Shown: positions 1 to 64,000 of the stretch, piece by piece | Numbering within the stretch: the first letter of the stretch is position 1 | Layout of the letters: each line of letters opens with the position of its first letter | Assembly (NCBI GenBank): GCA_015039465.1 | Contig: MU130245.1 | Span: forward strand, 24,198 to 88,197 | DNA length: 64,000 nt | Source: Phlegmacium glaucopus | Lineage: Eukaryota; Basidiomycota; Agaricomycetes; Agaricales; Cortinariaceae | Direction: 5' to 3' | Notes under the pieces: model-generated | Told to the model about the DNA's origin: nothing | The model's input: only the letters and a program-made list of their open reading frames with translations | Database searches by the model: none | Program-made: the position numbers and the translations under genes

Positions 1-971
1 AACCAACCGTTAAGATTGCTAGAGAGATGGTCCACGAGTTGTCCGCATGTTTCGGCCATATAATGTGGCGCTAGAGTCGCGGCCGTTGTATTACTAGCAG
101 TTTCTATTTCTCTGGGTTCTTACCTCCCCACAAGAATAGCTGACCCTATACACGGAAGACACCTCCTTTGGTCCTCCGCTTGGTGCAAGACCTGCATGGC
201 ACTCAATGCTAAGTATACAGATTAAAACACCAATGATTGTCACATGTACGTCCCGTGAACCCGTAAATAAAGGCACGTTTAGGACGCCTTGTTTCCAGGA
301 TGACATTCTGTATGCGAGACCCTACTATATCTCAGACGGAAGACCCAGGAGTAGATGCTCCGAGATGAGATAGACTTTGTACTGCTCGAGGGGTCAGGAG
401 AGATAGCTTTCTACGTCTGGTAGAAAAGAGATATTGTTTAGTGGAGGGCCCACCTCAGCCATTAACCTCCATGTTGCCGTTCAACTCGCACAATCGTGTG
501 ACACGGGAACTACTTTCAAAAAACCCGGAGCGGTTTAAGCTCTTGAACCCACAGTTGTTTGAGGACCTGGTTGACCCTTTTCAGGAGTTCCTCGCAATAT
601 CATTCCTGCCGTTCTATAGATAGTTTAACCTACTTGGACTACTTTGTACCAAGAGACTCACAGAGGCCCTCCGCCGGTACTTCTACCTCGGAGAGTCGTA
701 GTGAGGTTGGCCTTATTTCAGTGGATGGTTACTGAGGTTGGGTGGTCTACTAGAAGCTTGGACCCTTAGGCGCTTCGGGCTCCTGAAGTTTCACCTGATG
801 AAGGGCTACGGAAATCTGCCTCTAGGTCTTTTTAGATGGGACCATGCCTACGCAGTTCGCTCGAGCTATTGTCTAAGTTACTATGTACCTGACCTACCAA
901 GAAGGGAACCGTTTGCGGGAAGGCTCGTACAGCTGCCCAGTCTCTCAAGCTACAGTTTCGCCGCGTTCATC
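1..971. pseudogene. FK2 3' half, mirrored (FunK1 kinase C-terminal part)
   Basis: Read as plain complement from left to right. Bases 1-32 are the end of intron 2. Exon 3 is 33-199 and carries the catalytic loop HRDLSAGN and the DWD metal site. An intron follows at 200-252. Exon 4 runs from 253 to the stop at 971, which ends in the family tail SKRRK. Exon 4 seems to have a one-base shift near 430, giving a TAA at 433-435, so the C-terminal part after the kinase core may be broken even after the orientation is corrected. As the DNA stands it cannot be transcribed into kinase mRNA. It belongs to the gene whose first two exons are at 3348-5149. Confidence 0.85.
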
Positions 972-2797
972 TATAAACAATCGTCAACATAAAACATAAG
1001 GGGGTAATACAACAATAGCTGGCTAAAAAGCGTCGGTTACCCGTATACCATTGTAAGACTAAGTATGTTGTCGGTTACTCGTCCGCGAGCAACTATTAAT
1101 ATCTACCTCTTTGTGCTGCGTCTACCCAGGTTTCTTATTGTCTTAGTGTTGTGTCCGCCTTTACAATAGCCTCCACAGCAGACTACGGTCCGTAATAACC
1201 TATAGAGGGAGGTAGTGGTCACCTACCTCGGTCTCTGTTGTAAGGTGTATTAGATTCAAACTCTTATAGGGGCATAGATACAGACTTGGTACAGGATCCC
1301 GGGAGTCGCCGGGTCGAATTTTCTGTATTGTTCCAGGCTAGACGAATGAATAACTTCCTCTGGTGGAAAGCTTACGTCCTTGGAGACGGGTCCATTAGTC
1401 TTGCGCTTTATTTTAAGCGTCCTTTGTTGTGGCGGTTTTATTCCCAATCTTAAGTTTATATCGCTTGCAACCAACCTGGCTCTTACGGCCACTACGTTCA
1501 ACACATAGATATTTATCGGAGCGGTAAGTATTTTGTCTAGAGTCTTTTTAACGATAATCTAACTATTTCCGTGTCCTCTCGTAAAGTTATGTTAAACCTA
1601 GGTAACTGTTTAACCTTGTGCGAAGAGTGGTGTTATATCTTAACCCTTGGACTTTCTCGATCGGGATTTGCACAGACATCATATAATATAGCCTTGTTAG
1701 TGAGGACTCACGTCGTGGAGTACCTCTCACGGTGCGGGTTAACATGTAATCTGAGTTATGCAAAAGTTGGTAAGAGCGGACGACTACGATAGGTTTCCAG
1801 ACAGGAGAGCCTCACCTGACCCTGTAGAGGCAGTCCTCTCGAGACTCCTAAGACTGAGTTAGTTCATGTTTGTTGGACCTTACAAGTGCACGAACTTGGT
1901 TCCATCGGTTTCTGCGCTAGGGGTTGATCGAGCTGTCTGGGGATAAGAGTATTCAGACAATTGGATAGGAAAAGTTACCTGCACGGGTCCATATACTTCT
2001 TTCCCATACTTTCCTAGCGGGAGCTCTGTTTCCGAGTAATAGAGCAGCCTAACCTAGGGGTCTACAAGTTTGTACCTACTTTAGTCTCTGTTCTAGGTAT
2101 TAGACTTCCTCTTATAGGAGCAGAAGGCGTACAGGATCCCTGGAGTCGTATGCGATGTTTTGGGATCCATGCTAGCGTTAACAACTTCCCCTGGTGGAAA
2201 TCAGGTCCTTGGAGACGGGTCCATCATCTTTTTACGTTTACGGAGTGACAACTGCCCTTGTAGCAGGGTGCCATCTACGGCGTACTTATCGATTGTGAGA
2301 TACTTTTCTTGACAAGTTTGTTAGTTTTATTGGCTTGTTACCTTCAGTATTTTACGTCTACAGTCTCTCTGAGTCGTCTATCGTTTTTCTTACGCGGAAC
2401 GTTCAAAACTCTCACTGTGAAGCGCTATTTACGTGAATAGGCATGAGATTTTGTCTTCCAGTCGCTTCTGGACTTTCTAGTATTCGGTAGTTACGCGTTT
2501 CGGCCGCTGCACGGACTTTACCTCCGCCTTTGCGTCGTTACGATTTCGCGATTCAAGACTCGCAATGGAGAAGTTTTCAAGTTTTATGATAGTTTACGTT
2601 TTCCCAGAGGGTAACAGTCGATATTTACGTTTTTCTTTATGACAGCGTGCGTTGAATCCTCTCCAAACTCCTAAGACTGCGTTAGTTCATGTTTGTTGGA
2701 CCTTACGGACGATACTTGGTTCCAAGCAAGAACTGAGCGTGTCGTCACCATACTCCGCGGTTTCTGCGCTAGGGGTTGTCGAGCTGCGTTGTTCTCA
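972..2797. other. Mirrored intergenic DNA between FK2 and FK1
   Basis: In mirror reading this is the spacer between two tandem kinase genes. Mirrored copies of the FunK1 5' repeat (the one at 22455-22660) occur near 1855-1900 and 2655-2720. Near 2745-2795 lies the mirrored motif that precedes most truncated kinase copies (as at 27621-27670). Stretches around 1210-1400 and 2090-2230 resemble one another. No gene is seen. Confidence 0.6.
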
Positions 2798-3326
2798 GTG
2801 TTTTCGGCCATATTGATGTGGCGCTAGAGTTTCCTGGGGGGTTGTATATACTATCAGTTTCTCAGTACTTTGCTAGCTGGCACTCAATGTTTCTCAGTTA
2901 TAGAGCTTGAAACACCAATGACTGTCACATATACGTCCCGTGAACCCGTAAATAAAGGCGCGTTTAGAATGTCTTGCTTCCAGGATGACATTGTGTATGC
3001 GATACCCTACTATATCTCAGACGGAAGACCCAGAAGGAGATGCTTCGAGATGAGATAGACTTTGTGCCGTTCCTGGGGACAGAAGAGATACTTGTCTACT
3101 TCCGGTAAAAAAGGGTGTCGTAAGCGGAGGAGTCACCCAGCCATTAGCCGCCATCGCTTTTCTACTCGCACAATTGTGTGACAGACTAGTTAGCTTCACT
3201 AACCCCGCAGCGGGTTAAGCTCTTGCAACCACAGTTGTTTGAGCACCTGGTTGACCCATTTCAGAAGGAACTCGCAATAGAAGGCTTGTCGCCCTGTAGA
3301 AAGTTCAACCTACTAGGACTACTTTG
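2798..3326. pseudogene. FK1, mirrored FunK1 remnant cut by the window edge
   Basis: Read as plain complement, 2938-3326 is an open last-exon sequence of FunK1. It covers the conserved start GTWAF, then LWDDIESAFWV and LGKVF, and ends at the mirror boundary within LDDPDE. Upstream, 2798-2880 is a shrunken remnant of the catalytic exon: the HRD loop is broken by insertion and deletion, and the DWD site is gone. After correcting the orientation this gene would lie downstream of FK2 on the same strand, and would run off the left end of the window. It is a likely pseudogene. Confidence 0.75.
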
Positions 3327-5149
3327 AAAAATGGATAAAATGCGCACCTTCAACCGCATCGGCAATACAGGATAGCAGTACTTTGCACCAGGCAAACGTT
3401 GATAAGTCACGAGCGACAGTATCCAAAATTATACGATGGCAGACCATTCTGAATTTCATGCGCTTCGATTGTAAAGAGTGCTCCTTGACCCATTCCTGCG
3501 TTTCCGTCTCCAGCCCGGGAACGTCGCCGCCCAAACGCATAGATGCCACATGCTTGACATCCTGCTCCTTCAGCATCCGGTAGATAGCTGCTTCGCGAGT
3601 CGTATCCTCCGCATCCTCCTGCCATGAATCTTTCAAAAAACACATTGTAGGTTTTTCTCGATTCTCTTCATTCTCCACGTCCTCTTCATTCTCTACGTCC
3701 TCTTCATTCTCTACGTCCTCTTCATTCTCTACGTCCTCTTCATTCTCTACCTCCTCTTCATTCTCTACCTCCTCTTCATTCTCTACCTCCTCTTCATTCT
3801 CTACGGTCTCTTTATCAGGATCAGGATACGCTAGACAGCGTCTAGTAGCACGACAAAAAGGAAACAGACATGCGCGCGAATATTTCAGAGGCGGAATGAA
3901 GAAGGGAATCCGCTTATTCGTTTTGTCATCTGTCACGTATATGCGAAAGAATCCTTCAAAGGAGAGGAGGTTGTCACCATGCGTGAACTTAGCACCACCA
4001 TGCCAAGTGAATTGATGATATTTCGTAAAGGCGGCCCGCACGGACTCTGGAGGCGTAGCTCGCTCAACTGTGGGGTCGAATCCTCTCTGAAGAAGTGTGA
4101 GTTGGCCATAGCGCAGGTAGAAGTTGAAGATGTGGAATGGGTGCTTGGTGTAATCGAATCGACGAGTGACAACGGCTCCTCGACGGTCCCAGCGAATGAA
4201 GCGAGCGTATGGACCAAAAATCAACATTGAGAAGAAATGGTTTCGAAAAGACATGGACAGGCTGACGCCTGCATAGGCAGTAATCTGGCCGCGCGTGTGG
4301 ATACCAGACTCGGTGTCGGTCTCAACGCTCGAGGAGGCGGAGGGTGTTGGTATGTTGGTCTCGTCCAGTGCGATGTCTTCTTTTTCCTTAGGCTCTTCCT
4401 CGCTGGGTGGTAGTACATTTACGTCCGTCTGGTCCTGATCCTCTTCATCCTCCTTCTCTTCTTCTTCCTCCTCCTCCTCACCCTCATCCGCGTCCCCGGG
4501 CTTCTCGTCTGATACATGGTAGAATGCATCGTGGCTACGGTCAACTTTGAATTCGTGATGTGTCTGTTGGCGCGAGAAGTCGGTACGTGCTTTAAGCTCG
4601 TCGTTCCAGTATGTAGAAATATCTGGGTTAAGGTTATTGCAAGAGGTATCTGGTTGGTTGGTGTTTAGAAAGCGTAGAGCCTGCGGATGTGGAACATTGG
4701 CCCTCGTCAACAATGCCTTTGTGACCCACTTGTCAAGGGCCTTCACCTGAAACAGGTATAAGTTACACATTCAAACAATCTATTATCAAGGATAAACTCA
4801 CAAACGGTTTATACATCACACTTTCTGTCTGCCCTGTTGTGGGAGCCACGCTCCGCAGATCCTTCAGACGCTGCTTTGAAGGGCGTTTTTCCCTGTAAGC
4901 ATCAGGTGTCGTGTCGTTCCATGGTAGGAATTCTTCAAGGAACGTCTGGGGATGCATTCCGACGACAAAGTAATCTTTTGCCTCTAGGGCGATCCTTTCA
5001 TATTCTTTCTTCATATCCCTGGTCGCGTCCATTGAGAACGGTTGAGTTAAAGACTTATGAGCAATAGGGGTCTGGTGAGTAGGAGGAGCTGTTGGAGGTG
5101 GAGTCTTTGGGGGGTCAGGAGCGGGTGCTACTGCTGTCGTTTCTGCCAT
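3327..5149 (-). CDS. FK2, FunK1-type protein kinase, 5' half (exons 1-2)
   Basis: Fungal-type (FunK1) kinase, full-length class, on the minus strand. Exon 1 is 5149-4802 (116 codons from the ATG, which matches FK14). Intron 1 is 4801-4747. Exon 2 is 4746-3348, with intron 2 starting at 3347 and cut by the mirror boundary at 3326/3327. The N-terminus is proline-rich (PPTAPPTHQTP). It is followed by an acidic Glu/Asp tract, the FunK1 N-lobe segments RNHFFSM and IRWDRRGAVVTRRFDY, and RDLSTFAW before the catalytic exon. An eight-unit VENEE repeat at 3661-3804 replaces the short linker of the paralogues. The catalytic loop is only present in mirrored form at 33-199. Role: presumed Ser/Thr kinase, substrate unknown. 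Confidence 0.85.
3661..3804 (-). repeat. 18-bp coding tandem repeat (VENEEE/VENEED x8)
   Basis: Eight perfect-length 18-base units in frame within FK2 exon 2. They encode three VENEEE, four VENEED and one VENEEN. The other copies have a short basic linker (such as NRKNRK) at the same place, so this is a local expansion. It adds a strongly acidic, probably disordered segment. Confidence 0.95.
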
Positions 5150-6056
5150 GGATGGTGCAAGTTGAGAACAACGATTGGAATTGAACGGTATTTGAACGTT
5201 TGAACCCTTGGTTTAACAGCAGCACGTGACCGTTTGATACAAACAGGACCCAACAAAATAGGTACGCTTCTAGCCTCGCTCTGATTATCGATTGATCACT
5301 GAGTCAAGCTTTCAAACCGCTGACTCGAACGCTGATAAACAGCGCAGCATCGCATTGGGTTAGTTATTAAAAAATAATCACCACCCAATCACCACCTAGT
5401 CTCTAGTCTTAGTAGAATTGCCTGTCGACGTAGTTTCTTGAAACCCCTTGGGCCGAAAACCCTTGATTCCTGATAAGTACGTTGTTTTGGTCAATTGCCT
5501 AAGCACTTGTTATTCCTCGACATATAGGCCTTTTGCAGGATTGAAATAGAACGCTGAGAATCTGCATCTGTGCAACGTAGTAGCCGACAATCTTCTTAAT
5601 TATGGATGTCATGGGTATCCTTAGACCTCCTTGATTATCTGGCTCGACAGTTTCGAAAAAAAATAATTGTTTGTCTTCTCTGAAAAGCGTGCCTCAAAAT
5701 TAATCCATCCGCAAAATTTGTTGTCAGTTCGACTCCACTTTGACATAGATGGGACTGTTCAACATGCCGGTTTAATGACACATAACATATGCAGCCAGCG
5801 CGACACCGTGCTATTATACTTATTAGGTTAAATATGCATCCCCAAGATGCATGTGGGGAGGCCCTTTAGGCTCAAATACGGCTATGAAACATGAGTGTGA
5901 GCGCTGTTAAGTACCCTGCGGTGACTAATAATCGGATAACAAGAATTATTTACATAGGGTATTGCATCTAGAAAATCTGCGTAGATTTTTTCTCGATCTT
6001 ACATAAATGAGAGGATTCTAATGGCAACCTAATGAATGGTGCAAATCAAGGACATA
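5150..6056. repeat. Duplicated FK2 upstream region
   Basis: This upstream DNA is nearly identical to 52878-53771, upstream of FK14, with only scattered indels. A third partial copy of its beginning lies at about 6070-6205. With the shared full-length coding class, this shows FK2 and FK14 come from one segmental duplication. No gene is seen in it. Promoter sequences for FK2 should lie at its 5149-proximal end. Confidence 0.85.
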
Positions 6057-6867
6057 AATAATTTGTATATGAACCTTGGTTTAACAGCAGATGTGACTGT
6101 TTGATACAAACACGACCCAACAAACAAAATAGGCAACGCTTCTAGCCTCGATTGATCATCTTTGATCATTGAGTCAAACCGCTGACTCGAACGCTGATAA
6201 ACAGTGTCTTGGGGACGCGCAACTCTTCCACGTCCTCATGGCTGATCACTAATGACACAACCACCCGAATAGTGCTTTTCGCTGTCGCAGATTCTCGAAA
6301 AGCTTTCAAGACATTAAATATAACTAACATATTAAATTCGCGTTTAGAACATTTAGAGAGCTCAAGGAGACGTGTTCCGGCCTTGGGACGCGTCGATAGT
6401 TACCTGAAATATTAATATCAACTACATCATCACAAAAGCATATGCTCACACCAACCATGAGCGTGCACAGGAAAAATCCAAAATGGCCTAGCATCTTCAG
6501 ATGACTGGAAATTAAGACAACTAATTCGGGATACCTAGTCGTCTGTTTAACAGGTCAGAATCATGACAATTGTCCATATATATAAAACTCAAACTCACAA
6601 TGCAAATCGAACCTACCCTCCCAGCGGCCCAATTCGCCCTGTGATACGACCGAGCGATAGCTCAATTCCAGTCCAACCTATCGATCCTGATAGGCTGCAA
6701 TTTTCCCACGGTCTATACTTCACCTATAAATACAAAAATAAACATTGTTATGTAGCCAACCCGATTTTACATAGTCTGGTGAGTTCGGGGACCCCTGACG
6801 CAATCAAGGACATGCAACAAGATCAAACGGCCACATGCTTTGAACCAGCTCAGTAGCTCTCACAGCG
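6057..6867. other. Intergenic, FunK1-associated repeats
   Basis: Contains the third copy of the FK2/FK14 upstream element (about 6070-6205). Near 6700-6820 lies the reverse-oriented FunK1 5' repeat, also found before FK9. No coding gene is supported. Confidence 0.6.
6725..6732 (+). promoter_or_regulatory. Possible TATA box (TATAAATA) upstream of FK3
   Basis: TATAAATA sits about 140 bases before the FK3 reading frame. The same motif in the same repeat context lies at 27437-27444 before FK9, and in reverse before FK10 and FK6. Function is inferred from position and recurrence only. Confidence 0.35.
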
Positions 6868-8201
6868 GTGGTACACTGGTACCCACTTATGACGCGCCAG
6901 AGACGCCATCCCCAACAGCTCCACTCACTAGACCCTCGGTATGCTCATAAGTTCTTTCGCATGGACGATGACAAAACGAACAACCAAGAAACCTTCTTCA
7001 TTCTGCCTCCGAAATATGCGCGTGTCTCTCTGTTTCCTGGTTATCGTGCCACTAGTCGCTGTCTAGCTTATCCTTATGAAGAGAAAGTAAAAAATCGAAA
7101 GAATCGAAAGAACCCTACAATGTGTTTTCTGAAAGATTCATGGCAAGAGGGTTCGCAGCGTACAGCTCGCGAAGCAGTTATCATGCGTTTTGGGCAGTGA
7201 CGTTCCTGGGCTGGAGACAGAAACGCAGGAATGGATCGAGGGGCTCTTTTCAAAATCGAAACGCTTGAAATGCACAATGGTCTGCCATCGCTTAATTTTG
7301 AATACTGTCGCTCGTGACTTATCAACATTTACCTGGTGCAAAGTACTATTATCCTGTATTGCCGATGCGGTTGAAGGTCCGTGTTTCATCCATTTTTTTG
7401 TTGAGCAATTCTAACCATCTCTCTACCAGGTGCTCAACAAACGTACAAAGCCAGTATATTACATCATGATCTCAGCGCCGGCAACATAATGATCGTTAAA
7501 GATAAAGAGACTGGGGAATGGAGAGGCGTTCATATCGACTGGGATATGTGCCTGCTGTGGAGGAAGTGTGGAGGCGAACCACGTTCTGGACGTACCGTGA
7601 GTTATGGTTCATAAGTCTAATTTTGTAGTTACTGACAGCGTTTATGCAGGGCACCTGGGCATTTATTTCTGCAAAAATCCTACAGAACCAAGGTCCTACT
7701 GTAACACATACGTTATGGGATGATATAGAGTCTGCCTTCTGGGTCTTTGTCTACGAGGCTCTACTCTATCTGAAACAAGACAAGCACCCTCTTCTTCTCT
7801 CTAAACAGATGCAGTTTCTCTTTTCCGACAATACCTTCATAGGGCCTGGGTTGGTTGTTGGTGGTTGCGCGAAGGTGAATGTGTTACTGGCCTGTTCGGC
7901 TAATATAAGTACGTGGGGCCTCACACAATTCGAGAGCCTTGATGTCAACGAACTCCTGGACAAACTGGGCAAAGTATTCATGGAGCGTTATCTTCCGAAC
8001 AGCCAGCCATCTTTAAATTTGGATGACCCTGATCAAACTTGGTTCTCTGAGCGTCTCCGGGAGGCTGCCATGAAGATGGAGCCTCTCTGCATTACTCCAA
8101 CCGGATTAAAGTCGCCTACCAATGACTCCAATCCACCAGACGATTCTCAGACCTGGGAGTCCGCGACCTTCCGTGATTCGAAAATACATTACTTCCTTTA
8201 G
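6868..8201 (+). pseudogene. FK3, truncated FunK1 kinase pseudogene
   Basis: Exons are 6868-7376, 7430-7596 and 7650-8201. The N-terminal lobe with the IRWDRRG segment is deleted: the frame passes from the short leader directly into HKFFRM, the same junction as FK9 and FK10. An extra T near 7190 shifts the frame before GSDVPG. In exon 2 the catalytic HRD reads HHD (HHDLSAGN), while DWD is kept. Exon 3 stops early at 8201, right after HYFL, losing the family's acidic and basic tail. It is unlikely to be an active kinase. Confidence 0.85.
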
Positions 8202-10189
8202 AGGGAGATCCGGAAGTGAGCGAGAGATAACATGAACAGATCTACCATTTCTCCATTCACAATCATATACTCAGCAATGAATTAGTTGCTATCGTCGCAA
8301 CTAATTCATTGCTGGGTATAACCTATTATTGGTCTAAAGCTTGCACAAGTGATTAATTTGCAAATATGTAATAAAATATACTTGTACACCTTGTTTTTTT
8401 GGACAACGAAGATAAACATAACTCGATCTTTGGAGGTGCCGTCAATTGGAGACATTCAAATCAAAATAATTACCAGAGACGGCAAGGTTGCGATAGGGCG
8501 GTCCTGTAAGTGGTGCTCCGCGTCATCGCCAAGGTAGATAGGAAAACCACTGTAGCCAACGAATGTTCTCGATCCACCAAAAGGTATAATGAGCATTTGT
8601 TTAGCATCGGAAAAACGGATCGAGTAGCATACACAAAACCAGTCAAAATACCAGAACACGGGACCAGTACAATACAGTTAGGAGTTGATAGCTCCAGGCC
8701 GCCAGGAAAAATAAGATGTGGAAACAGGTGGGGATATTTGTGAAAACCGGAGCCTGTGTGTAGTGAATAAGGCGACCCTGCATCTGGATCCAGCAGACAG
8801 GTGAAGCGAATTGATAGGCAATTGGTTCGACGAGAATGATACAACCCAGTCTGATCGTAGAAAGAAAGGCCTAAGTCAATGCCTAAGATGCATGGTTGGT
8901 GAGCGTTTCGGAGCAAAGTATAGGAGCACAAGTCGACCTCCAGTGTTTTGGGTGATTAGGGATGTACAGATCTTGAGTAAGAATCACCGGAAATCAGAAT
9001 AGAAACTGATTTACGGATGTTCATACGTCAGAATCATTTCCTCACTCACAAAATACACACTCCGATCATGAGTTGCCTCGTCCAAAAAGAAGATTTAGGT
9101 CCCATGCTTCTGCAAATGCCACCACAACCCGGCACTGCACAATTTGAGGCTGGGGAGGTCACGCAAAAGCGGAAAGCGGAAAGCGTCGCTCTGAGAAGGC
9201 TCTGGATAAGCTCTCTCAGAGTCAAGTGGGGCAACACCATAGATCCGACCTGGTTATCGCCAGGTTTTTCTGGAATACAACTTTTGGGTGTATAACGAGC
9301 CAGACCGCTACCCAGACTTGGACGACCGATCAGCCATCTACACACGTTATTGCCGTCCCAGATACCCGTACTAGCGCATCTTAGGAAATGAACCAGTTTT
9401 GGTCTGCGGATACTCTTGGTGGATGCTATCTGAAGTTGCGCACGTGGATAATTTGGGAGGGTATAATCAGTTTAGTACTGCTCCCAATCCAGCACGACCG
9501 GCCATCCGTCATACATCCGATCTAACTGGGTAAAAGTAAAACTGCCTTTTACTACAACCATCTGTCACACACCAGATCAGACGGGATACACCTACTCAGA
9601 CCTGATTGTGACCGTTTACAGAGCCAATCACCTGTCTTCCCAAATATTCAAATTGAATGAGCCAGAGTTTGGTTTCCCAGCCATAGTTCGGTCTCCCAGC
9701 CATCAGACCAGGCCAACGTTGAGCGGCATAACCAGGCCGGAGTCTACAACACCAGAGATCCAACCTGTTTATCCGCAGGTTCCTAAATCCTCTGGGTCTC
9801 ACACTATGCATCAGTTCGGATACGCTGGAAGTGTCAGGAATCTAGCAGCGTAATAACGAGCCAGACCCTTGCCACCTTAACGACCAACCAGCTTGCAAGT
9901 GCTACCAAAGAGAATTCGGTCCTGAGCATTTGGACAACTGGATTTCTCGGGTGCCAAACACTGAAGAGAGTGGGTGGATTGGTTGAAAATACACTTTAAA
10001 GACGATGAAAGGGGACGCGGCTGAACGAGAGGATGTGGGAGGATGTAGGATCCTTATCGATGAAGAAATCGTTGTTTACCAGATGTTTGCGTAGGTGTGC
10101 TAATAATTGGTTCTGACTCAGTCGTCAAACGGTCATGTGCTTTGAACGTACTTGCCATATCACTGATCAGTTCCATCGTCTTTCACCAT
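8202..10189. other. Gene-poor part of the left arm
   Basis: About 2 kb without a recognisable gene. Short open frames exist on both strands, and some are partly conserved in the right arm (for example the frame containing KEDLGPMLLQMPPQPGTAQF at about 9067-9290 and its partner at 19644-19920). Their frames are broken differently in the two arms. It may be the wreck of a secreted or membrane protein gene; I do not recognise it. Confidence 0.5.
8272..8314. repeat. Perfect 18-bp hairpin
   Basis: Two perfect complementary 18-base arms (8272-8289 and 8297-8314) flank a 7-base loop. The same hairpin is preserved without arm changes at 20801-20843. It lies about 70-110 bases after the truncated 3' end of FK3, so it could act in RNA as a 3' structure; this is inferred. 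Confidence 0.85.
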
Positions 10190-12363
10190 ATGGCACCCGC
10201 TTGGAATACGCAGAAGACGCCACCCCCAACAGCTCGACTTACTAGGTCCCTATCCTCTCATAAGTCTGTAACCCAATCCTTCCCAATGGACGCGACCAGG
10301 GATATGAAGAAAAGGATCGCCCTACAGACAAAAGGTCGCTATCTCGTCGGATTGGATCTGGAACGAATCGAGGCCCGATGCTTATAGGGGAAAACGCCCT
10401 TCAAAGCAGCGTCTTAAAAACGTGGTTCCTAAACGAGGGCAGAAGGAAAGTGTGATATATAAAACGTTTGTGAGTATATCATCGATTATTTGAATTTATA
10501 ACTTATATTATCTGTCTCAGGGGAAGAGCCCTTGACAAGTGGGTCACAAAGACCGCGTTGACGAAGGCTGAAGTTCCAAATCCACAGACTCTCCGCTTTC
10601 TAAATACCAACCTACCAGATAGCTCTTGCAACAACCCTAATTCAGATATTTCTACCTACTGGGACAACGAATTTACCGAATGTACCAACTTCTCTCGCCA
10701 ACAGACTCATCAAGAATTCAAACCTGACCTTAGCCACGATGCATTCCAGCATCCATCAGATGAGAGGCCCAAGGCCGCGGATGAGGGGGGGGAGGAGGAG
10801 GCCGAGGAGGAGGAGGATGGCGATGGTGAGGATGGGGGAGATGAAGAGGAGGATGAAGAGGATCAGGACCAGATGGGCGTCATACCAACACCCTCCGCCT
10901 CCTCGAGGGTTGAGACCGACACCGAGTCTGGTATCCACACACGCGGCCAGATTACTGCCTATGCAGGTGTCAGTCTATCCATGTCTTTTCGAAACCACTT
11001 CTTCTCGATGTTGGTTCTTGGTCCGTGCGCTCGCTTCATTCGCTGGGACCGTCGAGGAGCCGTCGTCACTCGTCGATTCGGTTACACCAAGCACCCATTC
11101 CATATCTTCAACTTCTACCTGCGCTATGGCCAACTCACATTTCTTCAGAGAGGGTTCGACCCCACAGTTGACCTAGGCAAGAGGCGTCCTCCAAAGTCCG
11201 CCTTTGAGCAGCGTCGTCAATCCGCTTGGTATGGTGGTGCTACGTTCGAACCTGGTGACAACCCCCTCTCCTTTGAAGGATCCTTTCGCATGGACGTCAC
11301 AGATGACAAAACGAACGACCAAGAAACCTTCTTCATTCCGCCTCCGAAATATGCGCGTGCCTCTCTGTTTCCTTTTTATCATGCCACTAGTCGCTGTCTA
11401 GCTTATCCTTATGAAGAGAACGTAAAGAATCGAAAGAAGCCTATAATACGTTTTCTGAAAGAGGATTGGCAAGAGGATTTGCAGCGTACGGCTCGCGAAG
11501 CAGCTACCTACCGGATGCTGACGGAGCAGGATGTCAAGCATGTGGCATCTATGCGTTTGGGCGGCGACGTCCCCGTGCTGGAGACGGAAACGCAGGAATG
11601 AGTCGAGAAGCTCGCTTCAAAATCAAAACGCATGAAATTCAAAATGGTCTGCCATCGTTTGATTTTGGATACTGTCGCTCGTGACTTATCCACATTCGTC
11701 TGGTGCAAAGTACTGCTATCCTGTATTGCCGATGCGGTTGAAGGTCCGTGTTTTGTCCATTTTTTGGTTGGCAATTCTAACGATCTCTCTACCAGGCGCT
11801 CAACAAGCGTACAAAGCCAATATATTACATCGTGATCTCAGCGCTGGCAACATATTGATAGTTAAAGATAAAGAGACCCAAGAATGGAGAGGTATTCTTA
11901 TCGACTGGGATATATGCCTGCTGTGGAGGAAGCATGGAGGCGAACCATGTTCTGGACGTACCGTGAGTTACGACTCATATGTCTAATTTTGTGGTTACTG
12001 ACAGCGTATATGCAGGGCACTTGTGCATTTATTCCTGCGCAAATCCTACAGAACGAAGGTCCTACTGTAACACGTACGCTGTGGGATGATATAGAGTCTG
12101 CCTTCTGGGTCTTCATCTACGAGGCTCTACTCTATCTAAAACATGGCGAGTTCCCCGCTCCTCTCTATGAAAAGATGCAAACCATCTTTTCCTGTGATAG
12201 TCGGCTCCCGGATGGGTCGGTAGTTGGCGGTGAAGGCAAGTGAAGATACATTGCTTCTTTCTTTGGCAGACATCGTCGCTGTGTCGGCGAATTAGAGGAG
12301 GAGGAGGAGGAAGAGGAGGAAGAGAAAGAGAAAGAAGAGCCGGTGCCAAAGTGGCGCAAGTAG
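10190..12363 (+). pseudogene. FK4, full-length-class FunK1 pseudogene (left arm)
   Basis: The first exon starts near 10190 (MAPAWN) and is disrupted around 10380, where a stop falls in the expected AYREKR segment. Intron 1 ends near 10521, and an inserted A just after it breaks the frame of the KALDKWVTK start. Exon 2 continues open from about 10558 with an acidic tract, RNHFFSM and IRWDRRG. A TGG-to-TGA stop lies at 11599-11601 (QE-stop where others read QEW). Exon 3 (11796-11962) keeps HRDLSAGN and DWD. Exon 4 (12016 onward) stops at 12243 where the paralogues continue. The acidic tail and end (KWRK) resume up to 12363 after an internal deletion. Confidence 0.87.
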
Positions 12364-12682
12364 GTATTTGGTACTTTGTATTTCCTGATTTTTTAACAGC
12401 CGTGGATGATCGGATGCTTAGATGTCCATAAATTGTACTCTGGCTCTCGTTTGTATTTATAACACTCACATATCTCCCTATGAGCCTGGCTCGTCAATGA
12501 GCGTTTGTTTGTAGGCGCCAGCCAGCTTATATCATCAATAATCGCCATTAATGGCGATCCATCCTCGTCTGTCACGCTACAACCTAAGAATTCATTTCCA
12601 GCTACACTCGCGTTCTGGATGCATGATGTGAGGGAAAACGTAAAAACTGTATTTCTTGCCAGGTGCTGCTCCGTACCATTCA

Positions 12683-13422
12683 CTATGCAGTCACTCCAAC
12701 TTTGAGCTCGCTAGATCTAACGTATCTATTCGGATAATCTGCTTTCAGTTTGAGTGTTTCAGCTTGTGCAGCTGCTGTTATCTCCACTTGGCCTTTGCGA
12801 TCTGCCACCTTTGTGTCTGTGATCACACCATTAACCACCTTGCCCACAATCGCACCCTGAACCGCCTTGCGAGTTTCACTATCAATAACGGTGACTTTGA
12901 ACTTCACGTTGACCTTGACAGATCCAGGACCCCTGTCTGAGGAATCCTAACCCCTGTGGCACCGTGATCAATGCCCACAACACGCTGTCTCCAGTCGTAA
13001 CCCGCATCTGGCCCCCTCCCAAAGGTGTCGGGCTAAAGTTGAGTACTAGCTGCCAGAATTCCCCCGCATCCGAGTCAGCTTTTTCGTCGATGGTGTCGAT
13101 AAAGAAATCTTGAAACTCGTCGTTAAACGTGCTATTGAATTTAGTCAGACCTGCAGCTTAAGGCATCGCCCCTGGAAAGCACTCACCCGCCCCATTTAGG
13201 TCTGCCGCCAGTGCCAGTGGCGATATCCGCAAGTGCAGACGTGCAAGTGGGAACGGAGAACGGGTACTCGTTTCCGTTTGTTCCGTCGGCAGGACCCGTA
13301 GCAATGGTTCCGGTATTCGTGGTCACAGTTCTGCCTTGCGTTTCGACTGTACCTTCGAATATTGTTTTGGTTCTTCCTTCGATTCTGATACTGACTTTGA
13401 CTTTGGCATTTGGCTCCGTCAT
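12683..13422 (-). CDS. DUF4430-like protein, possibly frameshifted
   Basis: The reading begins at 13422 with IRIEGRTKTIFEGTV, the typical opening of fungal DUF4430 (transcobalamin-C-like) proteins. It passes through CTSALADI and a likely short intron at about 13155-13190. It then gives GEFWQLVLNF and TGDSVLWALI, the conserved GxFWxLxVN and GDxVLWA parts of the domain. The last part (12683-12907) reads KFKVTVIDSETRKAVQGAIVG. That is a small beta-sandwich, carboxypeptidase-regulatory-like repeat usual at the end of these proteins. Between WALI and this part the frame shifts by one base near 12935, so it is either a pseudogene or contains an intron I missed. No signal peptide is visible at this start; an upstream exon may exist. 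Function unknown. Confidence 0.55.
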
Positions 13423-15104
13423 CTCACGTGGCTGTGGTTCGGTATAGGTGAGAATATAAGAAAAATATCCAAGGCAATGCTAGCGCACCTGAATAACTCG
13501 TTGACTGGGTAAACGCAGGTCGGTTGTTGCCCAACGCCTTAGCTTTTGATTTTATATATGTAGCAGCAAGACCCCTAAAACATGGTTCTGTTGAGATCGA
13601 TTTCTTGATTCTAGGATTATCAAGGCAGATGATAGATCAGCACCCTCTGTCATCACAGGAGTAGGGTGCCTTTGCAGTGAAATGGTTCCATCTGGAATTT
13701 CGGTTGGGAAATCAGATCTATAGTCTATTAGATAGCAACCTGGTCCAACTATCTTGTGTAGGGAACAAAATCTGAGTCCTATTAACACCTGAATCCTGAT
13801 CGATATCCTAACTATCCTTTTATACCTTTAAGGCCAAAAGTTATCCATACATGCACATATTGGTTTCGTGGTTAATTGGGGTGTGGACCAGAAGGCCTGT
13901 TTTTCAATGACAAAATGGCGGAATAAAGAGTTTCGACGCGACGCAATGATGAAATGTTTTGCCCGCGGAGCTGACAGGTTAAGATGGTACTTATACTTAC
14001 TTGGGTTTTGAATTTGACAAAGAATATGTGCTTTTCAATTACCATGCTTGCACTTGCAAGCCATGACTCCAGAAGCTAGGCGCCTTGAGCACTGCCTCCT
14101 ACAGAATAGGCTCAGTGGGCTGCTTTTTCCGCCTCTGATAGGTTGAGGTCTCGATCGACGCCGTCCAATTTCACTATCGGACCTACATTTGAAGCGGAAG
14201 ACGAGAACCCTAGAACATACAGAATGCTTATTTCTCCTAGGATTAGGAACTTTTTTCTGACCCCATCCACTGATGGCCCCTCTATTCACCCTATGAGCAG
14301 GGTAAAAATAAGATCAGAGCCCTTGTTGTGTTTCTCCATCTGTCACTTAAACGATGAGTCGATGACTGCTCATTGGCTGTGATATGAATCAGAATGCTAC
14401 AATATGCCCATTCATTCATTTTAGTCAAAACTAGTAAGGTCTCGGATGAAATCTCCTTCACGAATTGTGAGATACCTTGATTGCCGTGACGAACTCGAGG
14501 CTGGCTTGTATGGTTCAAGGGAGAGCGCTATGATGTTCGCTGAGTTTGAATTCCAGAATTGGGGTGTAATTTTTCTTTCGTCTGGGCGGAGTAAATACAA
14601 GATGTGCTGGTCATTGATCCCGTGTTCTGTTTGGCAACATTCGGGCAGATAGGCGGATGCAGTGTTTTTTGGCGTGAATGGAGGGGTTTATGACTCACCG
14701 CATAGACGAATCCATGTGACCCTGGAAGACCGCGAATGCTACATTTTACCTCCGTTCGCTTACAGGTCTCGTTGACCGTTGTTGTTATCTTCCACGAACG
14801 AATGGGCAAAGGCCCGAAGTAAAGAAACTCTTTTCACGCTTTTTGCGACATCATATCGGACCTTCAACGACATCAAGAACCGCTTCCATCCTCGTCTATC
14901 GAATATAGAATCCTTTCTAGCTACGCTATCCAGTTGTACTGGCGATTAATTATATCTATTAATACTATAACATGCACCGCAGGGTAAGTCTCTGAAGAAT
15001 CGGTGTATTCCATCCCAAGTTAGCTCTATGCATATCAGGTAAGTTCGATGGGTTTGTCCTTATCGATGGAATGAGAAAGCAGGAAGAGGGTTCTATCACT
15101 CAAA

Positions 15105-15635
15105 TCACTTCATTGATTTGGAAGATAGAACCCAAACCTCAAGGCTTCGAGCGCCAATAGTCAGCCTTCGCGATTTCCACCAATATACCGGGGCCACGAG
15201 AAGCATTATTGCTTCCGCTATCAAGGCCATCGAGAAAACAACATTAAAAAGAGAACGAGCTGTGCTGAACGCTCGAGCTCTCATGACAGTTGGCTGAACC
15301 ACCGATGACAGTTTACTAGTATCGAATGAGGTACTGTATTGTTTGGCTATTTCTACCTGTGCTTCGAATGGGGACCAGACTTTTTGGGACATGAACACTA
15401 GAATTCCATGAGGCTATAAAGAATCCCATGAGGACACTGTGAGGAATCTCTTCCACATGCTCGAACAACCACGAACAAGTTGCCGAGATACTAAGACGCG
15501 AATTCTTCCTCCGAATGGCAGTGTTTGCGCTTTTATGTCACTGAGGATCGAAACCACTTGATTGTTCTTGAACTTAGACCAACAAGATACAATCATGAGA
15601 CCTAGATTTGCGATTCCAGTCAAGAGGTTATACAT
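15105..15635 (-). other. Possible fragment of a membrane-protein gene
   Basis: Two neighbouring minus-strand frames (15635-15414 and 15398-15105) contain hydrophobic stretches, such as FNVVFSMALIAEAIMLLV, that could be membrane segments. They are in different frames without a convincing splice link. I do not recognise a family; this may be chance. Confidence 0.2.
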
Positions 15636-16192
15636 CGATACGGGGTAGTAAGGAGGGCTTCAGAACTGCTTATCCAAATTTGCTCTGAATCTTGCCTGGA
15701 TCGAATATGGACATTATTTATGGTATCCTGGATAACTGTGGGATTGCTTTTGAGTATTTTCACACATTCAAGCAAGGGGCGCATGTTTTGCCGGTGGGGA
15801 CGTGCAACTGACTAATGACACGGCTGCCAAAATTTTGTTGCTTTTCGGTGTCGCAGATTCTTGAAAGGGGCGTGTTCTGCCCTTGGGACGCGTCGATAAT
15901 TAATTACATGCTGAAATATCAACTATGTCATCACAAAGACCGAGCGTTGGGTTCCGGCCCCAACCTATCGATCCTAGCAGGTTGTAGCGTGATGGATCGC
16001 CGTTAATGGCAATTTTTGATCATATAAGCTGGCTGGCGCCTACAAACAAACGCTCATTGACGAGCAAGGCTTATATAGGCAGATATGTGGGTGTTATAAA
16101 TAAAAACGAGGGCCAGAGCACGATTTATGAACATCTAAGCATCCGATCATCCACGACCGCCAAAAAATCAGAAAATACAAAGTACCAAATAC

Positions 16193-18658
16193 CTACTTGC
16201 GCCACATTGGCACCGGCTCTTCTTTCTCTTTCTCTTCCTCCTCTTCTAATTCGCCGACACAGCGACGATGTCTGCCAAAGAAAGCGTTCGCTCGGCACAT
16301 CCGTACGCTGGTGGATTTTGTCGGATCTCTGTCTAAAGGCATCACGAAGTAGTCTATTTTTGAATCACTGATGGTCGCGGATTCCCAGGTTCGAGGATCA
16401 TCTGGTGGATTAGAGTCATCGGTAGGCGACTTTAATCCGGTTGGGGTGATGCAGAGAGGCTCCATCTTCATGGCGGCCTCCCGGAGACGCTCAGAGAACC
16501 ATGTTTCATCAGGGTCATCCAAATTGATAGGTATCTTGTCGTTCTTACGATAACGCTCCTTGAAGACTTTGCCCAGTTGGTACAGGAGTTTGTTGAGACC
16601 CAAGTTCTCGAATTGGGTGAGGCCCGAAAAACTTTCATCAAGCGCACACGCTCAACTTGCCTTCACCGCCAACTACCGACCCATCCGGGAGGCGACTATC
16701 TCGGGAAAAGATGGTTTGCATCTGTTCATAGAGAGGACCGGGGAACTCGTCATGTTTTAGATAGAGTAGAGCCTCGTATATGAAAACCCAGAAGGCAGAC
16801 TCTATATCATATAGCGTGTGTGTTATAGTAGGACCTTTGTTCTGTAGCATTTTCGCGGAAATAAATGCCCAAGTGCCCTGCATATACGCAATCGGTAAGC
16901 ACAAAATTAGACGTATGAACCATAACTCACGGTACGTCCAGAACGTGGTTCGCCTCCACGCTCCCTCCACAGTAGGCACATATCCCAGTCGATAAGAATA
17001 CCTCTCCATTCTTTGGTCTCTTTATCTTTAACGATCATTATGTTGCCAGCGCTGAGATCCCGCTGTAATATACCAGCTTTGTACGCTTGTTGAGCGCCTG
17101 GTAGAGAGATAGTTAGAATTGCCAACCAAAAAATGGATAAAACACGGACCTTCAACTGCGTCGGCAATACAGGATAGCAGTACTTTGCACCAGACGAATG
17201 TGGATAAGTCACGAGCGACAGTATCCAAAATCAAACGATGGCAGACCACTTTGAATTTCATGCGTTTTGATTTTGAAGCGAGCTTCTCGACCCATTCCTG
17301 GGTTTCCGTCTCCATCACGGGGACGTCGCCGCCCAAACGCATGGATGCCACATGCTTGACATCCTGCTCCTTCAGCATCCGGTAGATAACTGCTTTCCGA
17401 GCCGTACGCTGCGAATCCTCCTGCCATGAATCTTTCAGAAAACAAATTGTGGGCTTCTTTCGATTCCCTACGTTCTCTTCATAAAAATAAGCTAGACAGC
17501 GTCTAGTGGTAGGATAAATAGGAAACAGAGAGGCACACGCGTATTTCGGAGGCGGAATGAAGAAGGTTTCTTGGTTGTTCCTTTTGTCATCTGTGACGTC
17601 CATGTGAAAGGATCCTTCAAAGGAGAGCGGGAAGTCAACACGTTTGAACTTAGCACCACCATACCAAGCGGATTGACGATACTGCTCGAAGGCGTCACAC
17701 ACGGAGTCTGGAACCCTCTGTAGCTCAACTGTTGGGTCGAACCCTCTCTGAAGAAGCGTGAGTTCGCCATAGCGCAGGTAGAAGTTGAAGATGTGGACTG
17801 GGTGCTTGGTGTAATCGAATCGACGAGTGACGACGGGTCCTCGACGGTCCCAGCGAATGAAGCGAGCGTATGGACCAAGAATCAACATGGAGAAGAAGTG
17901 GTTTCGAAAAGACATGGACAGACTGACACCTGCATAGGCAGTAATCTGGCCGCGTGTGTGGATACCAGACTCGGTGTCGGTCTCAACCCTCGAGGAGGTG
18001 GAGAGTGTTGGTATGACGCCCATCTGGTCCTGATCCTCTTCATCCTTCTCCTCCTCCTCCTCCTCTTCCTCTTCCTCTTCCTCACCATCGCCATCCTTCT
18101 CCTCCTCGCCCTCCTGCCATTCATCCTCCCCATCTCCACCATCGCCATCCTCCTCGCCCTCATCCGCGGCCTGGGGCCTCTCATCTGATGCATGCCGGAA
18201 TGAATTGTAGCTAAGGTCAGGTTTTAATTCTTGATGAGTCTGTTGGCGAGAGAAGTTGGTACATTCGGTAAAGTCATCGTCCCAGTAGGTAGAGATATCT
18301 GGATTGATGTTACAAGAGGTATCTGGTACGTTGGTATTTAGAAAGCGGAGAGTCTGCGGATTTGGAACTTCAGCCTTCGCTAACGCGGCCTTTGTGACCC
18401 ACTTGTCAAGGGCCTTCACCTGAGACAGATAATATAGGTTGTAAATTCAAATAATCGATGATATACTCACAAACATTTTATATATCACATTTTCCTTTTG
18501 CCCTCGTTTAGGAACCATGTTCCGCAGATCTTTCAGACGCTGCTTTGAAGGGCATTTCCCCTGTAAGCATCGGGCGTCGATTCGTTCCTAGGCATAGGGG
18601 CCTGGTAAGTCGAGCTGTTGGGGGGTGGCGTCTTCTGCGCGTTCCAAGCGGGTGCCAT
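16193..18658 (-). pseudogene. FK5, full-length-class FunK1 pseudogene (right arm)
   Basis: Exon 1 (18658-18481, MAPAWN start) has a length that breaks the frame before intron 1. Exon 2 (18419-17150) is open for 423 codons and holds the acidic tract, RNHFFSM and IRWDRRG. Exon 3 (17097-16931) has QRD in place of HRD (QRDLSAGN), while DWD is kept. Exon 4 starts at 16877; an 11-base deletion near 16640 shifts the frame after LSV. The remainder is open in another frame from 16603 to the stop at 16193, ending MWRK. It is the inverted partner of FK4, but the disabling changes are different, so most arose after the duplication. Confidence 0.87.
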
Positions 18659-18832
18659 ATGGTGCAAGTTAAGAAAGACGATGGAACTGATATGGCAAAT
18701 GATAAGCTACGTTCAAAACACATGACCGTTTGACGACTGAGGTAAGGTTCCATTCCAGGGTGTTTGTAGGACTGCTGAGTCCGGCGTGTTTTGACAGACA
18801 CCAGACGACTCACTCAAATGATGGTTAATTGT

Positions 18833-20883
18833 TATGAGAAGCAGAACCAATCATTAGCACAACAATGCCAAACATCTTTTCTTCATCGATAAGGAATCCC
18901 ACATCCTCCCACATCCTCTCTCGAGACGTGGTTCAGCCGCGTCCTCTTCCATCGTCTTTAAAGTATATCTTCAAATCATCCACCCACTATCTTCAGTGTT
19001 TGGCACCCGATAAATCCAGTTGTCCAAACGCTCAGGACCGAATTCTCTTTGGTAACACTTGCAAGCTGGTCGGTCGTTAAGGTGGCAAGGGTCTGGCTCG
19101 TTATTACGCTGCTAGATTCCTGACACTTCCAGCGTATCCAAGCTGATGCATAGTGTAAGACGCAGAGGATTGAGGAACCTGCGGATAAACAGGTTGGATC
19201 TCTGGTGTTGTATTGTAGACTCCGGCCTGGTTATGCCACTCAACGCTGGCCTGGTCTGATTGCTGGGAGACCGAACTATGGCTGGGAAACCAAACTCTGG
19301 CTCATATTCGATTTGAATATCTGGCAAGACAGGCGATTGGCTCTATAAACGGTCACAATCAGGTCTGAGTGGGCGTATCCCGTTTGATCTGGTGTGCGAC
19401 AGATGGTTGTAGTAAAGGCAGCTTTACTGCTGATTATCCAGTTAGATCAGAATTGGGAGCAGTACTAAGCTGATTATACCCTCCCAAATTACCCACGTGC
19501 GCAACTTCAGATAGCATTCACCAAGAGCATCGCAAACCAAAACTGGTTCATTTCCTGAGATGCGCTACTACGGGTATCTGGGACGGCAATAACATGTGTA
19601 GATGGCTGATCGGTCGTCCAAGTCTGGGTAGCGGTCTGGCTCGTTACACATTCGAAAGTTGAATTCCAGAAAAACCTGGCGATAGCCAGGTCGGATCTAT
19701 GGTGTTGTCTCGCTTGAGAGAGCTTATCCAGAGCCTTCTCAGAGCGACGCTTTCCGCTTTCCGCTTTTGCGTGACCTCCCCAGCCTCAAATTGTGCAGTG
19801 CCGGGTTGTGGTGGCATTTGCAGAAGCATGGGACCTAAATCTTCTTTTTGGACGAGGCAACTCATGATCGAGATGTGGATTTTGTGAGTGAGGAAATGAT
19901 TGCGACGTATGAACATCCGTAAATCAGTTTCTATTCTGGATTTCCGGTGATTCTTACTCAAGATCTGTACATCTCTAATCACACAAAACACTGGAGGTCG
20001 ACTTGTGCTCCTATACTTTGCTTCGAAACGCTCACCAACCATGCTTCTTAGGCATTGACTATAAGCCTTTCTTCAACTACATGGCATCCGGCACACGCTT
20101 GGTGATATCATCAAATTGTGTTATTGATACTTCTGGGCTTGGGTTTTGCCTTTCCGTGCTCGTAGCTCCATTTGACTGGCTGACCTTTCCCTTTTAGATC
20201 TATCCGAGAAAATCAATCCTAGTCATCTCAACCCAAACCCATACACTGTCTCCCCCCAAGTCATCTACGATCAGACTGGGTCGTATCATTCTCGTCGAAC
20301 TAATTGCCTATCAATTCGCTTCACCTGTCTTCTGGCTCCAGATGCGGGGTCGCCTTGTTCACTTACACACAGGCTCCGGTTTCACAAATATCCCCACCTG
20401 TTTCCACATCTTATTTTTCCTGGCGGCCTGGAGCTATCAACTCCTAACTGGTATTGTACTGGTCCCGTGTTCTGGTATTTTGACTGGTTTTGTGTATGCC
20501 ACTCGATCCGTTTTTCCGATGGGAAACAAATGCTCATTATACCTTTTGTTGGCTACAGTATTTTTCCGTGACTTGCTCACTATATCTACCTTGGCGATGA
20601 CGCGGAGCACCACTTACAGGACCGCCCTATCGCAACCTCGCCGTCTCTGGTAATTATTTTAATTTGAATATCTCCAATTGACAGCACCTCCAAAGATCGA
20701 GTTGTGTTTATCTTCGTTGTCCAAAAAAAAAAAGGTGTACAAGTATATTTTATTACATATTTGCAAATTAATCACTTGTGCAAGCTTTAGAAGTTATACC
20801 CAGCAATGAATTAGTTGCGACGATAGCAACTAATTCATTGCTGAGTATATGATTGTGAATGGAGAATGGTAGATCTGTTCATG
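18833..20883. other. Gene-poor part of the right arm
   Basis: Inverted copy of 8202-10140. Frames on both strands are only partly conserved with the left arm and are not a recognisable gene. It contains the extra block at about 20060-20270 and the hairpin at 20801-20843. Confidence 0.5.
20801..20843. repeat. Perfect 18-bp hairpin (right-arm copy)
   Basis: Arms 20801-20818 and 20826-20843 are identical to the left-arm hairpin; only the orientation of the 7-base loop differs, as expected for an inverted copy. Confidence 0.85.
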
Positions 20884-22280
20884 TTATCTCGCTCCCGGAT
20901 CTCCCTCTAAAGGCATCAGGAAGTAGTCTATTTTCAAATCACGGAAGGTCGCGGACTCCCAGGTCTGAGGATCGTCTGGTGGATTGGAGTCATTGGTAGG
21001 TGACTTTACTCCGGTTGGAGTGATGCAGAGAGGCTCCATCTTCATGGCAGCCTCCCGGAGACGCTCAGAGAACCATGTTTGATCGGGGTCATCCAAATTG
21101 ATAGATATCTTGCTGTTCGGAAGATAACGCTCCATGAAGACTTTGCCCAGTTGGTCCACGAGTTCGTTGACACCAAGTTTCTCGAATTGGGTGAGGACCC
21201 ACGTACTCACATCAAACGGACAGCCTAGTAATACCGTCATCTTCCCGTCACCGCCGACTACTGTCCCATCCAGGAGGCAAGTGTTATGAGAAAAGATGTC
21301 CTGCATTTTGTCGTAGAGAAGACGAGGGTGCTTGTCATGTTTCAGATAGAGTAGAGCCTCATATATCAAAACCCAGAAGGCAGACTCTATATCATCCCAT
21401 AGCGTGTGTGTTATAGTAGGACCTTTGTTCCGTAAGATTTGCAAGGGAGTAAATGCCCAAGTGCCCTGTATATACACTGTCAGTAACCACAAAATTAGAC
21501 ATATGAGTCGTAACTCACGGTACGTCCAGAACATGGTTCGCCTCCATGCTTCCTCCACCGTAGGCACATATCCCAGTCGATAAGAATGCCTCTCAATTCT
21601 TGGGTCCTTTTATCTTTAACGATCAATATGTTGCCGGCGCTGAGATCGCGATGTAATATACCGGCTTTGTACGCTTGTTGAGCACCTGGTAGAGAGATCG
21701 TTAGAATTGCCAACCAAAAAAAACGGATGAAACACGGACCTTCAACTGCGTCGGCAATACAGGATAGCAGTGCTTTGCACCAGGTAAACGTTGATAAGTC
21801 ACGAATGACAGTATTCAAAATTAAACGGTGGCAGACCATTTTGCATTTCAAGCGTTCTGATTTTGAAGAGAGCTCCTCGACCCATTCCTGCGTTTCCGTC
21901 TCCAGCCCAGGAACGTCGCCGCCCAAACGCATGATAACTGCTTCGCGAGCGGTACGCTGCGAACCCTCTTGCCATGAATCTTTCAGAAAATGCATTGTAG
22001 GCTTCATTCGATCCTTTCGATTCTTTCCGTTCTCTTCATAAGGATAAGCTACACAGCGACTAGTGACACGATAAAAAGGAAACAGAGAGGCAAGCGCATA
22101 TTTCGGAGGCGGAATGAAGAAAGTATCTTGGTTGTTCGTTTTGTCATCTATCACGCTCATGCGAAAGAATCTTTCAGAGGAGAGGGGGATGTCACCAGGT
22201 TTGAATATCTGGGGACCCAGTCCGACGAGATAGTGACCTTTTGTCTCAAGGGCGATCTTCATATCCCTGGTTGCGTTCAT
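20884..22280 (-). CDS. FK6, N-truncated FunK1-type kinase
   Basis: Exons are 22280-21740, 21685-21519 and 21465-20884, giving 429 residues without a stop. The start MNATRDMK was chosen because other truncated copies begin with the same peptide; the frame is also open farther upstream to 22592. The N-terminal lobe (acidic tract and IRWDRRG segment) is missing through the deletion shared by FK7, FK8, FK11 and FK12. The catalytic loop HRDLSAGN (about residues 192-199) and the following DWD are intact. The C-terminus ends early after LEGDP, so the usual basic KRRK tail is lost. It is divergent from FK7. Activity is uncertain because the N-lobe is incomplete. Confidence 0.75.
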
Positions 22281-22808
22281 TGAGAAGGATTGGGTTACAG
22301 ACTTATGAGAAATAATTAATAGGGGTTCGAGGCAAGCTGTTGGGATGGCGTGGCGCGTCACAAGTGGGTACGCTGTGGTGCAAGTTAACAACGACCTACA
22401 ACGACAATGGAACTGAGAAGCTTGCTTCAAAGCACACGTGACCGTTTCACAGATTCCATTCCAGGGTTGTTTGTACTTGATTGCGTCAGAACCTGCGATC
22501 CTCAAACCTCTCCAGACTTTATAAAATCGAGTTGGCTGTATAACAGCACTTCTTTTGTATTTATAGGTGAAGTCATGTGGGACCCGTTCCAATCTAGAGG
22601 AGTCGAAAATTCCTGGAGATTATAAAAAAAGCAACACAGAGTCACATCAGAAGTGATGAGACGTTCAGATTCATCATTCCACATTTAACTTTGCCTTTCT
22701 AGGTCTTCGATTCCTGTTACCCATTTATGACGGGCCAAAGACGCCATCCCCAACAGCTCGACTCGCCAGACCCATATTGCTCATAAGTCTGTAACCCAAT
22801 CCTTCTCA
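22281..22808. promoter_or_regulatory. Divergent intergenic region FK6/FK7
   Basis: Shared upstream DNA of two divergent kinase genes. It contains the FunK1 5' repeat at about 22455-22720, with TATAAATA on the minus strand near 22558-22567. The same repeat is near FK3, FK9, FK10 and at 34790-35012. A regulatory role is inferred. Confidence 0.45.
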
Positions 22809-24386
22809 ATGGACGCAACCAGGGATATGAAGATCACCCTTGAGACAAAAGGTCACTATCTCGTCGGATCCAGGTGTTTAAACCCTGGTGACATCCCCCT
22901 CTCCTTTGAGGGATTCTTTCCCATGGACGTAGCAGATGACAAAACGCACGTCCAAGAAACTTTCTTCATTCCGCCTCCAAAATATGCGCGTGCTTCTCCG
23001 TTTCCTTTTTATCGTACCACTAGTCGCAGTCCTAGGCTTATCCTAATGAAGAGAACGTAAAGAATCAAAAGAATCGAAAGAATCCTAGAATGCGTTTTCT
23101 GAAAGATCCATGGCAAGAGGATTTGCAGCGTATGGTTCGCGAAGCAGTTACCTACCGGATGCTGAAGGAGGACGATGTCAATCATGTGTCATCTATGCGT
23201 TTGGGCGGCGACATTCCTGGGCTGGGGGTGGGAAGGCAGAAATGGATTACAGAGCTCTCTTCAAAACTAAGACGCTTGAAACGCAAAATGGTTTTCCATC
23301 GTATAACTTTGGATACTGTCACTCAGGACTTATCAACATTTACCTGGTGCAAAGTACTGCTCTCCTGTATTGCTGATGCAGTTGAAGGTGCATGTCCCAT
23401 CCATTTTTTAATTGGCAATTCTAACAATCTCTCTTCCAGGCATTCAACAAGCGTCCAAAGCCGGTATATTACATCGCGATCTCAGCGCCGGCAACATAAT
23501 GATCGTTAAAGATAAAGAGACCAAAGAATCGAGAGGCATTCTAATCGACTGGGATATGTGCCCACTGTGGAGGAAGCATGGAGGCGAACCACGTTCTGGA
23601 CGTGCCGTGGGTTACGATTCATATGTCTAATTTTGTGGTTACTGACAGTGTATTATGCAGGGCACTTGGGCATTTATGTCCGCGAAAATCCTACAGAACC
23701 AAGGTCCTACTGTAAGACATACGCTATGGGATGATATAGAGTCTGCCTTCTGGGTCTTCGTATACGAGGCTCTACTCTATCTGAAACATGACGAGGACCC
23801 TCGTCTTCTCTATGAACAGATGCAGGCCATATTTTCTCATAACACTCGCCTCCAGGATGGGCCGGTAGTTGGGGGTCGCGAGAAAATGAGCATTTTAGCA
23901 CACTGTTTGGTTGGTCGAAGTAACGGGTTCCTCACCCAATTCGAGAAAATTGGTGTCAACGAACTCCTGGACCAACTGGGCAAAGTCCTCATGGAGCGTT
24001 ATCTCAAGAACGGTAAACCATCTTTCAATTTGGACGATCCTGATGAAACATGGTTCTCTGAGCGCCTCCGAGGGGCGGCCATGAAAATGGAGCCTCTCTG
24101 CATCACTCCAACCGGATTAAAGTCGCCTACCAATGACTCTAATCCACCAGATTATCCTCGAACCTGGGAATCTGCGACCATCAGTGATTCGAAAATGGAC
24201 TACTTCCTGATGCCTTTAGACAGAGATCCGACAAAATCCACCGGTGTAGGGATGTATCCAGCAAGCGAGATAACAAGATACATTAGTTCTTTCCTTGTAA
24301 AACGCCGTCGCTGTGTCGGCGAATCAGAGGAGGAGGAGGGGGAGGGGGAGGAGAAGGAAGAGTCGGTGTCAGAATGGTGCAAGTAG
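22809..24386 (+). pseudogene. FK7, N-truncated FunK1 pseudogene (single frameshift)
   Basis: Exons are 22809-23387, 23440-23606 and 23661-24386. The N-terminus is MDATRDMK with the founder deletion. A two-base insertion near 23030 (after TTSRS) shifts the frame before the AYPY segment; the frame is open again from 23090. HRDLSAGN and DWD are intact. Exon 3 is complete: it ends with an acidic run and SEWCK instead of SKRRK. Apart from the frameshift the gene is well preserved, so the loss looks recent, or a sequencing error is possible. Confidence 0.8.
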
Positions 24387-25144
24387 ATTTTTGGTACTTG
24401 GTATTTTCTTATTTCACCGATTTTTACCAGTAATGAATGATCTATTTTGTATTTATAACTCTCACATATCTGCCTTTAAGCATTCATCGTCCATGAGCAT
24501 TTGTTTGTAGGCGCCACTCAGCTTATATAATCAAAAATCGATTTCCTCTCTCCCTCCGAAAGCTTGCTTCTTCAAACTTTTGCATAGGCGTTTTTGAGAC
24601 TTATAGAAGCATGAATATTAAGGTTTTTTGGAGGAAAAACTAAATCAAGGAGGGTAGTATTTTTTATAGTGGTGGCCATTAATTTTGATAGCCTAAATAA
24701 AGTATGCGAATGTCGGGTAAGATCTGGTCCGATTGAGTGGATGGCCTTTCATAAAATGTGGCCGAAATATCTTCCTATGCCATGGTACTCACTTTGAAAA
24801 ACATCAAGGCAGGAAGTTGATTCCCTGCAGCACAAAGCGCAAAACATTGATTCCTGTTTTTTTTTGAGAGTGACGCTTTAACGTTTTAACCTCCGAACGC
24901 TGACAGCCTGGAAAGGGCCGATTGCCGAAAGCCGGGACTGCCGAGTTGCGGAATCTGAAATCCTCATCACTTTTGATTTTACAATCTCCTAGAATTGTCA
25001 TCTATAAAATACAGACAGAAATACTGTTAGCCAAATCGATTATCCATAGTCTGGAGAGATTTGAGGATGGGAGAATGCTGGTCACTCATGGTAAAAAATC
25101 GGTCCATAACAAACATATTATGTAAAAATACAAAGCACCAAAAT
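24387..25144. repeat. Convergent intergenic repeat FK7/FK8
   Basis: The 3' flanks of two convergent kinases. It holds a dispersed repeat of roughly 350 bases (about 24560-24900) also found at 26930-27260, 31165-31490 (inverted), 33395-33500 (partial) and 49430-49700. The whole block is repeated as 49226-50080 between FK13 and FK14. No gene is seen. Confidence 0.7.
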
Positions 25145-25262
25145 CTACTTGCGCCGTTTTGGTAGCTGCTCTTCCTCCTCTTCCTCCTCCTCGTCCTCCT
25201 CTGATCCACCGAAAGAGCGACAGCGTTTACCAAGGAAAGAACCATCCAATCCATGTATATGC

Positions 25263-26699
25263 TCACTCGTTATCTGGCTCACTTGACGCATCTGTGCGTT
25301 CAACGTTGGTGGACTTGTCCGGATCTCCGCCTAAAGGCATCCGGAAGTAGTCTACATTCGAATCTGTGAGCATCACGGACTCCCAGGCCTCAGGATCATC
25401 TGGTAGATTAGAGTCATTGGTAGGCGACTTTAATCCCATTGTAGTGATGCACAGAGGCTGCATCTTCGTAGCAGCCTCCCGAAGACAATCAGAGAACCAT
25501 GTTTGATCAGGGTCATCCAAATTCACAGATGGGTTGCTGTTCTTGAGATAACGCTGCACGAAGACTTTGCCCAGTCGGTCCAGGAGTTCATTGACACCAA
25601 GTTTCTCAAATTGGGTGAGGCCCCAATCACTTTGATCATGGAGACACTGTGTTAACACATTCACCTTCTCGCGACCATCAACAACCAACCCAGGCCCTAT
25701 GAAGGTGTTGTCGGAAAAGAGAAAGTGCATCCGTTTAGAGAGAAGAAGAGGGTGCTTGTCATGTTTCAGATAGAGTAGAGCCTCGTATATGAAAACCCAG
25801 AAGGCAGACTCTATATCATCCCATAGTGTATGTGTTATAGTAGGACCTTGGTTCTGTAGGATTTGCGCAGAAATAAATGCCCAAGTGCCCTGCATAATAC
25901 ACTGTCAGTAACCACAAAAGTAGACATATGAACCGTAACTCACGGTACGTCCAGAACGTGGTTCGCCTCGATGCCTCCTCCACAGCAGGCACATATCCCA
26001 GTCGATAAGAACGCCTCTCCATTGTTTGGTATCTTTATCTTTAACGATCATTATGTTGCTGGCGCTGAGATCATGATGTAATATACTGGCTTTGTACGCT
26101 TGTTGAGCGCCTGGTAGAGAGATTGTTAGAATTGCCAACCAAATAAAACGGATGAAACATGGACCTTCAACTGCATCGGCAATACAGGATAGCAGTACTT
26201 TGCACCAGGTAAATGTTGATAAGTCACGAGCGACAATATTCAAAACTAAGCGATGGCAGGCTATTTTGCATTTCAAGCGTTTCGATTTTGGAAAGAGCCC
26301 CTCACTCCATTCCTGCGTTTCTGTCTCCAGCCCAGGAACGTCACTGCCCAAACGCATGATAACTGCTTCGCGAGCGGTACGCTGCGAATCCTCTTGCCAT
26401 GAATCTTTCAGAAAACGTATTGTAGGCCCTTGTCGATCCTTCCGGTTCTTTACGTTCTCTTCATAAGGATAAGCTAGACAGCGACTAGTGGCACGATAAA
26501 AAGGAAACAGACATGCACGCGCATATTTGGGAGGCAGAATAAAGAAGGTTTCTTGGTCATCCGTTTTGTCATCTGTCATGTCCATGCGAAAGAATCCTTC
26601 AGAGGAGAGGGGGATGTCACCAGGTTTGAACATCTGGGGATCCAATCCGACGTGACCTTTTGTCTCCAAGGCGATCTTCATATCCCTGGTCGCATCCAT
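25263..26699 (-). CDS. FK8, N-truncated FunK1-like protein, HRD lost
   Basis: Exons are 26699-26165, 26110-25944 and 25889-25263, giving 442 residues without a stop. The start is MDATRDMK. The founder N-lobe deletion is present. The catalytic loop reads HHDLSASN instead of HRDLSAGN (about residues 190-197), so the HRD arginine and the glycine before the Asn are changed; DWD is kept. An indel near 25290 puts the usual C-terminal tail (QLPKRRK, still readable down to 25145) out of frame, and the protein ends in PDNE. Likely a pseudokinase or decaying copy. The 5' half resembles FK11, the 3' half resembles FK10 and FK14. Confidence 0.75.
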
Positions 26700-27627
26700 T
26701 GGGTTACAAATTTATGAGCAATAATTAATAGGGGTTTTTCGAGGCAACCTGTTGGGGATGGCGTCTTTGGCGCGTCATAAGCGGGTGGTGCAAATTAAGA
26801 ACAACGAAGCTTGCTTCAAAGCACGTGACCGTTTGACAGGTATTTCCATTCCAGGTTGTTTGTACTTGATTGCATCAGCCTGCGCGCAAGTCCTTTAATT
26901 CAATAATTGCAGAAGTGTCATTGAGTGAGGAGGTAACATTTGAGGAGGTTGTAATAGTCGGTTTCGTCTCTCCAGCCGAAATCTTCTTCTTAAAATTTTG
27001 CATAGTCATTCTTGAGCCTTATAGCAATGTGACTATCGAGGTTTTTGGGAGGGAGAACAGAATGAACGAGAGCAGGATTTCTTGTAGCGGTGGCCATTAC
27101 CTTTGATGGCCTGGATTATGCGAATGTCGGGTCAGATCGAGTCAGATCGAGTGGACGGCCTTTCATAAACTTTGGCGGAAATACTTTCCTATGCCACCAA
27201 ACTCACGATTCCTTGCAGCGCAAAACGCAAAACATTGATTTGAGAGTGACAATATCTGAAAAATACGCTTATACGTTGTAAACAAGACAGCCAGCGAATA
27301 CCTGAAAGGCAAAGTTTAAATGTGTAAAGCCGAGACTGCTGAAATGCGAATTGACTTTGCGTTACTTTTTTTAAAATCTCCTGGAATATCTGACTCTTCT
27401 CGATTTCAAAGGCTCTCGCATGGTCTATACTTCACCTATAAATACAAAAATTAACATTGTTATGTAGCCAACCTGATTTTACATAGTCTGGTGAGGTTTG
27501 AGGCCTTTGAGGATCGTGAGTTTAGGTCTGGCGCAATCAAGTACATACAACAAACTCGCCTGTCAAACGGTCACATGCTTTGAACCAGCTCTTCCGTCGT
27601 CGTGCACCACAGTGGTGGTACCCGCTT
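26700..27627. promoter_or_regulatory. Divergent intergenic region FK8/FK9
   Basis: Contains the dispersed repeat at about 26930-27260 and the reverse-oriented FunK1 5' repeat at about 27420-27590, with TATAAATA at 27437-27444, some 185 bases before the FK9 start. The whole region is present as an inverted copy at 30823-31672. A regulatory role is inferred. Confidence 0.5.
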
Positions 27628-29112
27628 ATGACGCGCCAAAGACGCCATCCCCAACAGCTCCACCCACTAGACCCCTATGCTCATAAGTTTTTTCGCATGG
27701 ACGATGACAAAACGAACAACCAAGAAACCTTCTTCATTCCGCCTCCGAAATATGCGCGTGCCTCTCTGTTTCCTTTTAATCGTGCCACTAGTCGCTATCT
27801 AGCTTATCCTTATGAAGAGGAAGTAAAAAATCGAAAGAATCGAAAGAAGCTTACAATTTGTTTTCTGAAAGATCCATGGCAAGAGGATTCGCAGCGTACC
27901 GCTCGCGAAGCAGTTATCATGCGTTTGGGCGGCGATGTTCTTGGGCTGGAGAAGGAAAAGGAGGAATGGATCGAGGAGCTCTCTTCAAAATCAAAACGCT
28001 TGAAATGCAAAATGGTCTGCCACCGTTTAATTTTGAATACTGTCACTCGTGACTTATCAACGTTTACCTGGTGCAGAGTACTGCTATCCTGTATTGCCGA
28101 TGCGGTTGAAGGTCCATGTCCCATCCATTTTTTAGTTGGCAAATCTAACAATCTCTCTTCCAGGCATTCAACAAGCGTACAAAGCCAGTATATTACATCG
28201 CGATCTCAGCGCCGGCAACATAATGATCGTTAAAGATAAAGAGACCAAAGAATCGAGAGGCATTCTTATCGACTGGGATATCTGCCTGCTGTGGAGGGAG
28301 CATGGAGGGGAAGCACGTTCTGGACGTACCGTGAGTTACGGTTCATATATCTTATTTTGTCCTTACTGATTCCGTATATGCAGGGCACTTGGGCATTTAT
28401 TTCTGCGAAAATCCTACAGAACGAAAGTCCTACTATAACACATACGCTATGGGATGTTATAGAGTCTGCCTTCTGGGTTTTCGTATACGAAGCTCTACTC
28501 TATCTGAAACATGACAAGGACCCTCGTCTTCTCTATGAAGAAATGCAGGCCATCTTTTCCCATAACACTCGCCTCCTGCGTGGGCCGGTAGTTGGTGGTT
28601 ACGGCAAGATGAGCGTGTTAACATTCTGTGCGCTTGATGAAAGTTGTTTGGGCCTCACTCAATTCGAGAAATTGGGTGTCAACAAACTCCTAGACCAACT
28701 GGGCAAAGTCTTCAAGGAGCGTTATCGTAAGAACCGCAAGATATCTATCAATTTGGATGACCCTGATGAAACATGGTTCTCTGATCGTCTCCGGGAGGCT
28801 GCCATGAAGATGGAGCCTCTATGTATCACTCCAACCGGATTAAAGTCGCCTACCAACGACTCTAATCCACCGGATGATCCTCAAACCTGGGAATCCGCGA
28901 CCATCAGTGATTCGAAAATGGACTACTTCCTGACGCCTCCCGACAGAGATCCGACAATGTCCACCACCGTATGGGTGTATCCTGCGAGCGAGATAACAAG
29001 ATACATTGATTCTTTCCTTGGCAAACGCCGTCGCTGTGTCGGCGAATCTGAGGATGAGGAAGAGGGGGAGGAGCAGGAGCAGGAAGAGCCGGTATCAAAG
29101 CGGCGCAAGTAG
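27628..29112 (+). CDS. FK9, N-truncated FunK1-type kinase
   Basis: Exons are 27628-28111, 28164-28330 and 28384-29112, all with GT/AG introns, giving 459 residues without a stop. The start MTRQRRHPQQ is the first Met of the conserved leader; the frame is open from 27580. The leader runs directly into HKFFRM, a deeper deletion than in FK6-FK8 and shared with FK3 and FK10. The catalytic loop HRDLSAGN (residues 173-180) and the DWD site (near 198) are intact. The C-terminus has an acidic run followed by SKRRK, a possible nuclear signal. It is divergent from FK8 and convergent with FK10. Best-preserved member of its subclass; activity unknown without the N-lobe. Confidence 0.78.
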
Positions 29113-29417
29113 ATTTTTGGTACTTTGTGCCTTCTTATTCGACCGAATTTTACCAGTTGTGCTCCTGCCCTCGTTTGTATTTATAACACTCACATATCCG
29201 CCTTTAAGCCTTCGTCAATGAGCGTTTGTTTGTAGGCGCCAGCCAGCTTATATAATTAAAAATTGATTTCCTCTCTCCGAAAGCTTGCTTCTTTGAAAAT
29301 GGTCCATAACAAACATATCACGTAAAACTATAAAGCACCAAAAATCTACTTGCGCCGCTTTGGCAGCTGCTCTTCCTCCTCTTCCTCCTCCTCCTCCTCT
29401 GATCCGCCGAAAGAGTG

Positions 29418-30822
29418 TCAGCGTTTACCAAGGAAAGAACCATCCAATCCATGTATGTGCCCACTTGTTATCTCGCTCACTTGACACATCTGTGCGTTGG
29501 TGGATTTTTCCGGATCTCCGCCTAAAGGCATCAAGAAGTAGTCTACTTTCGAATCTTTCAAGGTCACGGACTCCCAGGCTTGAGGATCATCTAGTGGATT
29601 AGAGTCATTGGTAGGCGACTTCAATCCGGTTGGAGTGATGCAGAGAGGCTCCATCTTCATGGCGGCTTCCCGGAGGCGCTCAGAGAACCATGCTTCATCA
29701 GGATCGTCCAAATTGAAAGATATCTTGGTGCTCATAGGATAACGCTCCATGAAGACTTTTCCCAGTTGCTCCAGGAGTTCTTTGACACCAATATTCTCGA
29801 ATCGAGTGACTACCATATGACTTCGATTGATGGAACAGAACCCTAACACGTTCAACTTGCCATCACCGCCAACAACCAACCCAGGCTCTAGGAAGAAGTT
29901 GTCAGAAAAGAGAAGCTGCATCTGTTTAGAAAGAAGAAGAGGGTGCTTGTCATGTTTCAGATAGAGTAGAGCCTCGTATATCAAAACCCAGAAGGCAGAC
30001 TCTATATCATCCCATAGAGTATGTGTTACAGTAGGACCTTGGTTCTGTAGGATTTTTGCAGAAATAAATGCCCAAGTGCCCTGCATATACGCTGTCAGTA
30101 ACCACAAAATTAGATATATGAACCATAACTCACGGTACGTCCAGAACGTGGTTCGCCTCCATGCTCCCTACACAGCAGGCACATATCCCAGTCGATAAGA
30201 ATACCTCTCGTCTCTTTATCTTTAACGATCATTATGTTGCCGGCGCTGAGATCATGATGTAATATACTGGCTTTGTACGCTTGTTGAGCACCTGGTAGAG
30301 AGATCGTTAGAATTGCTCAACAAAAAAATGGATGAAACACGGACCTTCAACCGCATCAGCAATACAGGATAATAGTACTTTGCACCATGTAAATGTTGAT
30401 AAGTCACAAGCGACAGTATTCAAAATTAAGCGATGGCAGACCATTGTGCATTTCAAGCGTTTCGATTTTGGAAAAAGCCCCTCAATCCATTCCTGCGTTT
30501 CTGTCTCCAGCCCAGGAACGTCACTGCCCAAACGCATGATAACTGCTTCGCGAGCTGTGCGCTGCGAATCCTCTTGCCATGAATCTTTCACAAAATACAT
30601 TGTAGGCTTCTTTCGATTCTTTCGATTTCTTACTTTTTCTTCATAAGGATAAGCTAGACAGCGACTAGTGGCACGATAAAAAGGAAGCGGAGAGGCACGC
30701 GCATATTTTGGAGGTGGAATGAAGAAGGTTTCTTGGACGTCCGTTTTGTCATCTGTGATGTCCATGTGAAAGAACTTATTAGCATAGGGGTCTAGTGGGT
30801 GGAGCTGTGGGGGATGGATCAT
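29418..30822 (-). CDS. FK10, N-truncated FunK1-like protein, HRD lost
   Basis: Exons are 30822-30345, 30291-30134 and 30080-29418, giving 432 residues. The leader joins the kinase part at NKFFHM, like FK9. Exon 2 is nine bases shorter than in the paralogues (three residues lost before RGILIDWD). The catalytic loop reads HHDLSAGN; DWD is kept. A TGA at 29418-29420 ends the protein 24 codons before the family stop at 29346, removing the acidic/KRRK tail. Probably not an active kinase. The 5' half matches FK9 and the 3' half matches FK8, part of the exchange described in the findings. Confidence 0.75.
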
Positions 30823-31672
30823 GGCGTCTTTGGCGCATCACAAGCAGGTTCAAAGCATGTGACCGTTTGATCTTGTATGTACTTGATTGCGTCAGAGATC
30901 CTCAAACCTCACCAGACTATGTAAAATCGGGGTTGGCTACATAACAATGTTTATTTTTGTATTTATAGGTGAAGTATAGACCGTGCGAGAGCCTTTACAA
31001 TCGAGAGGGGTCAGATATTCCACGATATTTTTTAAAAGTAACGCAAAGTCAATTCGCATTTCACCAGTCCCGGCTTTACACATTTAAACTTTTCCTTTCA
31101 GGTATTCGCTGGCTGTCTTGTTTAAAACGTATAAGCGTATTTGTCGGATAATGTCACTTTCAAAACGCACAAGTCAATGTTTTGCGTTTTGCGCTGCAAG
31201 GAATTGTGAGTTTGATGGCATAGGACAGTATTTCCGCCAAAGTTTACTCGATCTGACTCGATCTGACCCGACATTCGCATACTTTAGGCCATCAAAGGTA
31301 ATGGACACTGCTCTCGTTCATTTTGTTCTCCCTCCCAAAAACCTTGATAGTCACATTGCTATAAGGCTCAAGAATGACTATGCTAATTTTTAGTAAGAAG
31401 ATTTCGGCGGGAGAGACGAAACCGACTATTACAACCTCCTCAAATATTACCTCCTCACTCAATGACACTTGTGCAATTATTGAATCGCCCAGGTCTGATG
31501 CAATCAAGTACAAACAATCTGGAATGGAAATGCCTGTCAAACGGTCACGTGCTTTGAAGCAAGCATCGTCGTTCTACCACAGCGTACCCGCTTATGACGC
31601 GCCAAAGACGCCATCCCCAACAGGTTGCCTCGACAAACCCCTATTAATTATTGCTCATAAATCTGTAACCCA
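30823..31672. promoter_or_regulatory. Divergent intergenic region FK10/FK11
   Basis: Reverse-complement copy of 26700-27627. The FunK1 5' repeat is at about 30850-31090, with TATAAATA on the minus strand near 30958, and the dispersed repeat is inverted at about 31165-31490. Confidence 0.5.
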
Positions 31673-33199
31673 ATGGACGCGACCAGGGATATGAAGATCG
31701 CCCTGGAGACAAAAGGTCACGTCGGATTGGATCCCCAGATGTTCAAACCTGGTGACATCCCCCTCTCCTCTGAAGGATTCTTTCGCATGGACGTGACAGA
31801 TGACAAAGCGGACGACCAAGAAACCTTCTTCATTCCGCCTCCAAAATATGCGCGTGCATCTCTGTTTCCTTGTTATCGTGCCACTAGTCGCAGTCTAGCT
31901 TATCCTTATGGAGAGAACGCAAAGAACCGAAAGGATCGACAAAGGCCTACAATACGTTTTCTGAAAGATTCATGGCAAGAGGATTCGCAGCGTACCGCTC
32001 GCGAAGCAGTTATCATGCGTTTGGGCGGCGACGTTCTTGGGCTGGAGAAGGAAAAGGAGGAACGGATCGAGGAGCTCTCTCCAAAATCAAAACACTTGAA
32101 ATGCAAAATGGTCTGCCACCGTTTAATTTTGAATACTGTCACTCGTGACTTATCAACGTTTACCTGGTGCAAAGTACTGCTATCCTGTATTGCCGACGCG
32201 GTTGAATGTGCGTGTTTCATCCATTTTTTGGTTGGAAATTCTAACGATCTCTCTACTAGGCGTTCAACAAGCGTATAAAGCCGGTATATTACATCGGGAT
32301 CTCAGCGCTGGCAACATAATGATTGTTAAAGACAAAGAGAACAAAGAATGGAGAGGTATTCTTATCGACTGGGATATGTGCCTATTGTGGAGGGAGCATG
32401 GAGGCGAACCACGTTCTGGACGTACCGTGAGTTACGACTAATATGTCTAATTTTGTGCTTACTGATTGCGCATATGCAGGGCACTTGGGCATTTATTTCC
32501 TTGCAAATCCTACAGAACGGCGGTCCTACTGTAATACATACGCTATGGGATGATATAGAGTCTGCCTTCTGGGTCTTCGTCTATGAGGCTCTACTCTATC
32601 TGAAACATGACAAGCACCCCAGTCCTCTCTATTACGAGATGCAGAGCATCTTTTCCCGTGTGGCTGTCCACCCGGATGGGACAGTAGTTGGTGGTTACGG
32701 CAAGATGAGCTTGTTAACATTCTGTACGCTTGATGAAACTGTTTTGGGCCTCACCCAATTCGAGAAATTGGGTGTCAACAAACTCCTGGGCCAACTGGGC
32801 AAAGTCTTCATGGAGCGTCATCTCAAGAACGGCAAGCCATCTTTCAATTTGGATGACCCTGATGAAACATGGTTCTCTGATCGTCTCCGGGAGGCTGCCA
32901 TGGAGATGGAGCCTCTCTGCATCACTCCAACCGGATTAAAGTCGCCTACCGATGACTCTAATTCACCAGATGATCCTCGAACCTGGGAATCTGCGACCAT
33001 CAGTGATTCGGAAATGGACTACTTCCTGATGCCTTTAGACAGCGATCCGCTAAAGTCCACCCCCGTACGGACGCATCCTGGGAGCGAGATAACAAGATAC
33101 ATTGATTCTTTCCTTGGCAAACGCCGTCGCTGTGTTGGCGAATCAGAGGAGGAGGAGGAGGAAGAGGAGCAAGAGCCGGTGTCAAAGCGGCGCAAGTAG
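31673..33199 (+). CDS. FK11, N-truncated FunK1-type kinase
   Basis: Exons are 31673-32207, 32260-32426 and 32480-33199, giving 473 residues without a stop. The start is MDATRDMK. The founder deletion joins DPQMF to KPGDIPL. The catalytic loop HRDLSAGN (residues 190-197) and DWD are intact. The codon across intron 1 is TGC (Cys), where others have Gly. The C-terminus has SDPLKS, RYIDSFLGKRRR, an acidic run and SKRRK. Divergent from FK10. With FK9 it is the best candidate for an expressed truncated kinase. Confidence 0.8.
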
Positions 33200-33600
33200 A
33201 TTTTTGGTACTTTGTACTTTCTTATTCGACCGATTTTTACCAGTCGTGGATGATTGATAGATTCATAAATCGTGCTCTGGCCCTCGTTTGTATTTATAGC
33301 TCTCACATATCTGCCTTCAACCCTTCCTCGTCACTGAGTCACCAGCCAGCTTATATAATCAAAAATCGATTTTCTCTCTCTCCCCGAAAGCTTGCTTCTT
33401 CAAACTTTGCGTAGGCATTTTTATTATTCAGACTTATAGAAGTTTTTGGAGGGAGAAGTAAATGAAGGAGGGTAGGATTTTTTATAGTGGTGGCCATTAA
33501 TGCTCAGCTTCGCAGCATTACTCAATCTAACTGTCGGAACTCCAACCACCACCCCTTGGTTTTAGCCCACCTTCAGTCACAACGCTAACAGCGATGGTAT
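33200..33600. other. FK11 3' flank with partial dispersed repeat
   Basis: Shares its start with the 3' flanks of FK7, FK9 and FK13. The dispersed repeat begins near 33395 and breaks off near 33500, where unrelated sequence leading to the APH gene starts. Confidence 0.55.
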
Positions 33601-33618
33601 GTCCTTGTCAGTTCCTCG

Positions 33619-34455
33619 ATGTTGTCTACTCATTCATCATCTTTTGTTCAGCTTGCTCCAGGTCCCTCGGACGTGATTCTACCTTCATCACCCACCATAA
33701 AGGAGATTGCGAACCTGAAACATCTTGATCCTAGTGGAATCAAACCGATCTCTAGATTTGCGCCTGGTGTTCTGGTCAAGTTCGGCAAAGACTGCGACGC
33801 TGAAGTCCGCGCACTGCAGTTCGTCCATGGACGGCTTTCCGTTCCTACATCACGCCCCCCTCACCAATGGCGTCGTCGAGGGAAGGCGTCTGGTATTTCT
33901 TCATGGAGGAATGCCCAGGCGTGCCTCTCGATGCCGTTATCGGTGGCATGTCCTCCACCGAACTCGACCACATCGCTGATCAACTGCTCGCCATTCTCGA
34001 CGAGATGCACTCATACACGAGCTCAGTGCCGTCACCGGCAGTCCCTACAATAACCGGAACATGCCTCAGCCTTGGAACCCTTCATACGCATTTTCGAGCA
34101 TCAAGGAGTACCTCGACTACTACCGTGACATGTTCCTCGAACTTTGTGGACCCGAGTACGTGGACGAGTTATTCAGCGTCTTCCCGACGGAGGGACAGGT
34201 CTACTTGACTCACGGCGACCTCCTTCCTCACAACATTCTCGTTGACGGGTCACAGCTATCGTCGACTGGGAGACTGCCGGCTATTACCCCGAGTTCTGGG
34301 AGTATTGCCGGATGCACGATCCAGGATGGATGACGCCCGCATGGGGACATGTCCTCGCTCGCATGTTCCCAGGTCTGCGGCGTCGGGAGAAGGAGATCAA
34401 CGCCGTATCTAAGATCATTTGTTATCTCCATTGGAACAATCCGTACGCGGGATAG
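33619..34455 (+). pseudogene. Aminoglycoside phosphotransferase (APH)-family pseudogene
   Basis: A fungal APH-like phosphotransferase, spread over at least three frame changes. The first part (from 33619) contains VLVKFG and AEVRALQFV. The second frame (about 33867-34020) reads VWYFFMEECPGVPLD, with HIADQLLAILDEMHS. The third (to about 34245) has the catalytic-loop equivalent THGDLLPHNILVD. The fourth (about 34249-34455) has TAIVDWETAGYYPEFWEY. HGD, the Asn of PHNI and the DWE metal site are all still readable, so decay is recent. No plausible introns explain the shifts. Fungal members are of unknown substrate. Confidence 0.85.
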
Positions 34456-34789
34456 TGTAGCCTTTGTGAGTAAGCCCAATACATTGTGCTGTCGTCGGTG
34501 CATACTAATTATTCTGAACTGATCATGTAAATTGTCCGAACATGATCTTCGTCCACCTGACGCTCTACTCTATCTTCTTTACTTGGGTTTGCTTGTTCAC
34601 GATCTTGTCCGAATTTGTGCTTCCTATGATCTGAATTCAAAACCTTGTTGTGTCTGTCTTTAATGATCGATTCAACGCCCAAGGACATTAAGACCAATGG
34701 AAATCCTGTACTTGGAGTCGATATGATATTTCTCCTACCAGCCTTTTTTCAATGGGACATTCTGTTTTTCGATAAGTGGATTTACATTT
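34456..34789. other. Intergenic
   Basis: No gene or repeat recognised between the APH pseudogene and the FunK1 5' repeat. Confidence 0.5.
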
Positions 34790-35012
34790 TCCAGGTTGTT
34801 TGTACTTGGTTGCATCGGACCTGAGATCCTCAAACCTTTCCAGACTTTGTAAAATCGATTTGGCTGCAAAACAGTATTTCTTTTGTACTAGTTATAGGTG
34901 AAGTCGTTGGGGGACCCGTTGCAATCGAGAAAAAGGTAACACAAAGTCACATCAACAGTGATGAGACTTTCAGATTCCGCATTTCGGCAGTCCCGGCTTT
35001 GCACATTTAATC
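34790..35012 (+). repeat. FunK1 5' repeat, separated from FK12 by the KDZ element
   Basis: Same repeat as 22455-22720 and 30850-31090. It stops at CATTTAATC (35004-35012). The matching continuation, comparable to the sequence near 31080-31110, resumes at 40489 after the transposon. Confidence 0.8.
35005..35012. repeat. Target-site duplication ATTTAATC (left)
   Basis: Eight bases repeated exactly at 40481-40488, on the other side of the KDZ element. The preceding C is also shared, so 9 bases are possible. Confidence 0.8.
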
Positions 35013-35129
35013 CAAGAAATGTCTGGTTTAGAATCTGCGGCAATTCATGCGCCGATCTGTGCGGCGATTTATGCGGTGGGAAAAATTTGTAAAACGTGAC
35101 TCATAGACAATGGCGTCTAACTTGTACTA

Positions 35130-36000
35130 TTACTAAGTACCTTTCTCCCATCCCGACGCGCTACACCCTCAACTAAGGTGCATATACTCCGTTTTCTCAT
35201 TTTTGATTGTTTCTTTCAAGTACGTTATACTCATTCTTTACAACCTCACAACAGGAAGCCTCCTTCTCCTATCTCTCCCAGAGTCTCAACGTGCTACATA
35301 CCCTCAATTCTCCCATCCCGACGTGCTAAACCCTCAACCAAGGTGCGTATACTCCGTTTTCTCATTTTGGATTGTTTCTTTCAAGTACGTTACACTCATC
35401 CTTTATAACCTCACAACAGGAAGGCCTCCTTCTCCTATCTCTCCCCCGGGAGTCTCAACGTGCTACATACCCTCAACCAACACGCATATACCCCCGTTTC
35501 TCTGCTTGGATCCTTTCTCTCAAGCACGCTACACTCATTTTTTACGACCTCATGACAAGAAGCCTCTAAGAAGCCTCTAATCAAGTACCTTTTCCCATCC
35601 TAACACGATACATACCCTCAACTAATGTCCATATACCCTTTTTCCATCTTGGATCCTTTCTCTCAAGCACATCACACTCATTTTTTACGACCCCCCAACA
35701 AGAAGCCTCTAAATACCAAGTACCTTCTCCCATCCCACCACGCTACATACCTCAACCAACACATATATACGCCATTTTCTCATCTTGGTCCTTGGATCCT
35801 TTCTCTAAGCTCTCAAGCACATTACGCTCATTTTTTACGACCTCACGACGAAGCCTCTAAGAAGCCAAGTACCTTCTCCCATCCCAACAAGCTACATACC
35901 CTTGACCACCGTGCATATATCCTCTATTTTCTCATCTTGGATCCTTTCTCTGAGCTCTCAAGCACGTTACGGTCATTGCTACAACTTGAACCTTACGACT
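35130..36000 (+). repeat. Minisatellite of 120-160 bp units
   Basis: About six diverged tandem units. Each contains a CTTCTCCCATCCC start, a GCTACATACCCTCAACC segment, a GTTTTCTCAT segment, CTCAAGCACGTTACACTCAT and an AAGAAGCCTC end. Units differ by indels. It occupies the left subterminal part of the KDZ element. Confidence 0.85.
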
Positions 36001-36008
36001 CTTAAAGT

Positions 36009-37952
36009 ATGCACAACATAAATGGACCTTGTCAATGCCCTACTTGTAAAGGATACTTGGATGTATGTCTCGCCAAGGGTGGTAGATCACCAGGACTATA
36101 CTATATCCATGTATGTGTAAATATTTTCTTCAAATAGCTGGAACTAACAATGAATCTCAGTGTGCGCCGTGTAAATACCACTATACGTTCATGCCTGGTG
36201 ACATACCTGAGAGCCTGCCACTGTCTTCACCTCCTATTGGGTCATCGTCACAATTCATACTCTCCTCCTCCACTCCCTCATCCTCGACTTTGCCTACAAA
36301 AACCACATGTAGCACCAATAAATGCAAACGAGCATGCAACAAGCTCTGCGTGCGCAAGAAATGTAAGAAATGTTGCACTGCTGTTTCTGCTGGGATGGTG
36401 CCCTCTTGCAACGTCCCTAGCCACGCACGCAGTAGAACTCCACACTCATTTGCTCCAAATGCCTCTCAGTTCCTCCAAAGCACTGCCGGTACCTATGGGT
36501 TGGGACGCTCTCAGCCATTCACTCCAAATCCCTCTTGATCCCTCCGAAGTGTTGCCAACAACTATGGGTTGGGATGCTCTGAACCTGCTGGTGGATCAAA
36601 ACCCCAATATACAACTCTTTCGTGCTGATGAGGAGCGGAGAATAGAGGCCAGTCGCCTTCGAGCTGAGGAGAAGCAGCATGAGCGAGAAGATGCTCAAAT
36701 GGATGAGGCAATGGCTGCATCTCTCCATTCCTCACCCATGTTGGATGCCCCTTCTTACCCAGTCCAGCTTCCCCTCGTCGCACCTTCCTTGTCGGCTACC
36801 TCCTCTCTCTCAGGCTTACCCCCACCCCCACTAGCTCTTATCCCTTCATCATCTTCTATGTCATTAACTGTGTGGAAGCAACCAAAGGTCACAGGACATC
36901 TCGACAAGAACTGGAGGCGTGAACACAAGGACAGGTCTCGAGAGTTGATGGCTATGAGAGGCAAAGAGCAAGGTGATGCAGATATCCACTATCGGTTTTT
37001 GATTCTTATCTGGTTAGAGGTGGGTACTGTTATTCATGAACCTTGCACTGTTACTGACAATTTTCGGTCTTTGCAGAGTGGTACACCCCCAGAAGTACAC
37101 TCTGTCCAGGTTAATCGTTCTTCCTGGCCCAAGTGGAGACTTGACGGCTGCCTTGCAACCGTAGCAAAAATTGGGTTGGGTCCTTTTGACCTGTACAAGA
37201 GCTCACATCGGCATTGGATTCAAATCGACAACTCGTACTCCCATGTCATCAAAACTGATGATTACATTATCCTAAGGTGTCGAAACATGGTTTGCTATGA
37301 ATTTGAGGACCACTTTGCTCGTGTGACTACTAAGCCAACTCACCTGCGGCACAATATGCCAGGTGAACGTCGCAGCTTACAACCATCACTCAAACGCAAG
37401 GCGTCCACCTTGTTGTCGGATGAGATTGATGATGAGATCCTGGATCTCACCCTCACACCAAAACGAAGGTCACAGGCGCCTTCCTCTCCTCTCTCCTCGC
37501 AATCTCCATTAGCTCTCTGGTCACCTATAATCCAGGACCACCATCTTGATAACCCCCCATCTCCCATTCCTGCACGTATCGGCTCCTCAACTTGGCCTAT
37601 TATGATTACTGATTCACCTACCATTTCCGTGTCATCACGTCCATCTCAGCTATCAACAACCTTCCCTAGTCCATCACCCTCCATCGATCCTGCTGCCAAG
37701 TTTCCAGGTGGGATGTACATGATTGATATGCAAAATGGATTTCTTGCCATGGAGCGCTCAGATATGAAAGGTATGCCTATCGAAGACCGTTTGGAGGCAG
37801 CCTTTGGACGTCCAGTTATCTATCGAACATTTTCTGACGCACGTTCACGATGGAAGCTTGCACCTGAGGACAAAAAAAATGCAGGTGTTGCACTTGGTCG
37901 AACTCCCGCTGGGTTATGGTCTGTTGTTACTCGTCACTGGCCTAAGAATTAG
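36009..37952 (+). CDS. Cysteine-rich KDZ-element accessory protein
   Basis: Proposed exons are 36009-36110, 36161-36488, 36550-37019 and 37077-37952 (591 residues, frame kept throughout). Residues 9-41 form a possible GRF-like zinc finger (CQCPTCKG...GLYYIHCAPC). Near residue 90 there is a second dense cluster, CSTNKCKRACNKLCVRKKC. A charged helix follows (DEERRIEASRLRAEEKQHE). A conserved middle domain reads VNRSSWPKWRLDGCLATVAK and HRHWIQIDN, then comes a Ser/Pro-rich region. The C-terminus has a short globular part ending VVTRHWPKN. The second intron is proposed from a duplicated stretch and is less sure. It converges on the transposase within the same element, so a role in transposition or target choice is inferred. 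Confidence 0.65.
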
Positions 37953-38120
37953 ATGGATCTGTAACAATTTCTGCTCCCACATTCATTTGATATGTAGCAT
38001 TCATCATCGATTTGTATTCTAGATGTAATTCTAAGGTCTTTCCCACTTAGATTTGTAGCGTTAATTAATATGATTTGTATTCTGCCAGTGTATTTTCTAG
38101 ATGTACAAGTCTTGTATACT

Positions 38121-40445
38121 TTATAAAATCCAAGGGTTATGTCCTTCCTTCTCCAACTTCTTGAGTACCTCAGCATTCCGCAAACGTATCATCTCATCAA
38201 GAAAGAAATCAAACTTGTCAGGGAGCATTTCACGAATGATGGAATTATAACCACCCAGCCATCCATTTGTCTGTTCAGCAACAGACATATTAAAGAACCA
38301 CTTTCCGAGTTCATTCATCAGCTCAGGGTACATTGCAGGATTGCAGTTCTTCTGACAGTACTCGTGCGTCACCTTGTGCTTGTTCAAAAAATGCCAGACG
38401 TCAACACACATGCCTACGTCCTTGAACCACGGGTCCTTTGATGCATCGGCTTGTTGTTTTGCATCACAATTGGTGTCATAAAACACATGTTCAGGTTTAC
38501 GGGCGCCTGGGACTGAGAATGCATTTTTAAGCATAATCTAGGACAGCGAGCCAACCATGAGCGTCTTTGGTGATTAAACAATTCCACTGAGTACTCACAA
38601 GAAAATTAGAGACTGCCTCAGCACCATAAAATGTAGCGCGTGCAAATATTATCCCACAAGGTCGCACCAGGGTTTGCTCATTATGGGTCCTCCTCCGTCC
38701 AAACTGAGCCTTGAATTTGCGATTGCCAACTGCAGACTTGGTTGAGCATGGATCAGAATCTTCCACAACGCCAACCGAACCAGGGTTTTTCTCATTGAAA
38801 ATATCAACACGATTCTGGTTAATCTCAAACCATTCTACATGCTCTTGAACATCATGGGCAGGTATGTGCTCGGAGATTGTCAGGGAGTCTTGAGGATGAG
38901 AAATTTGGGCATGCTTCAAACGTTCTTTCAGAGTAAAGGCTGCTGTTCCCCGTTCTTTGTTTTTCTTCTCCATTTCTCGATGAAAACGGTCAGAGCATGT
39001 CTTGGACTCATCAGAAACAGGATGGTTGCAGCCAATAACTGCACATATTTCATGTTGGTCGAAATGGATGGTACAAAATCGGTGTTGATTATTTTGGAGT
39101 GGTTCAATGCAACGGAAAACACCACAACAAGGACGACCCATGCTGATACCATCTGCCACAATTGCTTGAACCTTTCCTAGACGAGTGATCAAAAGTGAGC
39201 GGTTTTAAATCAGTTAAGTTAGACATGAAACCACAAACTGGATTCGCCATTTTCCAAGTCATATACCCGCATACACTTATCACAGCAATGCCGAACCGCA
39301 TCTGGCTGTCCATTCAGGGCTATTCTTTTATTTCTTTCCCTCAATGCTGATTTAAAGCGATCGGTTTGGCTGCCTGTATGAGGTGCATGAAGGACCGTGC
39401 CTTGAGTTATGTGGTCATCGAGCAAGGATACTACGGTGAAGCCGTCCCAGACATGCTTTGTGTTCAAAAGACCTCCTAGTGGCCACCCTGACAGGTAATT
39501 TGATTGATCAGCTAGAGCAAGCTCATATTGTCGAGCAGCGTTTGTTGCTGAAAACCTGAAGAACCTAGTATTGACCATATTCTATCAAAGCAAATGATCT
39601 AGCTTACCATCCCAGAAGCATCTGGCTTGTCCACATCCGCACAACCCTAGTTTCGACAAACTGATGTTCCCCAACCAATACATAAGAAGGTATGCCAGCA
39701 TAGTAAGTGCGTATGCCACCGCATACGCTGAAGTTGTTATGATAGTTTGTCAGGCATTCTATGTACACCGTCGTAAGTTAGTCTTCACACAAATCAAGTC
39801 CAATGCCAATGCTTACGTGGACAGTAGAGATGGATATTCCATGCTGGTTGAACACCGTCAGAAAGAGTGTAGACCACTGCCCGGCGTTGCTCTTCTTTCT
39901 TCAATGGGTTTTCCTTGCTGCAGTGTGGGTTGATGCAGATATCGGTTGGTGGATACAGTGTAATCGCAGCTGTCATTTTATATTTAGTGGTGCAATAAGT
40001 ATGGTGCTTCATCGCCGTGCTCACTGATACCATATTCCCATCCATGTTCCTTGAATAACAAGTAGTCGTCTTTGCTTAACGGTGTGATTGGCATTGCCCA
40101 AATAAAATCTTTCAAGGCTGTCCAAAAGTAAGGTATGTGGTTGAAAGGAATCCCCAAGGCGGCGCTAAAGAAGCTCCTTGGACTGTCCGAGAGCTTATTT
40201 GGCGCGACACTGCTGTTGCTCTGTTCAATGGATTGCGGTTGGAGTATGTCTCTTTTTATATGGCCAGCAAGTCTTATAAAGGTAAGGAGACACTCTAAGG
40301 ATAGTGTGTGCAGCACATCATGATTTTGAAGCTGGTCGAGTAGATCAATTATGCGCATTGCAGCTACTAGTAGTATGTAAGACGCAACGCTGGTTTCATG
40401 AGCATTCCCAAAAGAGTACCTCGATCGCCGCATAGATCGCCGCAC
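38121..40445 (-). CDS. KDZ transposase with CxC5/CxC6 cysteine clusters
   Basis: Proposed exons, minus strand: 40445-40031, 39969-39817, 39758-39608, 39555-39239, 39176-38599 and 38537-38121. They sum to 676 residues with no stop. The CxC5-type cluster starts LYPPTDICINPHC and continues HLYCPQCLTNYHNNF and SYVLVGEHQFVE. The CxC6-type cluster is GRPCCGVFRC...FCTIHF...CAVIGC. The C-terminal KDZ part has FYDTNCDAKQQ, VDVWHFLNKHK, CNPAMYPEL and SVAEQTNGWLGG, then DFFLDEMIRLRN. The first ATG lies in the right terminal repeat (MRRSMRRS); the true start may be the Met at 40358. It is intact, so the element may be young or active. Family known from Agaricomycete KDZ transposons. Confidence 0.82.
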
Positions 40446-40480
40446 ATTGATGGCGCAGTTTCCAATCCAAACATGCCCTC

Positions 40481-40488
40481 ATTTAATC
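40481..40488. repeat. Target-site duplication ATTTAATC (right)
   Basis: Exact copy of 35005-35012, directly after the right terminal repeat of the KDZ element. Confidence 0.8.
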
Positions 40489-40652
40489 AGGTCTTCGCTG
40501 GCCGTCTGTTAGCCACTTATGATGCGTCAAAGACGCCATCCCCAATAGCTCGCCTGACCCCTGTTCTCATAGGTCTGTAACCCAATCCTTTTCAATGAAC
40601 GCGACCACGGATACAAAGAAAGAGGATCGCCCTGGAGACAAAAGGTCGCGGA

Positions 40653-41946
40653 TTGGATCCCCAGATATTCAAACCTGGTGACATTCCCCTCTCCTTTGAA
40701 GGATGGTTCCGCATGCGCGTGACAGATGACAAACCGAACGACCAAGAAACTTTCTTCATTCCGCCTCCGAAATATGCGCGTGCCTCTCTGTTTCCTTTTA
40801 ACCATGCCACTAGTCGCTGCCTGGCTTATCCTTACGAAGAGAACGTAAAGAATCGAAAGAATTCAAAGAAGTCTACAGTGGGTTTTCTGAAAGATTCATG
40901 GCAGGAGGATTCGCAGCGTACGGCTCGCGACGGAGTTATCTACCGGATGCTGAAGGAGCACGATGTCAATCATGTAGCATCTACACATTTGGGCGGCGAC
41001 GTTCCTGGGCTGGAGACGGAAACGCAAGAATGGATCGAGGAGCTCTCTTCAAAGTCAAAATGCTTGAAATGCAAAATGGTCTGCCATCGTATAATTTTGA
41101 ACACTGTCACTCAACGTTTACCTGGTGCAAAGTACTGCTTTCCTGTATTGCTGATGCGGTTGAAGGTCCGTGTTTTATCCATTTCTCTGGTTGGCAGTTC
41201 TAACGACCTCCCTACCAGGCGCTCAACAAGCCTACAAAGACGGTATATTACATCGCGATCTCAGCGCCGGCAACATAATGATCGTTAAAGATAAAGAGAC
41301 TCAAGAATGTGGAGGGCATTCTAATCGACTGGGGTATGTACCTACTGTGGAGGAAGCATGGAGGCGAACCACGTTCTGGACGTACCGTGGGTTACGATTC
41401 ATACGTCTAATTTTGTGGTTACTGACAGTCTATTATGCAGGGCACTTGGGCATTTATTTCGGCGAAAATCCTACAGAACGAAGGTATACGCTATGGGATG
41501 ATATAGAGTCTGCCTTCTGGGTCTTCGTCTACGAGGCTCTACTCTATCTGAAACATGACGAGGACCCTCGTCTTCTCTATGAACAGATGCAGGCCATCTT
41601 TTCCCATAACACTCGCCTCCAAGATGGGTCGGTAGTCGGCGAAGGTGAGCATTTTAGCACACTGTTTGGTTGGTCGAAGTAACGGGTTCTTCACCCAATT
41701 GGTGTCAACAAACTCCTGGACCAACTGGGAAAAGTCTTCATGGAGCGTTATCTCAAGAACGGTAAACCATCTTTCAATTTGGACGATCCTAATGAAACAT
41801 GGTTCTCTGAGCGCCTCCGGGAGGCGGCCACGAAGATGGAGCCTCTCTGCATCACTCCAACCGGATTCAAGTCGCCTATCAATGACTCTAATCCACCAGA
41901 TGGTCCTCTCTTCGAATGTCAGTATTACATCGTCATAAATTGCTGA
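40653..41946 (+). pseudogene. FK12, N-truncated FunK1 pseudogene, heavily decayed
   Basis: Leader remnants lie at 40510-40650. The open part starts near 40653 (MDPQIFKPGDIPL, founder deletion class). A ten-base deletion near 41110 removes the RDLST segment and shifts the frame. Exon 2 (41219-41386) keeps HRDLSAGN but has an inserted base, and the metal site reads DWG rather than DWD. Exon 3 (from 41441) has a deletion after LQNE, another shift near 41645, and a loss of sequence before LGKVF. It ends abnormally at about 41946. Its 5' region was split by the KDZ insertion. Confidence 0.85.
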
Positions 41947-42081
41947 ATACACAGGATTTCGCCACGCGAGGTCTCTAAATTTTAGGGTCCATATATGTGT
42001 ATTTTCTGAGTGATTAAAATTAAACTCGACAACTACGGGGATCAATAATATCGGCTCTTCTCATCAACGTTCAGTGACTGG

Positions 42082-43273
42082 ATGCCATTGGCATTTCTGC
42101 TCAAACGACAGCAATTCAGAGCATTGTATTATCAAAAACCATTAAACCGATCCCTCTCCTCGCTCATACTTCCCAAGTCTCGGCTAAAACCGCCAATGGG
42201 GAAGAAAAATTCAAATACTCCAGGAGAGGAATACCTATTACTGCTAACTCCTTCGTCAACACTAGGCATCGTAGACACGCACACACATGTGGCATCCACT
42301 TTTGAATACTATCGGGGAAGGTACAAGGAAGGGAAACATACGACTGTATGATTTCGTGCGCACGATGTACGAAGGACGGAATGTTGAGTCGATTGTGGAC
42401 GTTTGGTGTGAAGCGCCAGTGAGGAAACAATGGAAGGAGTTTGCGGATTCTGTGTTGACTCATAATGATAGGCAGACATTATGGGGCGGATTGGAGTATT
42501 GGTTTGTTATCGGTGCGTTCTCCCTTGTGTCCAGTCAGCACGGCTGATGATGACGGGTATTGAATAGGTGTCCATCCGTGAGTTCTTCATTGTCCTATGG
42601 TGCACTCAGGTTCGCTCAGAGAATCACAGTCACGATGCGAAATCTTACAACGACCAAGTGGAGAAAGACATGTGCGTGCAACATGTCTTTCTATCTATAC
42701 ATGTTGCCTTAGGAGCTCATCCACCATTTTTCAGCATCGAAGCCATCGCCCATCCCCGCTGTGTTGGATGGGGAGAAATGGGACTTGATTATCACTACGA
42801 CAACTCGCCTAGAGATATTCAACAGCGCGTTTTTGTACGACAGCTGAGACAAGCAGTGAAGTTGGCGAAACCGTTGACCGTTCATACTAGAGAAGCCGAT
42901 GAAGATACCTTGCGAATACTAAAGGAAGAGGCCACCGAGTAAGTCATTCGTCTCTCCTTTGATCCGCTTAATCTCATGATCTACTCGAGACCGACGCACC
43001 TTACATGGTTCCTGCTAATCTATACGAGTCAATCCCTGCAATAAAGGGCAAGAAACTTCCCATATGTCATACAGCCTGTCAGCGATGGTTCCATGGACAG
43101 CAGCTTTTGTAGCGGATGTGGCTGGCGAGAGACGGGATGCTGACAAAGTTATGGCTGATGTGAGGGAAAATTGTATGGTGTATAGATCACGCGTGGGGTC
43201 CGTCCGATTAAATGATGCTAGACATTGGGATAACGCGTTTGGCATTGCAGATAAGACGGACTCTTTGCCTTAG
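42082..43273 (+). pseudogene. TatD-family metal-dependent hydrolase, decayed
   Basis: The family is clear from DTHTH (metal site, about 42270), the GVHPHDAKSYND motif, GEMGLDYHYDNSPR, LTVHTREADEDT and LLETDAPYMVPANLYES. The gene is broken. The frame changes after YKEGKH near 42340. The stretch between EEATE (42942) and LLETDAP (42981), which should carry the HCF motif and the strand after it, is missing. Eight extra bases at about 43070 shift the frame before AMVPWTAAFVADVAGER. Introns at 42513-42567 and 42578-42629 are intact and leave a ten-base exon between them. TatD enzymes are 3'-5' exonuclease/deoxyribonuclease type hydrolases. Confidence 0.85.
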
Positions 43274-43627
43274 ACTACTCAAGGACAAGATCAGACGACC
43301 AACTACAGCGAAATCACGATATCTGTCTTCAAGTTGGCCATCAATATTGTAACGTTCAGCTCTCTACCACCGATAGATAACTCTCTCATGTCCTGTCTCA
43401 GCCGATGGCAGATATCTCCCCTATATGATCAAACTAGTACTTCTTTGTCAAACTCGTACTTTGTTGAGACAAGTCTCCGCAGTTCGTCCCCATGATGGTC
43501 CTAACTGGTAGGGGAAGCCGGAGAAGTCATGTGTTTTTTCATATAGTCGATCTATTGTGGACGACATATGGCAGTTTTGAATGAATCTTCTTGGCAGACG
43601 AGTACATCATAAAAATAGGCATATTAC
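43274..43627. other. Intergenic
   Basis: No gene or strong repeat recognised here. A stretch near 43565-43578 (ATATGGCAGTTTT) resembles part of the terminal repeat of the next element. Confidence 0.45.
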
Positions 43628-43926
43628 AGTCGTTTTCATATGAAACTGCCAACCCTCGTGGTTATTTATTTGGTTCTGATGTGCACTCAGGCACAGCATG
43701 AAGAGAGCTCAATCTTGGTGTTTGACTTTCCAAGCTTGCTCCGACTACCATCCGCTGGCGTATTTCTCTTGAAAGGTGAGGCCTGTGAGGTGCCATTGAG
43801 GACGCAGACAGGGAGCAGGGATGAGTATGGCGTAGACCCTTGTCACAGTAGTGATGGACCATGGTACAAATAATCACAAACAGGTTTTACAAAAATTCGG
43901 TTGGCAGTTTCATATGAAAACGACTA
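43628..43926. mobile_element. Small inverted-repeat element (MITE-like, 299 bp)
   Basis: The ends are near-perfect inverted repeats of about 27 bases (AGTCGTTTTCATATGAAACT and onward; 43629-43655 against 43899-43925). TA lies on both outer sides (43626-43627, 43927-43928), and the left end starts CAGT, fitting a Tc1/mariner-type MITE. Inside, a 77-codon frame (43640-43873) starts within the left repeat and opens with a signal-peptide-like MKLPTLVVIYLVLMCTQA. Coding is not established. Confidence 0.6.
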
Positions 43927-44153
43927 TATATTAAGAAAGAAGCCTAGAAGCACAAAGGGTGCTTTCATACAATCAAACTCGCGCGTAATACTCATAAAAC
44001 ATGAGAATTAGCGGGTGCAATGCGGCAGTAATCATGATTAACCATCTGTAGGTAATAGTATAGGGTCAAGTCTATTAGGGTGTATTCTAGACTCGTGACC
44101 AGTCCTTAGATGAGCGAGGATCGAAAACACTCGATATAAGGACTGAGGTCTTC

Positions 44154-44598
44154 GGGCATCACCGACGCTCTGTGAAAAGTAAAAGACCCTAAATAGGAAG
44201 GTACATTTTAGCAGAGAGCTTTGAGAGAGCTGCGACAGAATGTCGATGACGGTCACTCTTTCACTCCTCCTCTCACCGTTTGACATACACAACGCCTAAA
44301 AATCCATCTTTCCGAGCTAAGCTTTCTAAACAACAAGAAAATGTGCCTTTACACGACTCTGCAGAGCAGTTTCAGATGGATTGAAGCTTCTTGTAAGGGT
44401 TGACAAAGAATCCAGGATCTCATTGAGAGTCGGAAAATGATCAAAATAATCCATGGTATATAATTGAAAGAAGTATATTACATATCAGAGTAAGAAACAA
44501 AGAGTAATGAATCTAAGTTCTCGAGGTCTGCTTTACTCTGCTAAAATATACCTTCCTATTTAGGGTCTTTTACTTTTCACAGAGCGTCGGTGATGCCC
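44154..44598. repeat. 63-bp inverted repeats around a 319-bp loop
   Basis: The arms 44154-44216 and 44536-44598 match in 62 of 63 positions as reverse complements. They begin GGGCATCACCGACGCTCTGT at the outer ends. No target duplication is evident. It could be a MITE, or give a long hairpin RNA if transcribed. Confidence 0.8.
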
Positions 44599-44888
44599 TT
44601 ACGCATGGTCTATGTGTATTTATAGATAGTAACAAATATGAAAAAGGAAAGATGAAGGCCTGGTGAATTGTAAGGGATCATCATCTAGTGGCCGACGTGG
44701 GGCCAAAATATATAAGCGCTACTACTATTGATAACTGATCGTTATCGTTCACTACCGTCCAAAAAAAACAGATGGAAAGGTAAGGAAGTCACAGGGCTCA
44801 TCAAATCTCGATGAGAGTCGTATATTGGCCGAAGGGCCAGTAAAGGTCACGTGAGTGAAAAAATCAAGGTCCTTGATCAGAACATCGA

Positions 44889-45602
44889 TCAAGCGACGCG
44901 TAGCCGCCATTCGTCTGGCCGACGAGAGCTATTGATACCAAGAAACTTGGTATGGCCCATGAGGAAATCCACACGCTTCATTCCTCCGCGTTTCTCCTCG
45001 TCGTAGGCTCTGTTATTACGAAGTCGCTTATAACGCTTCTCGTATGCCCGAGTAGCTCTTCGCTGATCTTCCCGCGTTGGGAACATCTTGAATTCACCGC
45101 TGGTGATGTTCGCACGGAGGCTACGATACATGCAATCGAAAATGTCTTCGAGAGTGACGTATGAACCATTAGAAGCGTATACTTTGATGGTCCATGGAAG
45201 ATGTATCGAGGTGATTTTTAGGAACGGGAGAGGAGGTGTAGTGGCTGGTTGGCGGAGGGTTCGAGTTGAAAGGGAGTAGTTATTGCGAGTCATGATGGTA
45301 GAAGGATGTTCCCTCAAATCGTAAGTAACTGCAGACATGCCCAGGACTGGGTGAACATGAACTAGGCCTGTGTATTGCACAGACTTCGCGGGTTGAGTAT
45401 AGGGAGGATAGGACATCCCAAAAGGAAAAGGAGAAGGGCCAGGAAGGCCATAGCCGGTGGAAGGAGGAGTGATCACTGCTGGAGAAGCGGGAATGGAAGA
45501 TACAGGGATTCGTGGTGAATAGAATTTGTTTTCATACGCGAAGCGCACTGTTTTCGGCTTTGTGTAGGTAGGTACTGAGATTGGTCGTGTGCGGGCCGGC
45601 AT
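44889..45602 (-). CDS. DUF6699-domain protein
   Basis: Single-exon frame of 237 residues from the ATG at 45602; the frame is also open upstream to 45674. The N-terminal half is proline-rich and disordered-looking (MPARTRPISVPTYTKPKTV). The domain begins HPVLGMSAVTYDLREHPSTI, continues with TSIHLPWTIKVYASNGSYVT and LEDIFDCMYRSLRANITSGE, and ends with MKRVDFLMGHTKFLGI and WRLRVA. This is the order typical of DUF6699 proteins of Agaricomycetes (strand-rich, about 130 residues, ending in a DFL...F.G motif). Function unknown. It appears intact, one of few ordinary genes in the window. Confidence 0.78.
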   Translation of the reverse strand: MPARTRPISVPTYTKPKTVRFAYENKFYSPRIPVSSIPASPAVITPPSTGYGLPGPSPFPFGMSYPPYTQPAKSVQYTGLVHVHPVLGMSAVTYDLREHPSTIMTRNNYSLSTRTLRQPATTPPLPFLKITSIHLPWTIKVYASNGSYVTLEDIFDCMYRSLRANITSGEFKMFPTREDQRRATRAYEKRYKRLRNNRAYDEEKRGGMKRVDFLMGHTKFLGINSSRRPDEWRLRVA

Positions 45603-48600
45603 TTGAGGCTTAGTGTATGCAAGTAGGATGCGAAAGAGAGATTGGAGTTGGCAGTGAGGGAATAAACTAACCATCCCGACTCTTTTATATGATTTCTATT
45701 GCTGCGTCTTATGACTCGCGTTCTAAATCCGTATCGCTTTTGCTCCTACCAAATTCGAAACAGAAATACCGAGGGGTGGGGGGCCTTGGCCAAGAAAAAT
45801 CTTGATGAACAGCGGAACCGTGAAATGACGCATAAACAAACTTTACAGCGGAAAAGGCCTGTGTGAGCTTGAATAGAAACATTCTGAAAGCAGATACACG
45901 GAATCCAATGGAATTCGTCCCCTTGGCACCCCGGCGCAGCATATCATTAATATTGTTTGTATAGTCCTTGGGCGCTTTGCTGAGATTAAAAAGAAGCATC
46001 TTTAGACAAAGTTTGGCGTCATCTTGATGCAAAGTTATGGTTCCATTGTTCTACCATGTTCTGATTTCGACTGAGAGGGGCTTTAGCACAGGTCTAAGGG
46101 CAGTGATGAGCGGGGATTTCCTTAAACAGGACACCTTTGGGAATATACCTTTGGGAACGTTACACGTGGAACGACTAGGAAGGAAATGTTCTACCAAGTG
46201 GATGACCTGACATCTTAATTTAATTTAAATTCCGCCAATTCCGGTTTCCCACCCTGTCGGAGTAAGATAAGAACCCTAGTACAAGCCTAATGCGGATTGA
46301 TAACCTCATGGCAGGGTTACAAACTTAACAGTGCCCCCAGGTCCCAAAATTTAGGATGAGATGCAAAGGCATTCCTATTGAAACTAATTCATTGGTGATA
46401 GCCCCCCTGCCCACCCGTTGCATACAACTCACGCAGACGGAGCAAATCGAAACTAAGATTCGAAAGGTATTACCATTCCACCACGCAAATCCAATACAGT
46501 GACATCGGCAGGCTGTGGCGAGCCCCGACGGGATACATGGCTGTGCGGTGAAAATCCCAAAACGATATGGACGTCGGAATATGCAATGCACTGTGGTATT
46601 AATATGTTGTTACGGCCCCCGCAATCTAGAAGGGACACGTTTATATGTTTCGGTGTCCTGTCGGGACTCCGAACTGCAAACCGACGATAAGAAAACAAAT
46701 ATGGATGTTTTACCACGACAGTTATTTGAGCCAAGCTAGCAGACACATGCTGTGTGACGGTTGAAGTAGCCGTCGAACGTCATCCAAGGTTACGATGCGG
46801 CTCCGAATCGTTATCTCTTTCCTGCTTGCCTTTCAAATGTGAATAAAAGTTTGATACGGTTTGGAAACCTTAGATGCGGTCAAATTTTGTAGCTCTGGGT
46901 CATTTTACTAACATATGTAAATGTATACTAGTTAGCTGTTTCTCAAGCTTCCACCCTGAAAAAAGTTTTTGTCCCGAGATTTCTTGACAGCCTGGAAATG
47001 ATGATCGCCGTGGCCGTTTTTCCACTGGGGAGATAAGCTTAAATTAGATATCATCCATGTCCATCTGTCGATGACTCGATGTCAACTTGAAATCAATGTT
47101 TATGTAGTTCCACATAGACATTTCAAGTCAGCTTAGATCCATCTTCAAGTTGATAATCACATGGACGCAGTGAATTCGTTAGGACGTCAATTCGTGTGTT
47201 TCGGTTAATTCGAGCTCCGAGGCGGAAAAAGAGGTCCGAACTCATGTACATGTGCTTGTCACCGGAATTGAGACAATAATTTGAAGGTGGCGTACCGGCG
47301 CTTACTAGCCTGAGGTGGCATGAGACTTTCATGCCACCCATGATTGCTATATATGACTACAATCTGGTGACAACGACCTATTTATCGATTATTCATTGAT
47401 ATATTGTCGATATACGTATTAATAAGTATTGCTGCCAGTGGTCAAGTATGCCGTAGACTTATTATTGACAGATTATTAACTCGGTCGGTCGATCCGGGGG
47501 CCAGAGTAAATGTGAGCCTGTAGTAGTTGGCCAAGCCGGGATTGATTCCGAAACCTCTAGACGAATTGTGCCATTCCTCACGTGACAGTTGCGTGACAGA
47601 TGGACAGATCCATCGGCAACGGTAGACGATATTGTTTCAACAATATATTAGATCTTAGGGGGTAATTCGATGGGACTGCGGACCTCTGCGGACTCGACTT
47701 CGGAATCAACCATGTTTTGAATCTGTGTGAGAGCTAGGCTAGGCGATAAAAACAAGAGGTTGTGAAGAACTAAATAGCAGCAGCTCGTCTCGATCGAGTG
47801 ACCTCGGGGTATGCTGTTGTTGTAAGAAGCCGATATCAGGCTCCATCGAGGCCAATCAGAATGGCCAAGTGGCAGAAGCCAGATAATTACACATCATTAC
47901 ATAACGGCGTTGATAGGAGGATCAAAAAATTATCGTGAAGTTCACACTCAGTCACCAACAGTCTAGTTTCTCGCTGGTTCTGTGTACTTGGATGGGCTTA
48001 AATCAAATGCTATACAATCATTTCTACTAGTCTACACGAAAATGCCTTAGACTAAGAAAGGATGGGATTTTATCCGTCTTTGGTTGGTCTTTGAACGTAC
48101 TTGACTGTGATGTACTATGCCAAGAACAAGAATGATAGACCAAGGGATAAATCTGTGATATCCCTTCATGACATTTTCCGCACCCACTTACATAGCAGTA
48201 TTTCACTCACGATTGGTACGGGGATTCAAATCGTAGAAGTTTTGACTCGTCTTGACTCAAAAATTTTCGCACTCTGTCAAATTCGGTGTCAATCAAAGGG
48301 GCGCCGGGAATCGGGATCAGAGAAAAATATAGGAGGCCACTTTTAGCTGTAAATGAGGCTGGCGAAGGTATTACCGAATGTTCCAGAAAATAAGATGAAA
48401 ATTGGGTCAGATGTGCAACAGTGCGATACAGTATATTATATTGCCAGCTAACTTGAATGGTGTCCTAGAGCCCCTATTTTGTTTACTGACGAACTGCATT
48501 GCACAGGCGTTTGAAAACATTCTTGGAAATTTTCTGCCTGCATTGTTTTGGCAGGCAAGCATGAGTCTTCCTGTCGTAAGAATCTCGTGAGGTGGGAAGT

Positions 48601-49182
48601 CATACTGAAGGCAGAAGTGCGAATTCTATTCAAACGGGTGTGGAGGGCAGCAGACATTGTGTTCCAAAGCAGGGGGAGATGTCTGCTTGGGACTGGTTGG
48701 TTTCTGGCCTTGGCTTACTATTTTAAGCCCACAAGCGCTTAGGCTTCTGCGGTCACAAGTCTAACCGTGTGGCGATAACAATATATACAGACAAACAACA
48801 AACAAACAGTGAGTTTGAAAGTCCGACAGCACGTAAAATGTCACTGCGCGCCTCTACCCTGAATGCTGCCCTATATTAGGTTCAAGGTATACACTCATAT
48901 TCATTTCCAACGTCTCACATCCTCAATTCCACCAAACTACAGTCAATAATATACCAATGATCGGCAACTCCTTGGTCGATTATTAATATCCGATTATCCA
49001 TAACGGTTCTTCGTCTCGTCGCACCAACCAGCATTATCTACCTCGTTTTCTCATTCTTTCGCCCGGAATGTTTCATTATACCTATCGGAGTGGTTGCAGC
49101 AGCCGAAGCTTCATTCTATTTACTTGTATATCTGCCACGACGCAGACGTCTTCAAGCGGTACGTTTTTTGTTTTGTTTTGTG
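45603..49182. other. Gene-poor region of 3.6 kb
   Basis: I find no convincing gene. Short frames at 45709-46032 and 46453-46746 (both minus) and 48402-48742 (plus) show no family features. No tRNA, LTR or terminal repeat was recognised. A TGCCTGCATTGTTTTGGCAGGCA hairpin-like stretch lies near 48536-48558. Confidence 0.45.
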
Positions 49183-49225
49183 TGAGGAGCCTGAGGAAGA
49201 GCTGGTGTCAAAGCGGCGCAAGTAG
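49183..49225 (+). pseudogene. FK13, relic of a FunK1 3' end
   Basis: Only the last 14 codons remain (EEPEEELVSKRRK and the TAG stop), followed by the usual FunK1 3' flank. The sequence before 49183 is unrelated, ending in a T-rich stretch. It marks the edge of a duplicated block that continues to FK14. Confidence 0.8.
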
Positions 49226-50080
49226 ATTTTTTGGTACTTTGTATTTTCTTATTCGACTGATTTTTAACAGTCGTGGATGATTGATAGATTCATAAATCGT
49301 GCTCTGGCCCTCGTTTGTATTTATAACACTCACATATCTGCGTTTAAGCCTTCCTAGTCAATGAGTAGGCAACTAGCTTATATAATCACAAATCGATTTC
49401 CTCTCTACCGGTGAAAGCTTCTTCAAACTTTGCATAGGCATTCTTAAGACTTATAGAAGCATGAATATCAAAGTCTTTTGTAGGGAGAACTAAATGAAGA
49501 ATTTTTTTCCATTACTTTTGATAGCCTAAAGTATGCGAATTGTCAGGTCAGATCGAGTCCGATCGAGTGGGCGGCCTTTCATAAAATTTGGCAGAAATAC
49601 CTTCTTATGCTATGGCACTCACCTTGAAAAACTTCAAGGCAGGAAGTTGATTCCTTGCAGCGCAAAACGCAAAACATTGAGTCCTGTTTTTTTTGAGAGT
49701 GACACTCTGTGACACTGACACTGATAGATGCGCTGATCCGTTGTTCACACTCCGAACGCCGTAGCCAGCAAGGACGAGAAAGGCCCGATTTGCCGGGATG
49801 CCTCACTTTTGATCTGATTTTACGATTTTACGTCACAATCTCGAATTTTGGACTCCTCTCCATTGCAAAGGCTCTCACGGTCATACTTCACTTATAAATA
49901 CAAACAGAAATATGCAGCCAACACGATTCTACATAGTCTGGAGAGGTTGGAGGATGGGAGAATGAATGCGCGCCATATAATTCGGCCACGAGTGAATAGT
50001 TCATAAACTGCTGGTCACTCATGGTAAAAAATCGGTCCATAACAAACATATTTTGTAAAAATACAAAGCACCAAAAAAGT
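49226..50080. repeat. Convergent intergenic repeat FK13/FK14
   Basis: Colinear copy of 24387-25144, including the dispersed repeat at about 49430-49700 and the FunK1 5' repeat near 49850-49960. It shows that a convergent kinase pair was duplicated as a unit. Confidence 0.75.
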
Positions 50081-52877
50081 CTACTTGCGCCGTTTTGGTA
50101 GCTGCTCTTCCTCCTCTTCCTCTTCGTCCTCTTCCTCATCTCCGCCAAAAGAGCGAGAGCGTTTACCAAGGAAAGAACCATCCAAGCCATGTATATGCTC
50201 ACTCGTCATCTGGCTCACTTGACGCATCTGTGAGATGGTGGATCTTTCCGGATCTCCGCCTAAAGGCATCAGGAAGTAGTCTAATTTCGAATCTGTGAGC
50301 GTCACGGACTCCCAGGCCTCAGGATCATCTGGTGGATTAGAGTCATTGGTAGGCGACTTTAATCCGGTTGGAGTGATGCAGAGAGGTTCCATCTTCATGG
50401 CAGCCTCCCGGAGGCGCTCAGAGAACCATGTTTCATCAGGTTCATCCAATTTGATAGATATCTCGCCGTTCTTATGATAACGCTCCCTGAAGACTTTGCC
50501 CAGTTGGTCCACGAGTTTGTTGAGGTCCATGTTCTCGAATTTGGTGAGGCCCGAAAAACTGTCATCTAGGGTACAGTGTGCTAACACGTTCAACTTGCCT
50601 CCGCCGCCGATTACCGACCCACTGAGGAGGGGAATGTTAAGGGAAAAGATGGCCTGCATCTGATGAGAGAGAAGACCGGGGTCGTTACCATGTTTCAGAT
50701 AGAGCAGCGCCTCGTAGATGAGGACCCAGAAGGCAGACTCTATATCATCCCATAGCGTATGTGTTACAGTAAGACTTTGGTTCTGTAAGATTTGCGCGGA
50801 AATAAATGCCCAAGTGCCCTGCATGTACGCTGTCAGTAACCACAAAGTTAGACATATGAACCGTAACTCACCGTACGTCCGGAACGTGGTTCGCCTTCAT
50901 GCTTCCTCCACAGCAGGCACATATCCCAGTCAATCAGAACGCCTCTCCATTCTTTGGTCTCTTTATCTTTAACGATCATGATGTTGCCGGCGCTGAGATC
51001 ACGATGTAATATACCAGCTTTGTACGCTTGTTGAGCGCCTGGTAGAGAGATAGTTAGAATTGCCAACCAAAAAATAGATGAAACACGCACCTTCGACCGC
51101 ATCGGCAATACAGGATAGCAGTGATTTACACCAGACGAATGTCGATAAGTCACGAGCGACAGTATCCAAGATTATACGATGGCAGACCATTTTGCATTTC
51201 AAGTCTTTTGATTTTGGAGAGAGCTTTCGGACCCAGTCCTGCGTTTCCGTCTCCAGCCCGGGAACGTCGCCGCCCAAACGCATAGATGCCACATACTTCA
51301 CATCGTGCTCCTTCAGTATCCGGTAAATAGCTGCTTCGCGATCCGTACGCTGCGAATCCGCCTGCCATGAATCTTTCAGAAAACACATCGTAGGCGGTTT
51401 TCGATTCTTTCGCTTTTCTTGGTCCTTTTCATAAGGATAAGCTAGACAGCGCCTAGTGGCACGACAGAAAGGAAACAGACATGCACGAGCATATTTCGGA
51501 GGCGGAACGTAGAATGTTTCCAGCTCTTTCGTTTGGTCATCCGTCACTTCCATGCGGAAGAATCCTTCAAAGGGGAGGGGGTCGGAACCGCGCTTGAACT
51601 TAGCACCACCATACCAAGCGGATTGATGATATTTCTCAAAGGCGGACCGCACGGACTGTGGAGGAAACTCGTTCTTGGGTAGCTCAACAACAGTGGGGTC
51701 GAACCCTCTCTGACGAAGTGTAAGTTGGCAATAACGTAGGTAGAAGTTGAAGATGTGCAATGGGTGCTTGGTGTAATCGAATCGACGAGTTACGATGGCT
51801 CCTCGACGGTCCCATCGAATGAAGCGAGCGTATCGACCAATGATCAACATTGAGAAAAAGTGGTTTCGAAAAGACATGGACAGACCGACGCCTGCATAGG
51901 CAGCAATCTGGCCGCGCGTGTGGATACCAGACTCGGTGTCTGTCTCAACACTCGACGAGGCCGGGGGTGTTGGTATGTCGGCGTCGTCCAATGCGATGTC
52001 TTCTTTTTGCTGGGGCTCTTCTTCCTGAGGCTCTTCCTCGCCGGGTGATAGTTGGAGCAAGGCATCATCTGCGGCATCAGGGTTCGCGTCCGTCTGGTCC
52101 TGATCTTCCTCATCCTTCTCCTTCTCCTTTTCTTTCTCCTTTTCTTTCTCCTTCTCCTTCTCCTCTTCTTCTTCCTCCTCCTCCTCGCCATCCTGCTCCT
52201 CCTCACCTTCCTCCTCCTCCTCATCCGCATCCTTGTCTGATACATGCTGGAATGCATCGTGGCTATGGTCAACTTTGAATTCTTGATGAGTCTGTTGATG
52301 CGAGAAGTCGGTATGTGCTTTAAGGTCATCGTTCCAGTAGGTAGAAATATCTGGGTTGAGGTTGTTGCAAGAGGTATCGGGTCGGTTGGTGTTTAGAAAG
52401 CGTAGAGTCTGCGGATTTGGAACCTTGGCCCTCGTCAACAAGGCCTTTGTGACCCACTTGTCAAGGGCCTTCACCTGAGACAGATATAAGTGATACATTC
52501 AAACAATCTATTATCAAATGTAAACTCACAAACGGTTTATACATCACGCTTTCCGTCTGCCCTTTTGTGGGAGCCACGCTCCGCAGATCCTTCAGACGCT
52601 GCTGTGAAGGGCGTTTTTCCCTGTAAGCATCTAACGTCGTGTCGTTCCAAGGTAGCAATTTTTCGAGGAACGTCTTGGGATCCATTCCGACGAGATAGTG
52701 ATCTTTTGCCTCTAGGGCAATCCTTCGATATTCTTTCTTCATATCCCTGGTCGCGTCCATTGAGAACTGTTGAGTTGCAGACTTATGAGCAACAGGGGTC
52801 TGGTGAGTAGGAGGAGCTGTTGGGGGTGGAGTCTTTGGGTGGTCAGGAGCGGGTGCCACCGCTGTTATTTCTGCCAT
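50081..52877 (-). CDS. FK14, intact full-length FunK1-type protein kinase
   Basis: Exons are 52877-52530, 52474-51091, 51038-50872 and 50818-50081, giving 878 residues with no stop and GT/AG at every intron. Residues 1-40 are proline-rich. Residues 200-273 are Glu/Lys-rich, including an EKEKEK run. FunK1 N-lobe segments RNHFFSM (319) and IRWDRRG (335) follow, then RDLSTFVWCK before the catalytic exon. The catalytic loop is HRDLSAGN (589-596) and the metal site is DWD (614-616, in place of the usual DFG). The tail is acidic, then QLPKRRK. FunK1 kinases are predicted Ser/Thr kinases, expanded in mushrooms; substrates are unknown. This is the only complete, undamaged, correctly oriented full-length copy here, and a good reference for the others. 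Confidence 0.88.
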
Positions 52878-53771
52878 GGATGGTGCAAGTTGAGAACAAC
52901 GATTGAAGTTCCTGGAAATGAACGGTATTTAAACGTTTGAACCCTTGGTTTAACAGCAGCACGTGACCGTTTGATACAAACAGGACCCAACAAAATAGGT
53001 ACGCTTCTAGCCTCGCTCTGATTATCGATTGATCAGTGAGTCAAGCTTTCAAACCGCTGACTCGAACGCTGATAAACAGCGCAGCATCGCATTGGGTTAA
53101 ACTCATTGTTATTAAAAAATAATCACCACCCAATCACCACCTAGTCTCTAGAATTGCCTGTCGACGTAAGTTTCTTGAAACCCCTTGGGCCGAAAACCCT
53201 TGACAGGAAATTCCTGATACATTGTTTTGGTCAATGCCTAAGCACTTGCTATTCCTCGACGTATAGGCCTTATGCAGGATTGAAATAGAACGCTCAGAAT
53301 CTGCATCTGTGCAACGTAGTAGCCGACAATCTTCTTAATTAGGGATGTCATGGGTATCCTTAGACCTGCTCGACAGCTTCGAAAAAAATTAATTTGTTTA
53401 AAGCGAGTTGTCCCAATTAGTCCATCCGCAAAATTTGTTGTCAGTTCGACTCCACTTTGACATAGATGGGACTATTCAACATGCTGGTTTAATGACACAT
53501 AACATATGCAGCCAGCGCGACACCGGGGCTAGTATACATATTAGGTTAAATATGCATCCCAAGATGCATGTGGGGAGGCCCTTTAGGCTCAAATAAGGCT
53601 ATGAAACATGAGTGTGGGCGCTGTTAAGCACTTACCCTGTGGTGACTAATAATCGGATAACACGAATTATTTACATACGTATTGCATCTAGAAAATTTGT
53701 GTAGATTTTTTCTCGATCTTAAATGAAAGGATTCCAATGGCAACCTAATGAATGGTGCAAATCAAGGACAT
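52878..53771. repeat. Duplicated FK14 upstream region
   Basis: Near-identical to 5150-6056. The similarity ends close to 53771. It contains the likely FK14 promoter; no separate gene is seen. Confidence 0.85.
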
Positions 53772-54581
53772 GTACAGAGGGGTCATCTTAAATTTAATAA
53801 TAGAATTTAATGTGACCATGCATATGTCACATTCGCACACATAAACGAAAGTCAGTGGTGTCAACATTTGTTATTCAATATTCAGCGTTTACTGAGGACG
53901 ACTGTACTTAATTCGCACTATCCTTTTACTTATAATGAAGTTAAGCTCGAGAAATTTATTCTAAAAGCAAGATTATCAGATTAACATAAACATTCACACG
54001 ACACATTCGCTTCTTACATCAGGAAAATGACACCGTGTCTGATCCGTCTGATCTGTCTTGTCACAGGCACCTAAGACAAATTCAGACAGATTTGATGAAT
54101 CTTGTCAAAGCCATGTACCTTTCTGGATAAGACCCGGATATCTGTCACCAGCCCATCAGACGCCATAAGACGCCAGACAATATGGGCTTACACCAGGCAA
54201 ATCCAGATGTTTCATCTTATTTCAGCCATTCTACCGCAATTAACCACGTATTCCTTTTCCATGTGTTGAATATTTTCGAGCATTAGAAAAGGTCTTCCCG
54301 ATTAGGAATGATTAGTAAGCACGATAGGATATGAGTAGTAGTAGTAGTGTACCGTTTTACTCACTCGTTTGCAAGGCGCTCGACCCGCGCTGGCCAAACG
54401 TGAATCGTATTATCAAATACTTAATCCCTGAGTTCAATAAATTCCAACACCATGCAGGTTTTAGCCAGAAAATATCATATTATAGAGCAGCGGCAGTACA
54501 TGCAGTGAGACCAGACTTGTATTTACGGGAAGAGAGCTGACTACGACTGTAAAATGGGGCTTGTATGTATGTAGGTCACAG
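53772..54581. other. Intergenic
   Basis: No gene recognised. There is a short AGT microsatellite near 54331-54347, within a 69-codon frame of doubtful value. Confidence 0.45.
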
Positions 54582-56799
54582 TTAATCATCATCAGCATCG
54601 ACAATTCGATGGCGGAGAGAAGCATGAGATGAGATTGTAAAGCTACCCTCTGTCTTGCCTGAAGATTCACTGGGTTTTTCATTGATAAATTTTCGTGCAG
54701 CAGTCATAATCTTTGCCCATCCCTTCTCGGATACTACCCCCTCGATGTCAGCCAAATATGTCGCTGTCTTGTCTGTAAGCGCTGCTGAAAACCCTTCAGA
54801 CTTCTTCTGATACTCGCCAGTAGACCATCGCTTGAACACATGATCGACCTTGGATTATGGTAAGAATGAGAAATAATAAGAACTCTGGTGACTCACTGCC
54901 ATAGCGGATAATGCAAGGGCCCCTTCAGCGTGCGCTAAAATCAAGTCTCCAGTCGGAATTGAGTCGAGCACAGTAAGGTGATGGGCAAACGTGGCGATGA
55001 CAGGGGCCGATAAGAAGGCCCCTTTGTAAATCTAGAATGGTATGAGTTGCACTGCACAGCATACAAGATATACTAGATATTCCACTCACAACGTTGTCTG
55101 GATCACTCTCGTCAATGTTTGCCCAGGTAATTGGGGTGGGCTTGTCAATGTCAGTAGGAACACCCCACTCGATGTATGTGGCACGGTTGATGGGATCTGC
55201 ATAGATAGGATCTGTCTCCCAGAAGGCACTAACAGCTGTGGTGGCTGCGAGTAAAAATCCTCCACGCCACTCATAAGTCCTTTGTTTCAGCTGTAACAAA
55301 CTGTAATCACCGAAAAGCGCATTGAAGGATGAATTAAATTCAACTCACCACACTGAAAATGGGTTCGGCACTTGATTTGAGGACGTCCAGTCCTTTGCGT
55401 TCAGGAAAAACGATATCCCACAATGCCTGTGCATCATTGATGCCGCTATTGAGTACCCAGGGGTTCTTGTACGTTCCAACAATCTCCAACCAGCGAGGCA
55501 CAAGGATTTTGGTCCAGGTTGAATGGACTCCATGGGGCAAGTCATGGTTTGTGAACTTCGCGGGTCTTGCCTTCAACTGGGGGTAGGCTCGCATTTGCCA
55601 GAGCGACTTTGGCTTTTCCAGGCCTATGGATGTGAACTATGCTCTATTGAATCATTCAGGTATGTTTTTTTGGCATTTCAGAGATCTCATTCGACTCACC
55701 TTGAGATTTAGGTGCTGGGGTTTGGCTGGTACTCCAGTGGGCAATGCTGCCTTCTCGTAGATGCTGTCATCCTCGTCTTGATAACCTCCATAGTCAAAGT
55801 TAGATCTAGCATCGTCAGTAGTGGTAGTACTATCATCAGCAATTGACAGCGCTAATGCAGCTGGAGAGCTATGGCGTTCACTGGGAGTCGAGGGTTTGAT
55901 TCGTTTCACTGTCCCACTAACAGTGAACATCGTCAGAAAAATCAATATACTATTATAATACTAATACAGAGATGACTCACTTTTTACTTGAGTCCTCCAA
56001 CAGAGGAACGTCGAGAGCCTTTCATTTCTCACCCCAATTGGTGTCCATGGTATCTCCATCGACTGATTCAGAAAGATCCGCCGTAATTGTTGAGGCGTGC
56101 TTGTTGATCACACTTTGAATGCTGGCTTTGTTCTTCTTTACGCTGGATGCTTTTTCCTTAACGATGACCTTAAGCTTTGGCACCACATTCCAGTCACCAT
56201 CTTCACTGCCGTCTATTTCAATATCAGAGTCTAGGAGCTTCGGTGATGGTGCGCTACTGGCTGTTTGAGACCGCAAAAGCCCTAGTCGTTTCAAGTCATT
56301 GTTCATCACTTTAGCAGTTAGCAGCAAGAGCACTTGTACCTGAAGAAACAATCTCGCTGTCTTCGTCAACATCAATATAATCATTCTCTGAGTCATCTAG
56401 TTCAATCACCTTTGGTTTCAGTACTGTATTGTGTGGGTCAACTCCTTGGTATCTAAGCTGGAGAGAAGCAACATCACCTAAGGGCCTTGGGATTTTTTTA
56501 ATATGTGACGTGGCGGAAGGGTGAGCAGCATTGAGCGCTGATTTATTGGCATCTGTTTTCATCTTACTCTCTAGTTGCGCAATCTCCTTGATTCTGGCAG
56601 CCTTCCTAGTTGCTTCTTGTTGCTCATCTTCAAGTTTCTTATCCTTCTTGCTCTGTGCAGCAGCCACGTCAGCAAGGATTTGCACATGAGTACGCCTTGG
56701 CTTTGGAATGGGCTTTGCGAGAGTCTCCTCATCGATATCAGGAAGGCCTGGGTGCTTGTCCTTATTGGTGCTACGAGTTGTACGGTGTGTTTCAGACAT
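54582..56799 (-). CDS. Multi-exon protein of unknown function (DUF6532-like end?)
   Basis: Starts at the ATG at 56799 (MSETHRTTRSTNKDKHPGLP). Coding is spread over about seven exons down to the stop at 54582. The first exon is basic and Ala/Lys-rich, with KPIPKPRRTHVQILADVAAA and a helix (EEQQEATRKAARIKEIAQLE). The next has an acidic stretch (LLDSDIEIDGSEDGDWNVV) and KKNKASIQSVINKH. The later exons hold a globular part: WTKILVPRWLEIVGTYKNPW, ALWDIVFPERKG, WRGGFLLAATTAVSAFW. The end is HVFKRWSTGEYQKKSEGFSA. The globular end resembles the helical DUF6532-type domain of Agaricomycetes, but I am not sure. It looks nuclear (basic N-terminus). It is divergent from the Plavaka gene 210 bases away and may belong to that element. 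Confidence 0.55.
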
Positions 56800-58497
56800 A
56801 CTAGTCACGAAAAGGATAAGGAGAATAGGAGGTGAAAAGAATGATTTGTACAATGGTGCATTTCTTTAATTTTCTTCATTTTTTCAAAATAAATTAAAGT
56901 CCGCCCCGCCTCTAGTATTAAACCCTTGGGGCCAGTATCCTACGTAGCCTCCTTTTGGCATCAATTTTTAGGACCGACCTCTAGGCTACGATACTCCTTC
57001 TGTCACTCATGCCTCGCCAAGCCTCCAAGGCGCACCACCCTCGTGTACACCACTGCCAGTTTGGAACATCAGCAATATGTTGGAAGGGCTTCTCATCACT
57101 TAGTGGGCTGACGCGACACATCAACAGTGCACACACAAACCCATGCAATTATTTGAATGCGCTAGCTCCAGCTGCCGCCAATGATCAGGACTGTAATGAA
57201 GTGGACTTGGAGGACGTCCCCCCTACTGGAGCTGCTCTGCCCCATACGCACACATGAAAAGACTACCACCCAATTATAGACGGTGAATTCCTCCATTTTA
57301 TGACCTTATTCCACCACCAGGCAGGCTAATTCTCATCCTAGGTACCCCATGTGATGAAGACGGCAACGACTTACCACCAAATACTCCTCCACCACCTTAT
57401 ACATCCTACACAACCCCCGATGCCTCAGATTGGACACCTTTCAACAATCGGGTCAAATTTGAGATGGCTGACTTCCTCTACCGCCGGAACCAGATGCCTG
57501 GAGTTCAAATCGACGAGCTATTCAACATCTAGGCCGCTTCTTTACATGAAAATGCTGGCCAGCTTCCTTTCGCTAACCATGATGATGCATATGGTGCCAT
57601 CGACGCGATTCCTTGTGGTGGAGAACCTTGGTCGTCATTTAGCGTGAGGTATTCTGGCGAGCTCCCAGAGGGTGAAGCTCCCCCCTGGATGCTTACTCCG
57701 TATGACGTCCACTTTTGTGATCCACGCACAGTGCTGCGGAACCAGCTGAGCAACCCAGACTTCAAAGATGAGGTCGACTACACTCTGCTTCGTGAGTACG
57801 GCCCCAAGAACAAACGCATATGGTCCAATTTCATGAGCGGTAACTGGGCATGGTCACAGGCAGATTTGATTGCGAAGGATCCTCTGACTCATGGGGCAAT
57901 GTTTGTCCCATGTATCCTAGGCAGTGACAAGACAACAGTTTCGGTTGCAACTGGTCAAAATGAGTACTACCCTTTGTATCTATCACTAGGGAATGTTCAT
58001 AACAACATCTGCCATTCTCACCGAAATGCAGTTAGTATCATTGCATTTCTCTCTATACCTAAAAGTACGTGTATTGTTCTCTTTACTGTCTAGTTTTGAT
58101 TCCTCATTTATTTTTTGCAGCCGACAGGCAATATGCAGACGACCCTGCCTTCCGGAAGTTCCATCGACAACTCTTCCATTCATCACTCGAAGCAATTCTC
58201 GAACCACTGCGCCCTGGTATGAGAACACCAGAAGTTACTCGTTGCCCAGATGGCCACCTTCGACGAGTTATTTATGGCCTAGGACCTTACATTGCCGACT
58301 ACCCAGAACAGGTTTTGCTGGCATGCATCGCACAAAATTGGTGCGCAAGGTATATCTTCAAACTTTGCTTCACACCGCTTAATTACTAACATCCACTGCA
58401 TCAGATGTACAGCTGACCGGAAGGACCTCAATGGTGAAGCTGGCTTTCGTTCGCATGAACATACCCGACTTCTCATGGAAACCTTGGACTGCGAGAC

Positions 58498-58505
58498 TCT
58501 ATGGG
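58498..58505. repeat. Target-site duplication TCTATGGG
   Basis: Exact 8-base copy at 58823-58830. In the uninterrupted gene it would be present once, within codons for LWDEYG. Confidence 0.93.
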
Positions 58506-58822
58506 TAGGGATTGTCACAGGTAACCCCCGGGTAACTCGGCAGCAACCCGTACCCCACCCGCAGGAACCCGTACCCGCTGACCCCACGAATTTACCCGTC
58601 AAAACGAGCCCAAAAACACCCAAAACGGCCCAGAAATAAGGGAGATATGTGCTAAATGATAGTTACTATCATTTTGGTCATATCTCCTTCAATTCTTATC
58701 CGTTTTGAGTGATCTTGGGCTTGTTCTGTAGGTGGCGGGTACAGAAATCCGTACCCGTACCCATACCCGCCTGTACCCTACCCGCCAACCCGCATGGGTT
58801 GAAAAACCCGTGACAATCCCTA
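58506..58822. mobile_element. hAT-type MITE, 317 bp, in the Plavaka gene
   Basis: Ends are TAGGGATTGTCAC and its reverse complement GTGACAATCCCTA, flanked by the 8-base duplication TCTATGGG. Both features fit the hAT superfamily. It has no coding capacity, and contains ACCCGTACCC-type runs near both ends and a near-palindrome about 58645-58690 (GATATGTG...CATATC). Removing it restores the reading ETLWDEYGIV. Confidence 0.92.
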
Positions 58823-59926
58823 TCTATGGGATGAATACGGAATTGTAGGAGATGTTCTTGTAAGCGAAATGCATTTATACATCTAAGTTTGGTCTGACTT
58901 ACCTCAACAGCCTTTTACTGCAAATTTTCCACGCGCCGATATCCATGAGCTCCTTGCTCCCGACCTCTTACATCAACTAATAAAGGGAACATTCAAAGAC
59001 CACCTGGTCACATGGGTTGGTGAATATCTCGTGCTCACTCATGGCGAGGCCCGCGCAGCAGCAATAATGGCTGACATTGATTGAAGGTAAGGAGTTACAC
59101 GGCTTCCAACTAAGAAATAATTAACATAGTATGATTAGGATTGCTGCTGTTCCACCTTTTCCTGGCCTTCGTCGTTTTCTGCAGGGATGTGGCTTCAAGC
59201 AATGGACAGGTGACGATTCGAAAGCGCTAATGAAGGTTTGTTGTCTATTACAAAACTATGGGTAGATATACGAGTTTGACGATGCCACAGGTCTACCTAC
59301 CAGCAATCGCGGGTCATGTCCCTCCGCGGATGGTTTGTGCTCTGGCCGCCTTCCTGGATTTTTGCTACCTTGTGCACAGGGATGTCATTGATGAAAGAAC
59401 CCTGGACGCCATTGATGATGCGCTGGCTCGATTCCATCGTGATCGCATCGTCTTCGAGCAAGCTGGGGTTCGGCCCGATGGGTTTTCATTACCTCGCCAA
59501 CATTCAATGAAACACTACCGGCTCCTTATCCAACTATTTGGTGCTCCAAACGGACTCTGCTCTTCAATTACAGAATCAAAGCACATAAAAGCCGTTAAAG
59601 AACCATGGTGCTGATCCAGCCACTTCAAAGCCTTAGGTCAAATGTTAGTAACCAATCAGAGACTCAACCAACTAGCCGCTGCACGCGTTGATTTTACTGC
59701 ACGCGGGATGCTCAGCACTCCCCTCTATGCACCCCATCTTCTTCCATTACTACCTGATGCACCAATGGTAGTACCACATGGCGATGATGTGGACAATGAC
59801 GATGGTGCTGCCAATGGCCCTAAGGTTGATGCAGCAGTCACACTTGCAAGAACACGAGGTAGGTTTGGTAAATACAACTGCTTTATTACTTGACCACTCA
59901 TTCATAATCATTTAGCCTGTAGGTAC

Positions 59927-61578
59927 CCGTCAAGGTTAGAAGAGCTTGGGCGATGTCGCGCACCAATACTGATTGGTAGCGTGAGAACAAAGCTTAAAAG
60001 TTGCCATCATGAAAATAAGCCGACTTTGAATTCACTTACCTATTTTGGAAGCAGCCCTGAATTGTGTTCCTGGTCAACAAAATCATTCGTTCAACGTTAT
60101 CAACCTCATCGCTCATCATATCCTCAATGTCAGCTCGCTCCTGGATCGGACTCAGTCTCCTATTCGTCACTCATCTACATGCTCTCCTGCAGATCTTGAT
60201 CGATTCACCCTGCCATAAGACGTGATCATTCTGATGGTAGTCATCGTCGTCTTCCGACTCTCTTTCACTGATCAGCCTGATCATCAAATGATCTTGTGCC
60301 TCTATGTCGGCTGTCGTGAAGTGTCCTGGGGTGGCCCAGTGCTGCTCAGGGCGCTAGACATGGTCACGTGGTCGCTTTGGGGTGCAAGTTCACCTATGTA
60401 TGAACGAAGCTCAATTATGCTGTAGCCTGGGGCAGCTTGGGGCAATCATTTGAGCTCCTGAGGCAACTTGAGAGATGCTGAAGGCCACCTGAGTGTCGAA
60501 CCTTTGCCTTGCCTCTCTGATCGGAGCATCCTGTGGCAACCTCGTAGATGTCATCCTTTTGCAGCGTCTTCATCGTCCCTTTGGTTCTGATTGCCTTCAC
60601 TGTAGTCGGATAGGTATGAACCAGATTTTTGAGTCGTCTGAGCCATCAGACCTCAATCATACTTGTTAGTGGGATTATTTTCGGTTATTCTCTTCATCGT
60701 TTTTGGTCCTAGTCATCAAATTGTAATACCATGAAAAAATAGTGATCACACATAAACCTTTATGGACATTGGTGTGGATGTCAGAGTGAGGGACCTTGGC
60801 TGCTATCAAAGTTGAGTAAATGTTAGTAAGCGACCAAAATTGTGGGTGGTTTCTGACTATCTATTTGAGACTTGGCCCTTGTTCCTCACTTCCACCGACC
60901 AGCCTTGCTGTGCTCATGATCTCAGATCGGCATGATTTCGCGCATCAATGGTGCTTGGTCAGGGTGAGATTACAGCTTAAAATTCGCCATCATGAAAATA
61001 AGCGGACTTTGAATTTTCTTACCTATTTTGGTAGCGGCCCTGAATTGTTTTCCTGGTCCACTGAATCATTCGTTCAACGATAACATCCCCATCGCTCATC
61101 ATACTCTCAATAGTCTCACACTATGCTCTCCATTGTTTTGACTATCGACATGCTCCTAAGCATATACCTTCCTTTACGTTCCTTGGTTAGTGATTTCAGC
61201 AAAGCGATCAATCTACTATTCGCATCGGTCATCGGCTCGCGTTTGATCGTATCTTTGGTCCATCATTTCAAGAACGGCCCCTTTATGGACGCATCAACTA
61301 CATCTCCCATTATGTACAAGGCTTTGTCATTGTTGTTGTGGCTATGGACCCACAAGTCTTCCCCTCAGCCATCTATCTTGCCATCCCTCGCTCCTGGATC
61401 TCACTCAGTCCCCTATCCTCACTCATCTACCTCTTATCTTATCATTCACTGCCAAAACCATCATTCACGCGGTACCTGAAGCCATTTTTCCTGATGTATG
61501 ACAATTTAGGAAGTCCAGGAGGATCACGACTAAGCAGGAATTGCAGATGAATCAGCAGCAGAGGATTATTCTCACAGA
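59927..61578. other. Repeat-rich region without genes
   Basis: A stretch at about 59953-60097 is repeated directly at about 60932-61080 (shared GCCATCATGAAAATAAGC and CTTACCTATTTTGG). A further shared part (CTCGCTCCTGGATC) is at 60135 and 61389. The left copy begins just where the Plavaka reading ends, so it may have truncated it. No gene is recognised. Confidence 0.6.
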
Positions 61579-62340
61579 GTGTCAAGTGTTATCAAGGCTG
61601 CGCGACATGGGATCATGGGCAAGTAGTATTTTCTCAGGAACAAGGCTGCGCCTTTCAAGTGTTGACTCAGGACCTTTCACATTTTTGACATGACCACATG
61701 CCTTTGGAGTCGATATATTTTTGCTATTGGACTATGTACACTGCCTTCTCTTCTTTTCTCTCACTTTGACATTTTACAGATCTTTTTATTGTTCCTTCTT
61801 CTTTTCCATTGTTCTTTCTTCTCGCAGCTGTCCTCTCTTCATCATTCTTCCTTTGACAGCGCGTACTTCTTTCTTTTTATTTGTTTTACATAGCCTCATC
61901 CTTAGGGTATAAATACTGCTCTTTTGTACCAGGATAGGTAGTTCAGTTCAATTCATTCTTACTCCCCACAGTCATCCTCTCAGTGGAATTCCAGTGAATT
62001 CCTCCCTTAAGTTCGCTTTTTCAGTCCTCAACTGTCAATCTATCCCCACTGTCAATTGCTATAGTCTTGCTGAAGACTTCCTATTATTCCTCCTCATCCT
62101 CTTCCTTAATCCCTCTAAGTTCGCTTTTTCCAGTCCCTTACTGTCAACCTTCTGTCAACTGCTATAGTCTTACTGAAGACTCTTTCTCATTCATCCTCAT
62201 CCTTCTCATCTCTATTCTCACCCCTTACCTCTGTGTGTTAAAAGTCAAGGTTATACCTTCCCTAAACGAACAACAGGGAGTCTCTTGATCTAAGGTCTGG
62301 TCCACTGCTCTCTGGTTGGTGTTATATAGCAACACAAACA
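61579..62340 (+). other. Candidate 5' LTR and leader of a retrotransposon
   Basis: It starts TGTCAAGTG and has a TATA-like GGTATAAATACT near 61906. Inside is a direct repeat of about 110 bases (about 62008-62095 and 62116-62205, sharing AAGTTCGCTTTTTC and GCTATAGTCTT). A possible primer site TGGAGCCCACCGCGAGGGAG starts near 62352, ahead of gag. Without the second LTR the borders are guesses. Confidence 0.4.
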
Positions 62341-62530
62341 ACGATTTATATCTGGAGCCCACCGCGAGGGAGGGTTATTCAGACTTCTATCACACTTCTA
62401 CTCTTATCAAATCATCTCTGGTATCGTCCCAGAATCACTCCTCCAACTCAATCTCCTCATCTAAAGCCTATATCAATCACTCTCTCCACCAACAAACGTT
62501 CAATTAAATCTCCCTCTCACATCCTTTACC

Positions 62531-64000
62531 ATGACTACCCCCAATCCTCGAGTTCCTGCAGAAATGCCAATCCCTCACCAATCTACCACTCCTAAATTCA
62601 AAGGTCACTGGTCTGAAGTGACTGACTTCCTCCAACAATGCGATCAATTATTCAGCTTCTATAACGTCTCAACTGATTCTGATAAATGTCGATTCATGCA
62701 TTCTTACTGTGATCGTTCTACACATGAAATTGTCGAAGGACTTCCCCCATTTATCAACAAAGACTGGCCGAAGCTCAAGGCTCTCATTACAAAGGTCTTT
62801 GATGCTGAACTTGCTGATCAGAAATTCACAATCTTCGATCTTCATCAATTTTCCCTTTGTGCTTGTTCCCTTCCATTAAACTCCCTCGACACCTTCAGAG
62901 ATTACATGCGACAATATATGTGCATCGCTGGATGGCTTCTTGGTCAGAAGAAGATAGACAAGATGGAATACAATCGCTGCTTCTGGCTTGGAATTGATAC
63001 AAAAATTTGTCCCTCCATTGAAGCCAAGATGCATCTCAAGAACAGCAGCCTTGATCCTTCTGCTCCTTTTGAATTCGACGACATTGTTGCTGCTGCAGAA
63101 ATGGTCTTCAAGCGTGATTGATTTGACTTTGGAGTCTTTGATAAACCTAAATCTACCCAATCCAACTCTATCTATCCACAAGACAAAGAAGAATTCACTA
63201 TGTCTAACCTCAAGAAGCTTCTTCAGACTATCTCTTCTGGCAACCCTCCTGCTGATCGTCAACCCCTTGGTCCTATTCAATCTCGCAATATCTACAACAA
63301 TCTTGAGAAAGAAGGCATCAGAGCTCAGAAGACAGATGAAGTTGATTCCTTAATCAAGCAGATGTCGCGACTCACCATTCAAGACCCCAACTACGCTGTC
63401 TATTATTTTCACATCATGAAACTTGATCCTGATATTGGCAAGCTTATCGCACCTCCATCGATGGGAAATTCATCTTCCAGACTTCCTACCACCATGTCCA
63501 CCCCAGCAAATTGATCTTTCCCACCTCATCCTCAGATAAACCCCAACAACAAGATGCTCTGCTTTGGATGCTATGAAGAAGGCCATGGCGTTAATCATTG
63601 TGTTATCTTGGGAGATCTAGCAAGCAATGGAGTGATAATGCGAAATGATGTTGGGAGATGGATAATGAAGGATGGCAGGCCTATCTTCAGGAACCCCAAT
63701 GAGTCCCTTGTCGATGCAATTAAACGACTCGCTGCTCCAGTTATGACAACCAACCTTGCTACTGCCGAAATTGTCAGTGACGACGAAGAAGAAGACATTG
63801 GATTCACCACAATCACTCAGTCCACTCCTATCCTAGCTGTCAATCGCAGTGAGAAGACCACTAAAGCTGCTCGCAAAGAAGTCTTTGACGGAATCACAGT
63901 TCCAACATCGGATCAAGTCAAGGCAAAGCGGATAATAGAGGCAAAGGAGAAAGCAAAGAAGGACGCCCAAGCAATCAGGCCTGGCCCCATTAATCCCCCC
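62531..64000 (+). pseudogene. Retrotransposon gag, interrupted, cut by window end
   Basis: The start ATG at 62531 opens a gag-like protein (FKGHWSEVTDFLQQCDQLF, FMHSYCDRSTHEIVEGLPPF, DTFRDYMRQYMCIAGWLLG), as in basidiomycete Ty3-like elements. A stop at 63119 and another at 63512 interrupt a frame that otherwise continues. A zinc knuckle CFGCYEEGHGVNHC (CX2CX4HX4C) follows at about 63562-63603. Then come an acidic stretch (VSDDEEEDIGF) and a basic helix to the window end. Protease and polymerase would lie beyond 64000. Confidence 0.75.

Follow-up and report, generated by a model that had tools for sequence, protein, structure and literature searches.

Gap filling with long reads is among the closest described systems to the sequence reported here. 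In the parts of the original description of PBJelly that deal with gap handling (English et al. 2012, PMC3504050), a gap is a run of 25 or more N's, the flanking contigs are extended into it, an extension from one side shortens the gap, and the label 'overfilled' goes to gaps in which the extensions fail to overlap. Overfilling is also described in passages of PMC9635638, according to which non-aligning extensions are left side by side and the assembly is expanded. In the assembly passages of PMC7550596, a JGI paper, PBJelly is named as the patching tool for hybrid ALLPATHS-LG assemblies, and Cortinarius glaucopus, whose genome may be one of these, is mentioned. PMC8480192, which also uses Cortinarius glaucopus, names in its corresponding passages Velvet, AllPathsLG, Falcon, finisherSC and Quiver, not PBJelly, for its new genomes. 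A literature search at the level of listings found no report of a gap-fill fault in which sequence is reversed and left uncomplemented, and the passages seen of PMC6240028, PMC9635638 and PMC8848313 hold nothing on such a fault. The same kind of search found no paper on FunK1 together with assembly gaps.

The DNA analysed here, called the window throughout, is a stretch of 64,000 nucleotides from Phlegmacium glaucopus (positions 24198-88197 of contig C88), and the genome searched alongside it comprises 60.5 Mb in 259 contigs. An earlier note on the window had claimed that its first 3,326 bases are kinase-cluster DNA written backwards without complementing. We examined the letters of this block, its junction with the normal sequence and the occurrence of similar blocks elsewhere in the genome, and compared them with the gap-filling behaviour described above.

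Results

Plain reversal of positions 1-3326 followed by alignment, along the lines that the earlier note had proposed, upholds the claim: the reversed string matches 11 other, normally written window copies at 81-88% identity, with alignments of 483-931 bases. As written, the block matched itself alone in alignment against the window, an internal duplicate included, and no equal likeness to kinase genes in an ordinary orientation was seen. When the window was reversed as a whole, all matches at E 1e-3 or better touched positions 1-3328. Naturally mirror-symmetric DNA was ruled out as a candidate on the same result, as the reversed window had no matches at that threshold outside these positions. 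On the contig, the mirror block occupies C88:24198-27523 and takes up precisely the space from a run of N's directly to its left (C88:21289-24197) to the normal contig sequence on its right. We take this run for a probable assembly gap, although some N runs could be masking. The coordinates of the features are collected in Table 1.

The direction of the block can also be read from its composition. A hexamer direction score trained on DNA outside the window was positive in all 60 of the 1-kb segments of 3327-63326, with a lowest value of 0.003, and negative in all three 1-kb segments of the mirror block. With 500-base segments, it was positive in 119 of 121 normal segments and negative in six of the seven that start in the mirror block, the seventh taking in 174 normal bases. 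A second training set, made of stretches chosen without known FunK1 DNA and including other parts of the window, gave positive scores in 30/30 1-kb segments of 3327-33326 and negative scores in 3/3 of the mirror block. The TpA/ApT ratio is 1.45 in the mirror block as against 0.70 in the rest of the window. The hexamer score thus agrees with the mirror reading independently of alignment.

The block was further said to encode FunK1 exons with correct splice sites in its plain complement, and the exon placed at 33-199 is indeed followed there by GT at 200 and AG at 251-252, the predicted donor and acceptor. The stop placed at 971 is present (969-971), but it lies in another frame than the exon, which runs into a stop at 433 in its own frame; the coding stretch therefore has to change frame near 430, likely through an uncorrected long-read indel. 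Translated pieces match the fungal protein kinase family Pkinase_fungal, PF17667, at E 4.9e-23, in agreement with the proposed FunK1 identity, FunK1 being the earlier note's name for this family. The exons of the mirror block score 81.9 bits against its profile, which has a curated cut-off of 24.1. The second, partial gene that had been proposed is a partial FunK1 copy, as the first ~449 bases of the reversed block align to the same set of 11 window copies at 78-84% identity.

Where the mirror block meets normal DNA, we counted high-scoring segment pairs (HSPs) that reach 50 bases or more to either side of 3326/3327. There were 11 such HSPs, one for each of 11 paralogues, after in-place reversal of the block, and none when the block was left as it stands or was complemented or reverse-complemented in place. 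In-place plain complement and in-place reverse complement were rejected as repairs on these counts. Inversion, gene conversion or transposition would be expected to leave a reverse-complement product, which was not seen; of the forms compared, plain reversal alone gave alignments that cross the seam. The predicted 53-base intron that in-place reversal restores has its GT donor in normal DNA, while its AG acceptor and a CTAAC branch-like motif come from the mirrored DNA, and the PF17667 score rose from 37.8 to 136.3 bits once the frame was joined across the seam (590 aa). A correct form of the gene was not found in the public protein set, where P. glaucopus matches to residues 440-590 of the joined frame show 70-89% identity; this absence fits a public record that carries the same error and does not show it.

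Two points on reading frames in the window were noted in passing. The minus-strand FunK1 frame at 3319-4770 contains an acidic tandem repeat (VENEEE/VENEED) and a match to TFIIF-alpha that is below that family's cut-off. At 62531-63121, a 196-aa frame belongs to a multicopy family, and its best hit is a P. glaucopus protein that matches C195 at 100% and the genome at 58 places; the frame matched no Pfam family at E 0.001 and is probably transposon-related. Further P. glaucopus proteins match C88 at 100% over stretches of 100-287 residues.

Table 1 Coordinates of mirrored sequence and associated features in the window and on other contigs
Feature	Position	Strand	Basis or remark
Mirror block	window 1-3326		FunK1-cluster DNA, letters reversed without complement; starts right after N run
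FunK1 exon with HRDLSAGN	window 33-199		readable only in plain complement, left to right
Next FunK1 coding stretch	window 253-971		plain complement; one frame change near 430
Second, partial FunK1 copy	window 2878-3326		reverse coordinates 1-449; in true order at the N-run edge, cut by N run
Seam of mirrored and normal DNA	window 3326/3327		inside predicted 53-base FunK1 intron, restored by in-place reversal
5' portion of this FunK1 gene, normally written	window 3327-4770	-	483-aa open frame at 3319-4770; matches positions 196-299 of the PF17667 profile
Mirror block	C150:36399-37463		flush with N run starting at 37464
Mirror block	C150:~67988-69740		flush with scaffold end
Mirror block	C164:1077985-1079217		flush with N run
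Mirror block	C92:117990-119278		flush with N run
Mirror block	C144, right end 1218604		flush with N run starting at 1218605; left end not fixed
Mirror block	C228, right of N run		homology from 192738; mirror-like composition from N run onwards

A genome-wide search with four mirrored FunK1 pieces as probes located further mirrored FunK1 sites on C88 (17.5-19.3 kb), on C150 (36.4-37.5 kb and 68.0-69.7 kb) and on C125. When the block at the end of C150 was reversed in place, up to four paralogues became continuous with the contig on its left, and in-place reversal of C88:~17.5-19.29 kb allowed one paralogue to span the restored seam, the best seam position having been scanned for in both cases. 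Homology allowed six gap edges on C88 and C150 to be classed, of which two proved mirrored and four normal; one scaffold end is mirrored.

Mirroring is not peculiar to FunK1, an idea that was ruled out by a reversed transposon piece, which also finds mirror copies. This 600-base stretch had 40 scored normal matches in the genome, and when it was reversed all 13 scored candidates matched; they lie on 12 contigs and show 68-97% identity. Seven of these reach 83% or more, and pyrimidine-rich sequence may contribute to the six weaker ones (68-74%). Mirrored DNA is thus not confined to one gene family and is scattered over the assembly, with FunK1 on C88, C150 and C125 and the transposon on its 12 contigs, or 15 contigs in all. 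Four of the 12 transposon contigs (C164, C92, C144 and C228) were fetched for the edges of their blocks. Once the order of the block is reversed, the coordinates of the normal copy run 5380/5379 across the seam on C164, and 9967/9964 and 6509/6504 on C92.

Some further sequences are less clear in direction. C150:3464-4532, compared with C228:195288-195509 and C92:121420-121604, is a retrotransposon stretch of which two short pieces are mirrored relative to the other copies, the two pieces being separated on C150 by 26 A's; this looks like a gap into which both flanks were extended, each with its extension reversed. As the mirrored copy cannot always be identified among C150:3464-4532, C228, C92 and C144, the left end of the C144 block was not fixed. 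The direction score is mostly negative at C144:1218900-1220500, beside the N run, and at C5:~283400-286100, around a 25-A run, and each of these may be a further mirror block.

On C125, mirrored and normal copies of the same sequence are found together. C125:416289-417197 is the mirror of 418692-419600, with 99.56% identity over 909 ungapped bases, where the fetched piece ended; the two copies are 1.5 kb apart, and exactly 25 A's (C125:418666-418690) stand just ahead of the normal one. The mirror block on this contig runs into its own right flank. Runs of 26 A's were found at the mirror join at C88:19292-19317 and at a probable mirror join at C150:3650-3675. The joins on C125 and at 19.3 kb on C88, together with the scaffold end of C150, are evidence that is independent of N runs.

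Genome-wide, runs of exactly 25 A occur 157 times on the plus strand and once on the minus strand, runs of exactly 26 A 72 times and once, and runs of exactly 24 A zero times and once, which for the 25-A and 26-A runs together is 229 against 2. The orientation of contigs is arbitrary, and a fixed-length A run on one strand therefore looks like a placeholder introduced at the level of text. PBJelly puts 25 N's at overfilled gaps. The runs seen here are of A, not N, but the 25-A run is likely a 25-N spacer that was recoded as A, and may stem from such gaps. Eight further 25-A sites were fetched: a local mirror match was present at those on C10 and C24, the site on C5 was called by composition only, the site at C88:141454-141478 had no mirror DNA, and those on C1, C41, C130 and C164 gave no clear call either way. 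With such a mixed picture, the spacer seems to be a general sign of gap joins, with only a subset of the fills mirrored.

Discussion

That the mirror block is an artefact of the record or the assembly is near certain. The explanation that we prefer, and hold with very strong confidence, is that positions 1-3326 are ordinary FunK1 DNA and that, in a long-read gap-extension step, probably of PBJelly, the sequence added to the right-hand contig was put in backwards. The geometry is that of a one-sided extension: one side of the block abuts an N gap or a contig end, and the other becomes continuous with the contig after reversal, a continuity that is weaker at the end of C150 and at 17.5 kb on C88. 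From this geometry we infer that a contig end could have been extended with sequence from the opposite strand, which would need to be reverse-complemented before re-insertion. If only half of that operation were applied, so that the sequence was complemented and not reversed, the product would be the same string as one reversed and not complemented, namely a plain reversal in place that has lost continuity with its own contig. Any overlap between a fill mirrored in this way and the far contig would go unrecognised; the gap would then stay open or be flagged as 'overfilled', and some overfilled gaps may have been left with a 25-base spacer in which a later step turned N into A. The block can be explained without any process in the cell, and is most likely a data error that does not call for a novel type of DNA rearrangement.

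The same kind of artefact could have arisen at another step, in a scaffolder, a finisher, another gap filler or the conversion of the record, a reading that overlaps with the preferred one and that we consider unlikely, if still a serious contender. It gains from the fact that PBJelly is a name that we only infer, and that the passages of PMC8480192 name different tools for its new genomes. Contigs C88 and C195 (196,354 and 738,212 bases) also differ in length from the longest ones listed for the public P. glaucopus proteins that match them at 100% (207,479 and 742,386 bases), and the assembly may thus exist in more than one version. Reversal of a whole contig, however, would not keep one side continuous with the flanking contig, and here one side is continuous within a few bases after reversal while the other stops where an N run begins or the scaffold finishes; on C125, the block enters its right flank as an extension would.

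Of the three readings offered in the earlier note, corruption of the record is strongly supported by the N-run edge, the continuity at the seam, the recurrence elsewhere and the 25-A spacer, and the other two found no support. A deliberate change of the window alone is not borne out because other contigs carry the same error. A planted test that altered the window or the genome sequence on purpose is easily imagined, as plain reversal is simple to script, but we judge it highly improbable: the mirror copies of kinase and transposon are spread over 15 contigs and, where examined, mostly sit beside N runs or 25-A joins, the 25-A or 26-A runs recur at 229 plus-strand places, and a plant would hardly reproduce both the continuity at gap edges and the overlap into a flanking contig. 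Taken literally, the record would describe real mirror DNA, and since inversion, transposition and gene conversion, to our knowledge, never yield a mirror image, some novel parallel-strand copying in the cell would have to be supposed. We give this next to no credence, and nothing was found in favour of mirroring by a biological route. Against it stand the ends of the blocks at N runs and at a scaffold end, the spliced gene that reappears on in-place reversal, the exactly-25 poly-A runs lying almost all on one strand where contig orientation is arbitrary, and the near identity of the C125 copies at their short distance.

With misoriented gap extension as the preferred explanation, the apparent impossibility of the block is removed and new DNA chemistry is not required. 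Genes at some gap edges, FunK1 kinases and transposons among them, are unreadable on either strand of the record, and family counts may be off for families that cluster in gaps. The error also leaves an easy signature by which other gap-patched assemblies can be screened, namely matches found only after reversal, a flipped TpA/ApT ratio and exact 25-A runs on one strand. More tentatively, and with more doubt than conviction, the half-applied reverse complement may be a fault of a widely used long-read gap filler that has placed mirror DNA in many public hybrid assemblies. If so, mirrored fills would hide real genes and create false ones in those assemblies, and a one-strand excess of exact 25-base A or N spacers together with the flipped TpA/ApT ratio would reveal the fault anywhere.

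Compared with PBJelly as described in the consulted parts of PMC3504050, the blocks are alike in that several of them end at N runs and that the overlap into the far contig on C125 went unrecognised, and unlike in that neither reversed uncomplemented fills nor a 25-A spacer is mentioned there. The genome inflation attributed to PBJelly in passages of PMC9635638 shares with C125 the placing of extensions side by side, but the extra sequence is not described in those passages as mirrored. Compared with the PF17667 family, the mirror block codes for a member of it once read in the right order, with 11 normal relatives within the window; no peculiarity was seen in the gene as such, and only the order of its letters in the record is wrong.
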